From Longimicrobiales bacterium (GTDB taxonomy: Bacteria > Gemmatimonadota > Gemmatimonadetes > Longimicrobiales > Gaopeijiaceae): 64,000 bases of DNA. The stretch covers positions 1 to 64,000 of the forward strand of contig JAPKBW010000016.1 of NCBI GenBank assembly GCA_028823235.1, read 5' to 3'. Position numbers and translations under genes: made by a program. This document shows positions 1 through 64,000 of the stretch, one piece after another; position 1 is the stretch's first letter, and every line of letters begins with the position of its first letter. A model generated the notes under the pieces. It worked only from the letters and a program-made list of their open reading frames with translations, ran no database searches and was not told the origin of the DNA.

Positions 1-965
1 CCCACCACACGGCCCTGGTAACAGCACGCCGCGAGCGACTGCCGGAAGACTTCCGGTCTGGCACGATGTACACATCCGACCAGACGCACCACTCGGTCCG
101 GAAGTCTGCCGTCCTCGCAGGATTTCCTGAAACGAGCGTCCGAGAGATCGCGACGAACGAGCGTCAAGAGATGAAGATCGACGCCCTCAAGGCGCAGATC
201 GCGGAAGATCGGGCCGCGGGACTCACTCCCTTCCTCGTCGTGGGAAGCGCGGGCACGACCAATACCGGTGCCGTTGATCCGCTTATTGACATCGCCGATG
301 TGGCCGAGCGTGAAGGCATGTGGCTCCACGTGGACGGCGCTTACGGGGGATTCTTCGCTATGACGGAGCGGGGTCAGGAAGCCATGAACGGCATCGAACG
401 CGCGGATTCCGTCACGCTTGATCCGCACAAAGGGCTCTTTCTCCCATACGGCACAGGCTGTCTGCTCGTACGCGACGAGGAGTCGCTCCGGCGGGCACAT
501 GCCACGTCCGCAGACTACATGCCCGTGATGCAGCACGACGCAGATTTTGTCGACTTCTGTGACCTCTCGCCTGAGCTGTCGCGAGACTTCCGAGGCCTCC
601 GCGCCTGGCTACCGATCAAGATGTTCGGGATCGATGCCTTTCGAGACGCACTCGACGAGAAGCTCGATCTCGCCCGCTGGGCGACCGATCAGCTCCGTAC
701 GATCCCCGATTGCGTGATCGTGTCGGAGCCTCGCCTCTCGCTCGTCGGGTTTCGACTCGAACCCGACGGACTGTCCGACACCGCGCTCGACAAACTCAAT
801 CGTGACCTCATCGAGCGCGTGAATGCGCGTCGGAACGTCTACCTGACTGGAACTATGGTCGACCGTCGGTTCGCACTCCGGATCTGCGTCCTGTCCGTCC
901 GCACACACATGGACCGGATGGCCTTGTGTCTGGACGACATCCGAGCGGCCATCGCCGAGCTCTAG
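1..965 (+). CDS. PLP-dependent decarboxylase, group II (3' part)
   Basis: The gene is cut by the window edge. The frame is open from base 3, upstream of the first in-window ATG at 66, so that ATG is not the true start. Group II enzymes of this type remove the carboxyl group of aromatic or acidic amino acids using pyridoxal phosphate. Visible motifs are HVDGAYGG, whose Asp contacts the cofactor pyridine nitrogen, and LDPHKGLFLPYG, whose Lys forms the Schiff base. A typical family member has about 470 residues, so roughly the N-terminal third is missing. The substrate cannot be read from this part. The stop lies in a CTAG palindrome shared with the convergent helicase gene. Confidence 0.9.
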   Translation, partial: HHTALVTARRERLPEDFRSGTMYTSDQTHHSVRKSAVLAGFPETSVREIATNERQEMKIDALKAQIAEDRAAGLTPFLVVGSAGTTNTGAVDPLIDIADVAEREGMWLHVDGAYGGFFAMTERGQEAMNGIERADSVTLDPHKGLFLPYGTGCLLVRDEESLRRAHATSADYMPVMQHDADFVDFCDLSPELSRDFRGLRAWLPIKMFGIDAFRDALDEKLDLARWATDQLRTIPDCVIVSEPRLSLVGFRLEPDGLSDTALDKLNRDLIERVNARRNVYLTGTMVDRRFALRICVLSVRTHMDRMALCLDDIRAAIAEL

Positions 966-2272
966 TCCGGGCGCTTTCCGTAGCGGCGCCGACGGGGACG
1001 CGAACTCGTCTCGGCATCACCAGACTTCGCCTCGCCAACCTTCTTTTTCGCGGCCTTTTTGGCAGCGTTCTCACGTGCCTTCGCCCGCGTCGCACGGATC
1101 GCCTTAATGCGTTCTCCCCGCGGCACTTCGAGCGGAGCCTCGGCGGTCGCGCCGTACTCGAAGCCCTCGAGTCGGACTCTCTTGATCTTCGATCCAACCG
1201 CCTTCTCGATGCGATGGATCTGCCCTTCGTCCTCAGGCGTTACTAGCGTGAATGCCTCACCGAGCGCATCCGCGCGAGCCGTCCGGCCTACGCGATGGAT
1301 GTAGTCTTCGGGCACAGCTGGCACATCGAAGTTCACGACATGCCCAAGAGCCTCTACATCAATGCCTCGCGCGGCGATATCCGTCGCAACCAGCACTCGA
1401 AAATTTCCGGCCTTGAAGCCGGCGAGCGCCTTGGTGCGCTGCGCCTGCGAGCGGTTTCCATGGATTCGATCGGCCAGAATGCCATGGCGATTCAGGACCT
1501 TCGCCAGGCGGTCCGCGCGGTGCTTGGTACGCGTGAAGACCAGCGCCTCCTGAATCTGCCCTTTCAGAAACAACTCCGTCAGGAGCGCGCCTTTCAGTGA
1601 AGCCGGGACCGGGTACAAGGCCTGCGTAACACCCTTGGCCGGAGCGGCTTTCCGTTGGAGCGCGATCTTGATCGGCTTCCGCAGGATCTGCGCCGTGAGC
1701 TTTTCGATCGCTGGCGGCATGGTCGCGCTGAAGAAGAGCGTCTGCTTCGGCGTCGGGATGTGCTTGAGGATCCTCTTGATATCGGGCATGAAGCCCATAT
1801 CCAGCATGCGATCCGCTTCGTCCAGCACCAGAAATTCGAGTCCCGACAACGCAGCGTATCGGTACTGGAAGTGGTCCAGCAGGCGACCGGGGGTCGCGAT
1901 GATGAAGTCGGCACCCGTCCGGAAGGCCTTTTCCTGCGGGCCCATGCCTACACCACCATGTACCGCGGCTGCCTTTATACCCGTATGGGGCGCGAGCGCA
2001 TGGGCATCGGCAAGAATCTGGAGTGCCAGTTCGCGCGTGGGTGCGAGCACGAGCGCCCGAGTGGTCCCCCGCGGCTTGTCCATGAGTTGATGCAGAATGG
2101 GCAGGAGGAATGCAGCGGTCTTCCCACTTCCCGTCGCAGCACAGGCGAGAAGATCCCGGCCAGTGAGGGCCTGGGGGATCGCCTGTTCCTGAATGGGGGT
2201 TGGGCGTACGAAGCCCAGGTCCTCGACGCCTCTAAGAAGAGTCGGGTGCAAATTAAGTGCAGCAAAAGCCAC
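962..2272 (-). CDS. DEAD-box RNA helicase, RhlE-like
   Basis: ATP-dependent RNA helicase of 436 residues, likely acting in RNA remodelling, ribosome assembly or decay. All core motifs are visible in order: Q motif near residue 25, Walker A AATGSGKT at 46-53, APTREL near 77-82, TPGR near 127, DEAD at 151-154, SAT at 182-184, ARGID and HRVGRTAR in the second RecA domain. The C-terminal tail of about 60 residues is rich in Lys, Arg and Ala, as in RhlE-type proteins, and probably binds RNA. The start codon is GTG. The 3' end overlaps the convergent decarboxylase by 4 bp. Confidence 0.95.
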   Translation of the reverse strand: MAFAALNLHPTLLRGVEDLGFVRPTPIQEQAIPQALTGRDLLACAATGSGKTAAFLLPILHQLMDKPRGTTRALVLAPTRELALQILADAHALAPHTGIKAAAVHGGVGMGPQEKAFRTGADFIIATPGRLLDHFQYRYAALSGLEFLVLDEADRMLDMGFMPDIKRILKHIPTPKQTLFFSATMPPAIEKLTAQILRKPIKIALQRKAAPAKGVTQALYPVPASLKGALLTELFLKGQIQEALVFTRTKHRADRLAKVLNRHGILADRIHGNRSQAQRTKALAGFKAGNFRVLVATDIAARGIDVEALGHVVNFDVPAVPEDYIHRVGRTARADALGEAFTLVTPEDEGQIHRIEKAVGSKIKRVRLEGFEYGATAEAPLEVPRGERIKAIRATRAKARENAAKKAAKKKVGEAKSGDAETSSRPRRRRYGKRPD

Positions 2273-2436
2273 GATATGTCCGGTTGATGGCGCACAGGGG
2301 CCGGCCGGAACATCCGGCTCGATAAGCTGGCGCAGAGTTTGTGCGAGGGCACGCCTCCGGATTCGGAGGCTCTTAGGTGGGATCCCGCAGAGCAGAAGCT
2401 AGTGGAAAAGAGGTGACGGGTGTAAGAGGGGCACCG

Positions 2437-3840
2437 CTAGGCGTGCCCTGGGGCCACCTTCCGCGTTGGATCCGACTTCCACATGAGGTGACGGATCATG
2501 AGCCCTGATGTGATCGTCGCCGCGACCCCGCCTGAGAGGATCCCTATCCAGACGCCCTCGATCGACTGATCGAAGATGTTCACCTGAGCATAGGCCATCG
2601 GGACGCCGACGAGCAGAACGCGGAGCGTGGTAATGAAAAGCGCCGGGAAGCCATGACCCAGCCCCTGCAGTAGTCGACCCGTGGTCATCCCGATCGCCAT
2701 CATCGGGTAGACGAAGATCATGAAGCCCAAGTATGTCGTTCCGATGAGGATCGCCTCGGGGTCGTCGGTGAAGATCGGCAGGATCGCACCAGAACTCAGG
2801 AACGCGCCGGCTCCGATCACGGTCGCGAGCGTGATGGCCCAGCGGTAGGTATACAGAGACGTGGAGCGCACCAGATCCACTCGACCAGCACCAGCGAACA
2901 TCCCGACCACCGTGACCGCCGCCCCTGAGAGGCCGAAAATCGGCAGTACGACGATCATGTCCACCTTGGATGCGGCGCCGTAGGCCGCTACTGAGACAGA
3001 TCCGAAATCGGAGAGCAGAAGATTGTAAAGGATCGTCCCCACTGACATGACGAACATGCTGGCTGCGATGGGGACAGCCAGGCCGAGCAGAGGCTTCAAG
3101 ACCACGACGCGCGGTGTGAGCGCGGACACCCGCAGCTTCACGAACGCCTCTTTTCGACGCAGGAGCAGAACCGCAAACGAGGATGCCGAGATGACCACGG
3201 CAAGAACCGTTGCGTACGCCGCGCCTCTTAGCCCCAAACCAAAACCGAAAATAAACAGCGCATCGAGCCCAATATTCGAGATCGTCGAGACCATCAGTAC
3301 GATCATGGGCGTCTGCGCATCCCCTTCACCCGTCAGAACCGCTCTCAGCACAGACGAAACGAAGAACAGCGGCATAAAGAGGGCGAGCACCCGGAAATAC
3401 TCCCAGCCCAGTCGAGCGACATCTCCCTCAGCCCCCAGCAGCGTCAGCATACGGGGGCCCGCAAGCAGGCCTGCGACACCAACCACCAGGCCGAGCAGAA
3501 GTCCCGCACTGATCGCAGTTCCGGCAACCGCATCGGCGCTCTCGGCATCCCCTCGACCGACGGCCTGAGCCACCATCGCAGTAACCGCAGTTCCCAGGCC
3601 CATCGTCAGGGCCATCACCAGGAAGAACAGTGGAGCAACGAAGGTGGCCGCCGCGAGCGCGTCCGTACCGAGGGTGCCGATGAAGGCCGTGTCCGCAACC
3701 ACGTACATGGTGTGCACGGTCATGCCTGCGATCATGGGCAGAGCCATGATCCAGAGTGCTCGCCGCGGGTTCCCCAGAAACTCGTCCAAGCGATCTGTGC
3801 GACCACCCTTTTCGGGGGTCGCCATGGTCGATTTAGACAT
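2437..3840 (-). CDS. MATE-family multidrug/Na+ antiporter
   Basis: Polytopic inner-membrane exporter with about 12 hydrophobic segments, typical of MATE proteins that expel cationic compounds in exchange for Na+ or H+. The region around WIMALPMIAGMTVHTMYVVAD matches the first helix and loop of the NorM/DinF type. I start it at the ATG at 3840 (protein begins MSKSTMATPEK), giving 467 residues. A longer reading from the ATG at 3888 adds a non-family leader, and neither start has a good Shine-Dalgarno site. A weak 6-bp inverted repeat (GGGCAC/GTGCCC) overlaps the stop near 2432-2450. The substrate is unknown. Confidence 0.88.
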   Translation of the reverse strand: MSKSTMATPEKGGRTDRLDEFLGNPRRALWIMALPMIAGMTVHTMYVVADTAFIGTLGTDALAAATFVAPLFFLVMALTMGLGTAVTAMVAQAVGRGDAESADAVAGTAISAGLLLGLVVGVAGLLAGPRMLTLLGAEGDVARLGWEYFRVLALFMPLFFVSSVLRAVLTGEGDAQTPMIVLMVSTISNIGLDALFIFGFGLGLRGAAYATVLAVVISASSFAVLLLRRKEAFVKLRVSALTPRVVVLKPLLGLAVPIAASMFVMSVGTILYNLLLSDFGSVSVAAYGAASKVDMIVVLPIFGLSGAAVTVVGMFAGAGRVDLVRSTSLYTYRWAITLATVIGAGAFLSSGAILPIFTDDPEAILIGTTYLGFMIFVYPMMAIGMTTGRLLQGLGHGFPALFITTLRVLLVGVPMAYAQVNIFDQSIEGVWIGILSGGVAATITSGLMIRHLMWKSDPTRKVAPGHA

Positions 3841-3941
3841 GTGGGCACTCGCCGGTAGGCACATTGGGGCGGCCCGCTGGGCAACCATGGTCAAAAGCTA
3901 ACAGAGGCGAAAAGACCGTTGAGGGTATCTCCCTCTGGTCG

Positions 3942-4994
3942 CTACGACCCCGGGCTAAGCACGACCTTGTTCCAACCCGGCTCCCGAGCAGCGAAATGCC
4001 GATATGCATCAACGCCCTCGGAGAGCGGCAGACGGTGCGAAATGAGCGTCTTGATCAGGTCCTCTTTCCGCGCGGCCAATGCGAGCGAAGCCGGCATATA
4101 GTCTCGGGCAGGACAGCGGCCGGCGGCATAGCTGAGGTTCCTGTCGTAGAGCTCACCGGGAGAAAGAGCGAGGTGCTGCTCCGTGTGGACGCCCAGGGCG
4201 GCGATTCGGCCTCCAGGGCGAAGGAGATCCGCAGCCGCTCGGGTCGCGGCGGCACTCCCGACCGCTTCGATCGCCGCATCGGCTCCTCGCCCCTGCGTGA
4301 CGGCCTGCACGATTCCAAGTGGATCATCGGTCTGGAAGTTGACCCCAGTCGCACCAAACGTCGCCGCCGTTTCCAAGCGCGACGCGACGTTATCGACCGC
4401 AACTACCTCACGGGCGCCCCGATCGAACGCAGTGAGGATGGCAAGCAGGCCGACCGGACCACATCCCACGACGACAACCATGTCTCCATCGACCACGCCT
4501 GAGATATCCGCCCCGAATGAAGCGGTGGAGAGGATATCGCCAGAAAGAAGCGCGACGGCTTCGTCGAGGCCATCAGGCACCGGCACGAGCGTCCCATCAG
4601 CATGCGGCACCCGTACATACTCGGCCTGGGCTCCGTGGAGCCCGGACCCGCTCTCTAACCAGCCAAACAACTGACTGTGGTCGCATCGCGCCGTAAGTCC
4701 GCTGAGACAATAAAAACACGAGCCACAACTGGTCGTGAAGGGCGCAACTACGCGATCCCCGACGGAGAACGACGTCACTGAAACGCCCACCTCGACGATC
4801 TCGCCCAGCAGCTCGTGTCCCATCACGGTGCCGACATCGAGCCCCACCTCGCGACCGAAGTAGGGATGCAGATCCGAGCCACATACTCCTGCGGTGGTCA
4901 CACGAACGATGACATCGGTATCGTCGACCAACTCAGGATCAGGGACGACCTCATATGAAAGTGATTCGAGATCGTGGAAAGTGATGGCGTGCAC
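3942..4994 (-). CDS. Zinc-dependent medium-chain alcohol dehydrogenase
   Basis: NAD(P)-dependent MDR-family oxidoreductase of 350 residues. The catalytic-zinc segment GVCGSDLHPYFG with GHELLGEIVEVG is present. The structural-zinc cysteines sit in TSCGSCFYCLSGLTARC, followed by a Rossmann fold with VVGCGPVGLLA near residue 170. It resembles threonine/sorbitol/formaldehyde dehydrogenase-like members; the substrate cannot be decided from sequence. The start is GTG at 4994, preceded by an AAGGGGG purine run about 7 bases upstream. It lies downstream of the DUF3127 gene on the same strand. Confidence 0.9.
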   Translation of the reverse strand: MHAITFHDLESLSYEVVPDPELVDDTDVIVRVTTAGVCGSDLHPYFGREVGLDVGTVMGHELLGEIVEVGVSVTSFSVGDRVVAPFTTSCGSCFYCLSGLTARCDHSQLFGWLESGSGLHGAQAEYVRVPHADGTLVPVPDGLDEAVALLSGDILSTASFGADISGVVDGDMVVVVGCGPVGLLAILTAFDRGAREVVAVDNVASRLETAATFGATGVNFQTDDPLGIVQAVTQGRGADAAIEAVGSAAATRAAADLLRPGGRIAALGVHTEQHLALSPGELYDRNLSYAAGRCPARDYMPASLALAARKEDLIKTLISHRLPLSEGVDAYRHFAAREPGWNKVVLSPGS

Positions 4995-5015
4995 GCAGAC
5001 GCCCCCTTAAGAGTT

Positions 5016-5375
5016 CTAGAAAGGCAACTCGTCGTCGCTGTCATCACTCGAAGGCTCGGGCCACGGCTCGTCTCCACCGGCCGGCGGGCCTGAACCCTCA
5101 CCACCGGCCTTCCGCTCGACCCGCCACGCCTTCACATCCGTATACCACTTACCGTTGTACTCGCGGCTCTCGATGTCGATGTGCGCGGTAAGTGTCTCCC
5201 CATCCTTCACCCCGAACTCGTCGATCTTGTCACCCCAGACCACAAGGCAGACAGGCTTCGGGTACTGACCAGGGGTCTCGAGGACGAATTCCTGCTTTCG
5301 CCAGGTCCCGTTCTTACTCTCGCCTGACTTCTCTTCGAGGATTTGAATGACTTTTCCGGTGATTTCAAGACTCAT
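5016..5375 (-). CDS. DUF3127 OB-fold-like protein with SSB-type tail
   Basis: Protein of 119 residues. The first ~85 residues match the DUF3127 family (EITGKVIQ, WRKQEFVLET, VVWGDKIDEF, IESREYNGKWYTDVKAW), which looks like a beta-rich single-stranded-nucleic-acid-binding fold. A Gly/Pro/Glu/Ser linker follows, and the protein ends in DSDDELPF. That acidic tail with terminal Pro-Phe is the hallmark of the SSB C-terminal tip that recruits replication and repair proteins. A role in ssDNA handling is therefore inferred, not shown. It sits divergently from the aldolase gene. Confidence 0.85.
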   Translation of the reverse strand: MSLEITGKVIQILEEKSGESKNGTWRKQEFVLETPGQYPKPVCLVVWGDKIDEFGVKDGETLTAHIDIESREYNGKWYTDVKAWRVERKAGGEGSGPPAGGDEPWPEPSSDDSDDELPF

Positions 5376-5580
5376 CGGTTTTTTCTGGAGCTGAGATGGT
5401 GTGGTAGAACGCGGGCCGAATGGACCGTTTCATGGATTGCGCACCAAGGCTGTCGAATCAGTGGGGTTCGCGCTAGGTGCACTCTTCGGAAATCCCTATA
5501 TTGAAGAACAGGTTCTCAAACCCTGCGGCGCTATGGATCGCGCCTCACCTACATCATCTGCCCTCAGCACGCTCAGACCC

Positions 5581-6615
5581 ATGCCCATCGCCACCCCCGC
5601 GCAGTTCGCTCAGATGCTCGATTCGGCCCAGGCCGGCGACTACGCCTACCCGGCCATCAACTGCACCTCCATTCTCACGCTCAACGCGGCGATGAAGGGG
5701 TTTGCAGACTCGAAATCCGATGGAATTATTCAGTTTTCGACGGGGGCGGGCCAGTTCGCCTCGGGATTGAACCACAAAGACGCGGCGTACGGCTGCATCT
5801 TGCTCGCCGAGGCCGCTCATCGGCTCGCCGAGCAGTACGATGTGCTGATCGCCCTGAACACCGACCACTGCCAGCCTGAGAAGGCCGCGGGGTTTCTGAA
5901 GCCGCTCATCGAGGCCACCGCGGAGCGGCGCGCCCGGGGTGAAACGAACCTGTTTCAGAACCACATGCTTGATGCGTCGATTCTGCCGCTCGACGAGAAT
6001 ATCGCAATTTCAAAGGAATATCTGAGACTTTGCGCCGAGCAAGAGATCATTCTCGAAGTTGAGGCTGGTGTCGTCGGGGGCGAAGAAGATGGCTCTGCTG
6101 GCACGGAGGACATGCCCGAAGACAAGCTGTATACGACTCCGGATGACATGGTCGCGATCTTTGAGGCGCTCCACGAGCTGGGGCGCTTCACCTTCGCGGC
6201 CACATTCGGGAACGTGCATGGGCACTACAAGCCCGGCGCCGTCAAGCTTCGACCCCATATCCTCAAGGATGGCCAGGCCGCAGTTACCAGGAAGCACGGC
6301 GCCGATGCTCAGATGGACCTGGTGTTCCACGGCGGCTCAGGCAGCCTCCTCGAAGAGATCCGGGAGACGCTCGCGTACGGGGTCATCAAGATGAACGTCG
6401 ATACCGATGCCCAGTACGCGTTCACCCGGCCCATCGTCGACCACATGCTGACGAACTATGAGGCGGTGCTGAAGGTCGATGGCGAGATCGGCAACAAGAA
6501 ATTGTACGACCCGCGCTCGTATCTGAAGAAGGGTGAGCAGAGCATGTCAGAGCGCGTGGCTATCGCGTGTGATGACCTATTGAGCGATGGCAAGTCGCTG
6601 TTCGGACAGACCTAG
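5581..6615 (+). CDS. fba: Class II fructose-bisphosphate aldolase
   Basis: Zinc aldolase interconverting fructose 1,6-bisphosphate with DHAP and glyceraldehyde 3-phosphate, in glycolysis and gluconeogenesis. It is 344 residues from the ATG at 5581 and resembles the long E. coli FbaA type. Seen: PAINCTS near the N terminus, NTDHCQPEKA with the first zinc His, QNHMLD, the EVEAGVVGGEEDG loop, FGNVHGHYKPG and FHGGSGS with the other zinc His residues, and KMNVDTDAQYAFTRP. The frame stays open upstream with another ATG at 5533. I chose 5581 because homology begins with ATPAQFAQML; no strong Shine-Dalgarno supports either. A TATATT at 5497-5502 could be a -10 box. Confidence 0.95.
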   Translation: MPIATPAQFAQMLDSAQAGDYAYPAINCTSILTLNAAMKGFADSKSDGIIQFSTGAGQFASGLNHKDAAYGCILLAEAAHRLAEQYDVLIALNTDHCQPEKAAGFLKPLIEATAERRARGETNLFQNHMLDASILPLDENIAISKEYLRLCAEQEIILEVEAGVVGGEEDGSAGTEDMPEDKLYTTPDDMVAIFEALHELGRFTFAATFGNVHGHYKPGAVKLRPHILKDGQAAVTRKHGADAQMDLVFHGGSGSLLEEIRETLAYGVIKMNVDTDAQYAFTRPIVDHMLTNYEAVLKVDGEIGNKKLYDPRSYLKKGEQSMSERVAIACDDLLSDGKSLFGQT

Positions 6616-6659
6616 AAGCGAGTCGCCGCCAAGGTCGTTGAGGACACAAGTAAATACAC

Positions 6660-6695
6660 AGAAAGGACATGAGAGAATCTTCTCATGCCCTTTCT
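6660..6695 (+). terminator. Hairpin downstream of fba
   Basis: A 15-position inverted repeat: AGAAAGG-A-CATGAGA pairs with TCTCATG-C-CCTTTCT around a 6-base loop, with a single A/C mismatch. It lies 45 bases past the aldolase stop. There is no long U tract, but the arm itself is T-rich. It is a likely transcription terminator between fba and the convergent OsmC gene. Confidence 0.7.
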
Positions 6696-6742
6696 ACATT
6701 AAGACAAGTCACCGTACCCGGAGCCCGGCAGCCGATATAGCC

Positions 6743-6764
6743 GCTCAGTCACCGGTGACTGAGC
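6743..6764 (-). terminator. Perfect 22-bp palindrome after the OsmC stop codon
   Basis: GCTCAGTCACC followed directly by its reverse complement GGTGACTGAGC. It abuts the TAG stop of the minus-strand OsmC gene at 6765-6767. It can fold into a strong hairpin on either strand, so it is probably a terminator. The lack of a U tract leaves a protein-binding palindrome possible. Confidence 0.55.
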
Positions 6765-7232
6765 CTACCCTGCTTGCTCGAGTTCGTACTCCGTCGTGAT
6801 CTCGATCGCGCTCTTCAGCGTCTTGTAGACCGGACACCGGTCCGCGTGCATCGCATGCACTCGCTCGACCGTCTCCCGATGCTCCTCATCGGCCTTCAGT
6901 TTGTATGTGACGTGGATGCGACGGATCACCAGGATACCATCGTCCTTTCCGACCTCTCCACGTACATATCCGCTGAGGTAGCCTTCTCCAGCACTGATCC
7001 CGCGCGCCTCCAGCGCGCCTCCGAAGGTTCCGGTCAGTCAGCCGCCGGTCGACGCCATGACATAGTCGAGCGTCGTAGTGATTTCACGGTCGGGATCGGC
7101 ACCATAGTGCTCCTTGATCGCGCCGTGAACGCCGAACTCGACCGGGCCATCGTGGGCCGGGAGATAGGCGCGTCGGAAAGTTCCTGTGATCCGGTCGATC
7201 CGGATGTCGGCCGTGTACACGGTATCTAACAT
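6765..7232 (-). CDS. OsmC-family protein, probable selenoprotein (TGA = Sec65)
   Basis: OsmC/Ohr-fold proteins detoxify peroxides with a peroxidatic and a resolving Cys. Read from the ATG at 7232 (AGGAG 4 bases upstream at 7237-7241), the frame gives 64 residues ending DYVMASTGG, one TGA at 7038-7040, then 90 more residues without a frameshift (LTGTFGGALEARGI ... DRCPVYKTL ... YELEQAG) to a TAG at 6765-6767. The total of 155 residues is the usual family length. The TGA falls exactly where the family has its catalytic Cys; the second conserved Cys is kept at residue 133. A hairpin at SECIS distance follows the TGA. I read it as selenocysteine; a stop-mutated pseudogene or a sequencing error is the alternative. 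Standard gene callers would report only a fragment of about 64-68 residues. Confidence 0.78.
7002..7018 (-). promoter_or_regulatory. Candidate bacterial SECIS hairpin
   Basis: On the minus strand the 6-bp all-GC stem GCGCGC / GCGCGC closes a 5-base loop UGGAG. The apical loop begins 26 nt after the TGA at 7038-7040 and has G at its second position. Known bacterial SECIS elements need a stem-loop with its apical loop roughly 16-37 nt past the UGA and a G in the first two loop bases, so this fits. It lies inside the reading frame (codons for GALEAR), as bacterial elements do. Confidence 0.65.
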
Positions 7233-7467
7233 GGGACTCCTCATGAAATGGACGCCGATGGTAAGGCGATTCCACTCCAGCGGAAAGACGAACCAGCGAA
7301 AGACCTCAAGATTATTGCATTCCCCAAGTCTTCGGCTTATCTTCGGTGTCCGCGTTCCAGCAGGGAGCGAGGGGCTCGAGTGGCCGCCTTCGGGGTGGCC
7401 CAGGCGTGTTCACGGCACGTCCCGGGATCGGATGAGGACGTGATGCGCGGGCCGAAACACCACCACG

Positions 7468-10400
7468 ATGACGATTCCCTACGTCGAGCTGCACTGCCAT
7501 TCAGGATTCTCTTTCCTGGACGGCGCGTCCCACCCGGAAGAGCTCGTCATGCGGGCCGTCGAGCTGGGCTACCCGGCCCTCGCACTGACTGACCACAATG
7601 GCCTGTACGGCTCAATGGAGTTCGCCCAGGCCGCCCGACAGGCGAAACTGCAGCCGATCACCGGCGCCGAAGTCACATTGCGCGAATGCTTTACAGGTGT
7701 CGACGAGCCCGAGGGCGGGCATCATGTCACACTGCTCGCTGAAACCCCACAAGGCTACGCGAACCTCTGTCGCCTCCTGACCGAAACGCACATGCACTCG
7801 GAGCGGGGTGATGCCCGGCTCCCACTGGAGTCCCTCCTCCGCCTCCCGGAAGGGCTGATTCTCCTCACCGGATGCCTAAAAAGCCCTGTTGCCGCTGCAC
7901 TCGACTCATCCGTAGCCGACGCGGAGGCGTTCACGAGTAGACTGATCTCAGCGTTCGGACCCGGAAACGTCTTCATGGAGTTGCAGGACAACGCAGTGAA
8001 AGGCGACAGAGCCCGAAACAAGGGCCTGGGGCGGCTCGCAGGGCGCATGGGCCTTGGTGTGGTCGCCACGGGGAACGTGCACTACCACCGCCCCGAGCGG
8101 CATCGCCTGCAGGACGTGCTCGTTTCGATCCGTAGCCGGGCCACATTAGACGGCGCACACGGCGCCAGAAGGGCCAACCGACTCTTTCACCTCCCCGACG
8201 CCTGGGAGATGCACCATCGCTTCCAGAGCCGTCCTGAGGCAGTCACGAACACGCTCCTGATCGCCGAACGGTGCGCACAATTCGATCTGACCGAGGACCT
8301 AGGCTACGAATTTCCTGATTTCGCTGGGTCAGAGCGCGGCGGGGGCATCGAATCGCTCGCTGCCATGTGCCTCGGCAAGATCAGCCAGCTCTACGAGCCG
8401 GGAAGCGAAGAGGAGCGCGATGCCGAAGAGCGGCTTCACACCGAATTGTGCCTCGTCGACCTGCATGGCCTCGCCGGGTTCTTCCTGGTCTACCGTGACA
8501 TCATGAAGCTGGCCGGCGAAGTCGCTCGGGAAGTACGCGGAGAGGCGCCCCGGGCCAGTTCCGGGCTGCCGGCCGGACGCGGACGTGGATCATCCGTTTC
8601 CTCGATCATCTGCTATCTGATCGGCCTGTCCCATATCGACCCGGTCAAGAACAATCTCTTCCTCGGTCGCTTCCTGAACGAAGCACTGCGCAGCGTCCCG
8701 GACATTGATCTCGATTTCCCAAGGGACATAAGAGAAAAGTTGATTTTACGCGTGTATAACAAGTACGGACATGAACATACGGGACTCGTCTGTACTTTCC
8801 CAACGTACCGACTGAAGTCTGCAGTGCGTGAGATCGGCAAGGTCCTGGACCTCCCCCTCGGCGAGTTGGAGAAGCTTTCGAAGCTCGCCGAACACCGTTC
8901 CGCATCAGGGCTCGCGGACGAGATCGCTTCCCTGCCGGAGTTCAAGGACCGGGCCGATGGCCACCTCTGGAAACTGCTCGGAGAGCTGGCCGAAGACGTG
9001 TCCGGACTTCCACGTCACATTTCGCAGCACGTCGGCGGCATGATCATCTCGAGTCGCCCCTTGGTCGAAATCGTCCCACTCGAGCCGGCCGCCTGGGAGG
9101 GCCGCGTCCTATGTCAGTGGGACAAGGATTCGTGCGAGGACGCCGGCTTTATCAAAATCGACTTCCTGGCCCTCGGAATGCTGTCCTTGGTCGAGGAAAG
9201 CATCGATCTGATTGCCGAGCGGCACGGGGAAGCTCCCGATCTCTCCCGAATCGACTTCGAGGACGAGGTCATTTACGACCGGATCTGCTCCGGGGACACG
9301 GTGGGGCTCTTCCAGATCGAAAGTCGGGCTCAGATCCAGATGCTCCGGCGCACGCGACCCCGAAACCTCGACGATCTTTTCGTTCAGGTCGCGATCGTGC
9401 GCCCGGGGCCAATCGTCGGCGGCGCGGTGAACCCCTATGTGCGCCGTCGAGAGATGCTGCGCGAGAACCCAGACTACGAGGTCCCCTACCCCCATCCGCT
9501 CCTCGAGGAGGCTCTGGGAGAGACGCTGGGGGTGATCATCTTCCAGGATCAGGTCCTAAAGGTCTGTCAGGCCCTCGCGAACTTCTCCGACGGCCAGGCG
9601 GAGTCCCTGCGGCGTGCCATGAGCCGGAAACGCTCCAGAGAGGCCCTGACGGCCCACTGGGATGACTTCAGGGAAGGAGCCATGGCCAACGGCATCGACA
9701 AGACCACGGCCCGGGAGATCTTCACACAAGTCACCGCGTTCTCGGAATTCGGCTTCCCGAAATCACACGCCGCAGCCTTCGGCCTGCTGGCGTATCAATC
9801 GGCCTGGATGCGGCACTACTACCCAATTGAGTTCTATGTGGGGCTGTTCAACAACCAGCCCATGGGCTTCTACTCGCTCGATACTCTAGGCCGAGACGCC
9901 CGCAGGAACGGAATCAGAACCCTTCTGCCCGACGTAAACCACAGCGGCGTCGAATGCACGGCCGAGGGTGACGACCTGCGCGTGGGCCTAGGGTTCTTGC
10001 GAGGCTGGGGTTCAGAAGTCGCCGAGCGGGTCGTCAACGAACGCCTGAACAATGGTCCGTACCGGTCGATCGTCGAATTCCTGCGACGCACCCCTGCCGC
10101 ACTCAAGCGTCCTGCCATCGAAAACCTGATCTGGGTCGGTGGATTCGGTGATTTTGGCCTTACCCGACGGGAATTGCTCTGGCAGGCCGGGCTCTGGCTC
10201 GGCCCGGAGACAGACGGCGACAGCAGCGGTGGCCGCGAAGACCATGCACAAACCGAACTGGCGCTCGACGACCCCTACGCAGGCATGGCGTTTCCGGACC
10301 TTGGGGAGCACGACCAGATGATTGCGGAATACCGCATGCTCCAATTCTCTGCGAACCTGCATCCGCTCACACTGCTACAGCACGCGCTGCCGGAGGAGAC

Positions 10401-10962
10401 TGTCGGTTCAGACCGCCTTCCGCACCTCGAACAGGGCAGTACCGTGCGCGTCGCAGGCTTGGTCACGACACGACAGCGACCGGGAACGGCAAGGGGCTAT
10501 GTCTTTGTCCTAATAGAAGATGAGTACGGTCCCATCAACGTAATTGTGAAGCCAGACATCTATAAGCGTGACCAATCGTCTGTACGCATGGAGCCGTTCC
10601 TCACTGTACGCGGGCGCCTTCAGAAAGACGGTGACACACTCAACGTGATTGCCTTCGAGGTCGAAGCACTGATAGTGCCCGGGACTCCGGTTCGGAGACG
10701 AGGTATGTCCAGGTCCTACCCGGACGGTCGCCGGCCGGAAACAGCTGCCGTGCGAGAACTCGCCTCGCCAGATGATGCAGACACCCAGACAGACTCGACC
10801 GAGGGCCCCATGGCTCCCACTAGGGACAGCACCTCACTCCACACGTCCCTGCCCGAGCCACTCGAAACGTGGGCGGATCGGGACGAGAAGCCTGTCACCA
10901 ACCCATACCAGTACCTCACCGCCTTGCGACAGAGCCCGCCAGGCATCAAGAGTTTCGGCTGA
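7468..10962 (+). CDS. dnaE2: Error-prone DNA polymerase III alpha subunit DnaE2 (ImuC)
   Basis: C-family polymerase of 1164 residues, used for translesion synthesis after DNA damage. The N-terminal PHP domain opens with YVELHCHSGFSFLDGASH (His9 and His11), the start typical of DnaE2 rather than replicative DnaE1. Catalytic aspartates lie in PDIDLDFPRD (Asp412, Asp414, Asp416). The helix-hairpin-helix/OB part carries GLVTTRQRPGTARG near residue 1000, another DnaE2 mark. About 80 extra residues after the OB fold are low-complexity and unlike the family. An in-frame TGA at 7441 rules out a longer 5' end. The usual partners imuA and imuB and a clear LexA box are not seen next to it. Confidence 0.93.
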   Translation: MTIPYVELHCHSGFSFLDGASHPEELVMRAVELGYPALALTDHNGLYGSMEFAQAARQAKLQPITGAEVTLRECFTGVDEPEGGHHVTLLAETPQGYANLCRLLTETHMHSERGDARLPLESLLRLPEGLILLTGCLKSPVAAALDSSVADAEAFTSRLISAFGPGNVFMELQDNAVKGDRARNKGLGRLAGRMGLGVVATGNVHYHRPERHRLQDVLVSIRSRATLDGAHGARRANRLFHLPDAWEMHHRFQSRPEAVTNTLLIAERCAQFDLTEDLGYEFPDFAGSERGGGIESLAAMCLGKISQLYEPGSEEERDAEERLHTELCLVDLHGLAGFFLVYRDIMKLAGEVAREVRGEAPRASSGLPAGRGRGSSVSSIICYLIGLSHIDPVKNNLFLGRFLNEALRSVPDIDLDFPRDIREKLILRVYNKYGHEHTGLVCTFPTYRLKSAVREIGKVLDLPLGELEKLSKLAEHRSASGLADEIASLPEFKDRADGHLWKLLGELAEDVSGLPRHISQHVGGMIISSRPLVEIVPLEPAAWEGRVLCQWDKDSCEDAGFIKIDFLALGMLSLVEESIDLIAERHGEAPDLSRIDFEDEVIYDRICSGDTVGLFQIESRAQIQMLRRTRPRNLDDLFVQVAIVRPGPIVGGAVNPYVRRREMLRENPDYEVPYPHPLLEEALGETLGVIIFQDQVLKVCQALANFSDGQAESLRRAMSRKRSREALTAHWDDFREGAMANGIDKTTAREIFTQVTAFSEFGFPKSHAAAFGLLAYQSAWMRHYYPIEFYVGLFNNQPMGFYSLDTLGRDARRNGIRTLLPDVNHSGVECTAEGDDLRVGLGFLRGWGSEVAERVVNERLNNGPYRSIVEFLRRTPAALKRPAIENLIWVGGFGDFGLTRRELLWQAGLWLGPETDGDSSGGREDHAQTELALDDPYAGMAFPDLGEHDQMIAEYRMLQFSANLHPLTLLQHALPEETVGSDRLPHLEQGSTVRVAGLVTTRQRPGTARGYVFVLIEDEYGPINVIVKPDIYKRDQSSVRMEPFLTVRGRLQKDGDTLNVIAFEVEALIVPGTPVRRRGMSRSYPDGRRPETAAVRELASPDDADTQTDSTEGPMAPTRDSTSLHTSLPEPLETWADRDEKPVTNPYQYLTALRQSPPGIKSFG

Positions 10963-11071
10963 TGCCAGGCTTGTTATGAATCGACGGCTGGGCTTCACGC
11001 TTCTCGCCACGGTGCCTCCCGATCGCACCGCACACTTCGCCATGCTGCAGAAGATCGAAGGTCACGAAAGA

Positions 11072-11100
11072 GGCGGATCAGACCTGAGGCCCGATCCGCC
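11072..11100. terminator. Hairpin between dnaE2 and the M1 peptidase
   Basis: GGCGGATC at 11072-11079 pairs with GATCCGCC at 11093-11100 around a 13-base loop. It sits between two convergent genes and may terminate both. There is no U tract on either side. Confidence 0.5.
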
Positions 11101-11124
11101 CATCACAGGTGCGGCAGCGCGGGG

Positions 11125-13215
11125 TCAGCGCCCCTGGGGCCAGATGTTGTTGCTACGGTCCACGTCAGGGGCTGCTCCAGCTGGATCAATCTCAATCCGA
11201 CTCACCGCTCCGGCTGTCGAGGCAACGTCGATTTCGTAGCTCGTGTTGCCTGCCAGCCAATGGCTGACGGGAATCTCATGCACGAAGTCCATGCCGTTTC
11301 GCGTCCGGATACGGACTGTGGCCGGGAAGACCGCAAGGCTGCGGTCTTCGATCGTCACGATCGCGCCACCTGTCGGCTTGGGCTGCACGGACCCAACCGC
11401 GTGGTCCAACGTCCAGGTGTTGTAATAGAACGACGTCCAGAACCAGTCCAGGTCCTCTTCCGCGAATCGCTCGAAGGTATTGAAAAAGTCCCACGGCGCC
11501 GGATGCTTGTACGCCCACTCCGAGATGAAGGCCTGGTACGCGGCACGGAAGGTGTCTTCGCCGATCACCGAACGTAGCGCACCAAGCAGCGTTGCAGGCT
11601 TCGGATATGACGCGACACCGTAGCCCGGGCCGGGTTCGTAAAAGTCACCATGACGCATCATGCTTTGCTCGAGACCAGCGGCCGCAACCTGAAGGTAAAG
11701 AATAGCTTCCACCCTATGGTGATTGACCCCGGGCCAAAGCGCCATCCGACTCTCCTGTTCAAGAAACGACGTCGAGCCTTCGTCGAGCCAGGCGTGCCGC
11801 TTCTCGTCCGTTCCCACGATCATCGGCACCCACATGTGGCCGATCTCGTGTGACGTGGTGTTGAAAACGTCCGTCGGCTCCCCACCTTCGTACGGGCCAA
11901 TGACCGTCATCATCGGGAACTCCATGCCCCCGTCGATGATGTCGGCCCCTTCGACTGAAGTCATGTGGGACCACGGGTATGGAAATCCGGTGTACTCCGA
12001 GTGGTGCTCGATTGACTGCTTGCCGTACTCCCACTGCTGTGACCACAGAGGAGCCCGACTTTCTCTCCAGAAGGAGTTGATGAGGATGCGGCGGTCTGCC
12101 CCGGGATCCACGTCCGTGGCTTCAGCCGAGACACTTTCCGCTCCCTCCTCGTCTCTCGAGTCGTCCTCGTCGTCCGACATCTCAAGGTCAGATGGGTTCA
12201 CCCAGGGTTCAGCCAGCGGCCCCACCAGCGCAGAGGTGGCATCCCACTGTTGGACGTTGGACGTCGTCCAGGCAAAGTCCCTGACGTTCTCCGCCGTGAA
12301 GTGATACGTCAGCAGCCCTTCGACGCCCTCGGTAGTCACCGTGGCAGCCTCACGCGCAGCCGAGTCTGCAATCGTGACCAGTGTGTCCGCCTCCGCAGCG
12401 ACAGCGAGAAGGTCCAGAGTCCTCTCCGAGTAGACTTCCTCGGGGTTCTGGAGATCTCCGGTCGCCATCACCGTCCAACCGGCGGGCACCGTCAATTCGA
12501 CGTTGTAGTCCCCGAACTCATCGTAGAACTCTGCATTTCCGAGGTATGGCTGGGCGCTCCAGCCGCGGAGGTTGTCGAACATCCCGATTTTCGGGAACCA
12601 GTACCCGACGAAATAGACCTCATTGTCTGAGTGACCCATGCGGCCCGCGCCCTTTTGGGGAAGCGTGACCTCCCAGTCGATATCGAGCTGGAGGGTGTCG
12701 CCACGCTCGAGTCGGATCGACGGGCGCACCTGCATAAGCGTGCCATCGACTTCCCAACCCGGACCGGCTGCGAGTGGTCCCTCGCTCAGTTCTTCCCCGT
12801 CCGCGGCCAAGCGCGTAATCGTTACGCCACCCGTAATCTCTTGAGACGCGTATCGGGGTGACCCTTCCTTGTGGATGTTCTGGTGCAGGTGAACAAACAC
12901 AGAGGCAAGATTGGCCGGCGCATCATGAAAATAGAGGATCTGGGCGGTCCCCTGGAGCTTCGCCGTCTCCGGGTCCAGAGTCGCGCGGATGTCGTAGCCA
13001 ACCCACTGCTGCCAGTAGCCAGAGCCCGGTGATCCGTCCTCGGTACGCCAGGCGCGCTCCATGGCACGCTCGAACTCGCCGGGCGGCACGGTGGCAGACG
13101 GAACCGGCCTGGTTTCCCTTTCCTGGGCCGAAAGAGCCGATCCCGGGTCACCCACGACAAGCGATGCGAGAAGCACAGCCGCCACAACCCATCTATCTAT
13201 TGCTGATTCCATCAT
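11125..13215 (-). CDS. Secreted M1-family (gluzincin) metallopeptidase
   Basis: Zinc aminopeptidase-like protein of about 696 residues. A signal peptide ends near ALSAQ (residues ~28-31), so it is exported. A beta-rich N-terminal domain is followed by the catalytic site HEIGHMW (His456, Glu457, His460) and WLDEG with the third zinc ligand Glu479, exactly 18 residues after His460, as in M1 enzymes. An acidic DDEDDSRDEEG stretch near 350 is a loop insertion. A start at 13215 or the next ATG at 13212 is possible, with an AGGGG site just upstream. It starts 8 bases after the MBL hydrolase stop and is probably cotranscribed with it. Confidence 0.9.
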   Translation of the reverse strand: MMESAIDRWVVAAVLLASLVVGDPGSALSAQERETRPVPSATVPPGEFERAMERAWRTEDGSPGSGYWQQWVGYDIRATLDPETAKLQGTAQILYFHDAPANLASVFVHLHQNIHKEGSPRYASQEITGGVTITRLAADGEELSEGPLAAGPGWEVDGTLMQVRPSIRLERGDTLQLDIDWEVTLPQKGAGRMGHSDNEVYFVGYWFPKIGMFDNLRGWSAQPYLGNAEFYDEFGDYNVELTVPAGWTVMATGDLQNPEEVYSERTLDLLAVAAEADTLVTIADSAAREAATVTTEGVEGLLTYHFTAENVRDFAWTTSNVQQWDATSALVGPLAEPWVNPSDLEMSDDEDDSRDEEGAESVSAEATDVDPGADRRILINSFWRESRAPLWSQQWEYGKQSIEHHSEYTGFPYPWSHMTSVEGADIIDGGMEFPMMTVIGPYEGGEPTDVFNTTSHEIGHMWVPMIVGTDEKRHAWLDEGSTSFLEQESRMALWPGVNHHRVEAILYLQVAAAGLEQSMMRHGDFYEPGPGYGVASYPKPATLLGALRSVIGEDTFRAAYQAFISEWAYKHPAPWDFFNTFERFAEEDLDWFWTSFYYNTWTLDHAVGSVQPKPTGGAIVTIEDRSLAVFPATVRIRTRNGMDFVHEIPVSHWLAGNTSYEIDVASTAGAVSRIEIDPAGAAPDVDRSNNIWPQGR

Positions 13216-13223
13216 CGATCCCC

Positions 13224-14114
13224 TCAGGGATTGCGTTTCGCGTAAAAGGCGACGCCTGCCCAGTCCGTCGCAGCCGGGAACATGTCGAAGTAGCGGTTCA
13301 CCCCCTCTTCGCCCATGAATGGCGCCAATTCGGTGCGCACCTCGGTCTCGAACCGGGCCGCATCCTCCACTTCCTCGTCGATCCCGACCGCAATCGCAGC
13401 CCGCACACGAGCTTCTAGTGCGTCCAATCGTTCTGCGAGCTGCTGACGACGCGCCTCCACTTCTCCATGAATCCCGAAGTGGGTCGCACCGAAGCGTTCC
13501 GGCCCGATCTGTCCGATCTCTTCCAAAGTACGAGCCCAGTCCAGGAGATTTACCGCGGGCGGAGGTGTTGGTGGATGCTGCGGCCCGCCGCCGAGCACGA
13601 TTCCCATGGAGTCACCGGAAAACAGCGTCCCGTCCGACTCGTCAAGCCACGAAATATGGTGTGATATGTGTCCGGGTGTGGATATGGGACGAAGCCCGCC
13701 CCACGGGCCAGCCTCCCCGGGCCGCCATGCCCTGATCCGATTCACCTCCACTGGCTTCACATCACCCCACAGTGTGTCGTGTAGCTCCCCAAACGTCCGC
13801 CTCGTGCTCGATACGAGCCGATCCGGATCCACCATATGTGACGCCCCATCTTCATGAACGTGCACAACCGCATTGGGGAAATGATCCAGGAGGAACCCCG
13901 TGCTACCGGCGTGATCCAGGTGAATGTGGGTCAGTAGGACGTGTCGAAGCTCTCCACCCGTGATCCCATACTGCGAGAGCGACTCGAGGAGGCCCTCAAG
14001 CGTGGTCGTTGGGCCAGGATCGATAATCGTTGGCTCAATGCCGTCCACGACGTAGCAGCAGATCGCACCCGGGAGATCGAGATGCTCGAGGTCGACACAG
14101 ATGTGATCGTTCAT
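13224..14114 (-). CDS. MBL-fold metallohydrolase
   Basis: Metallo-beta-lactamase-fold hydrolase of 296 residues, glyoxalase II/lactonase-like. The signature THIHLDHAG lies near residue 65, with a later metal His in TPGHISHH and the bridging Asp in LFSGDSMG. The C-terminal third is mostly helical and carries long hydrophobic-charged repeats. The start is the ATG at 14114, with GGAG 5 bases upstream; the earlier in-frame GTG at 14120 lies inside that site. It is the first gene after the gltA terminator and leads into the M1 peptidase. The substrate is unknown. Confidence 0.88.
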   Translation of the reverse strand: MNDHICVDLEHLDLPGAICCYVVDGIEPTIIDPGPTTTLEGLLESLSQYGITGGELRHVLLTHIHLDHAGSTGFLLDHFPNAVVHVHEDGASHMVDPDRLVSSTRRTFGELHDTLWGDVKPVEVNRIRAWRPGEAGPWGGLRPISTPGHISHHISWLDESDGTLFSGDSMGIVLGGGPQHPPTPPPAVNLLDWARTLEEIGQIGPERFGATHFGIHGEVEARRQQLAERLDALEARVRAAIAVGIDEEVEDAARFETEVRTELAPFMGEEGVNRYFDMFPAATDWAGVAFYAKRNP

Positions 14115-14139
14115 AAACACTCCATAGGGTCAACGAAAA

Positions 14140-14164
14140 GGGGCGTCCGCATCGCGGACGCCCC
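14140..14164 (-). terminator. Intrinsic terminator of gltA
   Basis: An 11-bp perfect GC-rich stem GGGGCGTCCGC / GCGGACGCCCC with a 3-base loop. On the minus strand it is followed by CTTTTCG. It lies between the citrate synthase stop and the MBL hydrolase start. Confidence 0.9.
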
Positions 14165-14201
14165 TCCTTTCAAACTATGCCGCTTCGTCGGCAATCCGGC
14201 T

Positions 14202-15512
14202 TCAGCCGCGATCACTCATCGGAACGAAATTACGCTCGTCCGAGCCAGTGAACACCTGGCGGGGCCGGGCAATCCGTAGCTCTGGATCCTCCAGCATCTC
14301 CTGCCACTGAGCGAGCCAGCCGACGGTCCGCGGGATGGCGAACAAAACCGGAAACATCTCTACCGGGAAACCCATCGCCTGATAGATCAGGCCCGAGTAG
14401 AAGTCGACGTTCGGGTAGAGGTTCCGCTCAACAAAGAAGTCCTCGTTCAGCGCAATCCTCTCGAGCTCCAAGGCGATGTCGAGGAGCGGGTTGCGTCCCG
14501 TGACATTGAAGACCTCGTCCGCAGTCCGCTTGATGATCGCGGCGCGAGGATCGTAGGCCTTGTAGACACGGTGCCCAAAGCCCATCAGGCGCTCTTCCCG
14601 CTTCTTCACGCCTTCCATGAACGCCGGGATGTTATCAACGCTCCCGATGCGCGTCAGCATGCGGAGCACCGCCTCGTTCGCCCCGCCATGCAACGGGCCG
14701 TACAAAGCCCCCATCGCTCCGGCCATCGCCGAATACGGGTCGGAGTTCGCAGAACCGATCACACGCATTGCGGTAGCCGAGCAGTTCTGCTCGTGATCTG
14801 CGTGCAGAATGAACAGGATGTCGAGTGCTCGCTCGAGCACTGGGTTCGGCTCGTATTCCCGCGAGCCAATCCGGAACAGCATGTTCCGGAAGTTGGCGGT
14901 GTAGTCGAGCTCGTTATCAGGATAGACGTACGGGAGTCCCCGATGATGACGATACGCATAGGCCGAAAGCGTCGGCATCTTCGCGATGAGGCGGATGATC
15001 TGCTGCGAACGGGCAGCAGAGTTCTCGATGTCCTTAGCCTCAGGGTAGAACGACGAGAGCGCTGCAACGCCGCTCATGACCATGCCCATGGCATGCGCAT
15101 CGTAGCGGAAGCCGGAGAAGAGCTCGGTGATGTTCTCGTGCACGTAGGTGTGGAACGTGACCTCGTGGACGAAGTCGTCCAGCTCCGACTGGGCAGGCAG
15201 TTCGCCTTTCAACAGGAGGTACGCCACCTCGAGGTGGGTGCTGTGCTCCGCAAGCTGATCGATCGGATACCCGCGGTACCGCAGAATACCCTTGCCACCA
15301 TCGATGAACGTGACAGAACTCTTGGTCGACGCGGTATTCGTGAAGCCAGGATCGTAGGCCATCATCCCGAAATCGTCGTCGTTGACCTTGATCTGACGCA
15401 GGTCCATCGCCCGGATGATGTCGCCACTGTGAATGTCGACCTCGTAGTTCTTTCCAGTCCGGTTATCGCGGATGGAGAGGGTATTCTGCCCCTCGCTCCC
15501 GTTCTCTCCCAT
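14202..15512 (-). CDS. gltA: Citrate synthase
   Basis: Condenses acetyl-CoA with oxaloacetate, the entry step of the TCA cycle. It is 436 residues from the ATG at 15512, chosen over the ATG at 15539 because GGAGAGAAA precedes it directly. Active-site segments are present: HADHEQNCSA, YGPLHGGANE with a catalytic His, MGFGHRVYK, and the catalytic Asp in NVDFYSG. The length and the N-terminal beta domain (VTFIDGGKGILRYRGYPI) fit the type II hexameric, NADH-sensitive group. It has its own promoter and terminator. Aconitase lies 11 kb away. Confidence 0.96.
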   Translation of the reverse strand: MGENGSEGQNTLSIRDNRTGKNYEVDIHSGDIIRAMDLRQIKVNDDDFGMMAYDPGFTNTASTKSSVTFIDGGKGILRYRGYPIDQLAEHSTHLEVAYLLLKGELPAQSELDDFVHEVTFHTYVHENITELFSGFRYDAHAMGMVMSGVAALSSFYPEAKDIENSAARSQQIIRLIAKMPTLSAYAYRHHRGLPYVYPDNELDYTANFRNMLFRIGSREYEPNPVLERALDILFILHADHEQNCSATAMRVIGSANSDPYSAMAGAMGALYGPLHGGANEAVLRMLTRIGSVDNIPAFMEGVKKREERLMGFGHRVYKAYDPRAAIIKRTADEVFNVTGRNPLLDIALELERIALNEDFFVERNLYPNVDFYSGLIYQAMGFPVEMFPVLFAIPRTVGWLAQWQEMLEDPELRIARPRQVFTGSDERNFVPMSDRG

Positions 15513-15580
15513 TTTCTCTCCATTTCGGCCGGATCGCATAGCGGGGCGAGCCAGCTTATGCCTATGCTGAACAGCATTTA

Positions 15581-15609
15581 ATTATATCGGTAGTAAGGGC
15601 TCGTGCGAA
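15581..15609 (-). promoter_or_regulatory. Sigma70-type promoter of gltA
   Basis: On the minus strand TTCGCA (15604-15609) and a consensus TATAAT (15581-15586) are 17 bases apart, about 70 bases upstream of the chosen gltA start. Confidence 0.7.
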
Positions 15610-15658
15610 GATGTCAATTCAGTCTTTCACCCGCACAACCGGAGTGGGCACGCGATCG

Positions 15659-16007
15659 CTACCGGGTCCACACCAGAATTACGCCGCATTCATTCTCATA
15701 CGGGGTGCCTTGGTAGCGCATCGGTGCCTGGAACGGACCCCAGCACACCTCGATTGCCTCGACAATGTCGATCGGCAAGATGTCCTCCAGCCCGAAGCCC
15801 GCGCCCTGAAGCCCATTGAGCAGATGCGACCCGTTCTCCTGACTCGGAGATGAGCGTTACCGTCGCAAGCGATATCGCCTCGTCCATAACGACGTCGAAG
15901 ACCAATCCGCGGACAGATTGCGCCGACGCGTGTTCCGGCACGGTCGTCTCAACGACAAACAACAGCGAGCAAAATACCAGCAGCGAGCAGTCGATGAGTC
16001 GTAGCAT
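15659..16007 (-). pseudogene. Decayed carboxypeptidase-regulatory / TonB-plug domain gene
   Basis: The ATG at 16007 opens a signal peptide (LIDCSLLVFCSLLFVVE, ending near ASAQ) and the start of a CarboxypepD_reg domain (SVRGLVFDVVMDEAISLATVTLISESGERVASA). The frame is then lost. A shifted frame resumes with GLQGAGFGLEDILPIDIVEAI, then VCWGPFQAPMRYQG, and ends ENECGVILVWTR at a TAG at 15659-15661. That ending is typical of small TonB-plug proteins which I associate with Gemmatimonadota. The intact proteins are about 250-300 residues, so the middle is deleted and the two ends joined out of frame. Confidence 0.75.
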
Positions 16008-16069
16008 CTGAGCCCAGATCGGGGCTGCCGTACCGTCCGGGCTTCATGCCAGACGTACGGCTCCAAGAG

Positions 16070-16152
16070 TGCCGGGGGCGGGAGTCGAACCCGCACATCC
16101 CAAGGGATAGCGGCTTTTGAGGCCGCCGCGTCTACCGTTCCGCCACCCCGGC
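16070..16152 (-). tRNA. tRNA-Leu (anticodon CAA)
   Basis: An 83-nt class II tRNA. The acceptor GCCGGGG pairs with CCCCGGC, followed by discriminator A. The D arm holds GGCGGAACGGTAGACGC. The anticodon stem GCGGC/GCCGC encloses CTCAAAA, giving anticodon CAA for UUG codons. A variable arm ATCCCTTGGGAT and a T arm with GGTTCGACTCC follow. The 3' CCA is not encoded. A degenerate copy of its 5' half and upstream flank lies at 24565-24672. Confidence 0.95.
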
Positions 16153-16171
16153 AAAGGGCTCAAGCGAGTGC

Positions 16172-16200
16172 ATTATCGCTAACCTCGCGGTTGGCGTCGA
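16172..16200 (-). promoter_or_regulatory. Candidate tRNA-Leu promoter
   Basis: GATAAT (16172-16177) lies 17 bases from a weak -35 TCGACG (16195-16200), with the -10 about 19 bases before the tRNA 5' end. The same block is carried in the relic near 24.6 kb. Confidence 0.45.
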
Positions 16201-16300
16201 GGCGTCGAGCAACTAATCGGGCGACACTCGAACTCGTCTCCCAGCAGCTTAACCGGCCGTACTCTCTGGAAAAGCCACCGCCTCGTTAGCCGTCGTGTCC

Positions 16301-19300
16301 CTAGCGTGCGCCGATCCACCGAGACTCCGGCGGCGGTCCGAAGTCGACGTACTTGAAGGGACGCAGTGGCTCTTCCCTCGGCCAGATCATGTCCAGCGTG
16401 TCCCCGTTGTACAGCTCGCCGCCCTTCATGACATAGCGTATCGATGCGGTGTTCCTGATGTCCTCGAGAGGGTGCCCGTCGAGCACCACTAGGTCCGCCA
16501 CCTTGCCGACCTCTAGACTCCCGAAGTCGGCCGCCATTCCCATGCCCGTCGCGACGTTGATGGTCGCTGCCCGCAACGCTTCGTGCGGTGTCATCCCGGT
16601 CATCTCCAGCATCCAGAGCTCCCAGTGCACCGCTAGGCCGTGGACCTGGCCGTGCCCCCCCGCGGCAACCAAGCCGCCGGCTCTACCGATCGCGGCCGCA
16701 CCTGCCCCACCCTTCAGGAAATAGTACTCGTCGAGTTCGAAGCGCTGACTCGTCCGCGACTTGTGGTCGAGAGCTGCGTGCGTCAGGAAGTGGGCGAGCT
16801 TTTGGTTGGAGTGCACGTCCGTGGTCTGATACCAGTACAGCTCACCTTGGTACGTGCTGGGCGACGCGACGACGAGGGTCGGCGTGTACATCGTCCCGGA
16901 CCGGGCATAGAGCTGCACGACATCGTCGTACACGTTGACCAGATCGGTGGGAGCGTGTTCGACGGCCGTGTATCCGTCGAGAATCATAGCCACCTGACGC
17001 ATCATGCCACCGCCCTCAGCCGTCGAATTGATCCCAAGCTCGTCTCCCGCCCTGAGCATCCACTGGATCTGGCGCCGCTGGGGCTGCATGTACTGCTTCG
17101 TGGAAAACGAACCACGATCGACGTAACGCTTCACGCCCGCGAAGGCGTCTGCGTAGTTGTCGATCTTAATCGCCCCCGATGTCTGTGATGGCCCTGTCAT
17201 GAAGATTCTTGGGCCAAGCATACGGCCGGCCGCGATCAGCTCGCGGTAGTGGAACTGATCCGTGGAGGCGTTGACGTCGCGCGCCATGGTCACGCCGAAG
17301 GCCAGGTTCACAAGTGGCTCGGGCGCGATCTCGACAAGCACGTCCCGCGGCATACCTCGGATATGCGCGTGCGCGTCGATGAGTCCCGGGATGATGGTCT
17401 TGCCCGCCACGTCGATGACGCGTGCCCCATCGGGGATCTGGACCGCGCTCGAGGCCCCGATCGCGCGGATCCGATTCTCGGTCACGACGATCGTCGCATT
17501 CTCGAGCACTTCGTCGCCATTCATCGTCACGACGGTCGCCCCGGTCAGCGCGACCGAGCCCTCCGGCTTCGTCATGGGGACGACCAGACGGATCGGGACG
17601 GCCTCCGCGAGCCGGTCGAGGCCCTCTTCCGCCGCATCAGGGCCAAACACCTCGTCGAGCTCAAGGTGCGAGAAGACGTTAGCGAACACCCAACTGAGTC
17701 CCGCGCCGCCATCAGCCCACCGCAGATCCTGCCCCCCGTCGCGCGTCACTCTTTGGAACGGTCCAGGTCCCGAGTTCTGGCTCAGCGTCACCGTCTCGAG
17801 CGAAGGCGGGAGTGCCGCCACGTACACCTCTTCGCGCAGCGTGAAGGCCAGCCACTTCCCATCTGGCGATGGGACCATCTCGACGGCCCCCTCCACCGTC
17901 GCGACCTCACGCTGCTGGCTACCATCGAGGCGGACGGAGACGAGCGTCCCGTTCTCGGCATAGGTGATCCGAGAGCCGTCGGCGGTGAACGTGAGCACGT
18001 TGTCCGAAGGCGCCGAAACGACGGACTGCGCGTCGCCTCCGGTGCTCGGGATCCACTCGATGAACCCGCGATTATTCGTGTTCCTGTTACGGATGACCGC
18101 AGGATCCTCCCGGACGTAGACGATCTTGTCGCCGGCCGCCGACCAGGCCGGGTTCGCGTAGTACGCCGGGTGCGTCGTCAACCGCTGTGGCTCTCCGCCC
18201 CGGGTCGGGACTCGCCACACATGCCCGCCGTCCGACGCGTGCCAGCTCACAAAGGCGACACTGGATCCGTCCGGCGAAAACGTAGGCTGATACTGCCCGC
18301 CTGCGCCCTCAATAAGGGGCCTTGGCTCGCCGTTCGGCAGATCCATGATCCACAACTGATTGAGCGAGCCAAAGACCAGTGTCGAGCCGTCGGGACCCAT
18401 CTCGCCATAGCGGACGTTTCGCACGACGAGCGAGTCCTCCTCAAACGGCATCTCATGATAGATCAGCGGCCCAAGTTGTTGTTCAACCGACGCCGTGAAC
18501 GAGATCTCCCGGACGCCTTTCGTGCGGATGTCGACTTCGTGGAAGGTTCCGTCCTTCACGAACACGACCGCGTTCCCATCGCGTGTGAAGGTGAATCGCG
18601 TGCGCTGGTTCAGGTGTTCGTGATCGATCGGGAAGGCCAGCCACTCGTCTTCGTCCGTGACGAGGTTGCGGATCCGGAGCCCGCTCATGGCATCAATGTC
18701 GGCCACGTAGACCATTCGCTCCCCGTCCGGCGAGATCGCCGGGCGAGCGGCGCCGGAAGGCACCCGCGTGATCGCCGCTATGTCCCCGGTATGCCGGTCC
18801 AGTCGCATGATCTGCGCTGGCTGCGGAAGGCTGTTTCCGCGAAGCGATGTCGCACCGGAGCTTGCCGTCCCACGGAAGTAGACGTAGCGACCGTTCGGTC
18901 CCCACCGAAAACCGAGTCCCTCGGCCTCTCCATCCAGCTCCATCCCGCTCCCGCCGCTCAAGTGGATCAGCCAGGGCTTTCGGCCGGTGTTGGGGCTCCC
19001 CGACTCGTTCTTGCGGACCATCACGTACTCGCCGTCCTGCGACCATTCGGGATCGTCGAACTGGAAGTCACCACGTTCGGTGGTGACCGAATTCGGGTTC
19101 GAACCGTCCGCTTCGATCATCCAGAGATTTTCGTTTCCGCTCCGGTCGCTCACGAACAAGATGCGACTCCCGTCGGGCGAGAAAACCGGCTGCAGATCCA
19201 ACGCTGGACCCCTGGTGAGCTGCGTAGCAGGTCCCCCGTTCCGCCGCACGGTGTACAGGTCACCCAACAGATCGAAGAGGATCGTCTCGCCGTCGGGCGA

Positions 19301-19480
19301 GACGTCCACGTTCATCTGCGATCCCTGACTCGTCTCGAAAGAAACGGTGCGACTGGGTGTGATGCAGAGACTGTCGCAGGCACCGCCCGCTTCGGGCTCA
19401 ACCTGCTCCTGTGCCCCGGCGCCGGCGACGGCGAGCACGACACAAAGTGATGCGGTCACCAGATGGCGATAGCGGACCAT
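16301..19480 (-). CDS. Secreted TolB/PD40 propeller-amidohydrolase fusion
   Basis: Protein of 1059 residues. A signal peptide (ALA-type cleavage near AGAGAQ, residue ~23) is followed by about ten PD40/WD40-like beta-propeller repeats (SPDGETILF, SPDGSRILFVSDR, SPDGERMVYVAD, SPDGSSVAFVS and others) to about residue 620. A metal-dependent amidohydrolase domain follows: IPGLIDAHAHIRG with the HxH metal site, EHAPTD and later the ADLVVLDGHPLEDI ending. The domain order is common in Gemmatimonadota and Bacteroidota and suggests a periplasmic peptidase- or imidazolonepropionase-like hydrolase; the substrate is not known. The start ATG has AGGAG 7-8 bases upstream. Confidence 0.92.
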   Translation of the reverse strand: MVRYRHLVTASLCVVLAVAGAGAQEQVEPEAGGACDSLCITPSRTVSFETSQGSQMNVDVSPDGETILFDLLGDLYTVRRNGGPATQLTRGPALDLQPVFSPDGSRILFVSDRSGNENLWMIEADGSNPNSVTTERGDFQFDDPEWSQDGEYVMVRKNESGSPNTGRKPWLIHLSGGSGMELDGEAEGLGFRWGPNGRYVYFRGTASSGATSLRGNSLPQPAQIMRLDRHTGDIAAITRVPSGAARPAISPDGERMVYVADIDAMSGLRIRNLVTDEDEWLAFPIDHEHLNQRTRFTFTRDGNAVVFVKDGTFHEVDIRTKGVREISFTASVEQQLGPLIYHEMPFEEDSLVVRNVRYGEMGPDGSTLVFGSLNQLWIMDLPNGEPRPLIEGAGGQYQPTFSPDGSSVAFVSWHASDGGHVWRVPTRGGEPQRLTTHPAYYANPAWSAAGDKIVYVREDPAVIRNRNTNNRGFIEWIPSTGGDAQSVVSAPSDNVLTFTADGSRITYAENGTLVSVRLDGSQQREVATVEGAVEMVPSPDGKWLAFTLREEVYVAALPPSLETVTLSQNSGPGPFQRVTRDGGQDLRWADGGAGLSWVFANVFSHLELDEVFGPDAAEEGLDRLAEAVPIRLVVPMTKPEGSVALTGATVVTMNGDEVLENATIVVTENRIRAIGASSAVQIPDGARVIDVAGKTIIPGLIDAHAHIRGMPRDVLVEIAPEPLVNLAFGVTMARDVNASTDQFHYRELIAAGRMLGPRIFMTGPSQTSGAIKIDNYADAFAGVKRYVDRGSFSTKQYMQPQRRQIQWMLRAGDELGINSTAEGGGMMRQVAMILDGYTAVEHAPTDLVNVYDDVVQLYARSGTMYTPTLVVASPSTYQGELYWYQTTDVHSNQKLAHFLTHAALDHKSRTSQRFELDEYYFLKGGAGAAAIGRAGGLVAAGGHGQVHGLAVHWELWMLEMTGMTPHEALRAATINVATGMGMAADFGSLEVGKVADLVVLDGHPLEDIRNTASIRYVMKGGELYNGDTLDMIWPREEPLRPFKYVDFGPPPESRWIGAR

Positions 19481-20240
19481 GATACAGCTCCTTTGCGATC
19501 GATACGTTTATCGGTCCGAAGGTATGCACGTCGCACGCGGCTGGCATGCTCCCCGGCTACTGCTCCACTGGGTCAAGTCATCGTCAGACGATGGTGTCGG
19601 GTGAGTGTGCGAATGGGAAGCCGACGTTTTGTGCGCTGTCTTTGAGGTCTGCGGAGGTGATTGGGGAGGAGTTCCGACACGGGACAAACCAGGACGAGGT
19701 TCATTCCCTTGTGATACTCACGCTTCCGATCGTGACCACCCGCGTCACCGGGCTGGGTCACCGAGTTGGTCCTCCTCAGCGCGGCCGTCGTACCACACCG
19801 ATCCGCAGCACAGAGCTATGACGGTGTTATCCGCGGTGTCGGATACGTCTCCCAAAAAGAAACCCCGTCTTGCCACGACATCTCGTGGAGGCGCACGGAG
19901 GCAAGGGACTCGCCCAGAATCGGCCTGAAAGCGGCGCTCGATTCACGGTCCGACGACCTACACCTGACACCTCTGGAGCACCATGGCCATGAAAACGCAT
20001 ACGATGGTCAGGCCTTGTCGAGGAACCCACAACGGCTCTGGCCTAGCCCCTACGAGGTCAATAAGCGGGTGCCAGGAATTCGACGAAGTTCGTTTCGTCA
20101 TGGAAGCCGTAAACGTCGGAATGGAGGCCGGCGGCTGCGACCGCCACGATTCTCATGTCCGTCCTGTAGCTTGACGGCGACAAGTCGGTGGAAAAAGACC
20201 CAGCCGTTCAGTGCACTGAACGCGGCCCCCGAGGGATTCG
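19481..20240. other. 760-bp stretch without a convincing gene
   Basis: I find no ORF here with a recognisable domain, good start context or neighbour-like codon use. A plus-strand reading near 19766-19810 gives a signal-peptide-like start (VLLSAAVVPHRSAAQS) that soon turns into unconvincing sequence. The stretch may hold the debris of a secreted-protein gene. The 5' control region of the TolB-amidohydrolase gene lies at its left end. Confidence 0.5.
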
Positions 20241-20621
20241 CTATCTATCCACAACGGTGAACTCGAAAGTGTCTCGAACCACGTGACCGTCAGCCCCCAT
20301 ACCCCTCCATGAGACGTTGTACGTACCCGGGGAGAGTTCGCCATGGAGTTGGATAAAGAACGACTGTCCGTCCTCCTCGTCCTGTACAGCGTCCATGACG
20401 TGAACTCCGGCGTCCTCCGCTTCTACTAAGCGGATCTGGGTCGTCCCCTCTGCAGGTTCTTCGGTGAACCAGAGACGAATCTCGGACGGCGTCTCGACGG
20501 ATGAGCCCGCCGCGGGCGCGGAGCGACTCAGTGCGAAATGCTGCACCTCCGCCGGTGAAGCTGCAGCGAGGCCGCCAATAATCAGCATGGAAAGGGCGGC
20601 AGCTTTGATGGTGTGGGTCAT
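20241..20621 (-). CDS. copC: CopC-domain copper-binding protein
   Basis: Periplasmic protein of 126 residues with a signal peptide (LSMLIIGGLAAASPAE). The mature part starts VQHFALSRSAPAAGS and continues with the CopC pattern: PSEIRLWFTEEPAEG, LSPGTYNVSWRGMGADGH and FEFTVVDR. The early His and the DGH near the end are the expected copper ligands. I use the ATG at 20621, because AGGA lies 9 bases upstream, rather than the TTG at 20627. It is the last gene of the copA-copB-copC set. Confidence 0.85.
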   Translation of the reverse strand: MTHTIKAAALSMLIIGGLAAASPAEVQHFALSRSAPAAGSSVETPSEIRLWFTEEPAEGTTQIRLVEAEDAGVHVMDAVQDEEDGQSFFIQLHGELSPGTYNVSWRGMGADGHVVRDTFEFTVVDR

Positions 20622-20657
20622 GTTCAAAGGTCCTCTCTTGGTAATTATTATGAAATG

Positions 20658-21362
20658 TCAGTAGATGAGCCGGAGGCCGGCGCCGAGCCTGAAGCGGCCG
20701 GCCTCGACTGCTCCGGGAAGGAGCGTGCGAGGTTGAGCCTCGTCGACCCACGTCAGGTCCACATAAGGCGCGAACTTCCTACGGATCTCGTATCGCGTAC
20801 GGATACCGAGTTCGATCGTCCGAAAGCCGGCGTCCAGGTCGAGGGTGTCGTCACCCGTGATGAGCCAATCGGCCTCTCCCCCTAACGTGAGCACCGCGCG
20901 TTGAGTCAGGAACAGATCCGTTTCTGCTTCTAAACGGAGGCTAGGATCGCCGTCGTAGCTGACAAAACCAAACAGGCTCACTTCGAACCAATAGGGGGCG
21001 AGCCCCATGACACCGACCGTGAGATACCCCTGCGAAGCGGGCAGGACTTCGTGCCGATATCCCACAACCAGGTCCCAGAAACGGCGAACGTAGCGTCCGT
21101 AGAGCAGCATCGCCTCGGCGCCCTCGAGCTCTCGGTCGAGACCTTCACCCTCAGTACTCCACCATACGCGATCGAAATCGGTGCCTATCCAACCGGTGGC
21201 GTGCCATCGACCCACGACGAAGTCGCTGCTTGTCGCAACATCAACGTCGAGGAGCGAATAGTGGAAGACCGCGTTGTCCGACTCCTGTGCCGCGGCACCG
21301 GTAGGGCCCATCGGTGCGAGGAGGAGGGACACCAGGACCACGAGGCCGGCAGCAGTCTTCAC
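20658..21362 (-). CDS. copB: Copper resistance outer-membrane protein CopB
   Basis: Protein of 234 residues from a GTG at 21362 that overlaps the copA stop as GTGA, indicating coupled translation. A signal peptide (AGLVVLVSLLLAPMGPTGAAAQ) is followed by a beta-barrel-like sequence matching CopB: FDRVWWSTEGEG, EAMLLYGRYVRRFWDLVVGYRH, LGLAPYWFEV-type segment, LRLEAETDLFLTQR and the ending LGIRTRYEIRRKFAPYVDLTW. It is thought to sequester or export copper at the outer membrane. The Met/His-rich N-terminal region of many CopB proteins is missing here. Confidence 0.88.
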   Translation of the reverse strand: MKTAAGLVVLVSLLLAPMGPTGAAAQESDNAVFHYSLLDVDVATSSDFVVGRWHATGWIGTDFDRVWWSTEGEGLDRELEGAEAMLLYGRYVRRFWDLVVGYRHEVLPASQGYLTVGVMGLAPYWFEVSLFGFVSYDGDPSLRLEAETDLFLTQRAVLTLGGEADWLITGDDTLDLDAGFRTIELGIRTRYEIRRKFAPYVDLTWVDEAQPRTLLPGAVEAGRFRLGAGLRLIY

Positions 21363-23011
21363 GCGGACTCCGTCGTCACGGCGGGGGCCACCTCGAAACG
21401 GGCAAACATTCCAGTCATCATGTGAAAAAGCAGATGGCAATGAAACGCCCAAGCCCCCGGCTCTTCAAACGTGAGATGAGCCTCGACCGTCTCGTTGGGC
21501 GGCACGCTCACGGTGTGCTTGCGCGGTGCGAACGCCGGATGAGCACCGTTCTGCAGCTCCATGAACACACCATGGAGATGCATGGGATGCTCCATCATCG
21601 TCTCGTTGGTCATGACCAGCCGGACCCGCTCACCGACGGTCAGGCGAATGGGTTCGGACTGCGACATCTTTTTGTCGTTAATGGTCCAGAAGTAGCGCTC
21701 CATGTCCCCGGTGAGGCGCAGGACGACGTCTCGCGTCGGTTCGCGGGTATCGCGGTTCGGCTCGAGCGCCTGGAGGTCGGCGTACGCGAGTCGCTTCAGG
21801 CTCATAGCGCCCGGAGCATGCCCCATCGCGGCATGGTCCATCTCGTCCATTGCGCCGCCCTCCATGCCCATCTCCGACATGTCGTGACCGTCCATCACCA
21901 TCATGCCCATCGTCCGGAGCGGTCGAGGATCCAGATCCGGAATCTCTGCCGCCATGCCTTCGGACTCGGAGAGTGTGCCCCGGGCAAAGCCTGAACGATC
22001 CATCGATTGGGCGAAGATCGTGTACGAGCGTCCGCTCTCGGGCTCCACGATGACGTCATACGTCTCCGCGACCGCGATGCGAAATTCGTCGATCGCTATC
22101 GGCTCGACGTCCTGTCCGTCGGCCTGCACCACCGTCATGCGAAGCCCCGGTATCTTCACATCGAAGAACGACATGGCCGCCGCATTGATGAATCGGAGAC
22201 GGACCCGCTCACCGGGCTCGAAAAGGCCCGTCCAGTTGGCGTCAGCCGAGGCCCCGTTCAACAAATAGTCGTAGGTGGCGCCTGTGACGTCCGCGATATC
22301 TGTGGGATCCATGCGCATCCGGCCCCACATCGTCCGGTCCCGGATGGTGGCGCCGGCGTCGTCGAAGAGACCCTCGACGAACTGAGGCAACGTGCGCTTC
22401 CCGTAGTTGTAGTAAGCCCCGTTGCCCTTGAGGTTGCGGAGCACTGTCATGGGATCTTCGTCGGTCCAGTCCGAGAGCACGACCACGTGTTCGCGGTCGT
22501 AGGACACGGGATCCGTTCCTCGGGGATCGATGACGAGGGGCGCATACATGCCCTCCTGCTCCTGCGTCCCAGAATGGCTATGGTACCAGTAGGTACCCGC
22601 CTGACGCACCTCGAAGCGGTAGGTGCGCGTCTCGCCCGGACTGATGCCCTCGAAGCTGAATCCCGGCACCCCGTCCTGATCAGCCGGCACCAGCAGCCCA
22701 TGCCAGTGCAACGATGTATCCTCGTCCAAGTGATTCGTCACCCGAAGGACCGCTTCTTGCCCCTCCTTCAGGCGAAGAAGCGGACCGGGCACGGACCCGT
22801 TGATCGTGGGTGCATGACTCGAGCGATCGTCGACACGAAAACCCGACCTGTCGATCACCAGGTCGTATTCGACAGGTCGCGACTCCGTCCCGCCCTCGCT
22901 GGCCACTGCTGCGAAGAGCGTCGGGGGGCGCAGACCAAGGCTACCGCCGATGGTCAATCCGGTGGCGACACGCAAGAAATCGCGCCGTGGGAGGGAGAGT
23001 TCGTGGCTCAT
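21359..23011 (-). CDS. copA: CopA/PcoA-type multicopper oxidase
   Basis: Periplasmic copper-oxidising enzyme of 550 residues. A Tat signal carries LPRRDFLRVATG (Arg9-Arg10). The four copper-binding segments are LHWHGLL (His102 and His104), YWYHSHSGTQEQEG, HPMHLHGVF and FHCHLLFHMMTGMF with the type 1 Cys. A Met/His-rich stretch (GMMVMDGHDMSEMGMEGG, MDHAAMGHAPGAM) before the last domain fits extra Cu(I) binding. I start it at the ATG at 23011; a TTG at 23062 would add a leader that breaks the Tat signal. Downstream copB is coupled by GTGA. The promoter region holds a symmetric operator-like element. Confidence 0.93.
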   Translation of the reverse strand: MSHELSLPRRDFLRVATGLTIGGSLGLRPPTLFAAVASEGGTESRPVEYDLVIDRSGFRVDDRSSHAPTINGSVPGPLLRLKEGQEAVLRVTNHLDEDTSLHWHGLLVPADQDGVPGFSFEGISPGETRTYRFEVRQAGTYWYHSHSGTQEQEGMYAPLVIDPRGTDPVSYDREHVVVLSDWTDEDPMTVLRNLKGNGAYYNYGKRTLPQFVEGLFDDAGATIRDRTMWGRMRMDPTDIADVTGATYDYLLNGASADANWTGLFEPGERVRLRFINAAAMSFFDVKIPGLRMTVVQADGQDVEPIAIDEFRIAVAETYDVIVEPESGRSYTIFAQSMDRSGFARGTLSESEGMAAEIPDLDPRPLRTMGMMVMDGHDMSEMGMEGGAMDEMDHAAMGHAPGAMSLKRLAYADLQALEPNRDTREPTRDVVLRLTGDMERYFWTINDKKMSQSEPIRLTVGERVRLVMTNETMMEHPMHLHGVFMELQNGAHPAFAPRKHTVSVPPNETVEAHLTFEEPGAWAFHCHLLFHMMTGMFARFEVAPAVTTESA

Positions 23012-23094
23012 GGTCCGGAGCTGGGTCCGTCTGGACGGGAGGCGAGGCGAGAACTTCGACAAAGAAAAATGGAGAGGATGAGATGAAATCGATG

Positions 23095-23130
23095 TGAAGC
23101 CACCGTGAAGATATCTTCATTAACGCTTCA
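23095..23130. promoter_or_regulatory. Nested symmetric operator upstream of copA
   Basis: A 36-bp perfectly symmetric element: TGAAGC, 5 bases, TGAAGAT, then its mirror ATCTTCA, 5 bases, GCTTCA. Each arm holds two TGAAG half sites spaced 11 bp apart, one DNA turn. The core TGAAGATATCTTCA is a 14-bp palindrome. It lies 84 bp upstream of the copA start and touches the start of the divergent gene. An 11-bp direct repeat is the pattern bound by OmpR/PhoB-type response regulators, so a CopR/CusR-like regulator is a reasonable guess. Confidence 0.6.
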
Positions 23131-23711
23131 TGCGGCCCAACACTCGACCGCGAGTCTCTCGAACGCATCCGGTTCTGGGGATGTGTGCCACCGTCCCGAT
23201 CGTGGGCTGGATTCTATCCTCCTTCGTGTTGCACGGTGTCGGACTGGCGTTCCCGAATGGACTCCAAGGCGTGTACGACCTGGCACCTTACCGCACCACT
23301 GCGGTCGCGGTCGAAGACCCACAACTCCTTGCCCAGAACGAGGTGCGCGCGACGCTCGCCATGGAAGGGACGGACCGGCGGTACTGGCTTCGACTCGAGG
23401 CCTTCGGGTCTCGTGCCGTCTATGTGGTGAAACCCGGCCCATCTGATCTCGAACGGGCTTACGACGCCCGTTCAGGTGTACGCCTCGACCCGCTGTCCGA
23501 TGAGATCCCACAAGAAATCGCGGACGAGCAGCTGACCGGCACGTACGTAGCGGATATCGAGGAGGGCGATGAGTTCAGTTGGTACTACGCGCTCGACCGC
23601 GTGCCTGCCATCGCCGTGACCATGCTAGGAGATCAGCCTTCCGAGCTGATATTCTCAAGAGCCTCAGGTAGAGTTCCTCCGTCGAACAGACCCGATGGCC
23701 GCTACCAGTAG
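23130..23711 (+). pseudogene. Truncated PepSY/membrane-helix protein
   Basis: The frame encodes an N-terminal hydrophobic helix (MCATVPIVGWILSSFVLHGVGLA) and about 150 periplasmic-looking residues (YWLRLEAFGSRAVYVVKPG, YDARSGVRLDP, YYALDRVPAIAVTMLGDQPSELIFSRASGR). This looks like the front part of a PepSY-associated membrane protein, which would normally go on to further transmembrane helices. Near 23675 the likely frame switches (the shifted frame reads EFLRRTDPMAA) and nothing recognisable follows, so the 3' half appears lost. The assignment is from pattern memory and is not certain. The ATG at 23130 overlaps the cop operator; the next in-frame ATG is at 23181. Confidence 0.5.
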
Positions 23712-23755
23712 AAGATCCCAACATTGCAGCAACCACCTGACAGAAGGAGCGAACC

Positions 23756-24214
23756 GTGAAGATCGAGCACTACACCCATCTGGCGCTGGCCGTCGCCATC
23801 GGGTTGGGCCTCTCCCCGCACGCTGCGGAAGCACAGGACGCAGAAGCCGCCGTGATCGGAGTGGTCGACACGTACCATGTCGCTTTGGCCAGCGGCGACT
23901 CCACAACGGCGCTGGAACTCTTGGCGGACGACGTCACGATTCTCGAGAGTGGCGGTGTTGAGGACAAGGAGCACTACCGCAGCGGACATCTGTCCGGCGA
24001 CATGAGGTTCGCTCAGGCAGTACCGAGAGAGCGAGGCAAGATCACGGTCCAGGTGATCGGCGACGTCGCGTGGGCTTGGTCGACCAACACCGCCCAGGGA
24101 CGCATGGGGGAGCGAGACGTGAATTCGCAGGGGGCGGAGCTCGTCGTCTTAGCCCGGGGCGATAACGGCTGGAAGATCAAGGCGATCCACTGGTCCTCGC
24201 GGCAGCTGCGGTAG
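23756..24214 (+). CDS. Exported NTF2-fold protein (DUF4440/SnoaL-like)
   Basis: Protein of 152 residues from a GTG start with AGGAG 6 bases upstream. A signal peptide ends near AEAQ (residue ~27). The rest matches the NTF2-like pattern: VVDTYHVALASGDSTTALELLADDVTILESGG, then GDVAWAWSTNTAQG and the C-terminal DNGWKIKAIHWSSRQ. Family members bind small ligands in a cone-shaped pocket; no catalytic role can be assigned. Its place next to the copper operon suggests but does not prove a link. Confidence 0.82.
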   Translation: MKIEHYTHLALAVAIGLGLSPHAAEAQDAEAAVIGVVDTYHVALASGDSTTALELLADDVTILESGGVEDKEHYRSGHLSGDMRFAQAVPRERGKITVQVIGDVAWAWSTNTAQGRMGERDVNSQGAELVVLARGDNGWKIKAIHWSSRQLR

Positions 24215-24564
24215 GGACCAACCCGAGGAGGGCCAATCCAATGCGACCCCGAGATCGTGGCCGCCGGAATCCGCATTCCGTGGGACAGCGCATTCCAAGG
24301 CCAGAACCGCAGAATCGCATCCGGCTGTTGAACGGGAGCATTCCCAGAGTGTCCAACTGTGTCGAAAATTGCGGCATTTCCCACCGACGCCCACCGACGC
24401 CGGACACTCCCCCCCAACGCAGGTGCACTGGCGTGCGATCAAGGAATCTCCGGTAACGTTCGGATAACGAAACTCGGGTCTGCGCAGGGCCGGCCCAAAG
24501 TCACGTAGCGCCCGAATCCCCAGAAACGGCCACTTGGTGAGCTGTACGCGGCCCTCTCCCGAGA
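24215..24564. other. Gene-free spacer
   Basis: No ORF with a recognisable product, no strong hairpin with a U tract and no RNA gene was found. It leads into the tRNA-Leu relic. Confidence 0.5.
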
Positions 24565-24672
24565 CTTTTGAGACCGCCGCGCCTACTCTTCCGCCACTTC
24601 CGCAAATGGTCGGAGCGAGTGGGTTATCGCTGACTTCGCGGTTGGCTGCGAGGCCCCGGGTAACGAATTGGG
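24565..24672 (-). repeat. Relic of the tRNA-Leu(CAA) 5' half with its upstream flank
   Basis: Aligns without gaps to 16114-16221 at a constant offset of 8451 bases. By hand I count about 84 of 108 identical positions. It covers the tRNA from its 5' end (24603) to the anticodon loop, keeping CTCAAAA, plus about 69 bp upstream including the GATAA of the promoter. The variable arm, T arm and 3' acceptor strand are absent, so it cannot form a tRNA. It lies just downstream of an amidohydrolase gene, as the intact tRNA does. Confidence 0.75.
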
Positions 24673-24712
24673 TAACGTTTCCGTAACAACGGGCAGCTGC
24701 GAGCGTCCTCCC

Positions 24713-26119
24713 CTACCTCACCAAGGCGTCCAGGGCGGCGCGGTTCAGAAGCTGCCCCTTTGTCACCACGGCCTGCACGCTGCGGGTCAGAGTGATGTCA
24801 TCCAGCGGATTGCCCGAAAGAAGAACGAGATCGGCGAGTCGCCCCGGCTCGATCGTCCCCATCTCACCCTCCAGTCCGAAGAACTCGGCTGGACGCAGGG
24901 TCGCTGCCCGCAGAGCCTCCATCGGCGACAGGCCCGCACGCACAAGCATCTCCAATTCGCTATGGAGGCTGTAACCCGGTGCGGCAAATCCGATTGGCGT
25001 ATCCGTGCCCGCCCCGATGGGAACGCCGGACTCATGCATCAGATTGACCAAGAACATGCTCCAATCTGGGTATGTCGTGTCCGTGCTGCGCCCGCCCATC
25101 GAGCCATCCATGGCGCCCCACTCAGCGGCCGCGTCCTCGGGCAGTTTCGCGAGGACTTCGCTCCAGCCGGCCCGCGCGAACGGAGGCTGCAACGCCAGCG
25201 CGTTCAGCCGAAGCGTGGGGACCTGGATGGTGGACGTCATCGAGGCCAACACTTCCCGGCAACCCGCCTCGTCGTAGGCCTCAATCGAAGGAATACGATA
25301 TGCCCTGTGCAGCTGCGAGCGGAGCGTGCCCCCTGGGACTCCTTCAGGGTTGGCCAAGACCAGGCGTCGCTCGGCCACCGTCGCGCCCGGGTTCGCGATG
25401 CAGTCCATCTCGATGTTTCGAAGATGCTCAAGCGACTGCACATGGGGACCCACGTCTCTCGCCTGCATGGAGAGCGGCACGTGGCCATCCATGGGAAGGC
25501 CACGCGCCTGCGCCTCCTCCACGAGGACCGCGAACACCTCGGGAGACACCATCTCGTAGATCTTCACGAAGTCGACTCCGGCCTCGTCGAGGCGAGCCAT
25601 ATTCGCCCGCGCCGTCGCCTCATCAGGGTTTCCGATGCCGAGGAGGGGCATGTTGTCGCCGTCATAGACGACATGCTCGCCATCGAGCAGCGGGCCTGCG
25701 AAGAACACACGAGGGGCTACCGCACCCTCCCGACGAATCGACTCGACGGCAGGGAGAACAAGCCCCAGCGGGCCACCCGTATCGCGAATGCTGGTGATGC
25801 CGTGGTTGAGGAAGAGACCGGGCATCGCCTCCGTGAAACGCGGGTCGTACGCGAGGTGCACATGGAAGTCCCACAGCCCCGGGATCAGGTATTGTCCACT
25901 TCCGTCTAGGACCTCGACGGCATCCACCGCTTCGCTCGCGGGCTGGACAGCGTCGATCCGACCGTCACGCACGAGGACCGTCTGCGCTTCGCGGACGCCG
26001 TTCACCGCATCGATGACGGTGACGTTCTGGATCGCCAGATCGGCAGAGGGCTCGCTGGGCGCGCAGGAGGCCAGGACGAACGTGGCGGCGAGGGGCAGAA
26101 AGAGGTGGATCTTGGACAT
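24713..26119 (-). CDS. Lipoprotein amidohydrolase (imidazolonepropionase-like)
   Basis: Protein of 468 residues. A lipobox (FVLASC, Cys near 19) places it on the membrane surface. The metal-dependent amidohydrolase fold shows [15 protein letters not shown] with the HxH site, the carbamylated-Lys candidate in VDFVKIYE, later metal His residues in MDGHVPLS and SLEHLRNIE, and GAGTDTPIG with the catalytic Asp. The C-terminal [17 protein letters not shown] strand is typical of prolidase/imidazolonepropionase-like members. It lacks the propeller of the larger amidohydrolase at 16.3-19.5 kb. The substrate is unknown; dipeptides or cyclic imides are common in the group. Confidence 0.9.
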
Positions 26120-26169
26120 GGGCCGGGCGGTTCAGGGGACCAGACCGGGGCAACCTACGCCACCGATCG

Positions 26170-26192
26170 GCCAACTGCCAAAAGCGGTTGGC
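26170..26192. repeat. Inverted repeat between divergent genes
   Basis: GCCAACTGC and GCGGTTGGC form a 9-bp stem with one wobble pair around CAAAA. It lies between the divergent amidohydrolase and aconitase genes, so it may be an operator or a leader hairpin. No U tract follows. Confidence 0.35.
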
Positions 26193-26327
26193 TATGGTCC
26201 CGCCCCTCCGCAGTCTCGGAGTCCCCAAGGGCATCCCTGGAGGCCCCTGACACCGCCCCCGACTTTCACCATTCTTAGAGGCTGGGGTGCCCGGCACCCA
26301 GGGATGGACGACAGACATGGAGCCAAC

Positions 26328-29135
<2,808 letters not shown>

Positions 29136-29146
29136 TTCTTTCCGGC

Positions 29147-29179
29147 GACCGGGGCGCTCCCTTCAGGAGCGCCCCGGTC
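29147..29179. terminator. Bidirectional terminator of acnA
   Basis: GACCGGGGCGCTCC and GGAGCGCCCCGGTC form a perfect 14-bp stem with loop CTTCA. It lies between convergent acnA and the minus-strand repeat protein and overlaps the stop codon of the latter. There is no clear U tract, but the stem is very strong. Confidence 0.8.
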
Positions 29180-29951
29180 AGTCGTCGTCTCGCATCGAAA
29201 CGGGTGGGCCAAGAACCTCCTGGAGAATCACGGCCTGACGCAGGCCCGAGTCTCCGTGACTGAGCAACTGAGCGCGAACAGCCCGCGCGTCCTTGCTCAG
29301 CTCCCAATTCAACGGGTCGAGTCCATCTTGTTCGGAACGCGCCCTTTCAGATGGGTCTGTTCCGTATCCTGCATGCGCCTCATGGACCGGGTGCTCAGAG
29401 CCCTGCCTTCCCGCAGAACGATCGACCACTTTCGATCGCGGAGTCCGCGATCGTGGTGGCTCAGGTACCCGTGTCCGGCTCGACGAGGTCCTCGTCGGAG
29501 CCGGCAGCGGCGGAGACTGCTTCGGGGTCTTAACCGTGCGCGCTCGCTCGCGCTGCACCTCTGATCTCCGAACTCGCTCCTGTTCCGCCTCGAACTTCCC
29601 AGCCAGCCCTGCGAGTTCCTCCAGGAGCCCTCCGGGTAGCATCGTATCCGCTGACGAACTTCTGGACGTCTCGCGCGGGGCGGCATGCCGAGGTTGGAGT
29701 GACCCCTCCCCGCGCTCGTCGTAGGACAGTTGCTCATCATAGGAGGGGCCTTCGTCATACGATGGATCCTCATCGTACGTCGGCAGGTCCGGCGGATTGT
29801 TCGTCCACTCGAACTGCTGCTCAAGCGGCTCCGAGGGGTCGGGCCGGGATGCCCCACCCGACCCCTCGGTCCTTCCGGCCTTCTTCTTTCTCGCGATCGA
29901 CTCGGCGATCGAAAAAAAGATGATCACGGCAAAGAAGATCAGCTCTTCCAT
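29178..29951 (-). CDS. Membrane-anchored low-complexity protein after floA
   Basis: I do not recognise a named family. The 257-residue protein begins with one hydrophobic helix (ELIFFAVIIFFSIAESIA) followed by KKK, so it is a single-pass membrane protein with a cytoplasmic tail. Residues ~58-80 contain SYDE-type repeats (YDEDPSYDEGPSYDEQLSYDE). A helix AGLAGKFEAEQERVRRSEVQRERAR and a long Ser/Pro/Arg-rich disordered region follow. The last ~30 residues (LLSHGDSGLRQAVILQEVLGPP) look structured. Its place directly after nfeD and floA suggests a partner or client of the flotillin-like microdomain. Confidence 0.75.
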   Translation of the reverse strand: MEELIFFAVIIFFSIAESIARKKKAGRTEGSGGASRPDPSEPLEQQFEWTNNPPDLPTYDEDPSYDEGPSYDEQLSYDERGEGSLQPRHAAPRETSRSSSADTMLPGGLLEELAGLAGKFEAEQERVRRSEVQRERARTVKTPKQSPPLPAPTRTSSSRTRVPEPPRSRTPRSKVVDRSAGRQGSEHPVHEAHAGYGTDPSERARSEQDGLDPLNWELSKDARAVRAQLLSHGDSGLRQAVILQEVLGPPVSMRDDD

Positions 29952-29964
29952 GGCAGGCTACGCC

Positions 29965-30954
29965 CTACTCGGAGGCAGAAGTAGGCCCGTCGTCCGGCCC
30001 GGCGATCGCCGTCCGCATGTTCGTGTCAGCCTCGATGTTCCGGTACTTGAGGAAGTCCATTACACCAAGGTTTCCAGACCGGAGCGCCTCAGCCATCGCG
30101 AGCGGCACCTGCGCCTCGGCCTTCACCACCTCAGCCTGCATCTGACCCACGAGAGCTTTCATTTCCTGCTCTTCTGCCACCGCCATGGCGCGGCGCTCTT
30201 CCGCCCTGGCCTGGGCGACGCGCTTGTCGGCCTCAGCCTGATCAGTCTGGAGCTCCGCTCCGATGTTTTTCCCGACGTCGACGTCTGCGATGTCGATGGA
30301 GAGAATCTCGAACGCAGTCCCTGAGTCGAGTCCCTTCGCGAGCACGGTCTGGGAGATCGCATCAGGGTCCTGCAGCACGGCCTTGTGCGTTTCAGCCGAG
30401 CCGATCGTCGACACGATCCCCTCGCCGACACGGGCCAGAATCGTGTCCTCACCCGCACCACCGACAAGTCGGTTAATGTTCGCCCGAACCGTGACTCGAG
30501 CGACCGCGATGAGCTGAATGCCGTCCTTCGCCATCGCTGCCACTTTAGGCGTATTGATGACCTTCGGATTGACCGACACCTGTACGGCCTCAAAGACGTC
30601 ACGTCCCGCAAGGTCAATGGCAGCCGCCTGATTGAATGCCAACTCGATCCTCGCCTTGTCTGCTGAAATCAGAGCGCCAACGACACGATCGACACGTCCA
30701 CCCGCCAGATAGTGAGCTTCAAGCGCGTTGATATCGAGGTCGAGACCGGCCTTTGTTGCGTTGATAAGGGGCCGTACGATCGCGGCCGGGGACACTTTGC
30801 GAAGCCGCATCCCGATGAGCGTTCCAATCGAAACCGTCACCCCGGCAGACAGAGCCTCCACCCAGAGGCGTACCGGGATCGCCCACAGGACCATAGACAA
30901 CACCATCACCATGACGACCAGGAAGATCGGCGTGACCATTGCTACACCATCCAT
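29965..30954 (-). CDS. floA: Flotillin-like protein FloA
   Basis: Scaffold protein of membrane microdomains, 329 residues. An N-terminal hairpin-like hydrophobic segment ([29 protein letters not shown]) is followed by the FloA/YqfA core: [32 protein letters not shown]-like [47 protein letters not shown] coiled-coil tail rich in Glu and Ala ([28 protein letters not shown]) then ends the protein. A GAGG site precedes the ATG. It is between nfeD and the membrane-anchored repeat protein, the same nfeD-floA order as in Bacillus. Confidence 0.93.
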
Positions 30955-30991
30955 GACTTTGCCTCATTTCGAGCAAAAGTGATTGATTAGA

Positions 30992-32350
30992 TCAAGCGTC
31001 CTGAGCGGTCTCATCCTCCGAGATCGCGCGCACGACGTGTCGATACCCTTCCGCGCTTATCACGCGGACCGGGGTTCCTTCAGTAATCCATTCCGACTCG
31101 GAGACGACGTCGATTCGCTCATCTCCGAACAATGCCGTCCCTGACGGACGCAAATCTGTGATCGCACTTCCGGGCACACCGATCAGGTCTGATCGGATCT
31201 CGGCAGACTCGTATCCGATCGCTCGATCCGTGCTGTCGAACAGAAAGATGCCGCTCTTCGCAAGTCGTGAGCTGCCGGGCAGTGTGCGGATCAACACCCA
31301 CGCGCAGACGGCGATGAGCACAACCGTCGTGCTGAGCACGAGCCCTGCGCGCGCAAAATCCGGAGATGTCGGCAATCCGCCGAGCATACTGAGATACAGG
31401 CCAGCCGTCACACCGATCCCCCCAACGAGTCCGAACAGACCGAAGCCCGGAACAAGGAACACTTCAGCTCCGATGAGCAGAAGCCCTGTGCCGAAGATGA
31501 TGATGTCCTCGAGCCCGGCCAGTCCCACGATCATATGAGATCCGAAGAATAGCGAGAGCGAGAGAAGGCCAGCGGCCCCGGCTAGGCCGAACGTCGGTGT
31601 CTTGATTTCGGTGATGAGCCCCAGGAACCCCAGCGTCAGCAGGAACGGGGCGACGACGGGATTCGAGAAGAAGCGAACCACCCTTTCGGCCCAGTTGGCC
31701 TCAGCGGTCGTGACCGCGGCCCCCTCGTGCCCGAGTTCGACCAGAAGAGCTTCCAGATCGGCGACCTCCAGGGCGTAGTCGATATCGACCGCCTCGGTGG
31801 TGGTCAACGTCAGAAGCTTCCCTGGCTCCACCACACCCTCGATTTCGATATCCTCATCGACCATCGCGGCGGCCACCTCTGGATCCAGACCCGCCGATTC
31901 GGCCAGCGCACGCATCTCGCTCCGCATGGCAGAGACGATCTTCTCAGAAGCCTTCGTGCCTGCGCCGTCGACCGGAGTCGCTGCGCCGATCACTGAGCCA
32001 GGGCGCATGTAGATGCGATCCGTGGAGAGGGCGATCAGAGCGCCAGCCGAGAAGGCTCGTCGATTCACGAGCGTATATACGGGGATCGAGGCGTCCGTGA
32101 GGGCGTCAGAGATACGCTGCGCTGCGTCGACCCGCCCACCCGGCGTATCCATATCAAGAATCAGCGCCAGCGCCCCCGCTGCCGTCGCCTCTTCAATGCT
32201 GCGTTCGATAAACGGCGCCAGCCCAAGCTCGACTACCCCGGTCACCGGCACACGAAGCACATAGCCTTCTTCCTGGGCGGCGACAGGACTCGCAATCGCG
32301 GAGAGGAGAGCGGCTGCGGCTGTGATCGCGATCGGGATGCGGCGTATCAT
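30992..32350 (-). CDS. nfeD: NfeD family membrane serine protease
   Basis: Long-form NfeD of 452 residues. A signal peptide (ITAAAALLSAIASPVAAQ) leads to a ClpP/SppA-like domain with LILDMDTPGGRVDAAQ and the nucleophile in RRAFSAGALIALS; a catalytic Lys is likely in GTKASEKIV. Four or five membrane helices follow (residues ~230-380), then a C-terminal OB-fold domain (IGVPGSAITDLRPSGTALFGDERIDV). Such proteins act with flotillin-like partners and stomatin proteolysis. The start at 32350 is chosen because GGAGG lies 9 bases upstream; the longer frame adds a non-signal leader. Confidence 0.9.
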   Translation of the reverse strand: MIRRIPIAITAAAALLSAIASPVAAQEEGYVLRVPVTGVVELGLAPFIERSIEEATAAGALALILDMDTPGGRVDAAQRISDALTDASIPVYTLVNRRAFSAGALIALSTDRIYMRPGSVIGAATPVDGAGTKASEKIVSAMRSEMRALAESAGLDPEVAAAMVDEDIEIEGVVEPGKLLTLTTTEAVDIDYALEVADLEALLVELGHEGAAVTTAEANWAERVVRFFSNPVVAPFLLTLGFLGLITEIKTPTFGLAGAAGLLSLSLFFGSHMIVGLAGLEDIIIFGTGLLLIGAEVFLVPGFGLFGLVGGIGVTAGLYLSMLGGLPTSPDFARAGLVLSTTVVLIAVCAWVLIRTLPGSSRLAKSGIFLFDSTDRAIGYESAEIRSDLIGVPGSAITDLRPSGTALFGDERIDVVSESEWITEGTPVRVISAEGYRHVVRAISEDETAQDA

Positions 32351-32586
32351 CTTCAAGATCCTCCAGCGTGTCCTCATGGACACAAGGTACGGTGTTGGAT
32401 AAACCACACAACGTGACTACACACTCCGGGAAGAAACCCTTCGAATCGAACTCCGCTAGGTTGACCCCCGGGGACGACTTCGGGAGTTTTGAGGCTCTCC
32501 GGCGCCCGGCTCGAGCGAGCAGGCGACGCCTCGTTGTGCGGCCCCCGGAGACGTAGTCACGCATTCAACTTCAGGGGTAAGCCCAG

Positions 32587-33387
32587 ATGTCCGATTCGGT
32601 ATTGGTCCACTACGAGGTTCGGGGCAAAGTTGCCCTCCTGACCCTCGACGACCCGCCCGCGAACACCTACACACACGAAATGATGCGCCAGCTCGACGAG
32701 TGCATCGTCAGGGCGCGCTTCGACGAAGCGGCTGAAGTCATCGTTCTGACCGGTAAAGGCGAGAAGTTTTTCTGCGCCGGCGCGAACATCGGCATGCTCT
32801 CGCAGGCTGACCCGGAGTGGAAGTACTGCTTCTGCCTGCACGCCAACGAGACCCTCAATCGCCTCGAACAGACCCCGAAGTTGGTCATCGCGGCGCTCAA
32901 CGGGCACACGGTTGGGGGTGGCCTCGAGATCGCGATGGCCGCTGATATCCGGATCGCACGTAAGGATTCGGGGAAAGTGGGGCTTCCCGAGGTTGCTCTC
33001 GGCGTTCTGCCGGGGACCGGCGGTACGCAGCGCCTGGTTCGCCTCGTTGGTAAGCCGACTGCGATTCAGATGATGGCAGAAGGCACGACGTTCGGTTTTG
33101 ACGACGCCCTCCGCCATGGCATCATCAACGAGGTCTACGACCACGAAGACCGCGACAGCTTCCTCGAGGCGGTGCTCGAGTACGCGAACCAGTTCACGAC
33201 GCCGAACAAGGCGACCAAAGCCGTCGGACTCATCAAGCGTTCCGTGCAGACCGGTGCCGAGCTGCCGTTCGAGCTGGCTCTTGCCCTGGAGCGTGAATTG
33301 CAGGCTCAGCTCTTCGCCAGCAGCGACGCGAAAGAGGGCCTGAACGCCTACGTCGAGAAGCGCAAAGCCAAGTTCACGGGCAGCTGA
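32587..33387 (+). CDS. Enoyl-CoA hydratase/isomerase family protein
   Basis: Crotonase-fold protein of 266 residues. The oxyanion-hole segments are GEKFFCAGANIGML and NGHTVGGGLEIAMAAD. Both catalytic Glu positions of true hydratases are kept (GGGLEIA and LPEVALGVLPGTGG). It opens the plus-strand acyl-CoA run and has its own terminator. It likely hydrates a 2-enoyl-CoA in beta-oxidation. Sequence cannot fix the chain length. Confidence 0.9.
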   Translation: MSDSVLVHYEVRGKVALLTLDDPPANTYTHEMMRQLDECIVRARFDEAAEVIVLTGKGEKFFCAGANIGMLSQADPEWKYCFCLHANETLNRLEQTPKLVIAALNGHTVGGGLEIAMAADIRIARKDSGKVGLPEVALGVLPGTGGTQRLVRLVGKPTAIQMMAEGTTFGFDDALRHGIINEVYDHEDRDSFLEAVLEYANQFTTPNKATKAVGLIKRSVQTGAELPFELALALERELQAQLFASSDAKEGLNAYVEKRKAKFTGS

Positions 33388-33421
33388 CGCAGCACTCTCG
33401 GCTCAATGCCGTGGCGAAGGC

Positions 33422-33452
33422 GGGGTCCGGAGGCACTCCGGGCCCCGTTTTT
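33422..33452 (+). terminator. Intrinsic terminator after the first enoyl-CoA hydratase
   Basis: GGGGTCCGGAG and CTCCGGGCCCC form an 11-bp stem (one U-G pair) with loop GCA, followed by GTTTTTG. Confidence 0.93.
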
Positions 33453-33477
33453 GTTTCATCACTATTCGGAGTACACC

Positions 33478-34938
33478 ATGCTGGAGCATACCATCCGGAA
33501 CCGGATGTGGATCGGAAACGAGTGGGTGGACGCCGCTGACGGCGGGACGTTCGCGACCATCAATCCCGCGACGGGTGAGGTCATTACCGAGGTCGCGTCT
33601 GGCCAGGCGGCGGATATCGACAAAGCGGTAGCGGCTGCGAAGGATGCCGCCGGGAGTTCAGAGTGGCGCGACATGAACCCCCACAAGCGCTCACGACTCC
33701 TCTGGAAGCTCGCTGATGCGATCGCTGCGGCAGGTGACGAGCTCGGTGCCCTCGAGACGGCAGACAACGGAAAGCCGTACTTCGAGTCGAGGAAGGTGGA
33801 CGTCCCGAGCGTGGTGGAGAATTTCCGCTACTTCGCGGGGATGGCCGACAAGATCCAAGGAGGGACGATTCCGGTAGCGGGACCGTTCTTCAACTACACG
33901 CTTCGTGAGCCAATCGGGGTCGTTGGCTGTATCACGCCGTGGAATTTCCCACTCTCCCTGGCGACGTGGAAGATTGCCCCTGCTCTGGCATGCGGGAACA
34001 CCGTCGTTCTGAAGCCAGCGGAGCAGACGCCACTGACAGCAATCCGGCTCGCAGAACTCGCTGCCGAAGTCGGCTTCCCCGCTGGCGTGCTCAACGTCGT
34101 CCCCGGTTTCGGAGAGACGGCCGGTGCAGCACTGGTCCGTCACCCGGACGTCGACGCCATCTCGTTCACCGGGTCGACCGAGGTGGGCAAGATCGTCATG
34201 AGAGAGGCGGCGGAGACACTCAAGAAGGTGTCGCTGGAGCTGGGTGGTAAGTCGCCGAACATCGTCTTGGCCGACGCCGACGTAAAAAGCGCTGTCCGAG
34301 GCGCGACAACGGGCATTTTCTACGGCAAGGGCGAGGTTTGCGCGGCGGGTTCACGCGTGCTGGTCGAACGGCCCATCTACGATGAATTCGTCGAAGCCTT
34401 TGCAGCACGAGCAGCCAAGCAGACGGTCGGTGACCCGATGGATGCGAATACTCGTCTGGGTGCCATCGTGAGTGAGGAACAGCTCGATCGGGTGATGAGC
34501 TACGTCGAGGCAGGCAAAAAGGAAGGCGCCCGTCTGCTGACCGGTGGAGAGCGCACGACGGTTGACGGGAAAGGAAACTTCGTGACCGCGACAGTATTCG
34601 CCGACGTCGACTCAAAGATGAGGATCGCGCAGGAAGAAATCTTCGGACCGGTCGCCGCGGTGATTCCCGTGGAGGACGTCGAGGACGCCATTCAGGTCGC
34701 CAACGATACGGCCTACGGCCTGGCTGCCGGTATATGGACGCGTGACGTCGGGAAGGCGCATCGGGTGGCCCGTCAGGTGCAAGCCGGTACCGTCTGGATC
34801 AACACGTACAACCAGTACGACTCCGCATCCCCGTTCGGTGGCTACAAGCAAAGCGGATTCGGTCGAGATCTGGGCTACGAGGCCGCGCTCGACAAATACA
34901 CCCAAGTGAAGAGCGTCTGGGTGGCGCTCGACGCCTGA
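33478..34938 (+). CDS. NAD(P)-dependent aldehyde dehydrogenase
   Basis: Oxidises an aldehyde to its acid; 486 residues. The start ATG at 33478 has GGAG 6 bases upstream. Motifs: TPWNFPLSLATWKIAPALACGNT, FTGSTEVGK for cofactor binding, LELGGKSPN with the general base Glu254, and GEVCAAGSR with the catalytic Cys288. Similar enzymes include betaine-aldehyde and aromatic/aliphatic aldehyde dehydrogenases. The position before a thiolase suggests a role in feeding a fatty or aromatic acid into acyl-CoA breakdown. Confidence 0.93.
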   Translation: MLEHTIRNRMWIGNEWVDAADGGTFATINPATGEVITEVASGQAADIDKAVAAAKDAAGSSEWRDMNPHKRSRLLWKLADAIAAAGDELGALETADNGKPYFESRKVDVPSVVENFRYFAGMADKIQGGTIPVAGPFFNYTLREPIGVVGCITPWNFPLSLATWKIAPALACGNTVVLKPAEQTPLTAIRLAELAAEVGFPAGVLNVVPGFGETAGAALVRHPDVDAISFTGSTEVGKIVMREAAETLKKVSLELGGKSPNIVLADADVKSAVRGATTGIFYGKGEVCAAGSRVLVERPIYDEFVEAFAARAAKQTVGDPMDANTRLGAIVSEEQLDRVMSYVEAGKKEGARLLTGGERTTVDGKGNFVTATVFADVDSKMRIAQEEIFGPVAAVIPVEDVEDAIQVANDTAYGLAAGIWTRDVGKAHRVARQVQAGTVWINTYNQYDSASPFGGYKQSGFGRDLGYEAALDKYTQVKSVWVALDA

Positions 34939-34972
34939 CCCCACCGTCATTCGCCAAAGAGACGACTACGAT

Positions 34973-36169
34973 ATGCGTGAAGCGTGGATTATCGACGCGG
35001 TTCGAACCCCCATCGGTCGACACGGGGGCGGACTCGCCTCGGTCCGTCCAGATGATCTGGCTGCCCTGACGATCGGTGCACTGGTCGAACGCACAGATCT
35101 GGATCCCGAGACGATTGATGATGTGCTGTTCGGGTGTAGCAACCAGGCCGGTGAGGACAACCGGAACGTGGCGCGCATGGCGGCTCTGCGCGCCGGACTT
35201 CCTCTGAGCGTTCCCGGGCAGACGGTGAACCGTCTGTGTGGTTCGGGTATGCAGGCCGTGCTCTCGGCATCCCACGCGATCGCGGCAGGAGCCGGAGACG
35301 TGTTCATCGCCGGCGGTGTGGAAAGCATGAGCCGGGCACCCTATGTCATGCTGAAGCCGTCCATGGGCTACCAGCGGGGCCATCCCGAGACCGCAGATAC
35401 AGTCCTGGGGTGGAGGTTTGCGAATCCCGCTTTTGACCCTGAATGGACGATCGGCCTTGGGGAAACCGCCGAGGTGGTGGCCGATGAGTTCGGGGTCACG
35501 CGAGAGGCGCAGGACGCCTTCGCCGCGGAGAGTCAGCAACGTGCTGAGCGCGCTATCGCAGCGGGCCGCTTCGACGACGAAATCGTTCCAGTCTCCGTGC
35601 CTCAGCGTAGAGGTGATCCGGTCATCGTCTCGGCCGATGAGCATCCACGTGCGGATACGACCGCAGAATCCCTGGCGCGTCTGCGCCCCGTATTCCAGAA
35701 AGACGGGACGGTCACCGCGGGCAATTCCTCGGGCATCAATGACGGCGCCGCCGCTCTCCTGGTTGTCTCGGAGGAGAAAGGCAGAGAGCTAGGCCTTGAG
35801 CCGATGGCGCGAGTTGTGGGCGGGGCTATCGCAGGCCTCGAGCCACAGCGCATGGGTGTCGGCCCCATCCGGGCTACTCGCAAGGCGTTTAGCAGACACG
35901 GCTGGTCGGCTTCGGACATCGATCTTGCCGAGTTGAATGAGGCGTTTGCGGCCCAAGCGTTGCCCTGCATGGCTGAGCTGGGCCTCGATGCGGAGCGAGT
36001 GAACGTGAACGGTGGCGCCATCGCCCTGGGACACCCCGTGGGATGCTCGGGAGCCCGCATCGTGGTGACGCTGCTCCACGAGATGAAGAAGCAAGACGCC
36101 AGTCGAGGCATGGCCTCCATGTGCGTCGGTGTTGGACAGGGGATCACGAGCCTCTGGGAGCGGTCATGA
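34973..36169 (+). CDS. Acetyl-CoA acyltransferase (thiolase)
   Basis: Thiolase of 398 residues, cleaving 3-ketoacyl-CoA with CoA in the last beta-oxidation step. The nucleophile is in NRLCGSGMQA (Cys89), with His354 in GGAIALGHPVG and the second active Cys384 in SMCVGVGQG. The stop overlaps the start of the following 3-hydroxyacyl-CoA dehydrogenase as ATGA, so the two are translated together. Confidence 0.95.
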   Translation: MREAWIIDAVRTPIGRHGGGLASVRPDDLAALTIGALVERTDLDPETIDDVLFGCSNQAGEDNRNVARMAALRAGLPLSVPGQTVNRLCGSGMQAVLSASHAIAAGAGDVFIAGGVESMSRAPYVMLKPSMGYQRGHPETADTVLGWRFANPAFDPEWTIGLGETAEVVADEFGVTREAQDAFAAESQQRAERAIAAGRFDDEIVPVSVPQRRGDPVIVSADEHPRADTTAESLARLRPVFQKDGTVTAGNSSGINDGAAALLVVSEEKGRELGLEPMARVVGGAIAGLEPQRMGVGPIRATRKAFSRHGWSASDIDLAELNEAFAAQALPCMAELGLDAERVNVNGGAIALGHPVGCSGARIVVTLLHEMKKQDASRGMASMCVGVGQGITSLWERS

Positions 36170-37032
36170 GCGGCGGAGCCAGCCACATCGACACCGTCGC
36201 AGTCCTCGGAGCCGGGACCATGGGCCATGGCATCGCCCAGGTATGCGCTGCCGCCGGCTGCACGGTTCGGATGTTCGACATCAACGAAGACGCGGTGTCG
36301 GCGGGACTCGGCCGTGTGCGAGGCAACCTCGACAAGGGCATCGCGCGGGGGAAGGTGACGGAGGAGGAGCGGCACGACGTACTGTCTCGACTCACAACCA
36401 CGACCGCGATCACCGATGCCGTGGATCAGGCCGATCTCGTTATTGAGGCTGCCCCTGAGTCCATGGAACTGAAGGAACGGATCTTTCGCGAGGTAGATGC
36501 GGCGGCACCCGCTACAGCTATTCTCGGATCTAATACGTCGTCCTTGTCCATCGCACAGATCGCTACGGTAGTCAGTGATCCCACACGCTTTGTCGGCCTG
36601 CACTTCTTCAACCCGGTTCACATCATGAGCCTGGTCGAAGTGGTCTGGGGCCCGGACACGTCAGAGCAGACGCGGGACGCGTCAGTGGCCTTCGCGCATC
36701 GACTGGGCAAAGAGCCGATCGTGGTGAGGGACGCGCCCGGCTTTGCTTCTTCCCGTCTCGGCATCGTCCTGGGTATGGAAGCGATCCGAATGGTCGAGCA
36801 GGGCGTCGCCAGTCCGGAAGACATCGACAAGGCGATGGAGCTCGGCTACCGACACCCAATGGGCCCCCTCAAGCTTACCGACCTGGTCGGACTCGACGTT
36901 CGCTTGGGCATCACCGAGTACCTCCACGAGACGCTCGGTTCAGATGCGTTTAACCCGCCCGCCCTGCTCCGCCAGATGGTCTCGGACGGAAAGCTCGGGA
37001 AGAAGAGCGGTCAGGGCTTCTACCAGTGGTAG
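36166..37032 (+). CDS. 3-hydroxyacyl-CoA dehydrogenase, short form
   Basis: Oxidises 3-hydroxyacyl-CoA to 3-ketoacyl-CoA with NAD+; 288 residues, the single-function length. The start ATG at 36166 overlaps the thiolase stop and has GGGAG upstream, so the longer open frame is not used. Seen: AVLGAGTMGHGIAQ Rossmann loop, IEAAPE with the acyl-contact Glu, LGSNTSSLSI, the catalytic His in GLHFFNPVHIM, and APGFASSRLG. It probably works with the neighbouring thiolase and the two enoyl-CoA hydratases. Confidence 0.94.
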   Translation: MSGGASHIDTVAVLGAGTMGHGIAQVCAAAGCTVRMFDINEDAVSAGLGRVRGNLDKGIARGKVTEEERHDVLSRLTTTTAITDAVDQADLVIEAAPESMELKERIFREVDAAAPATAILGSNTSSLSIAQIATVVSDPTRFVGLHFFNPVHIMSLVEVVWGPDTSEQTRDASVAFAHRLGKEPIVVRDAPGFASSRLGIVLGMEAIRMVEQGVASPEDIDKAMELGYRHPMGPLKLTDLVGLDVRLGITEYLHETLGSDAFNPPALLRQMVSDGKLGKKSGQGFYQW

Positions 37033-37072
37033 AGCTTCCGGCAGTTACAATCGTCCATCAGATGGAGATTTC

Positions 37073-37855
37073 ATGAGTACCAGGGCCGTTCTCCTAGAGA
37101 AACGTGACGACTTCATCGCAGTAATCACTCTCAATCGACCGGAGAAACTGAACGCGCTGAACGCCGAAGTGCGTGGACTGATCCGCGACATGCTCGACGA
37201 GCTCGCGACGGACGACTCCGTTCGCGCCGTCGTGATCCACGGCACAGGCAAGAAAGCTTTTGTCGCCGGCGCGGACGTGACGGAATTCCATGCACGGACC
37301 CCCGAAGAGCAGCGCGCGGTGTATGCGCAGCGCCGCATCTACGAAACAATCGCTGACTTTCCGAAGCCGGTGATCGCAGCCATTCACGGATTCTGTATCG
37401 GTGGAGGATCGGAGCTCGCGCTCGCGTGTGATATCCGAGTGGCCGACCGTACAACGCGTATCAGCCAAGCAGAAATAAGGATTGGGCTGATCCCCGGCGG
37501 AGGGGGTACCCAGAGACTGGCACGGCTCGTGGGGCGCGGATGGGCCTCGATCATCAGTTTTACCGGAGACTTCGTCGAAGCAGACGAAGCAGAGCGAATC
37601 GGCCTGATCGACGTCCTCGTGGATGAGGGCAAGGCGCTGGAAAGGGCGCTTGAACTGGCAGGCCGGATGACGCGGTGGAGTCCGGTCTCGCTCAGGCTTG
37701 CCAAGGACGCGATCCGGGCGGCGTACGAGATGCCGATGGAGGACGGCCTCGTCTATGAGAAGGAAAGATTCCTCGACGCCTTCGCCTCCGAGGACGGAAA
37801 AGAAGGTGTCGCCGCCTTCGTCGAGAAGCGGAAACCTGACTTCAAGGGTCGCTGA
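37073..37855 (+). CDS. Enoyl-CoA hydratase
   Basis: Crotonase family, 260 residues from the ATG at 37073 (GGAG 5 bases upstream). Has LNRPEKLNALN at the start, KKAFVAGADVTEF and the oxyanion/catalytic segments HGFCIGGGSELALACD and EIRIGLIPGGGGTQRLARLVG, with both Glu residues. It completes the plus-strand set and is a likely 2-enoyl-CoA hydratase. Confidence 0.92.
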   Translation: MSTRAVLLEKRDDFIAVITLNRPEKLNALNAEVRGLIRDMLDELATDDSVRAVVIHGTGKKAFVAGADVTEFHARTPEEQRAVYAQRRIYETIADFPKPVIAAIHGFCIGGGSELALACDIRVADRTTRISQAEIRIGLIPGGGGTQRLARLVGRGWASIISFTGDFVEADEAERIGLIDVLVDEGKALERALELAGRMTRWSPVSLRLAKDAIRAAYEMPMEDGLVYEKERFLDAFASEDGKEGVAAFVEKRKPDFKGR

Positions 37856-37939
37856 CTTCGCCGCTCCTTTTGGGCGAACATCGGTGAAATAGAACAACGC
37901 TCGAAGATTGACGGGTGCGACTGCGGCCGTCCCACTGTA

Positions 37940-37973
37940 GGATGCCTCGTCCGATCATCGTCCGGAGGCATCC
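37940..37973 (+). promoter_or_regulatory. Hairpin covering the ribosome binding site
   Basis: GGATGCCTC (37940-37948) pairs perfectly with GAGGCATCC (37965-37973), the bases immediately before the ATG at 37974. The GGAGG Shine-Dalgarno sequence is in the right arm, so the folded RNA would hide it. The 16-base loop is GTCCGATCATCGTCCG. Confidence 0.5.
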
Positions 37974-38936
37974 ATGCACCCACGCTGGTTTCCCGACCTG
38001 CGGTCCGTCGTCTCAACCCTCCTAGCTCTCTTACTGCTACTCAGCGCCTCCGCATCTGTAGTGAGTGCTCAGGCGGAACACCTGAGCATTATCAGGGGGA
38101 AACTCCAGACGGACTTCGAGGGCATCGTAGACACCTACGAGGGTGTTGCAGGCATCCACGTCCTCGACCTGACCACGGGCGATCGGTTCTCTGTTCAGGA
38201 TGACCTGCTCTTCCCGCAGGCCAGTGCCATCAAGATTCCGATCCTCATCGAGCTCTTTCGCCGAGCAGAGTCTGAGCCCGACCTGCTCCGCAAGCGCATC
38301 GAGCTGACAGACGAAGTCCGAACCGCGGGGAGTGGCGTGCTGCAGGTGCTCACAGACGGAGGCTCTGCGTTGGCGCTTGAGGACTACGCCATCTACATGG
38401 TCGTGCACTCGGACAACACCGCAACGAACGTGCTCATCGATGAACTGGGCATGGACGCCATCAACGCTCTGTCAGCATCACTTGGGGCGACTCAAACGCT
38501 GCTCCAGAGGAAGATGATCCGCCCCGCGGAATCGGCCCGCGGCAATGAGAACCTCTCCACCCCTCGTGACGCAGCCCTGATCATGGAGAAGATCGCGACG
38601 TGCGACCTCCCGATGAGCGAGGCGTCCTGTCAGCGCGTTCGTGAGATCCTCGAGATCTACAAGGGTGGCCCCATCCGGACCCCTGTCCCAGCCACGATTC
38701 CGATCGCGTTCAAGCCCGGCGGGATCACGGGCGTTTCGACCGTGTGGGGACTGGTCGACGTCCCGGACCGTCCCTACGTGATCTCAGTGATGTCCAACTA
38801 CGGTGGAAACGGAGGAGCCGTCGTCGAAGCCGCGTCTGCGGCCGCGTTCGACTACTTCAGTCGGTTGTCCGGAATCACGGAGTACGGCACCCGAGTGCCA
38901 CTCGATGTGAAGCGCCGAATCGGAGATTCACGATGA
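37974..38936 (+). CDS. Exported class A beta-lactamase-fold serine hydrolase
   Basis: Protein of 320 residues with a signal peptide (LLALLLLLSASASVVSAQ). The penicilloyl-serine hydrolase motifs are present: SxxK as SAIK (Ser84, Lys87) and SDN (Ser146-Asn148). The third box is FKPGG rather than the classic KTG. An AESARGNEN segment lies where the omega loop with its Glu is expected. It could be a beta-lactamase or, more likely given the neighbours, a peptidase/esterase. Its stop overlaps the DUF3311 gene (ATGA). Confidence 0.87.
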   Translation: MHPRWFPDLRSVVSTLLALLLLLSASASVVSAQAEHLSIIRGKLQTDFEGIVDTYEGVAGIHVLDLTTGDRFSVQDDLLFPQASAIKIPILIELFRRAESEPDLLRKRIELTDEVRTAGSGVLQVLTDGGSALALEDYAIYMVVHSDNTATNVLIDELGMDAINALSASLGATQTLLQRKMIRPAESARGNENLSTPRDAALIMEKIATCDLPMSEASCQRVREILEIYKGGPIRTPVPATIPIAFKPGGITGVSTVWGLVDVPDRPYVISVMSNYGGNGGAVVEAASAAAFDYFSRLSGITEYGTRVPLDVKRRIGDSR

Positions 38937-39154
38937 GCCTGAAGACAGCACGCACCCTCACGGGTGTGTATTTCATCGCGATGCTCGTCGCGGTGACGTG
39001 GCCCGGCCTCGTCCCCTTCTCCCGGATCCGGCCGTTCGTCCTGGGCCTGCCCTTCTCGCTGGCCTGGATCGCGCTCTGGATCGCTGGCAGCGTCCTCGTG
39101 ATCTACCTGCTGGACCAAGTCGAGCAGCAGCATCGTGACGGGGGTGACACCTGA
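38933..39154 (+). CDS. DUF3311 small membrane protein
   Basis: Protein of 73 residues with two membrane helices (GVYFIAMLVAVTWPGLVPF and LGLPFSLAWIALWIAGSVLVIYLLDQ) and a short charged tail. DUF3311 proteins usually lie just before an SSS-family transporter and may be its small subunit. It overlaps both neighbours (ATGA with the hydrolase, TGATG with the symporter). It is nested in a longer open frame but this ATG is the fitting start. Confidence 0.85.
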   Translation: MSLKTARTLTGVYFIAMLVAVTWPGLVPFSRIRPFVLGLPFSLAWIALWIAGSVLVIYLLDQVEQQHRDGGDT

Positions 39155-40611
39155 TGGAACAGTGGATCGTCGTCACGATCGTAATCGCGCTCTATCTCGG
39201 GGTCACGCTGACGATCGGCCTGATGGCCGGTCGCAAGTCCACGGACAGTGTGACTGGGTACGTCGCGGCAGACCGAAGCTTCGGGCTGCTGGTCATGTAC
39301 TTCGTCACCGGGGCGTCGGTGTTCAGTGCCTTCGCGTTCCTCGGAGGGCCCGGGTGGGCCTATTCGAGGGGTGCGGCCGCGTTCTACATCCTGGCGTACG
39401 GGGCGTTGGGCATGGCCCCGTTCTACTGGATCGGGCCGAAAATCGCAAAGCTCGGGCGAACGCATGGCTACGTAACCCAGGCGCAGCTGATCACGGGGCG
39501 ATTTCCCTCGAAGAGCCTCTCAGGGCTGATCGCCCTCCTCAGCCTTGTGGCCTTCGTCCCCTACGTGACCATCCAGATGCGGGGGGCCGGGATCGTCATC
39601 GAGGCGGTCACAGAGGGGCATGTACCTCTCTGGCTCGGCGCCTTGATCGCCTACGGCATCGTCATCATCTACGTGCTTGCTGCGGGCGCGATGGCGGTCG
39701 GGTGGACCAATACCTTCCAGGGTATCTTCATGGTGGTGATCGCCTGGACCCTCGGTCTCTACCTGCCGATTCGTCTGTATGGCAGCGTCGGCGAGATGTT
39801 CACTCAGATTGCGGCCGTCCGACCCGAGCTCCTCGTACCGCCGGGGCTCGACGCGGCGGGAGACCCATGGAGTTGGGGCGCATTCTCTTCGCTCATCTTG
39901 GTGAGCGCGGTCGGGCTGATGATGTGGCCGCATCTCTTCATGAAGGCCTTCACCGCGAAGGATGACGATACGATACGCCGGACGGTCATGTTGTTCCCGA
40001 CCTTCCAGCTCTTTCTGATACCAGTGTTCCTGATCGGCTTTTCGGGAGTCCTCTTCACGGGAAGTCCGCCGTCGTCGGACTTCATCCTGCCATTCATGAT
40101 CCTCGAGACAGACTTGCCCGCCCTTGTGGTCGGCCTGTTCTGCGCAGGAGCACTTTCCGCCTCGATGTCGACGGGAGACGCACTCCTACACGCGTCCGCC
40201 TCCGTCGTGGTCGAAGACGGAGTCATGCAGTTCGTAGAGATCAAAGAAAAGACACAGCGTCGTCTGATGCAGGCACTGGTGCTACTCACCGGCGCGATTG
40301 CTTACTATTTCGCACTCGACCCGAACTCATCGCTGGTTCAGCTGCTGGCCTCGGCATACGGGATCATTTCTCAGTTCGCCCCTCCCGTGTTAGCTGCCCT
40401 CTACTGGAAACGCGCCACTACGCAGGGTGCGGTCGCAGGGCTCACCACGGGTGCCCTCGTAGCGTTCTTCTTCTGGCAAAATCCGGAATGGAAGCCCTTC
40501 GACATCCATGAGGGCATCCTCGCACTGCTCGTGCACATTCCAGTCCTGGTCGGTGTCAGCCTGACGACGCCAGCTCAGAACGACGAACACGTCGCGCAGT
40601 TCGTAAACTAG
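39154..40611 (+). CDS. Sodium/solute symporter, MctP-like
   Basis: SSS-family (LeuT-fold) transporter of 485 residues and about 13 helices. Begins VIALYLGVTLTIGLMAGRKS with YVAADRSFG, followed by conserved FVTGASVFSAFAFLGGPGWAY, TQAQLITGRFPS and CAGALSASMSTGDALLHASASV near residue 335, where the Na2 site lies. Pairs with DUF3311 are known in monocarboxylate transporters. The coupled hydrolase suggests import of an acid or peptide released outside; the true substrate is unknown. Confidence 0.9.
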   Translation: MEQWIVVTIVIALYLGVTLTIGLMAGRKSTDSVTGYVAADRSFGLLVMYFVTGASVFSAFAFLGGPGWAYSRGAAAFYILAYGALGMAPFYWIGPKIAKLGRTHGYVTQAQLITGRFPSKSLSGLIALLSLVAFVPYVTIQMRGAGIVIEAVTEGHVPLWLGALIAYGIVIIYVLAAGAMAVGWTNTFQGIFMVVIAWTLGLYLPIRLYGSVGEMFTQIAAVRPELLVPPGLDAAGDPWSWGAFSSLILVSAVGLMMWPHLFMKAFTAKDDDTIRRTVMLFPTFQLFLIPVFLIGFSGVLFTGSPPSSDFILPFMILETDLPALVVGLFCAGALSASMSTGDALLHASASVVVEDGVMQFVEIKEKTQRRLMQALVLLTGAIAYYFALDPNSSLVQLLASAYGIISQFAPPVLAALYWKRATTQGAVAGLTTGALVAFFFWQNPEWKPFDIHEGILALLVHIPVLVGVSLTTPAQNDEHVAQFVN

Positions 40612-40622
40612 TCCCCGAGACA

Positions 40623-40664
40623 GCAAACAAGGTCGGCCGCCAATTGGCAGCCGACCCCGTTTGC
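40623..40664 (+). terminator. Terminator after the symporter
   Basis: Nested inverted repeat: GCAAAC / GTTTGC outside and GGTCGGC / GCCGACC inside, with an inner CCAATTGG. It lies 12 bases past the symporter stop, between convergent genes. Confidence 0.75.
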
Positions 40665-40686
40665 ACCTCAACACTGCCCTTAGCGA

Positions 40687-41715
40687 CTAGTCGTCATCCG
40701 CGAGGCGGGCCGGAAGCTTCCCAGACATTCCTGCGATTACCTGGGCACTCCCACCAACCGGGATCCGCACGCCATAAATCTCGAATGGCGGCGTAACACC
40801 CTTCAACAGGTGCGGATTCAGGGCTACCAGATCAGTAACGCCGATGTCGAGCGTTGCAGCCACGCTCTGCAGCGTTGTTCCTCCGGGCACGAAGACGTTC
40901 TCGTACCGATACGGCAGGACGTCGGACGCGTCGAAACCGAGCGCATCCGCATCATTCGCGAGCATGGTTACCGCAATCATCTTCGGCACATACTCGCGGG
41001 TCTCGCGCGGCAGATACTCGAGCACGTCCCAATAGCTCTCTTCCACGCTGAAACGACCATCAGCGTGCCGATTAAGAATACGCTCCATGCGCCCCGGACC
41101 GGCGTTGAACGCCGCGGCAGCGAGGTACCACGAACCGCCGAAGCGGTCATGGAGCCACGCCAGGTAGTCCAGAGCAGCATCCGTGGCCGCAATCGGATCT
41201 TTTCGTTCATCGACATAGGCGTCGACACGGAGCCCGTATTGCTGTGCCGTGGGACCCATGAACTGCCATATACCCACAGCGGACACTCGGGATACCGCGA
41301 GCGGGGAAAACCCGGATTCGATCATCGCGAGATAGAGCAGTCCTTCCGGCATGCCCCGATCCCGGAGCTTCCCGCGAATCATGTCGGCGTAGACCTCGCG
41401 CTGACGCAGCATCGCATCGAACTCTTCCCGCCGCGTGGTTTCGAACGCGGTCACCCAACGTTCCACACGCGGGTTCATTTCGAGGGGGATCGTCGGCGCG
41501 GCCGGCACGGGCGAGACAATTGCCTCAAGCGTCGCGGTTCGTAGCGCCGGATCCTGGCCAATCCAGAGGAGGAACACCGCCAGCAGCGGCACGACCAGAA
41601 GCGGCCCTAACCAACGGATTCGCGAAAGCTCAACCCTCCGATCCTGCTCAGATTCCACAAGGGAATCCCATCTATCGACACGGACATCAAGCCCGCGAAG
41701 GTTCATGGCAGACAT
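40687..41715 (-). CDS. Lytic transglycosylase with LysM (MltD-like)
   Basis: Peptidoglycan lytic enzyme of 342 residues. One membrane helix (LGPLLVVPLLAVFLLWI, residues ~37-53) anchors it in the inner membrane. The SLT domain has the catalytic Glu in LAMIESGFSPLAVSRVSAVG, then GIWQFMGPTA and AAAFNAGPGRM. A LysM-like domain (VFVPGGTTLQSVAATLDIGVTDLVALNP) follows. The start ATG has GGAGG 6 bases upstream. Confidence 0.92.
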   Translation of the reverse strand: MSAMNLRGLDVRVDRWDSLVESEQDRRVELSRIRWLGPLLVVPLLAVFLLWIGQDPALRTATLEAIVSPVPAAPTIPLEMNPRVERWVTAFETTRREEFDAMLRQREVYADMIRGKLRDRGMPEGLLYLAMIESGFSPLAVSRVSAVGIWQFMGPTAQQYGLRVDAYVDERKDPIAATDAALDYLAWLHDRFGGSWYLAAAAFNAGPGRMERILNRHADGRFSVEESYWDVLEYLPRETREYVPKMIAVTMLANDADALGFDASDVLPYRYENVFVPGGTTLQSVAATLDIGVTDLVALNPHLLKGVTPPFEIYGVRIPVGGSAQVIAGMSGKLPARLADDD

Positions 41716-41843
41716 CGCCGTCCTCCTTCTATTGTCGCCCTTTCATCTCCGCACGTAATAGCGGAGAATCAGGATTCTGAGATCAAAGATCCGGAATCGG
41801 CTCGGGCGTTCCATCTGCGCAACCACGCGCAGATATACAAAGA

Positions 41844-41879
41844 AGTCCGGCCACGCGTTGTGATGCCGCGGGCCGGACT
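41844..41879 (-). terminator. Intrinsic terminator of the rplU-rpmA unit
   Basis: AGTCCGGCC and GGCCGGACT form a 9-bp stem, and on the minus strand TTCTTTGT follows. It is 18 bases past the rpmA stop. Confidence 0.85.
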
Positions 41880-41896
41880 CCTATAAGCGTTGGGAA

Positions 41897-42151
41897 CTAC
41901 TCTGCGGCGTAAACTGAAACGACGCTACGGGCCCTCATGCGCTCGAACGTCACGACGCCATCAATGAGAGAAAACAGAGTGTCATCCTTGCCTCGACCGA
42001 CATTGCGACCGGGGTGAACTCGCGTGCCGCGCTGACGGATGATGATGCCACCAGCTCGCACTGGCTGACCACCAGCTCGCTTCACGCCAAGACGGTTCGG
42101 GTTGCTGTCCCGTCCGTTCCTGCTCGAACCACCAGCTTTCTTATGTGCCAT
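41897..42151 (-). CDS. rpmA: 50S ribosomal protein L27
   Basis: Protein of 84 residues, [19 protein letters not shown] opening, then LGVKRAGGQ and [24 protein letters not shown]. Its N terminus reaches the peptidyl transferase centre. No N-terminal extension cleaved in Firmicutes is present. It lies 35 bp after rplU, as in most bacteria. Confidence 0.98.
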
Positions 42152-42186
42152 TGAATACCCCTTCTATTGAGAGAATCGAGTTACGC

Positions 42187-42504
42187 TCAACCGAGCGCGA
42201 CTTCCTCGATTCGAATCTCCGTATAGTTCTGGCGGTGTCCTTGCTTCTTCCGGTAACCCTTCCGGCGCTTCCGCTTGAACACGATGATCTTGTCTGCGCG
42301 GCCGTGGCGCAGGACTTCAGCTTTCACTGAAGCACCGTCCACGGTGGGTGCACCGACCTGCACCTTCTCTTCGCCGTCACCGGCGAGAAGAACGTGGTCG
42401 AACGTCACTGAATCTCCTGGCTCCACTTCGAGCGAAGGAATCCGGAAGCGGCTACCGGGCTCGGCCCGGAATTGTTTACCACCTGTCTGAAAAACGGCGT
42501 ACAT
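42187..42504 (-). CDS. rplU: 50S ribosomal protein L21
   Basis: Protein of 105 residues starting MYAVFQTGGKQFRAEPGSR at the ATG at 42504; the longer open frame from 42576 adds a non-homologous leader. The C-terminal KRKRRKGYRKKQGHRQNYTEIRIEEV is typical. It precedes rpmA and follows rng by about 97 bp. Confidence 0.98.
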   Translation of the reverse strand: MYAVFQTGGKQFRAEPGSRFRIPSLEVEPGDSVTFDHVLLAGDGEEKVQVGAPTVDGASVKAEVLRHGRADKIIVFKRKRRKGYRKKQGHRQNYTEIRIEEVALG

Positions 42505-42601
42505 ATCGAGTTCCCAATTGGGCTCGGACTTCGGTGCAGAGCCAGTAAATGTCGAAAGGACCCGCGGGGGGGTCAAGACGTATAGATCGTCAATTCTCTG
42601 A

Positions 42602-44134
42602 TCAGGCCGCGTACTTGTCGGTGATGTCGTTCTCCGCGGTTCCGGAAAGGAGGCGGAACTCGTCCAGCCGCATCAGCGGATCGTCTCGGAGTCGAAGGTC
42701 CAGGCTGGTTTTGTCCATAAGACGCTTGAGCAAACCTGGCTCCTCTTCGATGACTCGCAACGCGACTTCGGGGTGCACCCGAACGACGATACTCTTCTCC
42801 TCGTTTGATGACGCGGCTCGCTTGAGCGTCCGCTCGATCTGGCGCACCACCGTCGCTGGCGTATACACCCGGCCGATTCCGCCACACGACTGACAGATCG
42901 ACGTGAGAGAATTGAACACTGACGGCCGCACACGCTGGCGGGTCATTTCGATCAGACCGAGATGGGAAATCTCGAACGCCTTCGTACGCGCCCGGTCAAG
43001 GCTCAGGTGTGAGCGCAATTCTCTCAGCACCTTGTCGCGGTTCGACTGGGACTCCATGTCGATGAAGTCGACGACGATGATCCCGCCGACGTCTCGCAGG
43101 CGAAGCTGTTTCGCCACCTCACCAGCCGCCTCCATGTTCGTCTTCACGATCGTCTCTTCAGGGTCCTTCTTGCCCTTCCCAGTAAAGCGACCGGTGTTCA
43201 CATCGATGGAGACCAGCGCTTCGGTCGGCTCGATCACCAGACTCCCGCCGGACTTGAGTCGGACGTTACGACGGAAGGCTTTCTGGATGTCCTCCTCGAC
43301 TCCGAATTCGTCAAAGAGGGATGAAGAGCCTTGGTACCGGTGGACCCGATCGAGCAGGTCAGGGTCGACATTCTTCACGTAGTCGACGATCTCGTCGTAC
43401 GCACCCTGAGAGTCGACGCGAAGAGCTTCGAACTTGTCGGTAAACAGGTCCCTGATCACGCCGCTGATCAGAGTCGCTTCCCGATTCACAGCAGCCGGGG
43501 CGCTCTTCGACTTTGCAGCCGCGTCGATTTCCTTCCAACGCTCGTGAAGTCGCTTGAACTCGCGCTCGAGCTTCTCCGCAGTGACCTCTTCTCCAACCGT
43601 GCGTACGATGATTCCACCAGAGTTATCCGGGAGAATCTTCTGAGCCATCTTCCGTAGCTTGGTACGCTGGTCTCGGCCCTCGATCTTGCGGCTGACTCCT
43701 ACTCGTGATGCCTGAGGCATGTACACTAGGAATCGACCCGGCAGAGAAATCTGCGCGGTTAATCTGGGCCCCTTCGTGCTGATCGCCTCCTTGGTGACCT
43801 GCACCAGGAGTGTCTGGCCCTTCCGGATGTGATCCTGGATCGGCGGGAGCTGGCGACTGCGCCGAGGTCCACGACCGCGGCCTTTTCCACTGCCCTCGTC
43901 CTCGTCTCCAAGATTCAGATCGGAAACGTGCAGGAATCCTGCTTTCCCGGTCCCGATGTCAACGAAAGCAGCCTGAATGCCCGGAAGCACGGCGTCGACC
44001 TTCCCAAGGAAGATGTCGCCAAGGACCCGATTCTGATCGGGGCGGTCAAACATGACCTCGACCAATTTGTTGTCTTCACGGAGCGCGACCCACGATTCTT
44101 GTGGGTTCGAGCTCACGAGGATTTCTCTCCTCAA
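42602..44134 (-). CDS. rng: Ribonuclease G/E family endonuclease
   Basis: Endoribonuclease of 510 residues, the RNase G length without an RNase E scaffold. It processes rRNA and tRNA precursors and mRNA. The start is a TTG at 44134, with GGAGG 7 bases upstream and homology beginning at REILVSSNPQESWVAL. Seen: S1-like domain (GKVDAVLPGIQAAFVDIG, AGFLHVSDL), the catalytic Asp residues in VSIDVNTGRFTG and VDFIDM, and a zinc-link CQSCGG. A Lys/Arg-rich insertion lies in the S1 region. It is directly upstream of rplU-rpmA. Confidence 0.94.
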   Translation of the reverse strand: MRREILVSSNPQESWVALREDNKLVEVMFDRPDQNRVLGDIFLGKVDAVLPGIQAAFVDIGTGKAGFLHVSDLNLGDEDEGSGKGRGRGPRRSRQLPPIQDHIRKGQTLLVQVTKEAISTKGPRLTAQISLPGRFLVYMPQASRVGVSRKIEGRDQRTKLRKMAQKILPDNSGGIIVRTVGEEVTAEKLEREFKRLHERWKEIDAAAKSKSAPAAVNREATLISGVIRDLFTDKFEALRVDSQGAYDEIVDYVKNVDPDLLDRVHRYQGSSSLFDEFGVEEDIQKAFRRNVRLKSGGSLVIEPTEALVSIDVNTGRFTGKGKKDPEETIVKTNMEAAGEVAKQLRLRDVGGIIVVDFIDMESQSNRDKVLRELRSHLSLDRARTKAFEISHLGLIEMTRQRVRPSVFNSLTSICQSCGGIGRVYTPATVVRQIERTLKRAASSNEEKSIVVRVHPEVALRVIEEEPGLLKRLMDKTSLDLRLRDDPLMRLDEFRLLSGTAENDITDKYAA

Positions 44135-44337
44135 ACTGTGTCCTCCAATTGTCTGGTCAGCCCTTTGACCCTCACCGGCACCTTGGGCGTCCCGGGGCTG
44201 CTCGTCGCGAAAAACGAAAACGTGCAGCCTCGGCGACCACCAAATTCCGGTGTCTACCAGGCGCAGTAGAGCGGCGTCGTCCCGTAAAACTTCAGACGCA
44301 CACCCCGACCGCTTTGGACCAACGTTCCTTAGTTCAT

Positions 44338-45600
44338 TTAGACACCGGCCGGCTCCCTAGCCGCGCCCGGTGTTGTTGCCATTTGTGGTTCGGTCATCAT
44401 CTCGCGAAGCATTGTGCGCGCAATGACGATCTTTTGAATCTCATTCGTTCCTTCACCGATCTCGCAGATTTTTGCGTCACGCATCATCCGTTCCACCGGG
44501 TAGTCACTCGTGTACCCAGCGCCACCCATTACTTGGATCGCGTCGAGCGTCGCGCGCATGGAAAGCTCAGAACAGAAGAGCTTCGCCATGGCGGCCTGCT
44601 TTCCGAACGGCTGCCCCTGATCCTTGAGCCACGCCGCGTGATAGGTGAGATGGCGTCCGGCTTCAATATCCGTCGCGATCTCAGCCAGCTTGAACTGAAC
44701 CTGCTGAAAGTCCCAGACGCGCTGACCGAACTGCTCGCGCTCATTCGTGTAACGAACGGCCGTATCAAGAGCGCCTTCCGCAATCCCGAGCGAGAGCGCC
44801 GCGACACCAATACGGCCGGCATCGAGCGTCTTCATGAAATTTGTAAAGCCTTGGCCTTCCTCGCCGAGGCGGTGTGCCTCAGGGACGAAAACGTCCTCAA
44901 AATGCAGCTCGCGCGTATCAGACGCCCGCCAGCCCATCTTGTCCTCTTTCTCACCAGCCCGGAAACCCTCCGCGAACGGGAGGTCGCTCCGGTGGCCGTA
45001 GTCGAGCGTCTCGGCACGCGCGAGGTCGACCGTCGGCTTACACACGATGAAGCTGCTGATCCCCTTGGAGCCCCGACCGGGTGTTGTGACCGCAGTCGCT
45101 ACGAAGATCTCACCCACGCCTGCGTTCGTGATGAAAATCTTGGATCCATTGAGCCGATATCCATCCCCTTCCCGAACAGCCCTCGTCCGCGTGCCCGAGG
45201 CGTCTGAACCGGCCCCCGGCTCGGTCAGCCCAAATCCGCCGAGTACATCTCCCGACGCGAGCGCGGGAACAAATGCCCGCTTCTGCTCATCTGTCCCGAA
45301 TGAGAGAATCGGCGAGAGACCGAGCGTCGTGTGAGCGGAAACGGTAATCGAGTGGCTCGCGTCAAACTTTCCGAGTTCCTCAACGACGAGGATGTAGCTC
45401 AGATAGTCGAGGCCCATTCCCCCGAGGTCACGCGGTACGGGAACACCGAACAGGCCCATCTCAGCCATGCCCTTGATGTTCTCCCACGGGAACTCTCCGG
45501 TCTCGTCAATTTCACGAGCCACCGGGGCGATCGCCTCATGTCCAAACCGATTCACACGCTCACGAAGAGCGATGTGCTCGGCGGTCAGATATCTATCCAT
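44338..45600 (-). CDS. Acyl-CoA dehydrogenase
   Basis: FAD enzyme introducing the first double bond in acyl-CoA oxidation; about 420 residues from the ATG at 45600. Seen: GLFGVPVPRDLGGMGLDYLSY, FGLTEPGAGSDASGTRT, ITNAGVGEIFVATA and the C-terminal EGTNEIQKIVIARTMLRE with the catalytic-base Glu region. A loop RAETLDYGHRSDLPFAEGFRAGEKEDKMGW is longer than usual. The sequence before the ATG (a GTG frame from 45654 region) is the tail of a RecQ relic. Electrons would go to ETF; no ETF genes are in the window. Confidence 0.93.
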   Translation of the reverse strand: MDRYLTAEHIALRERVNRFGHEAIAPVAREIDETGEFPWENIKGMAEMGLFGVPVPRDLGGMGLDYLSYILVVEELGKFDASHSITVSAHTTLGLSPILSFGTDEQKRAFVPALASGDVLGGFGLTEPGAGSDASGTRTRAVREGDGYRLNGSKIFITNAGVGEIFVATAVTTPGRGSKGISSFIVCKPTVDLARAETLDYGHRSDLPFAEGFRAGEKEDKMGWRASDTRELHFEDVFVPEAHRLGEEGQGFTNFMKTLDAGRIGVAALSLGIAEGALDTAVRYTNEREQFGQRVWDFQQVQFKLAEIATDIEAGRHLTYHAAWLKDQGQPFGKQAAMAKLFCSELSMRATLDAIQVMGGAGYTSDYPVERMMRDAKICEIGEGTNEIQKIVIARTMLREMMTEPQMATTPGAAREPAGV

Positions 45601-45826
45601 CAACGGCAGGCATTCCCGATATGAAGTCGCATCCACATCGATCACAGAGTCCACAATCTTCCACTATGATCTCACCAAAGTAGCGTAAAAGAACTTTTCG
45701 GCGGCATTCGCGGGTCCGTGCAAACTCTTCCACGGCATCAGGTTTGGCGAATATATGGCGACGGCGATGCGCCGCCGAATCGAGATTCGCCTTACGGAAA
45801 AACCCTACCCGGTGCGTCAAGGGCAC
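45593..45826 (-). pseudogene. RecQ helicase C-terminal zinc-domain remnant
   Basis: The frame reads FARTRECRRKVLLRYFGE, then a short gap and CGLCDRC, a match to the RecQ zinc-binding domain (E. coli CRRLVLLNYFGE ... CGNCDIC). The four Cys have the exact RecQ spacing: 17 positions, then C-x2-C-x2-C. It ends 20 residues later and overlaps the acyl-CoA dehydrogenase ATG by 8 bp. An in-frame stop lies just upstream, and no helicase motifs appear in any frame up to 46.1 kb, so the RecA-like domains are lost. Confidence 0.7.
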
Positions 45827-45980
45827 TGTCGAGCAGCGTGGGTTCTACTGGTCATGGACACACCGGAACCACGCGTCGGATGCCTCCTGAACGGTCCAGT
45901 GCGCCCAGCAGCCCGTCCGGCACGTCAGACACAGCCATGTCTCCGGCCGGGTACCCAACAACGCGACTATGGCGGCCGGT

Positions 45981-46006
45981 GCGGCACTCGGGTACCCGAG
46001 TGCCGC
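45981..46006. terminator. 26-bp perfect palindrome
   Basis: GCGGCACTCGGGT followed directly by ACCCGAGTGCCGC. It lies 87 bases past the stop of the small membrane-protein gene on the minus strand, so it may end that operon. No U tract is present. Confidence 0.5.
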
Positions 46007-46092
46007 GCGAAGAACAGGGGGGGCGACACCATGAAGAAGGGTGTCGGAGAGTCCCGGGCGGTGGGATGCGGGAGCCGGCCTTACGCCTCAGG

Positions 46093-46338
46093 CTAGTCCG
46101 ACGAAAGAGAGTCGTCCTTCATGTCAGCTTCGTCATGCCCATCATCCACCGCCGGGTCCGTTGCACGCACGGGAAGGAATCTCAGAAGCATCGCGGACAT
46201 GAGCAATGCGAGCGCCACGCCTGTAATCCAGCGTTTTTCAAAGAATATGCCCGAGAGCCCGACAGCCGCCGCGATCGAGAAGATCCCGATCTTCCATTCG
46301 AGAAACTGGTCGTCGCGACTGCCTCGGCCTCCCCTCAT
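46093..46338 (-). CDS. Small two-helix membrane protein
   Basis: About 81 residues from the ATG at 46338, which starts 10 bases after the upstream hydratase stop. Two hydrophobic helices (IGIFSIAAAVGLSGIFF and WITGVALALLMSAMLLRFLPV) are followed by an acidic tail (VDDGHDEADMKDD). No family recognised. As the last gene of the methylmalonyl-CoA run it may not share its function. Confidence 0.65.
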   Translation of the reverse strand: MRGGRGSRDDQFLEWKIGIFSIAAAVGLSGIFFEKRWITGVALALLMSAMLLRFLPVRATDPAVDDGHDEADMKDDSLSSD

Positions 46339-46348
46339 CGTCGGACGG

Positions 46349-47122
46349 TCAGTCCTTCGACTTCTCGAGGAAGCGCCGGACTCCATCTCGGCACTCCCCT
46401 GTCACCCGAGCCTCAACATTCACTTCTGCTGCCCTTTCCATGCCGGAAGCGAAGTCCAGACCGTCGAGCTCATAAAGAAGCGATTTCGTCAGAGCCAGAG
46501 CTGAAGCGGGCTTCCTCGCCAGCGCGATCAGATAGGCATGGGCCTCCGTCTCGAATGAGGCGCTTGGCCATACTTGGTTCACGAGCCCGAGGGTCTCTGC
46601 TCGCACCGCATCGAACCGGTCGCCCTGAGCAACAAGCTCGAAGGCCCTTCCCTCGCCCATCCTACGGCGCAAAATCGTCATCACCAGCGCGGGAACGAAG
46701 CCGAGGTACACCTCCGGATATCCGAACATCGCGTCGTCCGTCGCAAGCACGAGATCGCAGGCCGTCGCGAGGCCACAACCACCGGCCAGTGCACGACCGT
46801 GGACCACGGCGACCACTGGCTTTGGACAGGACCGGATCTGAGAAAAGAGAGCGCCGAGCGAACGTGCGTCTTCGAGGTTCTCCGCTGTGCCCATGGTTGA
46901 GATCTTCTTGAGCTCAGCGAGATCAGCACCAGAACAAAAGTCTTTTCCAGCGCCACGCAGCGCGACCACGCGGACCGCATCCTCGTCGACTGCTCGAGCG
47001 ACACCTCTCTTCAGCGCAGCTACGAGAGCCCCGTTCAGGGCGTTGCGCTTCTCCGGACGATTCAGCGTCAGGGTCGCTACGCTATCGGCCACATCATAGA
47101 TGAGAAGCGAGTCGAGGGTCAT
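46349..47122 (-). CDS. Enoyl-CoA hydratase/isomerase family protein
   Basis: Crotonase-fold protein of 257 residues. LNRPEKRNALN opens it, with GKDFCSGADLAEL and RALAGGCGLATACD for the oxyanion hole. The first catalytic Glu position is replaced (GGCGLATA), while GYPEVYLGFVPALV keeps the second. Methylglutaconyl-CoA and isohexenylglutaconyl-CoA hydratases have similar features. The ATG at 47122 overlaps the previous stop as ATGA. Confidence 0.88.
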   Translation of the reverse strand: MTLDSLLIYDVADSVATLTLNRPEKRNALNGALVAALKRGVARAVDEDAVRVVALRGAGKDFCSGADLAELKKISTMGTAENLEDARSLGALFSQIRSCPKPVVAVVHGRALAGGCGLATACDLVLATDDAMFGYPEVYLGFVPALVMTILRRRMGEGRAFELVAQGDRFDAVRAETLGLVNQVWPSASFETEAHAYLIALARKPASALALTKSLLYELDGLDFASGMERAAEVNVEARVTGECRDGVRRFLEKSKD

Positions 47123-47496
47123 TTGGGGCTCCATCCCTCCGGTATCCGCCCACGTCCCGACGTCGCCGCAGCGACCTCTTCAGACACCTCCACTTCCATG
47201 CGGAGAAGGGCGGTACTGAAGACCTTGCCCTGAGCGTCGTTCATCAGCGACATCGTCCCCCCACCGCCTAACGCACCGTGGAGCAGAAAATTGAGTGCGC
47301 TCAAGTTTGGTAGTTCAAAGCGCTCGACAGGCCCCTTGACCATCGAGCCGAAATGCTCCTTCACTGCCTCCGAAGTCAATTGCTCGCGGAGGAGATCGAA
47401 GTGCGCGGCGTCGTACGCGATGACCCCTACGTTGGCTGTGTCTCCCTTGTCGCCTGACCGGGTGTGGGCGAGATGGACCATTTGGATGCGAGTCAT
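47119..47496 (-). CDS. AtuA-like C-terminal (ferredoxin-fold) domain protein
   Basis: Protein of 125 residues beginning MTRIQMVHLAHTRSGDKGDTANVGVIAYD, then FELPNLSALNFLLHGALGGGGTMSLMNDAQGK. This is the C-terminal domain that is fused to AtuA in many species, here a separate gene. ATGA overlaps join it with the AtuA gene before and the hydratase after. Confidence 0.87.
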   Translation of the reverse strand: MTRIQMVHLAHTRSGDKGDTANVGVIAYDAAHFDLLREQLTSEAVKEHFGSMVKGPVERFELPNLSALNFLLHGALGGGGTMSLMNDAQGKVFSTALLRMEVEVSEEVAAATSGRGRIPEGWSPK

Positions 47497-48887
47497 ACGT
47501 CACGAACCTCCACCTTCAGGTGGTCCTCGACGACTTCGCGACGCAGAAGCGCCGGCCAGTACGCCATGATTTCCTGGACTCGAGGCCGACCGCCCGCGAA
47601 GCCCGTCACCGACGGAGGGCCGGTGAGTACCAGCGGAGCGATCTCTCGGGAGAAGCGCTCTACGGCAGCGCGGTCACTGGAACGTACTCCGACCCGGAGC
47701 TGGACTTCCGGGATGTCGGCGGGGGGCGGACCCACCAGGGGTCCGTGTGTGGAATCCCAACCAACGAGTTCGGTCCGGATCTCATCGAACGTGTGTCCGA
47801 GTCGATCCAGGCGCTCGCGCAGAATCTTGTCTGCGACCGTCGCTTTCGCGGCTGCATCGGGCCACGAATACGTGAGCGTACCGGTGGCTTTCCATCCGCC
47901 TGCATAGGCGATCGACACTTTGAGGAAGTCCGTACGTGGCCCTCCCTTGATCCCGTGTACGCGCACCCTGTCGTTGCCCTGATCGTCCAGATGGATTGTG
48001 GTGAAGTCCGCGACGACATCCGGAGTGATGTAGGTCACAGGGTCACCCATTTCATAGACGATCTGCTCGGCGACGGATGCCCGGGTCACCTTGCCCCCGC
48101 TTCCAGCGTGCTTCGTAACGATGAAGGTCCCATCCGGACTCACTTCGACGATCGGGAAGCCGACTGCGGCCAGATTGGGGATGTCCCACCAGTCGATGAG
48201 GCAATTTCCTCCTGTGCACTGGGCGCCACACTCATTGATGTGCCCGGCCACGACACCTGCAGCAATCCGGTCGTGGTCGTCCGAAGACCACCCGAATTCA
48301 TGAACCAAGGGACCGTAGGTGAGCGCTGTGTCGGTACTGCGACCGGTCACGATGACGTCCGCTCCGAGACCGAGGGCCTCGACGATGGGCGCAGCCCCGA
48401 TGTATGCATTCGCGCTCTGGACTTGATCACGAATCACCGAGAGCGGTTCGCCGGTCTCCATATTCGAGAGGTCGTGCCCGGAATCAAGCAGCTCATCGAG
48501 CCGACCCATCAGGTCATCTCCGGTAACCAGTCCGACCTTGGCCTTACCCGAAACCCCGGCACGGTGGCCCGCCTCGACCAGCGCATCCGCACATCCATCC
48601 GGATTTACCCCTCCGGCGTTGGTCACGACTCGAACACCATCCTCGACACACTTGGCGAAGATGCGTTCCATCAAAGGAACGAAGTCACGCGCGTATCCGG
48701 CTTCCGGATCCCTCGCCCGTTGCTTCTGCATGATCGACATCGTGACCTCGGCCAGATAGTCGAGCATGAGGTAGTCAATATTTCCGCCTTGCACCTGGCG
48801 GACCGGAGCCTCGGGATCATCGCCCCAGAACCCCTGCCCACTCGCGATCCGTACCAGGCTTCCGTCTCGCCCCGCGGACTGGCTCAT
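47493..48887 (-). CDS. AtuA family protein (DUF1446), N-terminal part
   Basis: Protein of 464 residues covering the AtuA/DUF1446 domain: RIASGQGFWGDDPEAPVRQ, DYLAEVTMSIMQKQ, VTNAGGVNPDGCADAL, VTGRSTDTALTYGPL and INECGAQCTGGN. AtuA is needed for acyclic terpene (citronellol/geraniol) breakdown in Pseudomonas, but its reaction is unclear. Members occur more widely beside acyl-CoA carboxylases. It overlaps the carboxyltransferase stop (ATGA) and the small C-terminal domain gene. Confidence 0.9.
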   Translation of the reverse strand: MSQSAGRDGSLVRIASGQGFWGDDPEAPVRQVQGGNIDYLMLDYLAEVTMSIMQKQRARDPEAGYARDFVPLMERIFAKCVEDGVRVVTNAGGVNPDGCADALVEAGHRAGVSGKAKVGLVTGDDLMGRLDELLDSGHDLSNMETGEPLSVIRDQVQSANAYIGAAPIVEALGLGADVIVTGRSTDTALTYGPLVHEFGWSSDDHDRIAAGVVAGHINECGAQCTGGNCLIDWWDIPNLAAVGFPIVEVSPDGTFIVTKHAGSGGKVTRASVAEQIVYEMGDPVTYITPDVVADFTTIHLDDQGNDRVRVHGIKGGPRTDFLKVSIAYAGGWKATGTLTYSWPDAAAKATVADKILRERLDRLGHTFDEIRTELVGWDSTHGPLVGPPPADIPEVQLRVGVRSSDRAAVERFSREIAPLVLTGPPSVTGFAGGRPRVQEIMAYWPALLRREVVEDHLKVEVRDV

Positions 48888-50509
48888 CGCACCCCTTCAG
48901 GGATCTGGAACGCACCAATATGCGGGCCCGGGTTCTGTCCCGAGGCGCGCAGAAGTAGCCCGAGCGCCGGTCGCAGCTCCTCGGCAAGCACGACCTCATC
49001 CACAAATCCTCGAGCAGCCGCGAAACGGGCGTCGAGCTGACGATCATACTCGGCGCGCACCTCGTCCATCTTCATTGTCAGATCCTCGTCAGGCACGAGT
49101 CCTTCCTTTTTGAGTTTGTCTAGTTGGCCACTGAACAGGGCCATCACAGCACTGGAGCCTTCCATGACACCCATCCGGCCGGTGGGGAGGGAAAGAATGA
49201 AGTCGGGGTCGAAGCCCTGGCCGGCCATAGCATAGTAACCCGCCCCCGAAGCATGATTGAGCGTCAGGACGAGCTTCGGGACCGTAGCCGTGGCCATGGC
49301 TTCCACGAAGTCCGCACCGGCCCGAATGATACCCGAGTGCTCCGCCTCGGTACCCACCATGAAACCGGACACGTCCTGCACAAAGAGCAGGGGCGTCTTG
49401 TGACGATTCATGGTCTCAATGAAGTACGCCACCTTCCGGGCACTCTCCGTATACACGATGCCACCAAAGTGAGGCGCGCCTCCGCTGGCGGGCTTGAACA
49501 TGCCGCGAGCGTTGGCAATCACTCCGATAGGGATTCCGTCCAGAAAACCGGTTCCGCAGATCATTTCGCCTGCATGTTCAGGCTGGAATTCGTCAAGCCC
49601 CTCGCCGTCGAGAATACAGTCGAGGACCTCTCGGATGTCATACGGCTGCCGATGATCGTCCGGAAGGAGATCGTACAAATCGTACGCCAGTCGCTTCGGT
49701 GGCGTCGCCATGCGGTCGGACACTGGGACTTCGACCGGCAGTTCCGAAACCAGTCGGCGAAGGCGGGTGATGCACGCTTGGTCGTCGGGCACCATGTAGT
49801 GGGCCACACCACTGAGCTGAGTGTGCATCTGGGCGCCTCCGAGCTCTTCCGAGCCGACCACTTGTCCAGTGGCACCCTTTACGAGGTTAGGGCCGCCCAG
49901 ACCCATAAACGACGTGCCTTCCACCATGAGAATGACGTCGGACAGAGCGGGCAGGTACGCCCCACCCGCGATGCACGGGCCCATAACCGCGGCCAGCTGT
50001 GGAATCCGCAGGTAGCGACGCATAATCGAGTTGTAGTAGAAGATGCGCGCGGCACCATACTGTCCCGGGAAAACGCCTCCCTGATACGGGAGATTCACCC
50101 CCGCAGAGTCGACGAGGTAGACAATCGGGACGCGGCAGCGCATCGCGATTTCCTGAGCCCGCAGAATTTTCGTGATCGTTTCCGGCCACCAGGATCCGGC
50201 CTTCACGGTCGCATCGTTTGCGACGACGACGACCTCCCGGCCCTCGACGCGCCCGACCGTGGTTACGACTCCTGCGCCGGGCGCCTCGCCTTCGTACAGG
50301 TCGTGCGCCACCAGCATCCCGATCTCTACTGCCGGGGCACCTTCGTCAAGGAGAAGGTCAACCCTCTCACGGGCCGTGAGCTTCCCTTGCTTGTGCTGGC
50401 GCTCTACGCGCCTGGTGCCACCCCCTTCACGTATCTGGGCCCGGAGTTCCTTAAGCTCAGCGGAAAGAGATGCCAGGCGACCGGAAGCCTCCTTGGCGAC
50501 ACCAGTCAC
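48884..50509 (-). CDS. Acyl-CoA carboxylase, carboxyltransferase (beta) subunit
   Basis: Biotin-dependent carboxyltransferase of 541 residues from a GTG at 50509 that overlaps the previous stop as GTGA. The two crotonase-like halves are seen: [63 protein letters not shown], then [41 protein letters not shown] and [20 protein letters not shown]. The acyl group (methylcrotonyl-, geranyl- or propionyl-CoA) cannot be fixed. The matching biotin carboxylase/carrier gene is not in the window. Confidence 0.92.
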
Positions 50510-50922
50510 GAAACCGATCGCTGGGCGGCAAACCATTCCGTCACATACGCGATTGCATCGGACGTGGTCGTCCCGGGACCGAAGAGCCGCCCAATACCGC
50601 GAGTCCCGAGCTCCGTCACATCGTCCTCCGGGATGATGCCACCCCCGGTAAGCAGTACCTGGTCTGCCCCTTCCTCGTCGAGCAACGCCTTCACCCTGGG
50701 GAAAAGCGTCATATGGGCCCCAGACAGTACCGACATAGCAACGACGTCGACGTCTTCCTGCACGGCCGCGCTCACAATCATCTCAGGTGTTTGATGCAGA
50801 CCCGTATAGATCACCTCGAATCCGGCATCCCGGAATGCACTTGCGATGATCTTCGCTCCACGATCGTGACCATCGAGGCCGGGCTTGGCGACGAGGATTC
50901 TGATTTTTCGTTCGTCAGACAT
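50506..50922 (-). CDS. mcmB: Methylmalonyl-CoA mutase, cobalamin-binding subunit
   Basis: Protein of 138 residues made of a B12-binding domain only: [19 protein letters not shown] with the DxHxxG motif whose His coordinates cobalt, [13 protein letters not shown] and [12 protein letters not shown]. It forms the separate small subunit for the catalytic chain that precedes it by 13 bp. Such split mutases are known in archaea and actinobacteria. Confidence 0.93.
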
Positions 50923-50935
50923 GAATTTAATTCAC

Positions 50936-52651
50936 CTAGAAAAATACGGGCTCTTTGTACGCACCGAAGACCTCTTCCATCGCGGCGCGGATCTCATAAA
51001 GAGTACAATACACTCGAGCGCAGTCGAGAATTCTGGGGACGACATTCTCGTCAGTTCCACAGGCTGCCGTCAGGGCAGCGAGTGTCTCGGCGACATGCTC
51101 GCCGTCTCGGGCGTCGCGCATCTCGGCCATTTTCGCGACCTGCCGCTCTTCGATCTGCGGATCGAGCTTGAGGATGTCGATCTCGAGCTTCCCCGACCCC
51201 TCGGTGAAGTGGTTCACACCAACGACTACCCGGTCGCCCGACTCAATCTCACGCTGTTGGCGCATGGCCGAAGCTGCGATCTCCTGCTGGAACCAACCTT
51301 CATCGATACCGGCGACCACGCCCCCCATCGCGTCGATTTCATCGAACAGCTCAAGGGCCTCGCGCTCAAGTTCATCGGTGAGTGACTCGACGTAATAAGA
51401 ACCCGCCAGCGGGTCGATCGTATTCGCGACGCCGGATTCATACGCCAGAATTTGTTGGCTCCGAAGCGCGATGCGAACCGCTTTCTCCGTCGGTAGAGAG
51501 AGCGTCTCATCCATCGAATTGGTGTGAAGGGACTGCGTCCCACCGAGGGCGGCGGCCATCGCCTGGTACGCGACGCGAACGATGTTGTTTTCTGGCTGCT
51601 GCGCGGTGAGGCTGACACCTGCCGTTTGGCAGTGAGTGCGCAGGCGCCACGAGTCCGGGTTCTTCGCCCCGTACTTCTCCTTCATGCCACGAGCCCAGAT
51701 TCGACGCGCCGCACGGAGCTTCGCGATCTCCTCGAAGAAGTCGTTGTGCACATCGAAGAAGAACGAGAGCCGTGGGGCGAAACTGTCCACATCCAGTCCG
51801 CGCGCGATCCCGCGCTCGACATACTCGAAGCCGTTGCGAAGGGTGAACGCCAGCTCCTCGACGGCGGTAGAGCCCGCCTCACGGATATGGTATCCGGAAA
51901 TCGAGATCGGGTTGTACTTGGGTGTGTGCTCGCTGCACCACTCGAACATGTCGACGATGCACCGCAATGCAGGCTCGGGCGGGTACACCCAGGCGTGCTG
52001 CGCCTGGTACTCTTTCAGGATGTCGTTCTGCACCGTCCCTCGGAGCACGCTGACATCGACTCCCTGTCGCTCCGCCGCTGCCACGTAGAAGCAGAAGAGA
52101 ATGATGGCAGGTCCGTTGATGGTCATGGAGACCGAAACCTGATCGAGGGGAATTCCGTCGAACAGCCGTTCCATGTCCGCCAGCGACGAGATCGCGACAC
52201 CACACACCCCGACCTCACCAAGCGAGCGCGGGTGGTCAGAGTCGTATCCCATGAGGGTCGGGAAGTCGAAGGCGACGCTCAGCCCGGTTTGCCCGTGCGC
52301 CAGCAGGTACTTATAGCGCTCGTTCGTCTCCTCAGCGGTCGCGAAACCCGCGAATTGACGCATGGTCCAGAGTCGCGTGCGATACATCGTCGAGTACGGC
52401 CCGCGTGTGAACGGGTATTCGCCCGGGTATCCGAGGTCTTCTCCCTCTCCGGTGACGTCCAACTCGGTATAGAGCGGCCGGACCTCACGTCCAGAGACGC
52501 TCGTGAACAGGGCGTCCCGCTTTGGCGTGTCGTCGTACGTCTCTTCCCACTCCGAGAGCTCTGCTTTCAGGCGGGCGATCTCGTCCGCCTGGTCCTGAAC
52601 ACGGCCTTCGAGCTGCGTCCGGTCCAGTAAGCCTTTTTCGATGGTCGACAT
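50936..52651 (-). CDS. mcmA: Methylmalonyl-CoA mutase, catalytic subunit
   Basis: Protein of 571 residues, the TIM-barrel substrate domain without the B12 domain. Converts methylmalonyl-CoA to succinyl-CoA. Diagnostic residues fit mutase rather than relatives: Tyr90 in STMYRTRLWTMRQFAGF (Phe or Ile in isobutyryl- and hydroxyisobutyryl-CoA mutases) and Ala127 in GLSVAFDFPT (Asp in the hydroxyisobutyryl enzyme). Further segments: SVSMTINGPA, GTVQNDILKEYQAQ, ISISGYHIREAGST, LHTNSMDETLSLPT. The ATG has AGGAG 5 bases upstream. Confidence 0.94.
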   Translation of the reverse strand: MSTIEKGLLDRTQLEGRVQDQADEIARLKAELSEWEETYDDTPKRDALFTSVSGREVRPLYTELDVTGEGEDLGYPGEYPFTRGPYSTMYRTRLWTMRQFAGFATAEETNERYKYLLAHGQTGLSVAFDFPTLMGYDSDHPRSLGEVGVCGVAISSLADMERLFDGIPLDQVSVSMTINGPAIILFCFYVAAAERQGVDVSVLRGTVQNDILKEYQAQHAWVYPPEPALRCIVDMFEWCSEHTPKYNPISISGYHIREAGSTAVEELAFTLRNGFEYVERGIARGLDVDSFAPRLSFFFDVHNDFFEEIAKLRAARRIWARGMKEKYGAKNPDSWRLRTHCQTAGVSLTAQQPENNIVRVAYQAMAAALGGTQSLHTNSMDETLSLPTEKAVRIALRSQQILAYESGVANTIDPLAGSYYVESLTDELEREALELFDEIDAMGGVVAGIDEGWFQQEIAASAMRQQREIESGDRVVVGVNHFTEGSGKLEIDILKLDPQIEERQVAKMAEMRDARDGEHVAETLAALTAACGTDENVVPRILDCARVYCTLYEIRAAMEEVFGAYKEPVFF

Positions 52652-52748
52652 ATCTACTCCTGAATGCTTCGAACTCTAGGGAAGATACCGCTGTTTTCGA
52701 TGTGAGCGCAGGGGTTATGCCGCTATCCGCTCTCGTTCCGGCTGGCAA

Positions 52749-53831
52749 TCAGCGCAGTAGTGTCTCAAGAATTTCGCGCGCCGCCGAATAGGGTGTTCCG
52801 GTGCCGGACGCGATCCGCTCCACTCCGGACTCGAGCAACACCGTTGCTTCCGGGGACCGCCACGCTACTCGGCGCAGCTCGCGGTCGACGACATCGCGGA
52901 TGCGAATCGCAGCCCGTTCTCGTCTCCGGGACGCAAGCTGGCCACTCTCCGTCAGGAACATCCGGTGCGACTCGATCGTTTCGAGCAGCTTCGGAACACC
53001 ATCCTCGGTGAGAGCAGTTGTCGTCAGGACCGGAATCTCCCACCCATTCGGCTCGGGCGCCGGGGCGTCCGTGTCCTGCTCTTTCTTCAAGACTCGACTC
53101 AGATCAACACCGTGATGGGCAGGAACGTCCCTCATGGCGCTTCCGGCACGGAGGTGCAGCGCTTGCCTGAGTTCCTTGACCAGCTTGGGCGCGCCGGGCC
53201 GATCCGCCTTGTTCACCACGAAGATGTCGGCAATCTCCATGAGGCCCGCTTTCATCGCTTGAATGGCGTCGCCCGATTCCGGGACGAGCACCACGACCAC
53301 CGTGTCGGCTGCTGCGGTCACCTCAAGCTCGGTCTGGCCGACTCCGACCGTTTCTACCAGGACGCGGTCGAACCCAAACGCGTCCATGAGGTCAACCACT
53401 TCTTTGGTCGTGGTGGCCAGGCCACCCAGTGAGCCACGGGTCGCCATCGACCGGATGAAGATGCCCGGGTCCGTCGCGATGTCATTCATACGAATTCGGT
53501 CGCCCAGCAACGCCCCGCCTGAATAGGGCGACGTCGGGTCTACCGCCACGACTCCGACGTGCTCCTCTGCCGCTCGATAAGCCGTTGCGATCGCCGCTAC
53601 AAGGCTGGACTTGCCGGCCCCCGGGGGTCCGGTGAGCCCCACCCTCATCGCCTTCGGGCCCGTCTCCATTACGGTGTGGAGCAGTTCCTGAAAACCCTCT
53701 CGCTCATTTTCTACGATTGAGATCGCGCGGGCGAGAGCGAGCGTCTTCCCTTCCCGAAAGCGTTCTAGCGTCTGGGCAACCGCGGGATTCAAAGCATTGG
53801 ACACCATGGTGTCAGATCCCCGCCGCGTCAC
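52749..53831 (-). CDS. meaB: Mutase-associated GTPase MeaB
   Basis: G3E GTPase of about 360 residues that protects and reloads methylmalonyl-CoA mutase. Walker A GPPGAGKSS near residue 70, VAVDPTSPYSGGALLGDRIRM, and VVNKADRPG as the base-recognition motif. A GTG at 53831 overlaps the upstream stop (GTGA); an ATG at 53807 is an alternative. It lies 97 bp before the mutase catalytic gene, as expected for a functional pair. Confidence 0.94.
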   Translation of the reverse strand: MTRRGSDTMVSNALNPAVAQTLERFREGKTLALARAISIVENEREGFQELLHTVMETGPKAMRVGLTGPPGAGKSSLVAAIATAYRAAEEHVGVVAVDPTSPYSGGALLGDRIRMNDIATDPGIFIRSMATRGSLGGLATTTKEVVDLMDAFGFDRVLVETVGVGQTELEVTAAADTVVVVLVPESGDAIQAMKAGLMEIADIFVVNKADRPGAPKLVKELRQALHLRAGSAMRDVPAHHGVDLSRVLKKEQDTDAPAPEPNGWEIPVLTTTALTEDGVPKLLETIESHRMFLTESGQLASRRRERAAIRIRDVVDRELRRVAWRSPEATVLLESGVERIASGTGTPYSAAREILETLLR

Positions 53832-55489
53832 CGTCGCTCATCCGGCCGGATGCCGCGTGCATGTCGAAGAGGATTCTCGAGAAGATGAGTCGGAATGAAG
53901 AGCACAACGATGAACATGATGAGTGCTGCGAGCAGGCCAAACCCTAGCAGCCACCAATTCCTCAACGCTATGAAAAGAATCGAGGTAATCACCGCGGTGA
54001 CTGAGGCGAAAATGCTGAGCAGGAGCCGGCGGGCCTGAAGGTGCAGAAAGCGTTCCTGGGCCTGAATATCTCTGGGATGAACCCGGACGCGAAGCTCCTC
54101 ACGCTCAGCGCGCGTCACAAGGTCCCGCACGGATCGCACGACTGACTGAGACTCCTCCACGAAATTCTTGGCGATCTGCGCGGGCTGCCTATGGGTCATC
54201 TTCAGCAGCTCAACTTTGTTTTCCATCACCACGCCACGGATGAACGAGAGCCCATCGAATCGCCGGTCGTAATTGAAGGCCAAGCCTTCGATAAGGGCCG
54301 CAGTGCGGAAGAAGTAGACCAGATCCTGTGGCAGGACGAGCGGCCACGTGTAGAAGGTGTCGAGCAACTCCGCGATCACGTCGTTCACGATGACGGAGTG
54401 GTTCGTAGTCTTAGCCCGATCCACGATGCGCAAGATCTCGGTGGCGGCCTCGCGAATCTCGCCTCGGGACACCTCCGCGCTGATCATCCCCAGTCGATAC
54501 ATCTCGTTGATGACAGCGTCGATGTCCTCGCGGCCCAACGCGAGTACGACACCGAGGATCGATTCACGAGTCCAACGTGGCACTTCCAGCACCGAGCCCC
54601 AGTCGATTACGACGAGCGTGCCGTCCTTCTCCACCAGAAGATTGCCGGGGTGAGGGTCCGCATGCATGAAGCCATCGACCATCATCATCCTGAGATAGAC
54701 GTTGGTCAGCGTCTCCATGACCTGTCGAAACGAAAGCCGTCCCGACTCGAACTGGGCGTGCAGACGATCGATCTTAGTTCCTTCGATCCGCTCCATGACG
54801 AGTACTCGACGTCGAGTGAACTCGTCGAACACTCTCGGCGCACGCACCTTACGCTGGTCCGCGAAGGCTGCCCGAAAGCGGGCCACATTCAACGCTTCCT
54901 GTTCGAAATTCATCTCGTCTTTGACGCGAACCGAGAACTCACGAACGACGTTTGTGAGGCCCCTCACATGATGATTCGGGAACGCGATGTTGAGCCAAAA
55001 AAGGAGTCGGAAGGAGATGTCGAGATCGAGGGCGACGGACGCCTCGACCCCGGGCCGCAGCACCTTTACGACCACGTCCTGCCCGTGAACCCTCGCTCGG
55101 TGCACTTGCCCCAGACTGGCTGCTGCCATCGGCTCGTCCTCAAACGTCTCGAAGAGATCACTCGTGAGAGAACCCAGTTCTGCCTCGATGACGCGGCGAA
55201 TTGCCTCTGCTGAATCGGGGGGGACCCGGTCCTGTAGCTTAGCAATTTCAGACAAGTAGGGCTCAGGCAGAATGTCGGCCCGGGCACTCAGGAGTTGAGC
55301 GATCTTGATGAACGTAGGCCCCAGTTTCGCCAGCGTGCCGGAGAGCTTCTCCGCCCTCTTGGCGTGGTGCTCGACCGAACGCACAGCCGGCCGGCCGAAC
55401 AGAATGCAGGAACGGCGATCACGGAGAAACGCGATCGCGAATGGGGTCAGCCGTCGCAGCACCGACAGCGATCGTCTTCGTCTGCTCAT
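53828..55489 (-). CDS. ABC1/UbiB family atypical kinase
   Basis: Protein of about 553 residues. The family KxGQ region appears as KLGPTFIKIAQLLSARADILP, the Ala-rich loop as MAAASLGQVHRA, then EQEALNVARF, HADPHPGNLLV and VIDWGSV in place of DFG. Two C-terminal membrane helices (FASVTAVITSILFIAL and WLLGFGLLAALIMFIVVLF) anchor it. UbiB proteins help move or make prenylated quinones. No quinone genes are adjacent, so its role here is inferred from the family. An ATG at 55489 or GTG at 55498 can start it. Confidence 0.9.
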   Translation of the reverse strand: MSRRRRSLSVLRRLTPFAIAFLRDRRSCILFGRPAVRSVEHHAKRAEKLSGTLAKLGPTFIKIAQLLSARADILPEPYLSEIAKLQDRVPPDSAEAIRRVIEAELGSLTSDLFETFEDEPMAAASLGQVHRARVHGQDVVVKVLRPGVEASVALDLDISFRLLFWLNIAFPNHHVRGLTNVVREFSVRVKDEMNFEQEALNVARFRAAFADQRKVRAPRVFDEFTRRRVLVMERIEGTKIDRLHAQFESGRLSFRQVMETLTNVYLRMMMVDGFMHADPHPGNLLVEKDGTLVVIDWGSVLEVPRWTRESILGVVLALGREDIDAVINEMYRLGMISAEVSRGEIREAATEILRIVDRAKTTNHSVIVNDVIAELLDTFYTWPLVLPQDLVYFFRTAALIEGLAFNYDRRFDGLSFIRGVVMENKVELLKMTHRQPAQIAKNFVEESQSVVRSVRDLVTRAEREELRVRVHPRDIQAQERFLHLQARRLLLSIFASVTAVITSILFIALRNWWLLGFGLLAALIMFIVVLFIPTHLLENPLRHARGIRPDERR

Positions 55490-55535
55490 CGTGGACACTC
55501 AGCGCGCATAGCCCGACCGAGGCGCGGCGATGCGC

Positions 55536-56888
55536 TCAGTTGAGCAAGAGCTTCGACGCGAGCCCCAGAAGAAGGAAGAATCCGCACAGATCCGTGAGTG
55601 TGTGAACGAAGACCGATGAGGCAACAGACGGATCTACCCCTATCCGGTCGAGAGTTGCCGGTACGAAAGCTCCGGCGAAGCCGGCCACGACCTGGTTGCC
55701 CCACATCGCGAGCATCACGACGAGGCCGAGCATCGGACTCCCGTCGACTATAATCGCGAGCACGGCGATCCCAACGCCGAGCACACCACCAATGACAAGA
55801 CCGATCAGGATCTCTTTCAGCACGAAGCCATGCGCGCCTCCGGGCCCCTCGATGGTCAGGCGGCGAATTGTGATCGCAAGCGACTGTGTGCCGGAGCTCC
55901 CGCCGAGAGCGGCGATGATCGGAGCGAGGAACGCCAGCGTAATCACCTGCTGAATGACGTCCTCATATACCAGAATGACCAGCGCCGCGAGTGAAGCAGT
56001 CACGAGGTTGAGAACGAGCCAGGGAAGCCTGGTGCGAACCGACTCAACCCAGTTGTGTCTCAGTTCATCCTCGTCCGCAATACCAGCGAGTCGGAGGATG
56101 TCCTCTGTCTGCTCTGCCTCTAGGACATCAATTACATCATCGAACGTGATGCGCCCGAGGAGATGCCCATCGGGACTGACCACCGGGATCGCCGCCAGGT
56201 TGTAACGAGAGATCAGCCGACTGACTTCTTCTTGATCGTCGTGGGGGTCGACGGTCGCGACCGGCTCGGTCACGAGGCCATCGATGCTCGACGACGGGTC
56301 GGCAATGACCAGGTCGTCCAGGCGTAACGTGCCGAGCAGCCGCCTGCTGCCGTCAACCACGAACACGGTGTAGAATTCCTCGACCTCGCGGCCCTGAAGC
56401 CGCACCTGTTCCAGAGCCGTAGCCGCCGACACAGATCCCTCGACCGCGACGAGGTCGAGAGTCATGAGCCCGCCTGCACTCTCCGCGTCGTACTGGAGCA
56501 GCCCAATCAGATATCCGGCGGTCTCGTCCGGCAGCGCATCCAGAAGCTTCTTCTGCTCAGGCGGTTCGAGTTCGCCAATCAGGTCGGCGGCGTCGTCGTC
56601 TGCGAGGTCTTCGAGAAGTTCGGCTCCCTTCTCGGTTGTAAGCGCGGCCAGCAGGTCTCCGCGGTCCTCGCCGTGCTCCATCTCGGCCAGGGTCTCTCCC
56701 GCGACCTCTGTGGGCAGCGCCGACAGGAACGCGACCCGATACCTGTCCTCAAGTCGCTCGACGATGTCAGCGAGGTCAGAAGGATGAAGATCGCCCACCA
56801 ACAACGAAGCAGCAGCGAGGTCGCTCTCGGCCAATAGGGCCTCGATTCGGCCCTGCACCGCCTCGTTGTCGTCGCGGACAGGTTTCAT
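55536..56888 (-). CDS. mgtE: Magnesium transporter MgtE
   Basis: Mg2+ channel of 450 residues with the full family plan. The N domain (LHPSDLADIVERL, residues ~35-130) is followed by two CBS domains (~135-255), a plug helix and five membrane helices. FLAPIIAALGGSSGTQSLAI and the last segment VDPSVASSVFVHTLTDLCGFF belong to the pore. CBS Mg2+ sensing closes the channel when cell magnesium is high. It is last in the phoH-HD-ybeY-mgtE run, after a small hairpin. Confidence 0.95.
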   Translation of the reverse strand: MKPVRDDNEAVQGRIEALLAESDLAAASLLVGDLHPSDLADIVERLEDRYRVAFLSALPTEVAGETLAEMEHGEDRGDLLAALTTEKGAELLEDLADDDAADLIGELEPPEQKKLLDALPDETAGYLIGLLQYDAESAGGLMTLDLVAVEGSVSAATALEQVRLQGREVEEFYTVFVVDGSRRLLGTLRLDDLVIADPSSSIDGLVTEPVATVDPHDDQEEVSRLISRYNLAAIPVVSPDGHLLGRITFDDVIDVLEAEQTEDILRLAGIADEDELRHNWVESVRTRLPWLVLNLVTASLAALVILVYEDVIQQVITLAFLAPIIAALGGSSGTQSLAITIRRLTIEGPGGAHGFVLKEILIGLVIGGVLGVGIAVLAIIVDGSPMLGLVVMLAMWGNQVVAGFAGAFVPATLDRIGVDPSVASSVFVHTLTDLCGFFLLLGLASKLLLN

Positions 56889-56964
56889 CGGGTCTCTCGT
56901 GCGCGAGGGCGAAGAATCGGATCCAGAGCGGGTCCGACCGAGTCCTTGAAGATCCCGGCGGACT

Positions 56965-56988
56965 CGAACCGAAGCAACCCACGGTTCG
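56965..56988 (-). terminator. Hairpin between ybeY and mgtE
   Basis: CGAACCG and CGGTTCG form a 7-bp stem with a 10-base loop. It lies 43 bases past the ybeY stop. No U tract follows, so it is a weak call. Confidence 0.4.
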
Positions 56989-57030
56989 GAGCACTCACAC
57001 CCCGATCAGGACAGGACCTCGGTCCGCGTT

Positions 57031-57459
57031 TCAGATCGTGAGAACCTCGCCGAGCAGGCGCTCCTGAAGCACGAACATCGGACTCTCATTCGGCTCGGCG
57101 CCATCGGGATGATCGTGTCCGAGCACATGGAGGGTGCCGTGGATGGCCAGGCGCGCCAGCTCGTCACTCAAGCTAATCCCGAGTTCAGTAGATTGCCGAG
57201 TCGCCTGGTCGAAGCCGAGGTAGACGTCTCCCATGAGAGCTTCCTCGTCCAGCGAAAAGGCGATGACATCAGTTGTCCGATCCCGATCGAGATATTCGCG
57301 ATTCATTTCACGGATCCCGGGGTCGTCCAGCAGGGTGATGCTCACCTCGCCCCCATCTACTCCTGCGTCGATCAGTGCATGCGCCACCGCTCGCTCGAGA
57401 AGTGCGTCGTCGACACCCGGGAAGTTCCCGGTGTTGACGACGACTTCGAACTCATTCAC
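57031..57459 (-). CDS. ybeY: Endoribonuclease YbeY (rRNA maturation)
   Basis: Zinc RNase of 142 residues needed for 16S rRNA 3' maturation and ribosome quality control. The zinc motif is HGTLHVLGHDHPDG near residue 108. EYLDRDRTTDVIAFSLDEE and GDVYLGFD are also family marks. It begins 10 bases after the HD phosphohydrolase stop, the usual arrangement. Confidence 0.96.
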   Translation of the reverse strand: MNEFEVVVNTGNFPGVDDALLERAVAHALIDAGVDGGEVSITLLDDPGIREMNREYLDRDRTTDVIAFSLDEEALMGDVYLGFDQATRQSTELGISLSDELARLAIHGTLHVLGHDHPDGAEPNESPMFVLQERLLGEVLTI

Positions 57460-57468
57460 CGGGGACGA

Positions 57469-59787
57469 TCAACTCTCTTCGGATTTCCGGTCGACTGCAG
57501 TCACCGTAACGCCAGCCTCAAAGGGCTCTGCCTCGGTATCGTCCTCGGCGGCCGCCTGATCTGCCCCGTTCTTCTGATCTGTGAGATGCCGCGTCTCCGG
57601 ATACTCAATTCTTCGGTGCACGACCCCGCCCAGAATTTTCACGAACTGCTCCTTCACGCGGGCGACCTCCTCGAGCGTCAGAGGTGCTTCATTGAGCTGG
57701 CCGTCCGCGATCTTACCTTCCACGACCATGTTGATCAGGTCTCGGATCCGGTCAGAGGTCGGGTCCTCCATGGCACGGGCCGCAGACTCACAAGAATCGG
57801 CCAGCATGACGATCGCGGCCTCTTTCGACTGAGGCTTCGGTCCCGGATAGCAAAAACGGGCCGGATCAACATCACCGTCTGCTTCTTCAAGCGCCTTCTG
57901 GTAGAAGAAGCCGACCCTCTGCGTGCCGTGATGCTCAAGAATGAACTGAGTGACGACCGCAGGGACCTTCGCCTCTCGGGCCAGACGAACTCCCTCTGTG
58001 ACGTGCTCCCGTACGATCGAGGCGGACGTTTCCGGCTTGAGCTTGTCGTGCGGGTTCCGGCCGGCGGGCTGATTCTCTACGAAGTAGTGCGGCTTCAGCA
58101 TCTTGCCGACATCGTGATATAGCACGCCGACCCGGCACAGCAGGCCGTTCCCGTCAATTTCGGTCGCCGCCGCTTCGGCGAGATTCGCCACGTTGATGGT
58201 GTGTGCGTAGGTCCCGGGCGCCTCCATCGAAAGGCGCCGCAGCAGTGGGCGTGTGGGGTCAGCCCATTCGAGAAGCGTCTGGTCCGTGGTGATCCCGGTG
58301 AACAACTCGAACACCCATAGGAAGCCTACCGCCAGCAATGCGGATACCGTCGCATTTGCAGCTATCGCGATCGTCCCACGCGCGACCGTGATAAGCGGGA
58401 GTGACATGGACAGGCCCCAGGCGAGGGACACGAGGCTCGCAGCGGCCGTGATAATCGCGATAGACACCCAGGTCTCCGATCGCCGTCGGACGGCACGCAC
58501 ACTCATGGCGGCAGCCGCCCCACCCCCCATGACGACAAGGACTGTGCCGTAAGAAGGAAAAGCGGGAAGTGTCCCGGTGATCGCAGCCAGAACGAGCACG
58601 AGCAGAAGTGCCATCCGCGTGTCCCACAGCACGGCCACCGGCAAAGCAACGAAAGCGATGGGAAGCAACTCTGTTAACAGATCGGCGCGGGCAATACCGT
58701 ACGCCGCTCCGAAGTAGGCAGCCGTCAGCAGCGAAAGCATGATAAGCCATCGGAAATTCGCATAGACCTGCGGGCGACTGAACAGCAGCAGTAGTCCGAA
58801 AATCCCCAGGAGCATGAACGCCAGCAGCCAAGAGCCGATGACGGCCGCCACCAATGGGCCCTCGCCCTCGAGCATCCCGGCGTCCCGCAGGGCGTTCTCG
58901 TAGGCATCGAGGCGCTCGAGTGTCTCGGGTCCGATTGGGTCAGCCGCGCGAACAATGGCCTCACCCTGCAAAACATCACCCTTGGTCATTGCGACCGATC
59001 CAGTGGCCGCGCTCCGATCGCGTTCCGTCGCGACGACGTTCGGGACCAGGCTGTATTCGAGATGGAAAATCAGGATGAGTCGCAGCAGATCTTGAGATTC
59101 CGGAGGGAAGTCGAGTGGCAGGAGCGACACAGCCTCCACATAGAAATCCCGAGAGGTTCGAAGATCACTGACCTGCCGCGTCTTCTCCCCGGTATCGACC
59201 CCGGTGCGAACGTAAATCTGATCGGTGGTGACCGTGGCCAGTTCGGCCGGGTCCAGCATACCGCGAGGGATAACTTCGGTCGCGGCGGTCCGGGCGGCGA
59301 CTCTGAGCGTGGCCCGCAGGTCGTCGTCCAGCAGGTACTCCATCTGTGACGGGACCGCCGTGATGCGGCTCATCTGTAGAATGCGGCCCATCCCCAGTGT
59401 GTCTCCCGCCACGGCAGCAGTGTCGAGACGGTCGAAGAAGCGCCCGAGTCGAGCCGCGACGGAGTCACCCGCGACGGGACGCTGGTCGAAGGTCCGCGGA
59501 ACAGCCTGCGCCGCCTCTCGCCGATCGCGCTCGAGTTCCGCAGCCGTCTTGGGGACGCTGAAGCGAATCAGAGAGATCACATCTTCGGGGGCGACCATCC
59601 CCTCCGAGTACGGCGTAACGTTCATTCCCTCGACTGGCGGGAAAAGCACCGTCACCATGCCGGAGAGCGCCACTAGCAGCGCCACGCGAGCCCCATGATG
59701 GCGCACGCGCGCACCCAGCGACGCGCCCGGATCACCGGAAAGCGACCTCAACATCGACAGGGGACGCTCTTCCTTTCGCCGACTCAC
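57469..59787 (-). CDS. 7TM-HD phosphohydrolase, PgpH-like
   Basis: Membrane protein of 772 residues. An N-terminal helix (~35-50), a large extracytoplasmic domain (~60-330) and about seven helices (~330-510) are followed by a cytoplasmic HD domain. There AHTINVANLAEAAATEIDGN, LYHDVGKMLKPHYF and ILEHHGTQRVGFF carry the metal site. In Listeria PgpH cleaves cyclic-di-AMP; that is inferred here. A GTG start overlaps the phoH stop (GTGA). Confidence 0.92.
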   Translation of the reverse strand: MSRRKEERPLSMLRSLSGDPGASLGARVRHHGARVALLVALSGMVTVLFPPVEGMNVTPYSEGMVAPEDVISLIRFSVPKTAAELERDRREAAQAVPRTFDQRPVAGDSVAARLGRFFDRLDTAAVAGDTLGMGRILQMSRITAVPSQMEYLLDDDLRATLRVAARTAATEVIPRGMLDPAELATVTTDQIYVRTGVDTGEKTRQVSDLRTSRDFYVEAVSLLPLDFPPESQDLLRLILIFHLEYSLVPNVVATERDRSAATGSVAMTKGDVLQGEAIVRAADPIGPETLERLDAYENALRDAGMLEGEGPLVAAVIGSWLLAFMLLGIFGLLLLFSRPQVYANFRWLIMLSLLTAAYFGAAYGIARADLLTELLPIAFVALPVAVLWDTRMALLLVLVLAAITGTLPAFPSYGTVLVVMGGGAAAAMSVRAVRRRSETWVSIAIITAAASLVSLAWGLSMSLPLITVARGTIAIAANATVSALLAVGFLWVFELFTGITTDQTLLEWADPTRPLLRRLSMEAPGTYAHTINVANLAEAAATEIDGNGLLCRVGVLYHDVGKMLKPHYFVENQPAGRNPHDKLKPETSASIVREHVTEGVRLAREAKVPAVVTQFILEHHGTQRVGFFYQKALEEADGDVDPARFCYPGPKPQSKEAAIVMLADSCESAARAMEDPTSDRIRDLINMVVEGKIADGQLNEAPLTLEEVARVKEQFVKILGGVVHRRIEYPETRHLTDQKNGADQAAAEDDTEAEPFEAGVTVTAVDRKSEES

Positions 59788-60776
59788 GAGTCCGACGCCT
59801 CACCGTCCGCGTCGTCACCACGCTCGTAGGCCCGAATGATGTCCTTCACGAGCCTGTGCCGGATCACGTCCTTCGCGTCGAGATACGCGAATTCGATCCC
59901 GTCGATGCCACCGAGTATCTGCTCCACTTCGAGAAGTCCGGAATCCGACTTCCGCGGCAGGTCGATCTGTGTCGTGTCTCCCGTTATCACCACACGGGAA
60001 TTCAACCCCAGCCGAGTGAGAAACATCTTCATCTGAGCACGTGTCGCATTCTGCGCTTCATCGAGGATGACGAACGCATCGGACAGCGTCCGCCCACGCA
60101 TATAGGCGAGTGGGGCGATCTCTATGGTCTGATCCTCCAGTGCACGCCTAACTCGATCGAGCGGGATCATGTCTTCGAGGGCATCGTACAGGGGGCGCAG
60201 GTACGGATCGACTTTCTCCTGGAGATCGCCCGGCAGGAAGCCCAAGTTCTCGCCCGCTTCAACCGCGGGTCGTGCCAGCACGATTCGCTTCACGCGCTTC
60301 TTGTAGAGCGCATCGACCGCAGCTGCGACAGCCAGGTAGGTCTTCCCTGTCCCGGCGGGCCCAATGCCGATCACGACGTCGTTGCTCTGGATCGACTGGA
60401 TGTAGCTCCGCTGCCCGTCAGATTTCGGTACGATGAGCTTCCGAGATCCCGGAAGCGCAATCCTCACCTCGTCGTCCGGGTGGACGATACCGTCGGCTCC
60501 GAGGGCATTGACCCCCTCGGCGAACCGAGCAATATCCGGCGTGTCGAACGGCGCCCGAAGACGCGCCAGCTCCACCATGTGCTGAGCAACCGGGACCGCG
60601 CGCTCCACCGAGGGCAGCTCACCGGAGAGAATCAAGTGATTTCCCCGGATCACCACACGCACCGAAAAGAGCCGATTGAGCTCATGCATGTTGCGGTCAT
60701 TGACGCCCGCAAGCATCAGAGGGTCAGCGCCCTCCGTGTCCAGTCGGTGTTCCACCATCGTATCGCTGTTCGCCAT
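59784..60776 (-). CDS. phoH: PhoH-like ATPase
   Basis: P-loop ATPase of 330 residues. GIGPAGTGKTYLAVAAA holds Walker A near residue 135 and FVILDEAQNATRAQMKMFLTRLG is the Walker B/signature. An N-terminal KH-like region (~20-100) precedes it. PhoH proteins with ybeY are linked to RNA processing. The ATG directly follows the aspS stop (TGAATG) and has GGAG 5 bases upstream. Confidence 0.94.
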   Translation of the reverse strand: MANSDTMVEHRLDTEGADPLMLAGVNDRNMHELNRLFSVRVVIRGNHLILSGELPSVERAVPVAQHMVELARLRAPFDTPDIARFAEGVNALGADGIVHPDDEVRIALPGSRKLIVPKSDGQRSYIQSIQSNDVVIGIGPAGTGKTYLAVAAAVDALYKKRVKRIVLARPAVEAGENLGFLPGDLQEKVDPYLRPLYDALEDMIPLDRVRRALEDQTIEIAPLAYMRGRTLSDAFVILDEAQNATRAQMKMFLTRLGLNSRVVITGDTTQIDLPRKSDSGLLEVEQILGGIDGIEFAYLDAKDVIRHRLVKDIIRAYERGDDADGEASDS

Positions 60777-62594
60777 TCAATCTCCGGGGAGCGCCTGGGC
60801 TCCCTGCTCGTCTTCGTCCTTCGCTCGCACCATCAGGCCGAGAGCGTCCAACTCTTCGGCACCGACCCTGGTCGGTGCTCTCTCGAATAGAGCCCGTGCA
60901 GCCGTCGTCTTCGGGAAGGCGACCACATCACGAAGGCTCATCGAGTTCGTGAAGCGCTGAACGATACGGTCGACGCCCAATGCAATGCCACCGTGAGGAG
61001 GGGCACCTGCCGCCAAGGCGTTTAGCAGAAACCCAAATTTCTGCTCGATTTCCTCATCCGAGATCCCCAAGGCACGCAGCACGGTTCGCTGAAGTTCCGG
61101 GTCGTGAATTCGGAGGCTCCCTGACCCAAACTCAGTTCCGTTGTAGACCAGGTCATACGCTGTGCCCCGAACCCGTGCCGGATCGGTCTTGAGCAATTCG
61201 ATGTCATCAGCATGAGGCATCACGAACGGGTGGTGGCTCGCCGCCAGCGCTCCATTGTGCTCATCGAACACCGGGAAATCCGTCACCCACAACCATGCGT
61301 GCTCGCGCACCACCGGCAAATCCATGGTTTCCGCAGCCACGATTCGAATCGCATCGAGCGTGACCGAGGTCAGGGAGTCTGGCCCGGCGGAAACGAGTGC
61401 CAAATCTCCCGGGGCAAGCCCCATAGCCTGGGCGTTCTCTGGCGCCAGGAACTTCCCTAGCGGTCCGGAAGTCCCCTCCTCTGAGCACTTCGCCCAGAGG
61501 AGTCCCGGCGCACCGGAAGCCTTGGCCACCTTCTCGATGATGTCAATCTGTCGACGAGAAAGCCTCGCCCCCCCCTCAAGGTGGAAGCCACGAACACGGC
61601 CGCCCGCGTCTACCTGACTCCGAATGATGCCAAAGTCGATGCTCGCCGTGGCCTCAGTCCAGTCATGGATCTCGATCTCGTAACGCAGGTCGGGTCGATC
61701 CGACCCGTAGCGCTCCATCGCCTCTGTCCAGCTCAGGCGAGGGAACGGCAAGGGCGCGTCAATCCCCGCGACCCCAGCGAGGCGGGCCATGAGTTTTTGA
61801 ATCCAGACCAGAATGTCCTCGACATCGACGAAAGACGCCTCGACATCGATCTGCGTGAACTCTGGCTGACGGTCGGCTCGGAGGTCCTCATCGCGAAAGC
61901 ATCGAGCGATCTGGAAGTACCGATCGAAGCCGGCGACCATGAGCACTTGCTTGTAGATCTGGGGACTCTGCGGCAGAGCGTAGAACTCACCGTTGTGAAC
62001 ACGACTCGGAACTAGGTAGTCCCGCGCCCCCTCCGGTGTCGCCTTTGTCAGAATCGGAGTCTCAACCTCGATGAATCCGTGCTGGTCCATGTAGTTCCGG
62101 ACCTCAAGCACGAGCTTGTGCCGGAGGATGAGATTCTCTTGAAGCTCACGGCGTCGGAGGTCGAGGACACGGTGCTGCAGACGGAGCTCCTCGGCCGGCA
62201 GCTCATCTTCTGGAGCCTGATAGACCGGGATCTCAGGCGTCCGCGCATCGGACAGGATCTGGACTGTGGCAGCCCGAAACTCGACCTCCCCGGTGTCCAT
62301 ATCCTGGTTGCGCGCCCCGTCGGGGCGAGCCCCGACGATACCACGGACCAGAATCACGTCCTCATGGCCGATCGTGTGAGCCCGTTCCATAGACTCAGGC
62401 TCCGTCCAGTCCGGGCCGAACGAGACCTGCACAAGCCCACTGCGGTCGCGGAGGTCGACGAAGAGCAGTCCCCCCAGATCGCGACGTCTGTGCACCCAGC
62501 CTGCGAGTGTTTCCGTCGCACCCTCGTCGGATGCACGGAGTCCGCCGACCATCCGGCTCCGCAGTTCGGTCTTCTCGATGTCGATGTCCGTCAT
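60777..62594 (-). CDS. aspS: Aspartyl-tRNA synthetase
   Basis: Class II synthetase of 605 residues. OB anticodon domain (LAGWVHRRRDLGGLLFVDLRDRSG) at the N terminus, motif 2 at ARCFRDEDLRADRQPEFTQID, motif 3 as GIALGVDRIVQRF, and the bacterial insertion domain near 290-420. Its start overlaps the VanZ-like gene stop (ATGA). Whether it is discriminating or also charges tRNA-Asn cannot be judged from this window. Confidence 0.97.
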   Translation of the reverse strand: MTDIDIEKTELRSRMVGGLRASDEGATETLAGWVHRRRDLGGLLFVDLRDRSGLVQVSFGPDWTEPESMERAHTIGHEDVILVRGIVGARPDGARNQDMDTGEVEFRAATVQILSDARTPEIPVYQAPEDELPAEELRLQHRVLDLRRRELQENLILRHKLVLEVRNYMDQHGFIEVETPILTKATPEGARDYLVPSRVHNGEFYALPQSPQIYKQVLMVAGFDRYFQIARCFRDEDLRADRQPEFTQIDVEASFVDVEDILVWIQKLMARLAGVAGIDAPLPFPRLSWTEAMERYGSDRPDLRYEIEIHDWTEATASIDFGIIRSQVDAGGRVRGFHLEGGARLSRRQIDIIEKVAKASGAPGLLWAKCSEEGTSGPLGKFLAPENAQAMGLAPGDLALVSAGPDSLTSVTLDAIRIVAAETMDLPVVREHAWLWVTDFPVFDEHNGALAASHHPFVMPHADDIELLKTDPARVRGTAYDLVYNGTEFGSGSLRIHDPELQRTVLRALGISDEEIEQKFGFLLNALAAGAPPHGGIALGVDRIVQRFTNSMSLRDVVAFPKTTAARALFERAPTRVGAEELDALGLMVRAKDEDEQGAQALPGD

Positions 62595-62980
62595 TGCAGC
62601 GATTCCTTCACTTCCTTGGCGTATTGAAGCCGGCCCAGAACGGCCAGCATCGTTCCATACCCGATGGAGAGCCCGACGACATCAGCAATCCAGTCGACGA
62701 AGTCAGGTTGTCTCCCCGGCACATACATCTGATGAAACTCGTCGGAGATGCCATAGAGCGCTCCCAGCGCTAGCAGGAGAACGTGGGGAATGACCCCCGG
62801 CGCACGATTTCGTCCCCATGCAAGTGCAACCCCCAGAACCCCATAAAGCACGAAGTGTCCGAACTTGTCACCGTACGGAATTCCGAACCCGGACCCGGCG
62901 CGCAGGTCCGGGACCGCACTCAACAAAAAAAGGACGGCTGCCCATGCGGCGGCGGGGGCCCATACACTGAATCGATTCAC
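62591..62980 (-). CDS. VanZ-like membrane protein
   Basis: Protein of 129 residues from a GTG at 62980. Four helices with the VanZ pattern: YGDKFGHFVLYGVLGVALAW, LGALYGISDEFHQMYVPGRQPDFVDWIADVVG. The Asp/His cluster is typical; the family includes the teicoplanin-resistance protein, but most members have no known role. It leads into aspS. Confidence 0.88.
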   Translation of the reverse strand: MNRFSVWAPAAAWAAVLFLLSAVPDLRAGSGFGIPYGDKFGHFVLYGVLGVALAWGRNRAPGVIPHVLLLALGALYGISDEFHQMYVPGRQPDFVDWIADVVGLSIGYGTMLAVLGRLQYAKEVKESLQ

Positions 62981-63085
62981 TAGGTCTTCTTTTCCTGTTC
63001 GGCGGAGCAAGCCGCGGAGCGGCTACGTCACCCGTCGCTGGGCGGCTAAGTTAAACGGCTGAAAATCACGATTCAAGCAAGACAA

Positions 63086-64000
63086 ATGCCAAAAGAGTTC
63101 CGACCTGACCTGCTCTCCATGACGCCCGACGCTCTCAGAGCGGCCGTCAGCGAGCATTTTGCGTCCCGCGGGCAGCCCGAATATCGGAGCAGACAGGTCG
63201 AGCGCTGGGTGTTCGAGCGCCTGGTCCAGTCCGTGGACGAGATGACCGACCTGCCCGCGGATGAACGTACCGCTCTCGGAGAGGCTTTCCGGATTTCGGA
63301 GGCCGAAGCGCAGACAATCCAACGCAGCAAAGACGGCACAGTCAAGCATTTGTGGCGCCTGGAAGACGGAGAGCTCGTCGAATCCGTCCTGATTCCCGCG
63401 AAGAACAGATTGACGCTGTGCATCTCCTCCCAGGCCGGCTGCGCCATGGGCTGCACTTTCTGCGCAACCGGGTGGGGCGGCTTTGATCGACAGCTGACCG
63501 CGGGTGAGATCGTGAGCCAGTACCGGGCTTCACGGCGCTGGGCCGAAGAGAACAACTACGGTCCGATTTCAAACATCGTGTACATGGGGATGGGCGAGCC
63601 GCTCTCAAACCGAAAGGCGGTGCATCCCTCATTAACAATTCTGAACGGGGGCTACGGCGTCGGCGCTCGCCGAATCACCGTCTCGACCGTCGGCGTCGTG
63701 CCTGGCATCCTCGAGCTGGCGAAACGTCCAGAGCAGTTCCGGCTCGCCCTGTCCCTTCATGCTCCATCCAGCAAACTCCGCCGGGAGTTGATTCCGCTCG
63801 AAAAACGGCACCCGCTCCCCGAAGTGCTCCACGCACTTGAGCAATTCGATGACGGTGGAGGAAAACGAATCACCTTCGAGTACACGATGATCGACGGTGT
63901 GAACGATGCCGTCGAACTGATCGAACCGCTTGCTGCGCTGGCCAACCGGGTGCGCGCGTTCGTGAACCTGATCCCCTTCAATCCGATCCCCTATCAAGAC
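63086..64000 (+). CDS. rlmN: 23S rRNA/tRNA (adenine-C2) methyltransferase RlmN (5' part)
   Basis: Radical SAM enzyme methylating A2503 of 23S rRNA and A37 of some tRNAs. The frame from the ATG at 63086 runs 305 codons and leaves the window, so the last ~40-60 residues are missing. Motifs: AGCAMGCTFCATGWGG with the 4Fe-4S cluster cysteines Cys119, Cys123 and Cys126, YMGMGEPLSN, and LSLHAPSS. The N-terminal accessory domain (YRSRQVERWVFERLVQSVDEMTDLP) is present. Divergent from the VanZ-like gene. The start lacks a clear Shine-Dalgarno sequence. Confidence 0.96.
   Translation, partial: MPKEFRPDLLSMTPDALRAAVSEHFASRGQPEYRSRQVERWVFERLVQSVDEMTDLPADERTALGEAFRISEAEAQTIQRSKDGTVKHLWRLEDGELVESVLIPAKNRLTLCISSQAGCAMGCTFCATGWGGFDRQLTAGEIVSQYRASRRWAEENNYGPISNIVYMGMGEPLSNRKAVHPSLTILNGGYGVGARRITVSTVGVVPGILELAKRPEQFRLALSLHAPSSKLRRELIPLEKRHPLPEVLHALEQFDDGGGKRITFEYTMIDGVNDAVELIEPLAALANRVRAFVNLIPFNPIPYQD

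Follow-up and report, generated by a model that had tools for sequence, protein, structure and literature searches.

An OsmC-family gene with an in-frame TGA

The minus strand of the window, which is the whole 64,000-nt stretch of Longimicrobiales DNA analyzed here, carries at positions 6765–7232 an OsmC-family gene for a predicted selenoprotein of 155 residues, delineated by a profile match, homologues and an AF2 model. Its frame opens with ATG and runs through 64 sense codons, a TGA as codon 65 (7038–7040) and a further 90 sense codons to a TAG stop (6765–6767). Directly 5' of the ATG, we read a putative AGGAG-type ribosome-binding site (ATGAGGAGTCCC-ATG) at 7236–7244 of the same strand. When the TGA was read through, the protein matched the Pfam profile PF02566 with an E-value of 2e-14 and 54.3 bits, against a gathering cut-off of 27.5. 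Codon 65, the putative Sec65 codon, lies in a GG-U-LxGT motif and falls in the catalytic Cys column of the solved OsmC/Ohr proteins. The invariant second Cys, Cys133, is encoded by TGT at 6834–6836 (minus strand) in a CPV/CPT motif and aligns with their resolving Cys. A profile alignment placed U65 and C133 opposite both Cys residues of 1ukk, and both positions are conserved across the subfamily. An earlier sequence-only reading had proposed a single TGA inside an otherwise intact OsmC frame, situated at the catalytic Cys of the family, with the second conserved Cys (DRCPVYKTL) undamaged; its description and coordinates were borne out.

Within the genus, dN/dS was about 0.07 before the TGA and 0.17 after it, indicating that the downstream part is also under purifying selection. 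The sequence-only reading depended on a Sec system in the same genome, and every component was found: the source genome, a draft of 3.14 Mb that is 97% complete, encodes selA (7e-155), selB (7e-97), selD (6e-116) and a tRNA-Sec with a UCA anticodon. The selD gene (1288–2526, plus strand, of the contig C10 interval 119445–122338) has an in-frame TGA of its own, which yields GAGUACK, a Sec form already known for SelD.

A gene for an error-prone polymerase, named dnaE2-like by sequence reading, adjoins the selenoprotein gene divergently (7468–10962 of the window, plus strand). This adjacency, sometimes with an FBA-like gene, recurs in related genera only and is absent in more distant holders; comparison of neighborhoods across holders gave no clue to function.

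A hairpin downstream of the UGA

A SECIS-type hairpin, GCGCGC-UGGAG-GCGCGC, lies at 7002–7018 on the minus strand, with its loop at 7008–7012. The 6-bp stem starts 19 nt past the UGA and the loop 25 nt past it, in agreement with the hairpin with a G-containing loop that had been noted about 20 nt downstream. As in bacterial SECIS elements, the hairpin stands just past the UGA and has a small G-containing apical loop, and it is a predicted SelB site.

The hairpin proved to be conserved across genomes, with compensatory changes in two clades. At least five of the six stem pairs are kept in 100 of 106 non-redundant Sec genes; across these 106 genes, standard pairs made up 97% of cells, compared with 4–73% in slid versions of the stem, where the high values at slides of ±2 reflect the alternation of G and C along the stem. 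One Gemmatimonadota clade has the stem GCGUGC/GCACGC, in which one arm has an Ala-to-Val replacement and the other a matching synonymous change in an Ala codon. The stem of a second OsmC gene, paralogue B (see below), is the mirror image, GCGCAC/GUGCGC. Synonymous difference within the genus was 0.025 in codons 70–76 and 0.63 after the hairpin, that is, 25-fold lower in the former, and the hairpin is absent from all five Cys homologues.

The proposed fold check of the region was unexceptional: the single-sequence fold was no better than that of shuffles (z = 0.40), and synonymous-recoding nulls gave a modest mean z of −1.3. Because these folding z-scores are weak, the case for a SECIS rests on covariation and on suppressed synonymous change. 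The exact hairpin is missing in about six non-redundant genes, from some Geobacterales and Actinomycetota. Nine Sec copies from Geobacterales and some Actinomycetota are without the standard stem, and, judging from their sequences, these altered-stem genes seem to use an alternative hairpin nearer the UGA.

Sec and Cys forms across genomes

The same taxonomic family is represented by 121 genomes, 85 of which have the OsmC selenoprotein, and TGA was present in every strong family match spanning the site; one more match, the 86th, scores weakly as OsmC and contains no stop. The protein and selA occurred together in 80 of these genomes, the protein alone in 5 (all 63–89% complete), selA alone in 12 and neither in 24, a co-occurrence with a Fisher p of 6e-12, uncorrected for shared ancestry. 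Many family genomes also contain paralogue B, which is 36–40% identical and has TGA at the same column. In the source genome, the paralogue B match, 36% identical, lies at 9104–9547 (minus strand) of contig C10, within the interval 8100–10600.

We then consider relatives at larger distances. Screening 85,000 species genomes gave 160 relatives; the screen used two peptide patterns, one with Cys spelled out at the site and one lying outside it, and was therefore unbiased against Cys forms. In the best 80 of the 160, the site codon was TGA in 78 and TGT (Cys) in 2, and these 80 come from about seven phyla or comparable groups: Gemmatimonadota, Acidobacteriota, Actinomycetota, Desulfuromonadia, Chloroflexi, Calditrichota and KSB1. 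Most relatives are metagenome-assembled genomes, but four are isolates (Geobacter argillaceus, Haloechinothrix halophila, H. aidingensis and Rubrobacter taiwanensis). All 13 spot-checked Sec-gene genomes from other groups, isolates included, have selA, as does one of the two tested genomes with a Cys gene. The plasmid and viral collections yielded no relatives. In the non-redundant set, all 106 Sec genes have TGA and the Cys homologues TGT at this position; a check of the homologue column, also proposed from the sequence, thus found only U or C.

In a single draft genome, a lone in-frame stop would suggest an OsmC gene broken by a nonsense mutation, or an assembly or sequencing error. However, the codon is TGA in the 85 family genomes and in 78 of the best 80 relatives, and purifying selection persists beyond it. 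Since the same TGA occurs in more than 100 other genomes, chance and sequencing error are excluded; the TGA in independent genomes refutes the pseudogene or error reading, and we assign a broken gene a negligible probability. It is also very improbable that a suppressor tRNA reads the UGA as Cys or Trp, or that UGA is generally reassigned, instead of being read as Sec. The column is Cys in homologues that do not use UGA, so insertion of Cys would likewise give a functional protein, but genomes of the same group use UGA as a normal stop, and several orthologues there end in TGA. Moreover, the genome has a complete Sec system, whose occurrence tracks that of the gene, and the hairpin past the UGA shows conservation with covariation but is gone from the Cys forms.

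A further reading takes the UGA mainly as a regulated stop, which at low selenium would give a 64-residue product or an unproductive mRNA, with readthrough acting as the switch. Any selenoprotein gene is truncated without selenium, and the second paralogue could allow specialization; by contrast, the N-terminal piece includes neither the second Cys nor the greater part of the fold, and conservation spans the whole protein. We consider such a switch very unlikely as the main role of the codon. Comparative support for Sec decoding of UGA65 is strong, and it is almost certain that the codon specifies selenocysteine at the OsmC active site. We put at about 95% the probability that the gene encodes an OsmC/Ohr-fold thiol peroxidase whose UGA65 is decoded as Sec by SelB and tRNA-Sec with guidance from the predicted hairpin.

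A quick maximum-likelihood tree shows a single change of the Sec/Cys label. All five Cys proteins are from Desulfuromonadales/Geobacterales and group in one supported clade beside the Geobacterales Sec proteins, nested among Sec proteins, suggesting a change from Sec to Cys; the root of the tree is uncertain because the outgroup is very distant. A Sec-to-Cys direction in this clade is thus likely, though not proven, and Sec is the usual and probably the original state of the subfamily. A selB gene scored over the cut-off in three of the five Cys genomes, and in the other two none did, which means that Sec can be lost from this gene without prior loss of the Sec system. On balance, we favor the combined history in which Sec is original and usual, the subfamily extends over about seven phyla and was duplicated in Gemmatimonadota, Cys arose secondarily in one lineage, and the whole has been largely overlooked. 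With a Sec clade, a nested Cys clade and cultured Sec strains (Geobacter argillaceus, Haloechinothrix and Rubrobacter) at hand, the retention of Sec in a peroxidase becomes directly testable.

Proposed chemistry and relation to known families

The AF2 model of the Sec OsmC protein had a pLDDT of 93.7, and its structure matches included 2onf (Z 15.1), E. coli OsmC 1nye (Z 12.9) and 1n2f, within the range Z 12.9–15.1. The protein has in common with E. coli OsmC (1nye) and Ohr (1n2f and 1ukk) the fold, the spacing of 68 residues between the redox positions and the CPV motif of the second Cys. It differs from these peroxidases in its sequence, with about 10–17% identity, in an N-terminal region bearing an FGVHG motif, where the N-terminal half departs from the Ohr/OsmC subfamily models, and in the presumed use of a selenolate instead of a thiolate. 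YhfA-type OsmC-like proteins (1ml8, COG1765) also have this fold (Z 14.3), but are Cys enzymes of low sequence identity to the Sec OsmC protein.

OsmC/Ohr enzymes use one peroxidatic and one resolving Cys. In the proposed scheme, SelB and tRNA-Sec would decode UGA65 under the guidance of the hairpin 19–36 nt downstream. By analogy with this Cys-type family, from which we infer the peroxidase chemistry, the Sec65 selenolate, as the peroxidatic residue, would likely attack the hydroperoxide. The resulting selenenic acid would react with Cys133, as the resolving residue, to form a selenenyl-sulfide, and a dithiol reductant would reset the enzyme. Two such selenoproteins per genome would make defense against organic peroxides selenium-dependent in many soil and marine Gemmatimonadota and Acidobacteriota.

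Selenoproteins of the OsmC-like type have been described before (PMC1088965, PMC2398784, PMC9312934, PMC13188914), and the remark in the sequence-only reading that marine surveys had reported them holds for the Sargasso Sea in 2005 (PMC1088965) and GOS in 2008 (PMC2398784). Like the protein described here, the known type combines an OsmC fold with a UGA-encoded Sec in place of the catalytic Cys and a hairpin resembling a SECIS; MBR72571.1 and MCS5647933.1 are cited as examples of it. The reported family, however, has the motif UxxT and mostly Cys homologues, with three Sec and ten Cys OsmC-like proteins in the Sargasso set and no Sec and 17 Cys proteins in the complete genomes of 2005 (PMC1088965), whereas the subfamily here has ULxGT and is nearly all Sec. 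The NCBIfam models gave no match to the Sec OsmC protein at the default E-value; in a loose search, NF041052 (OsmC_like_Se) scored 17.4 bits here and 39 bits for paralogue B, against a cut-off of 95, and it passed this cut-off in none of 149 genomes of the class. These scores argue for a separate, Sec-dominated branch of the known kind, set apart from NF041052 by score and from the 2005 family by the reported motif and the Sec/Cys counts. The OsmC model TIGR03562 likewise gave 17.7 bits, against a cut-off of 85.8. The open-access papers searched do not mention OsmC selenoproteins from either Gemmatimonadota or Acidobacteriota. Set against the sources consulted, the subfamily seems novel, as do its wide distribution, its almost exclusive use of Sec and the conserved hairpin.

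Standard public annotation models miss this OsmC branch, and ordinary annotation would split each such gene in two. The main bacterial selenoprotein finders rely on Cys/TGA pairs: the search of PMC1088965 demanded at least two Cys homologues, and deep-Sep (PMC12013277) admits a new candidate only if a Sec homologue is already known or if two or more of the top ten hits have Cys. Since the family is nearly all Sec, it falls into a blind spot of pipelines based on Cys homologues. Four genomes of other Gemmatimonadota contain a further OsmC-like family with TGA at the catalytic position, in the motif GA/SU(T/M)SMTIALYAR, which scores about 39–50 bits to NF041052.
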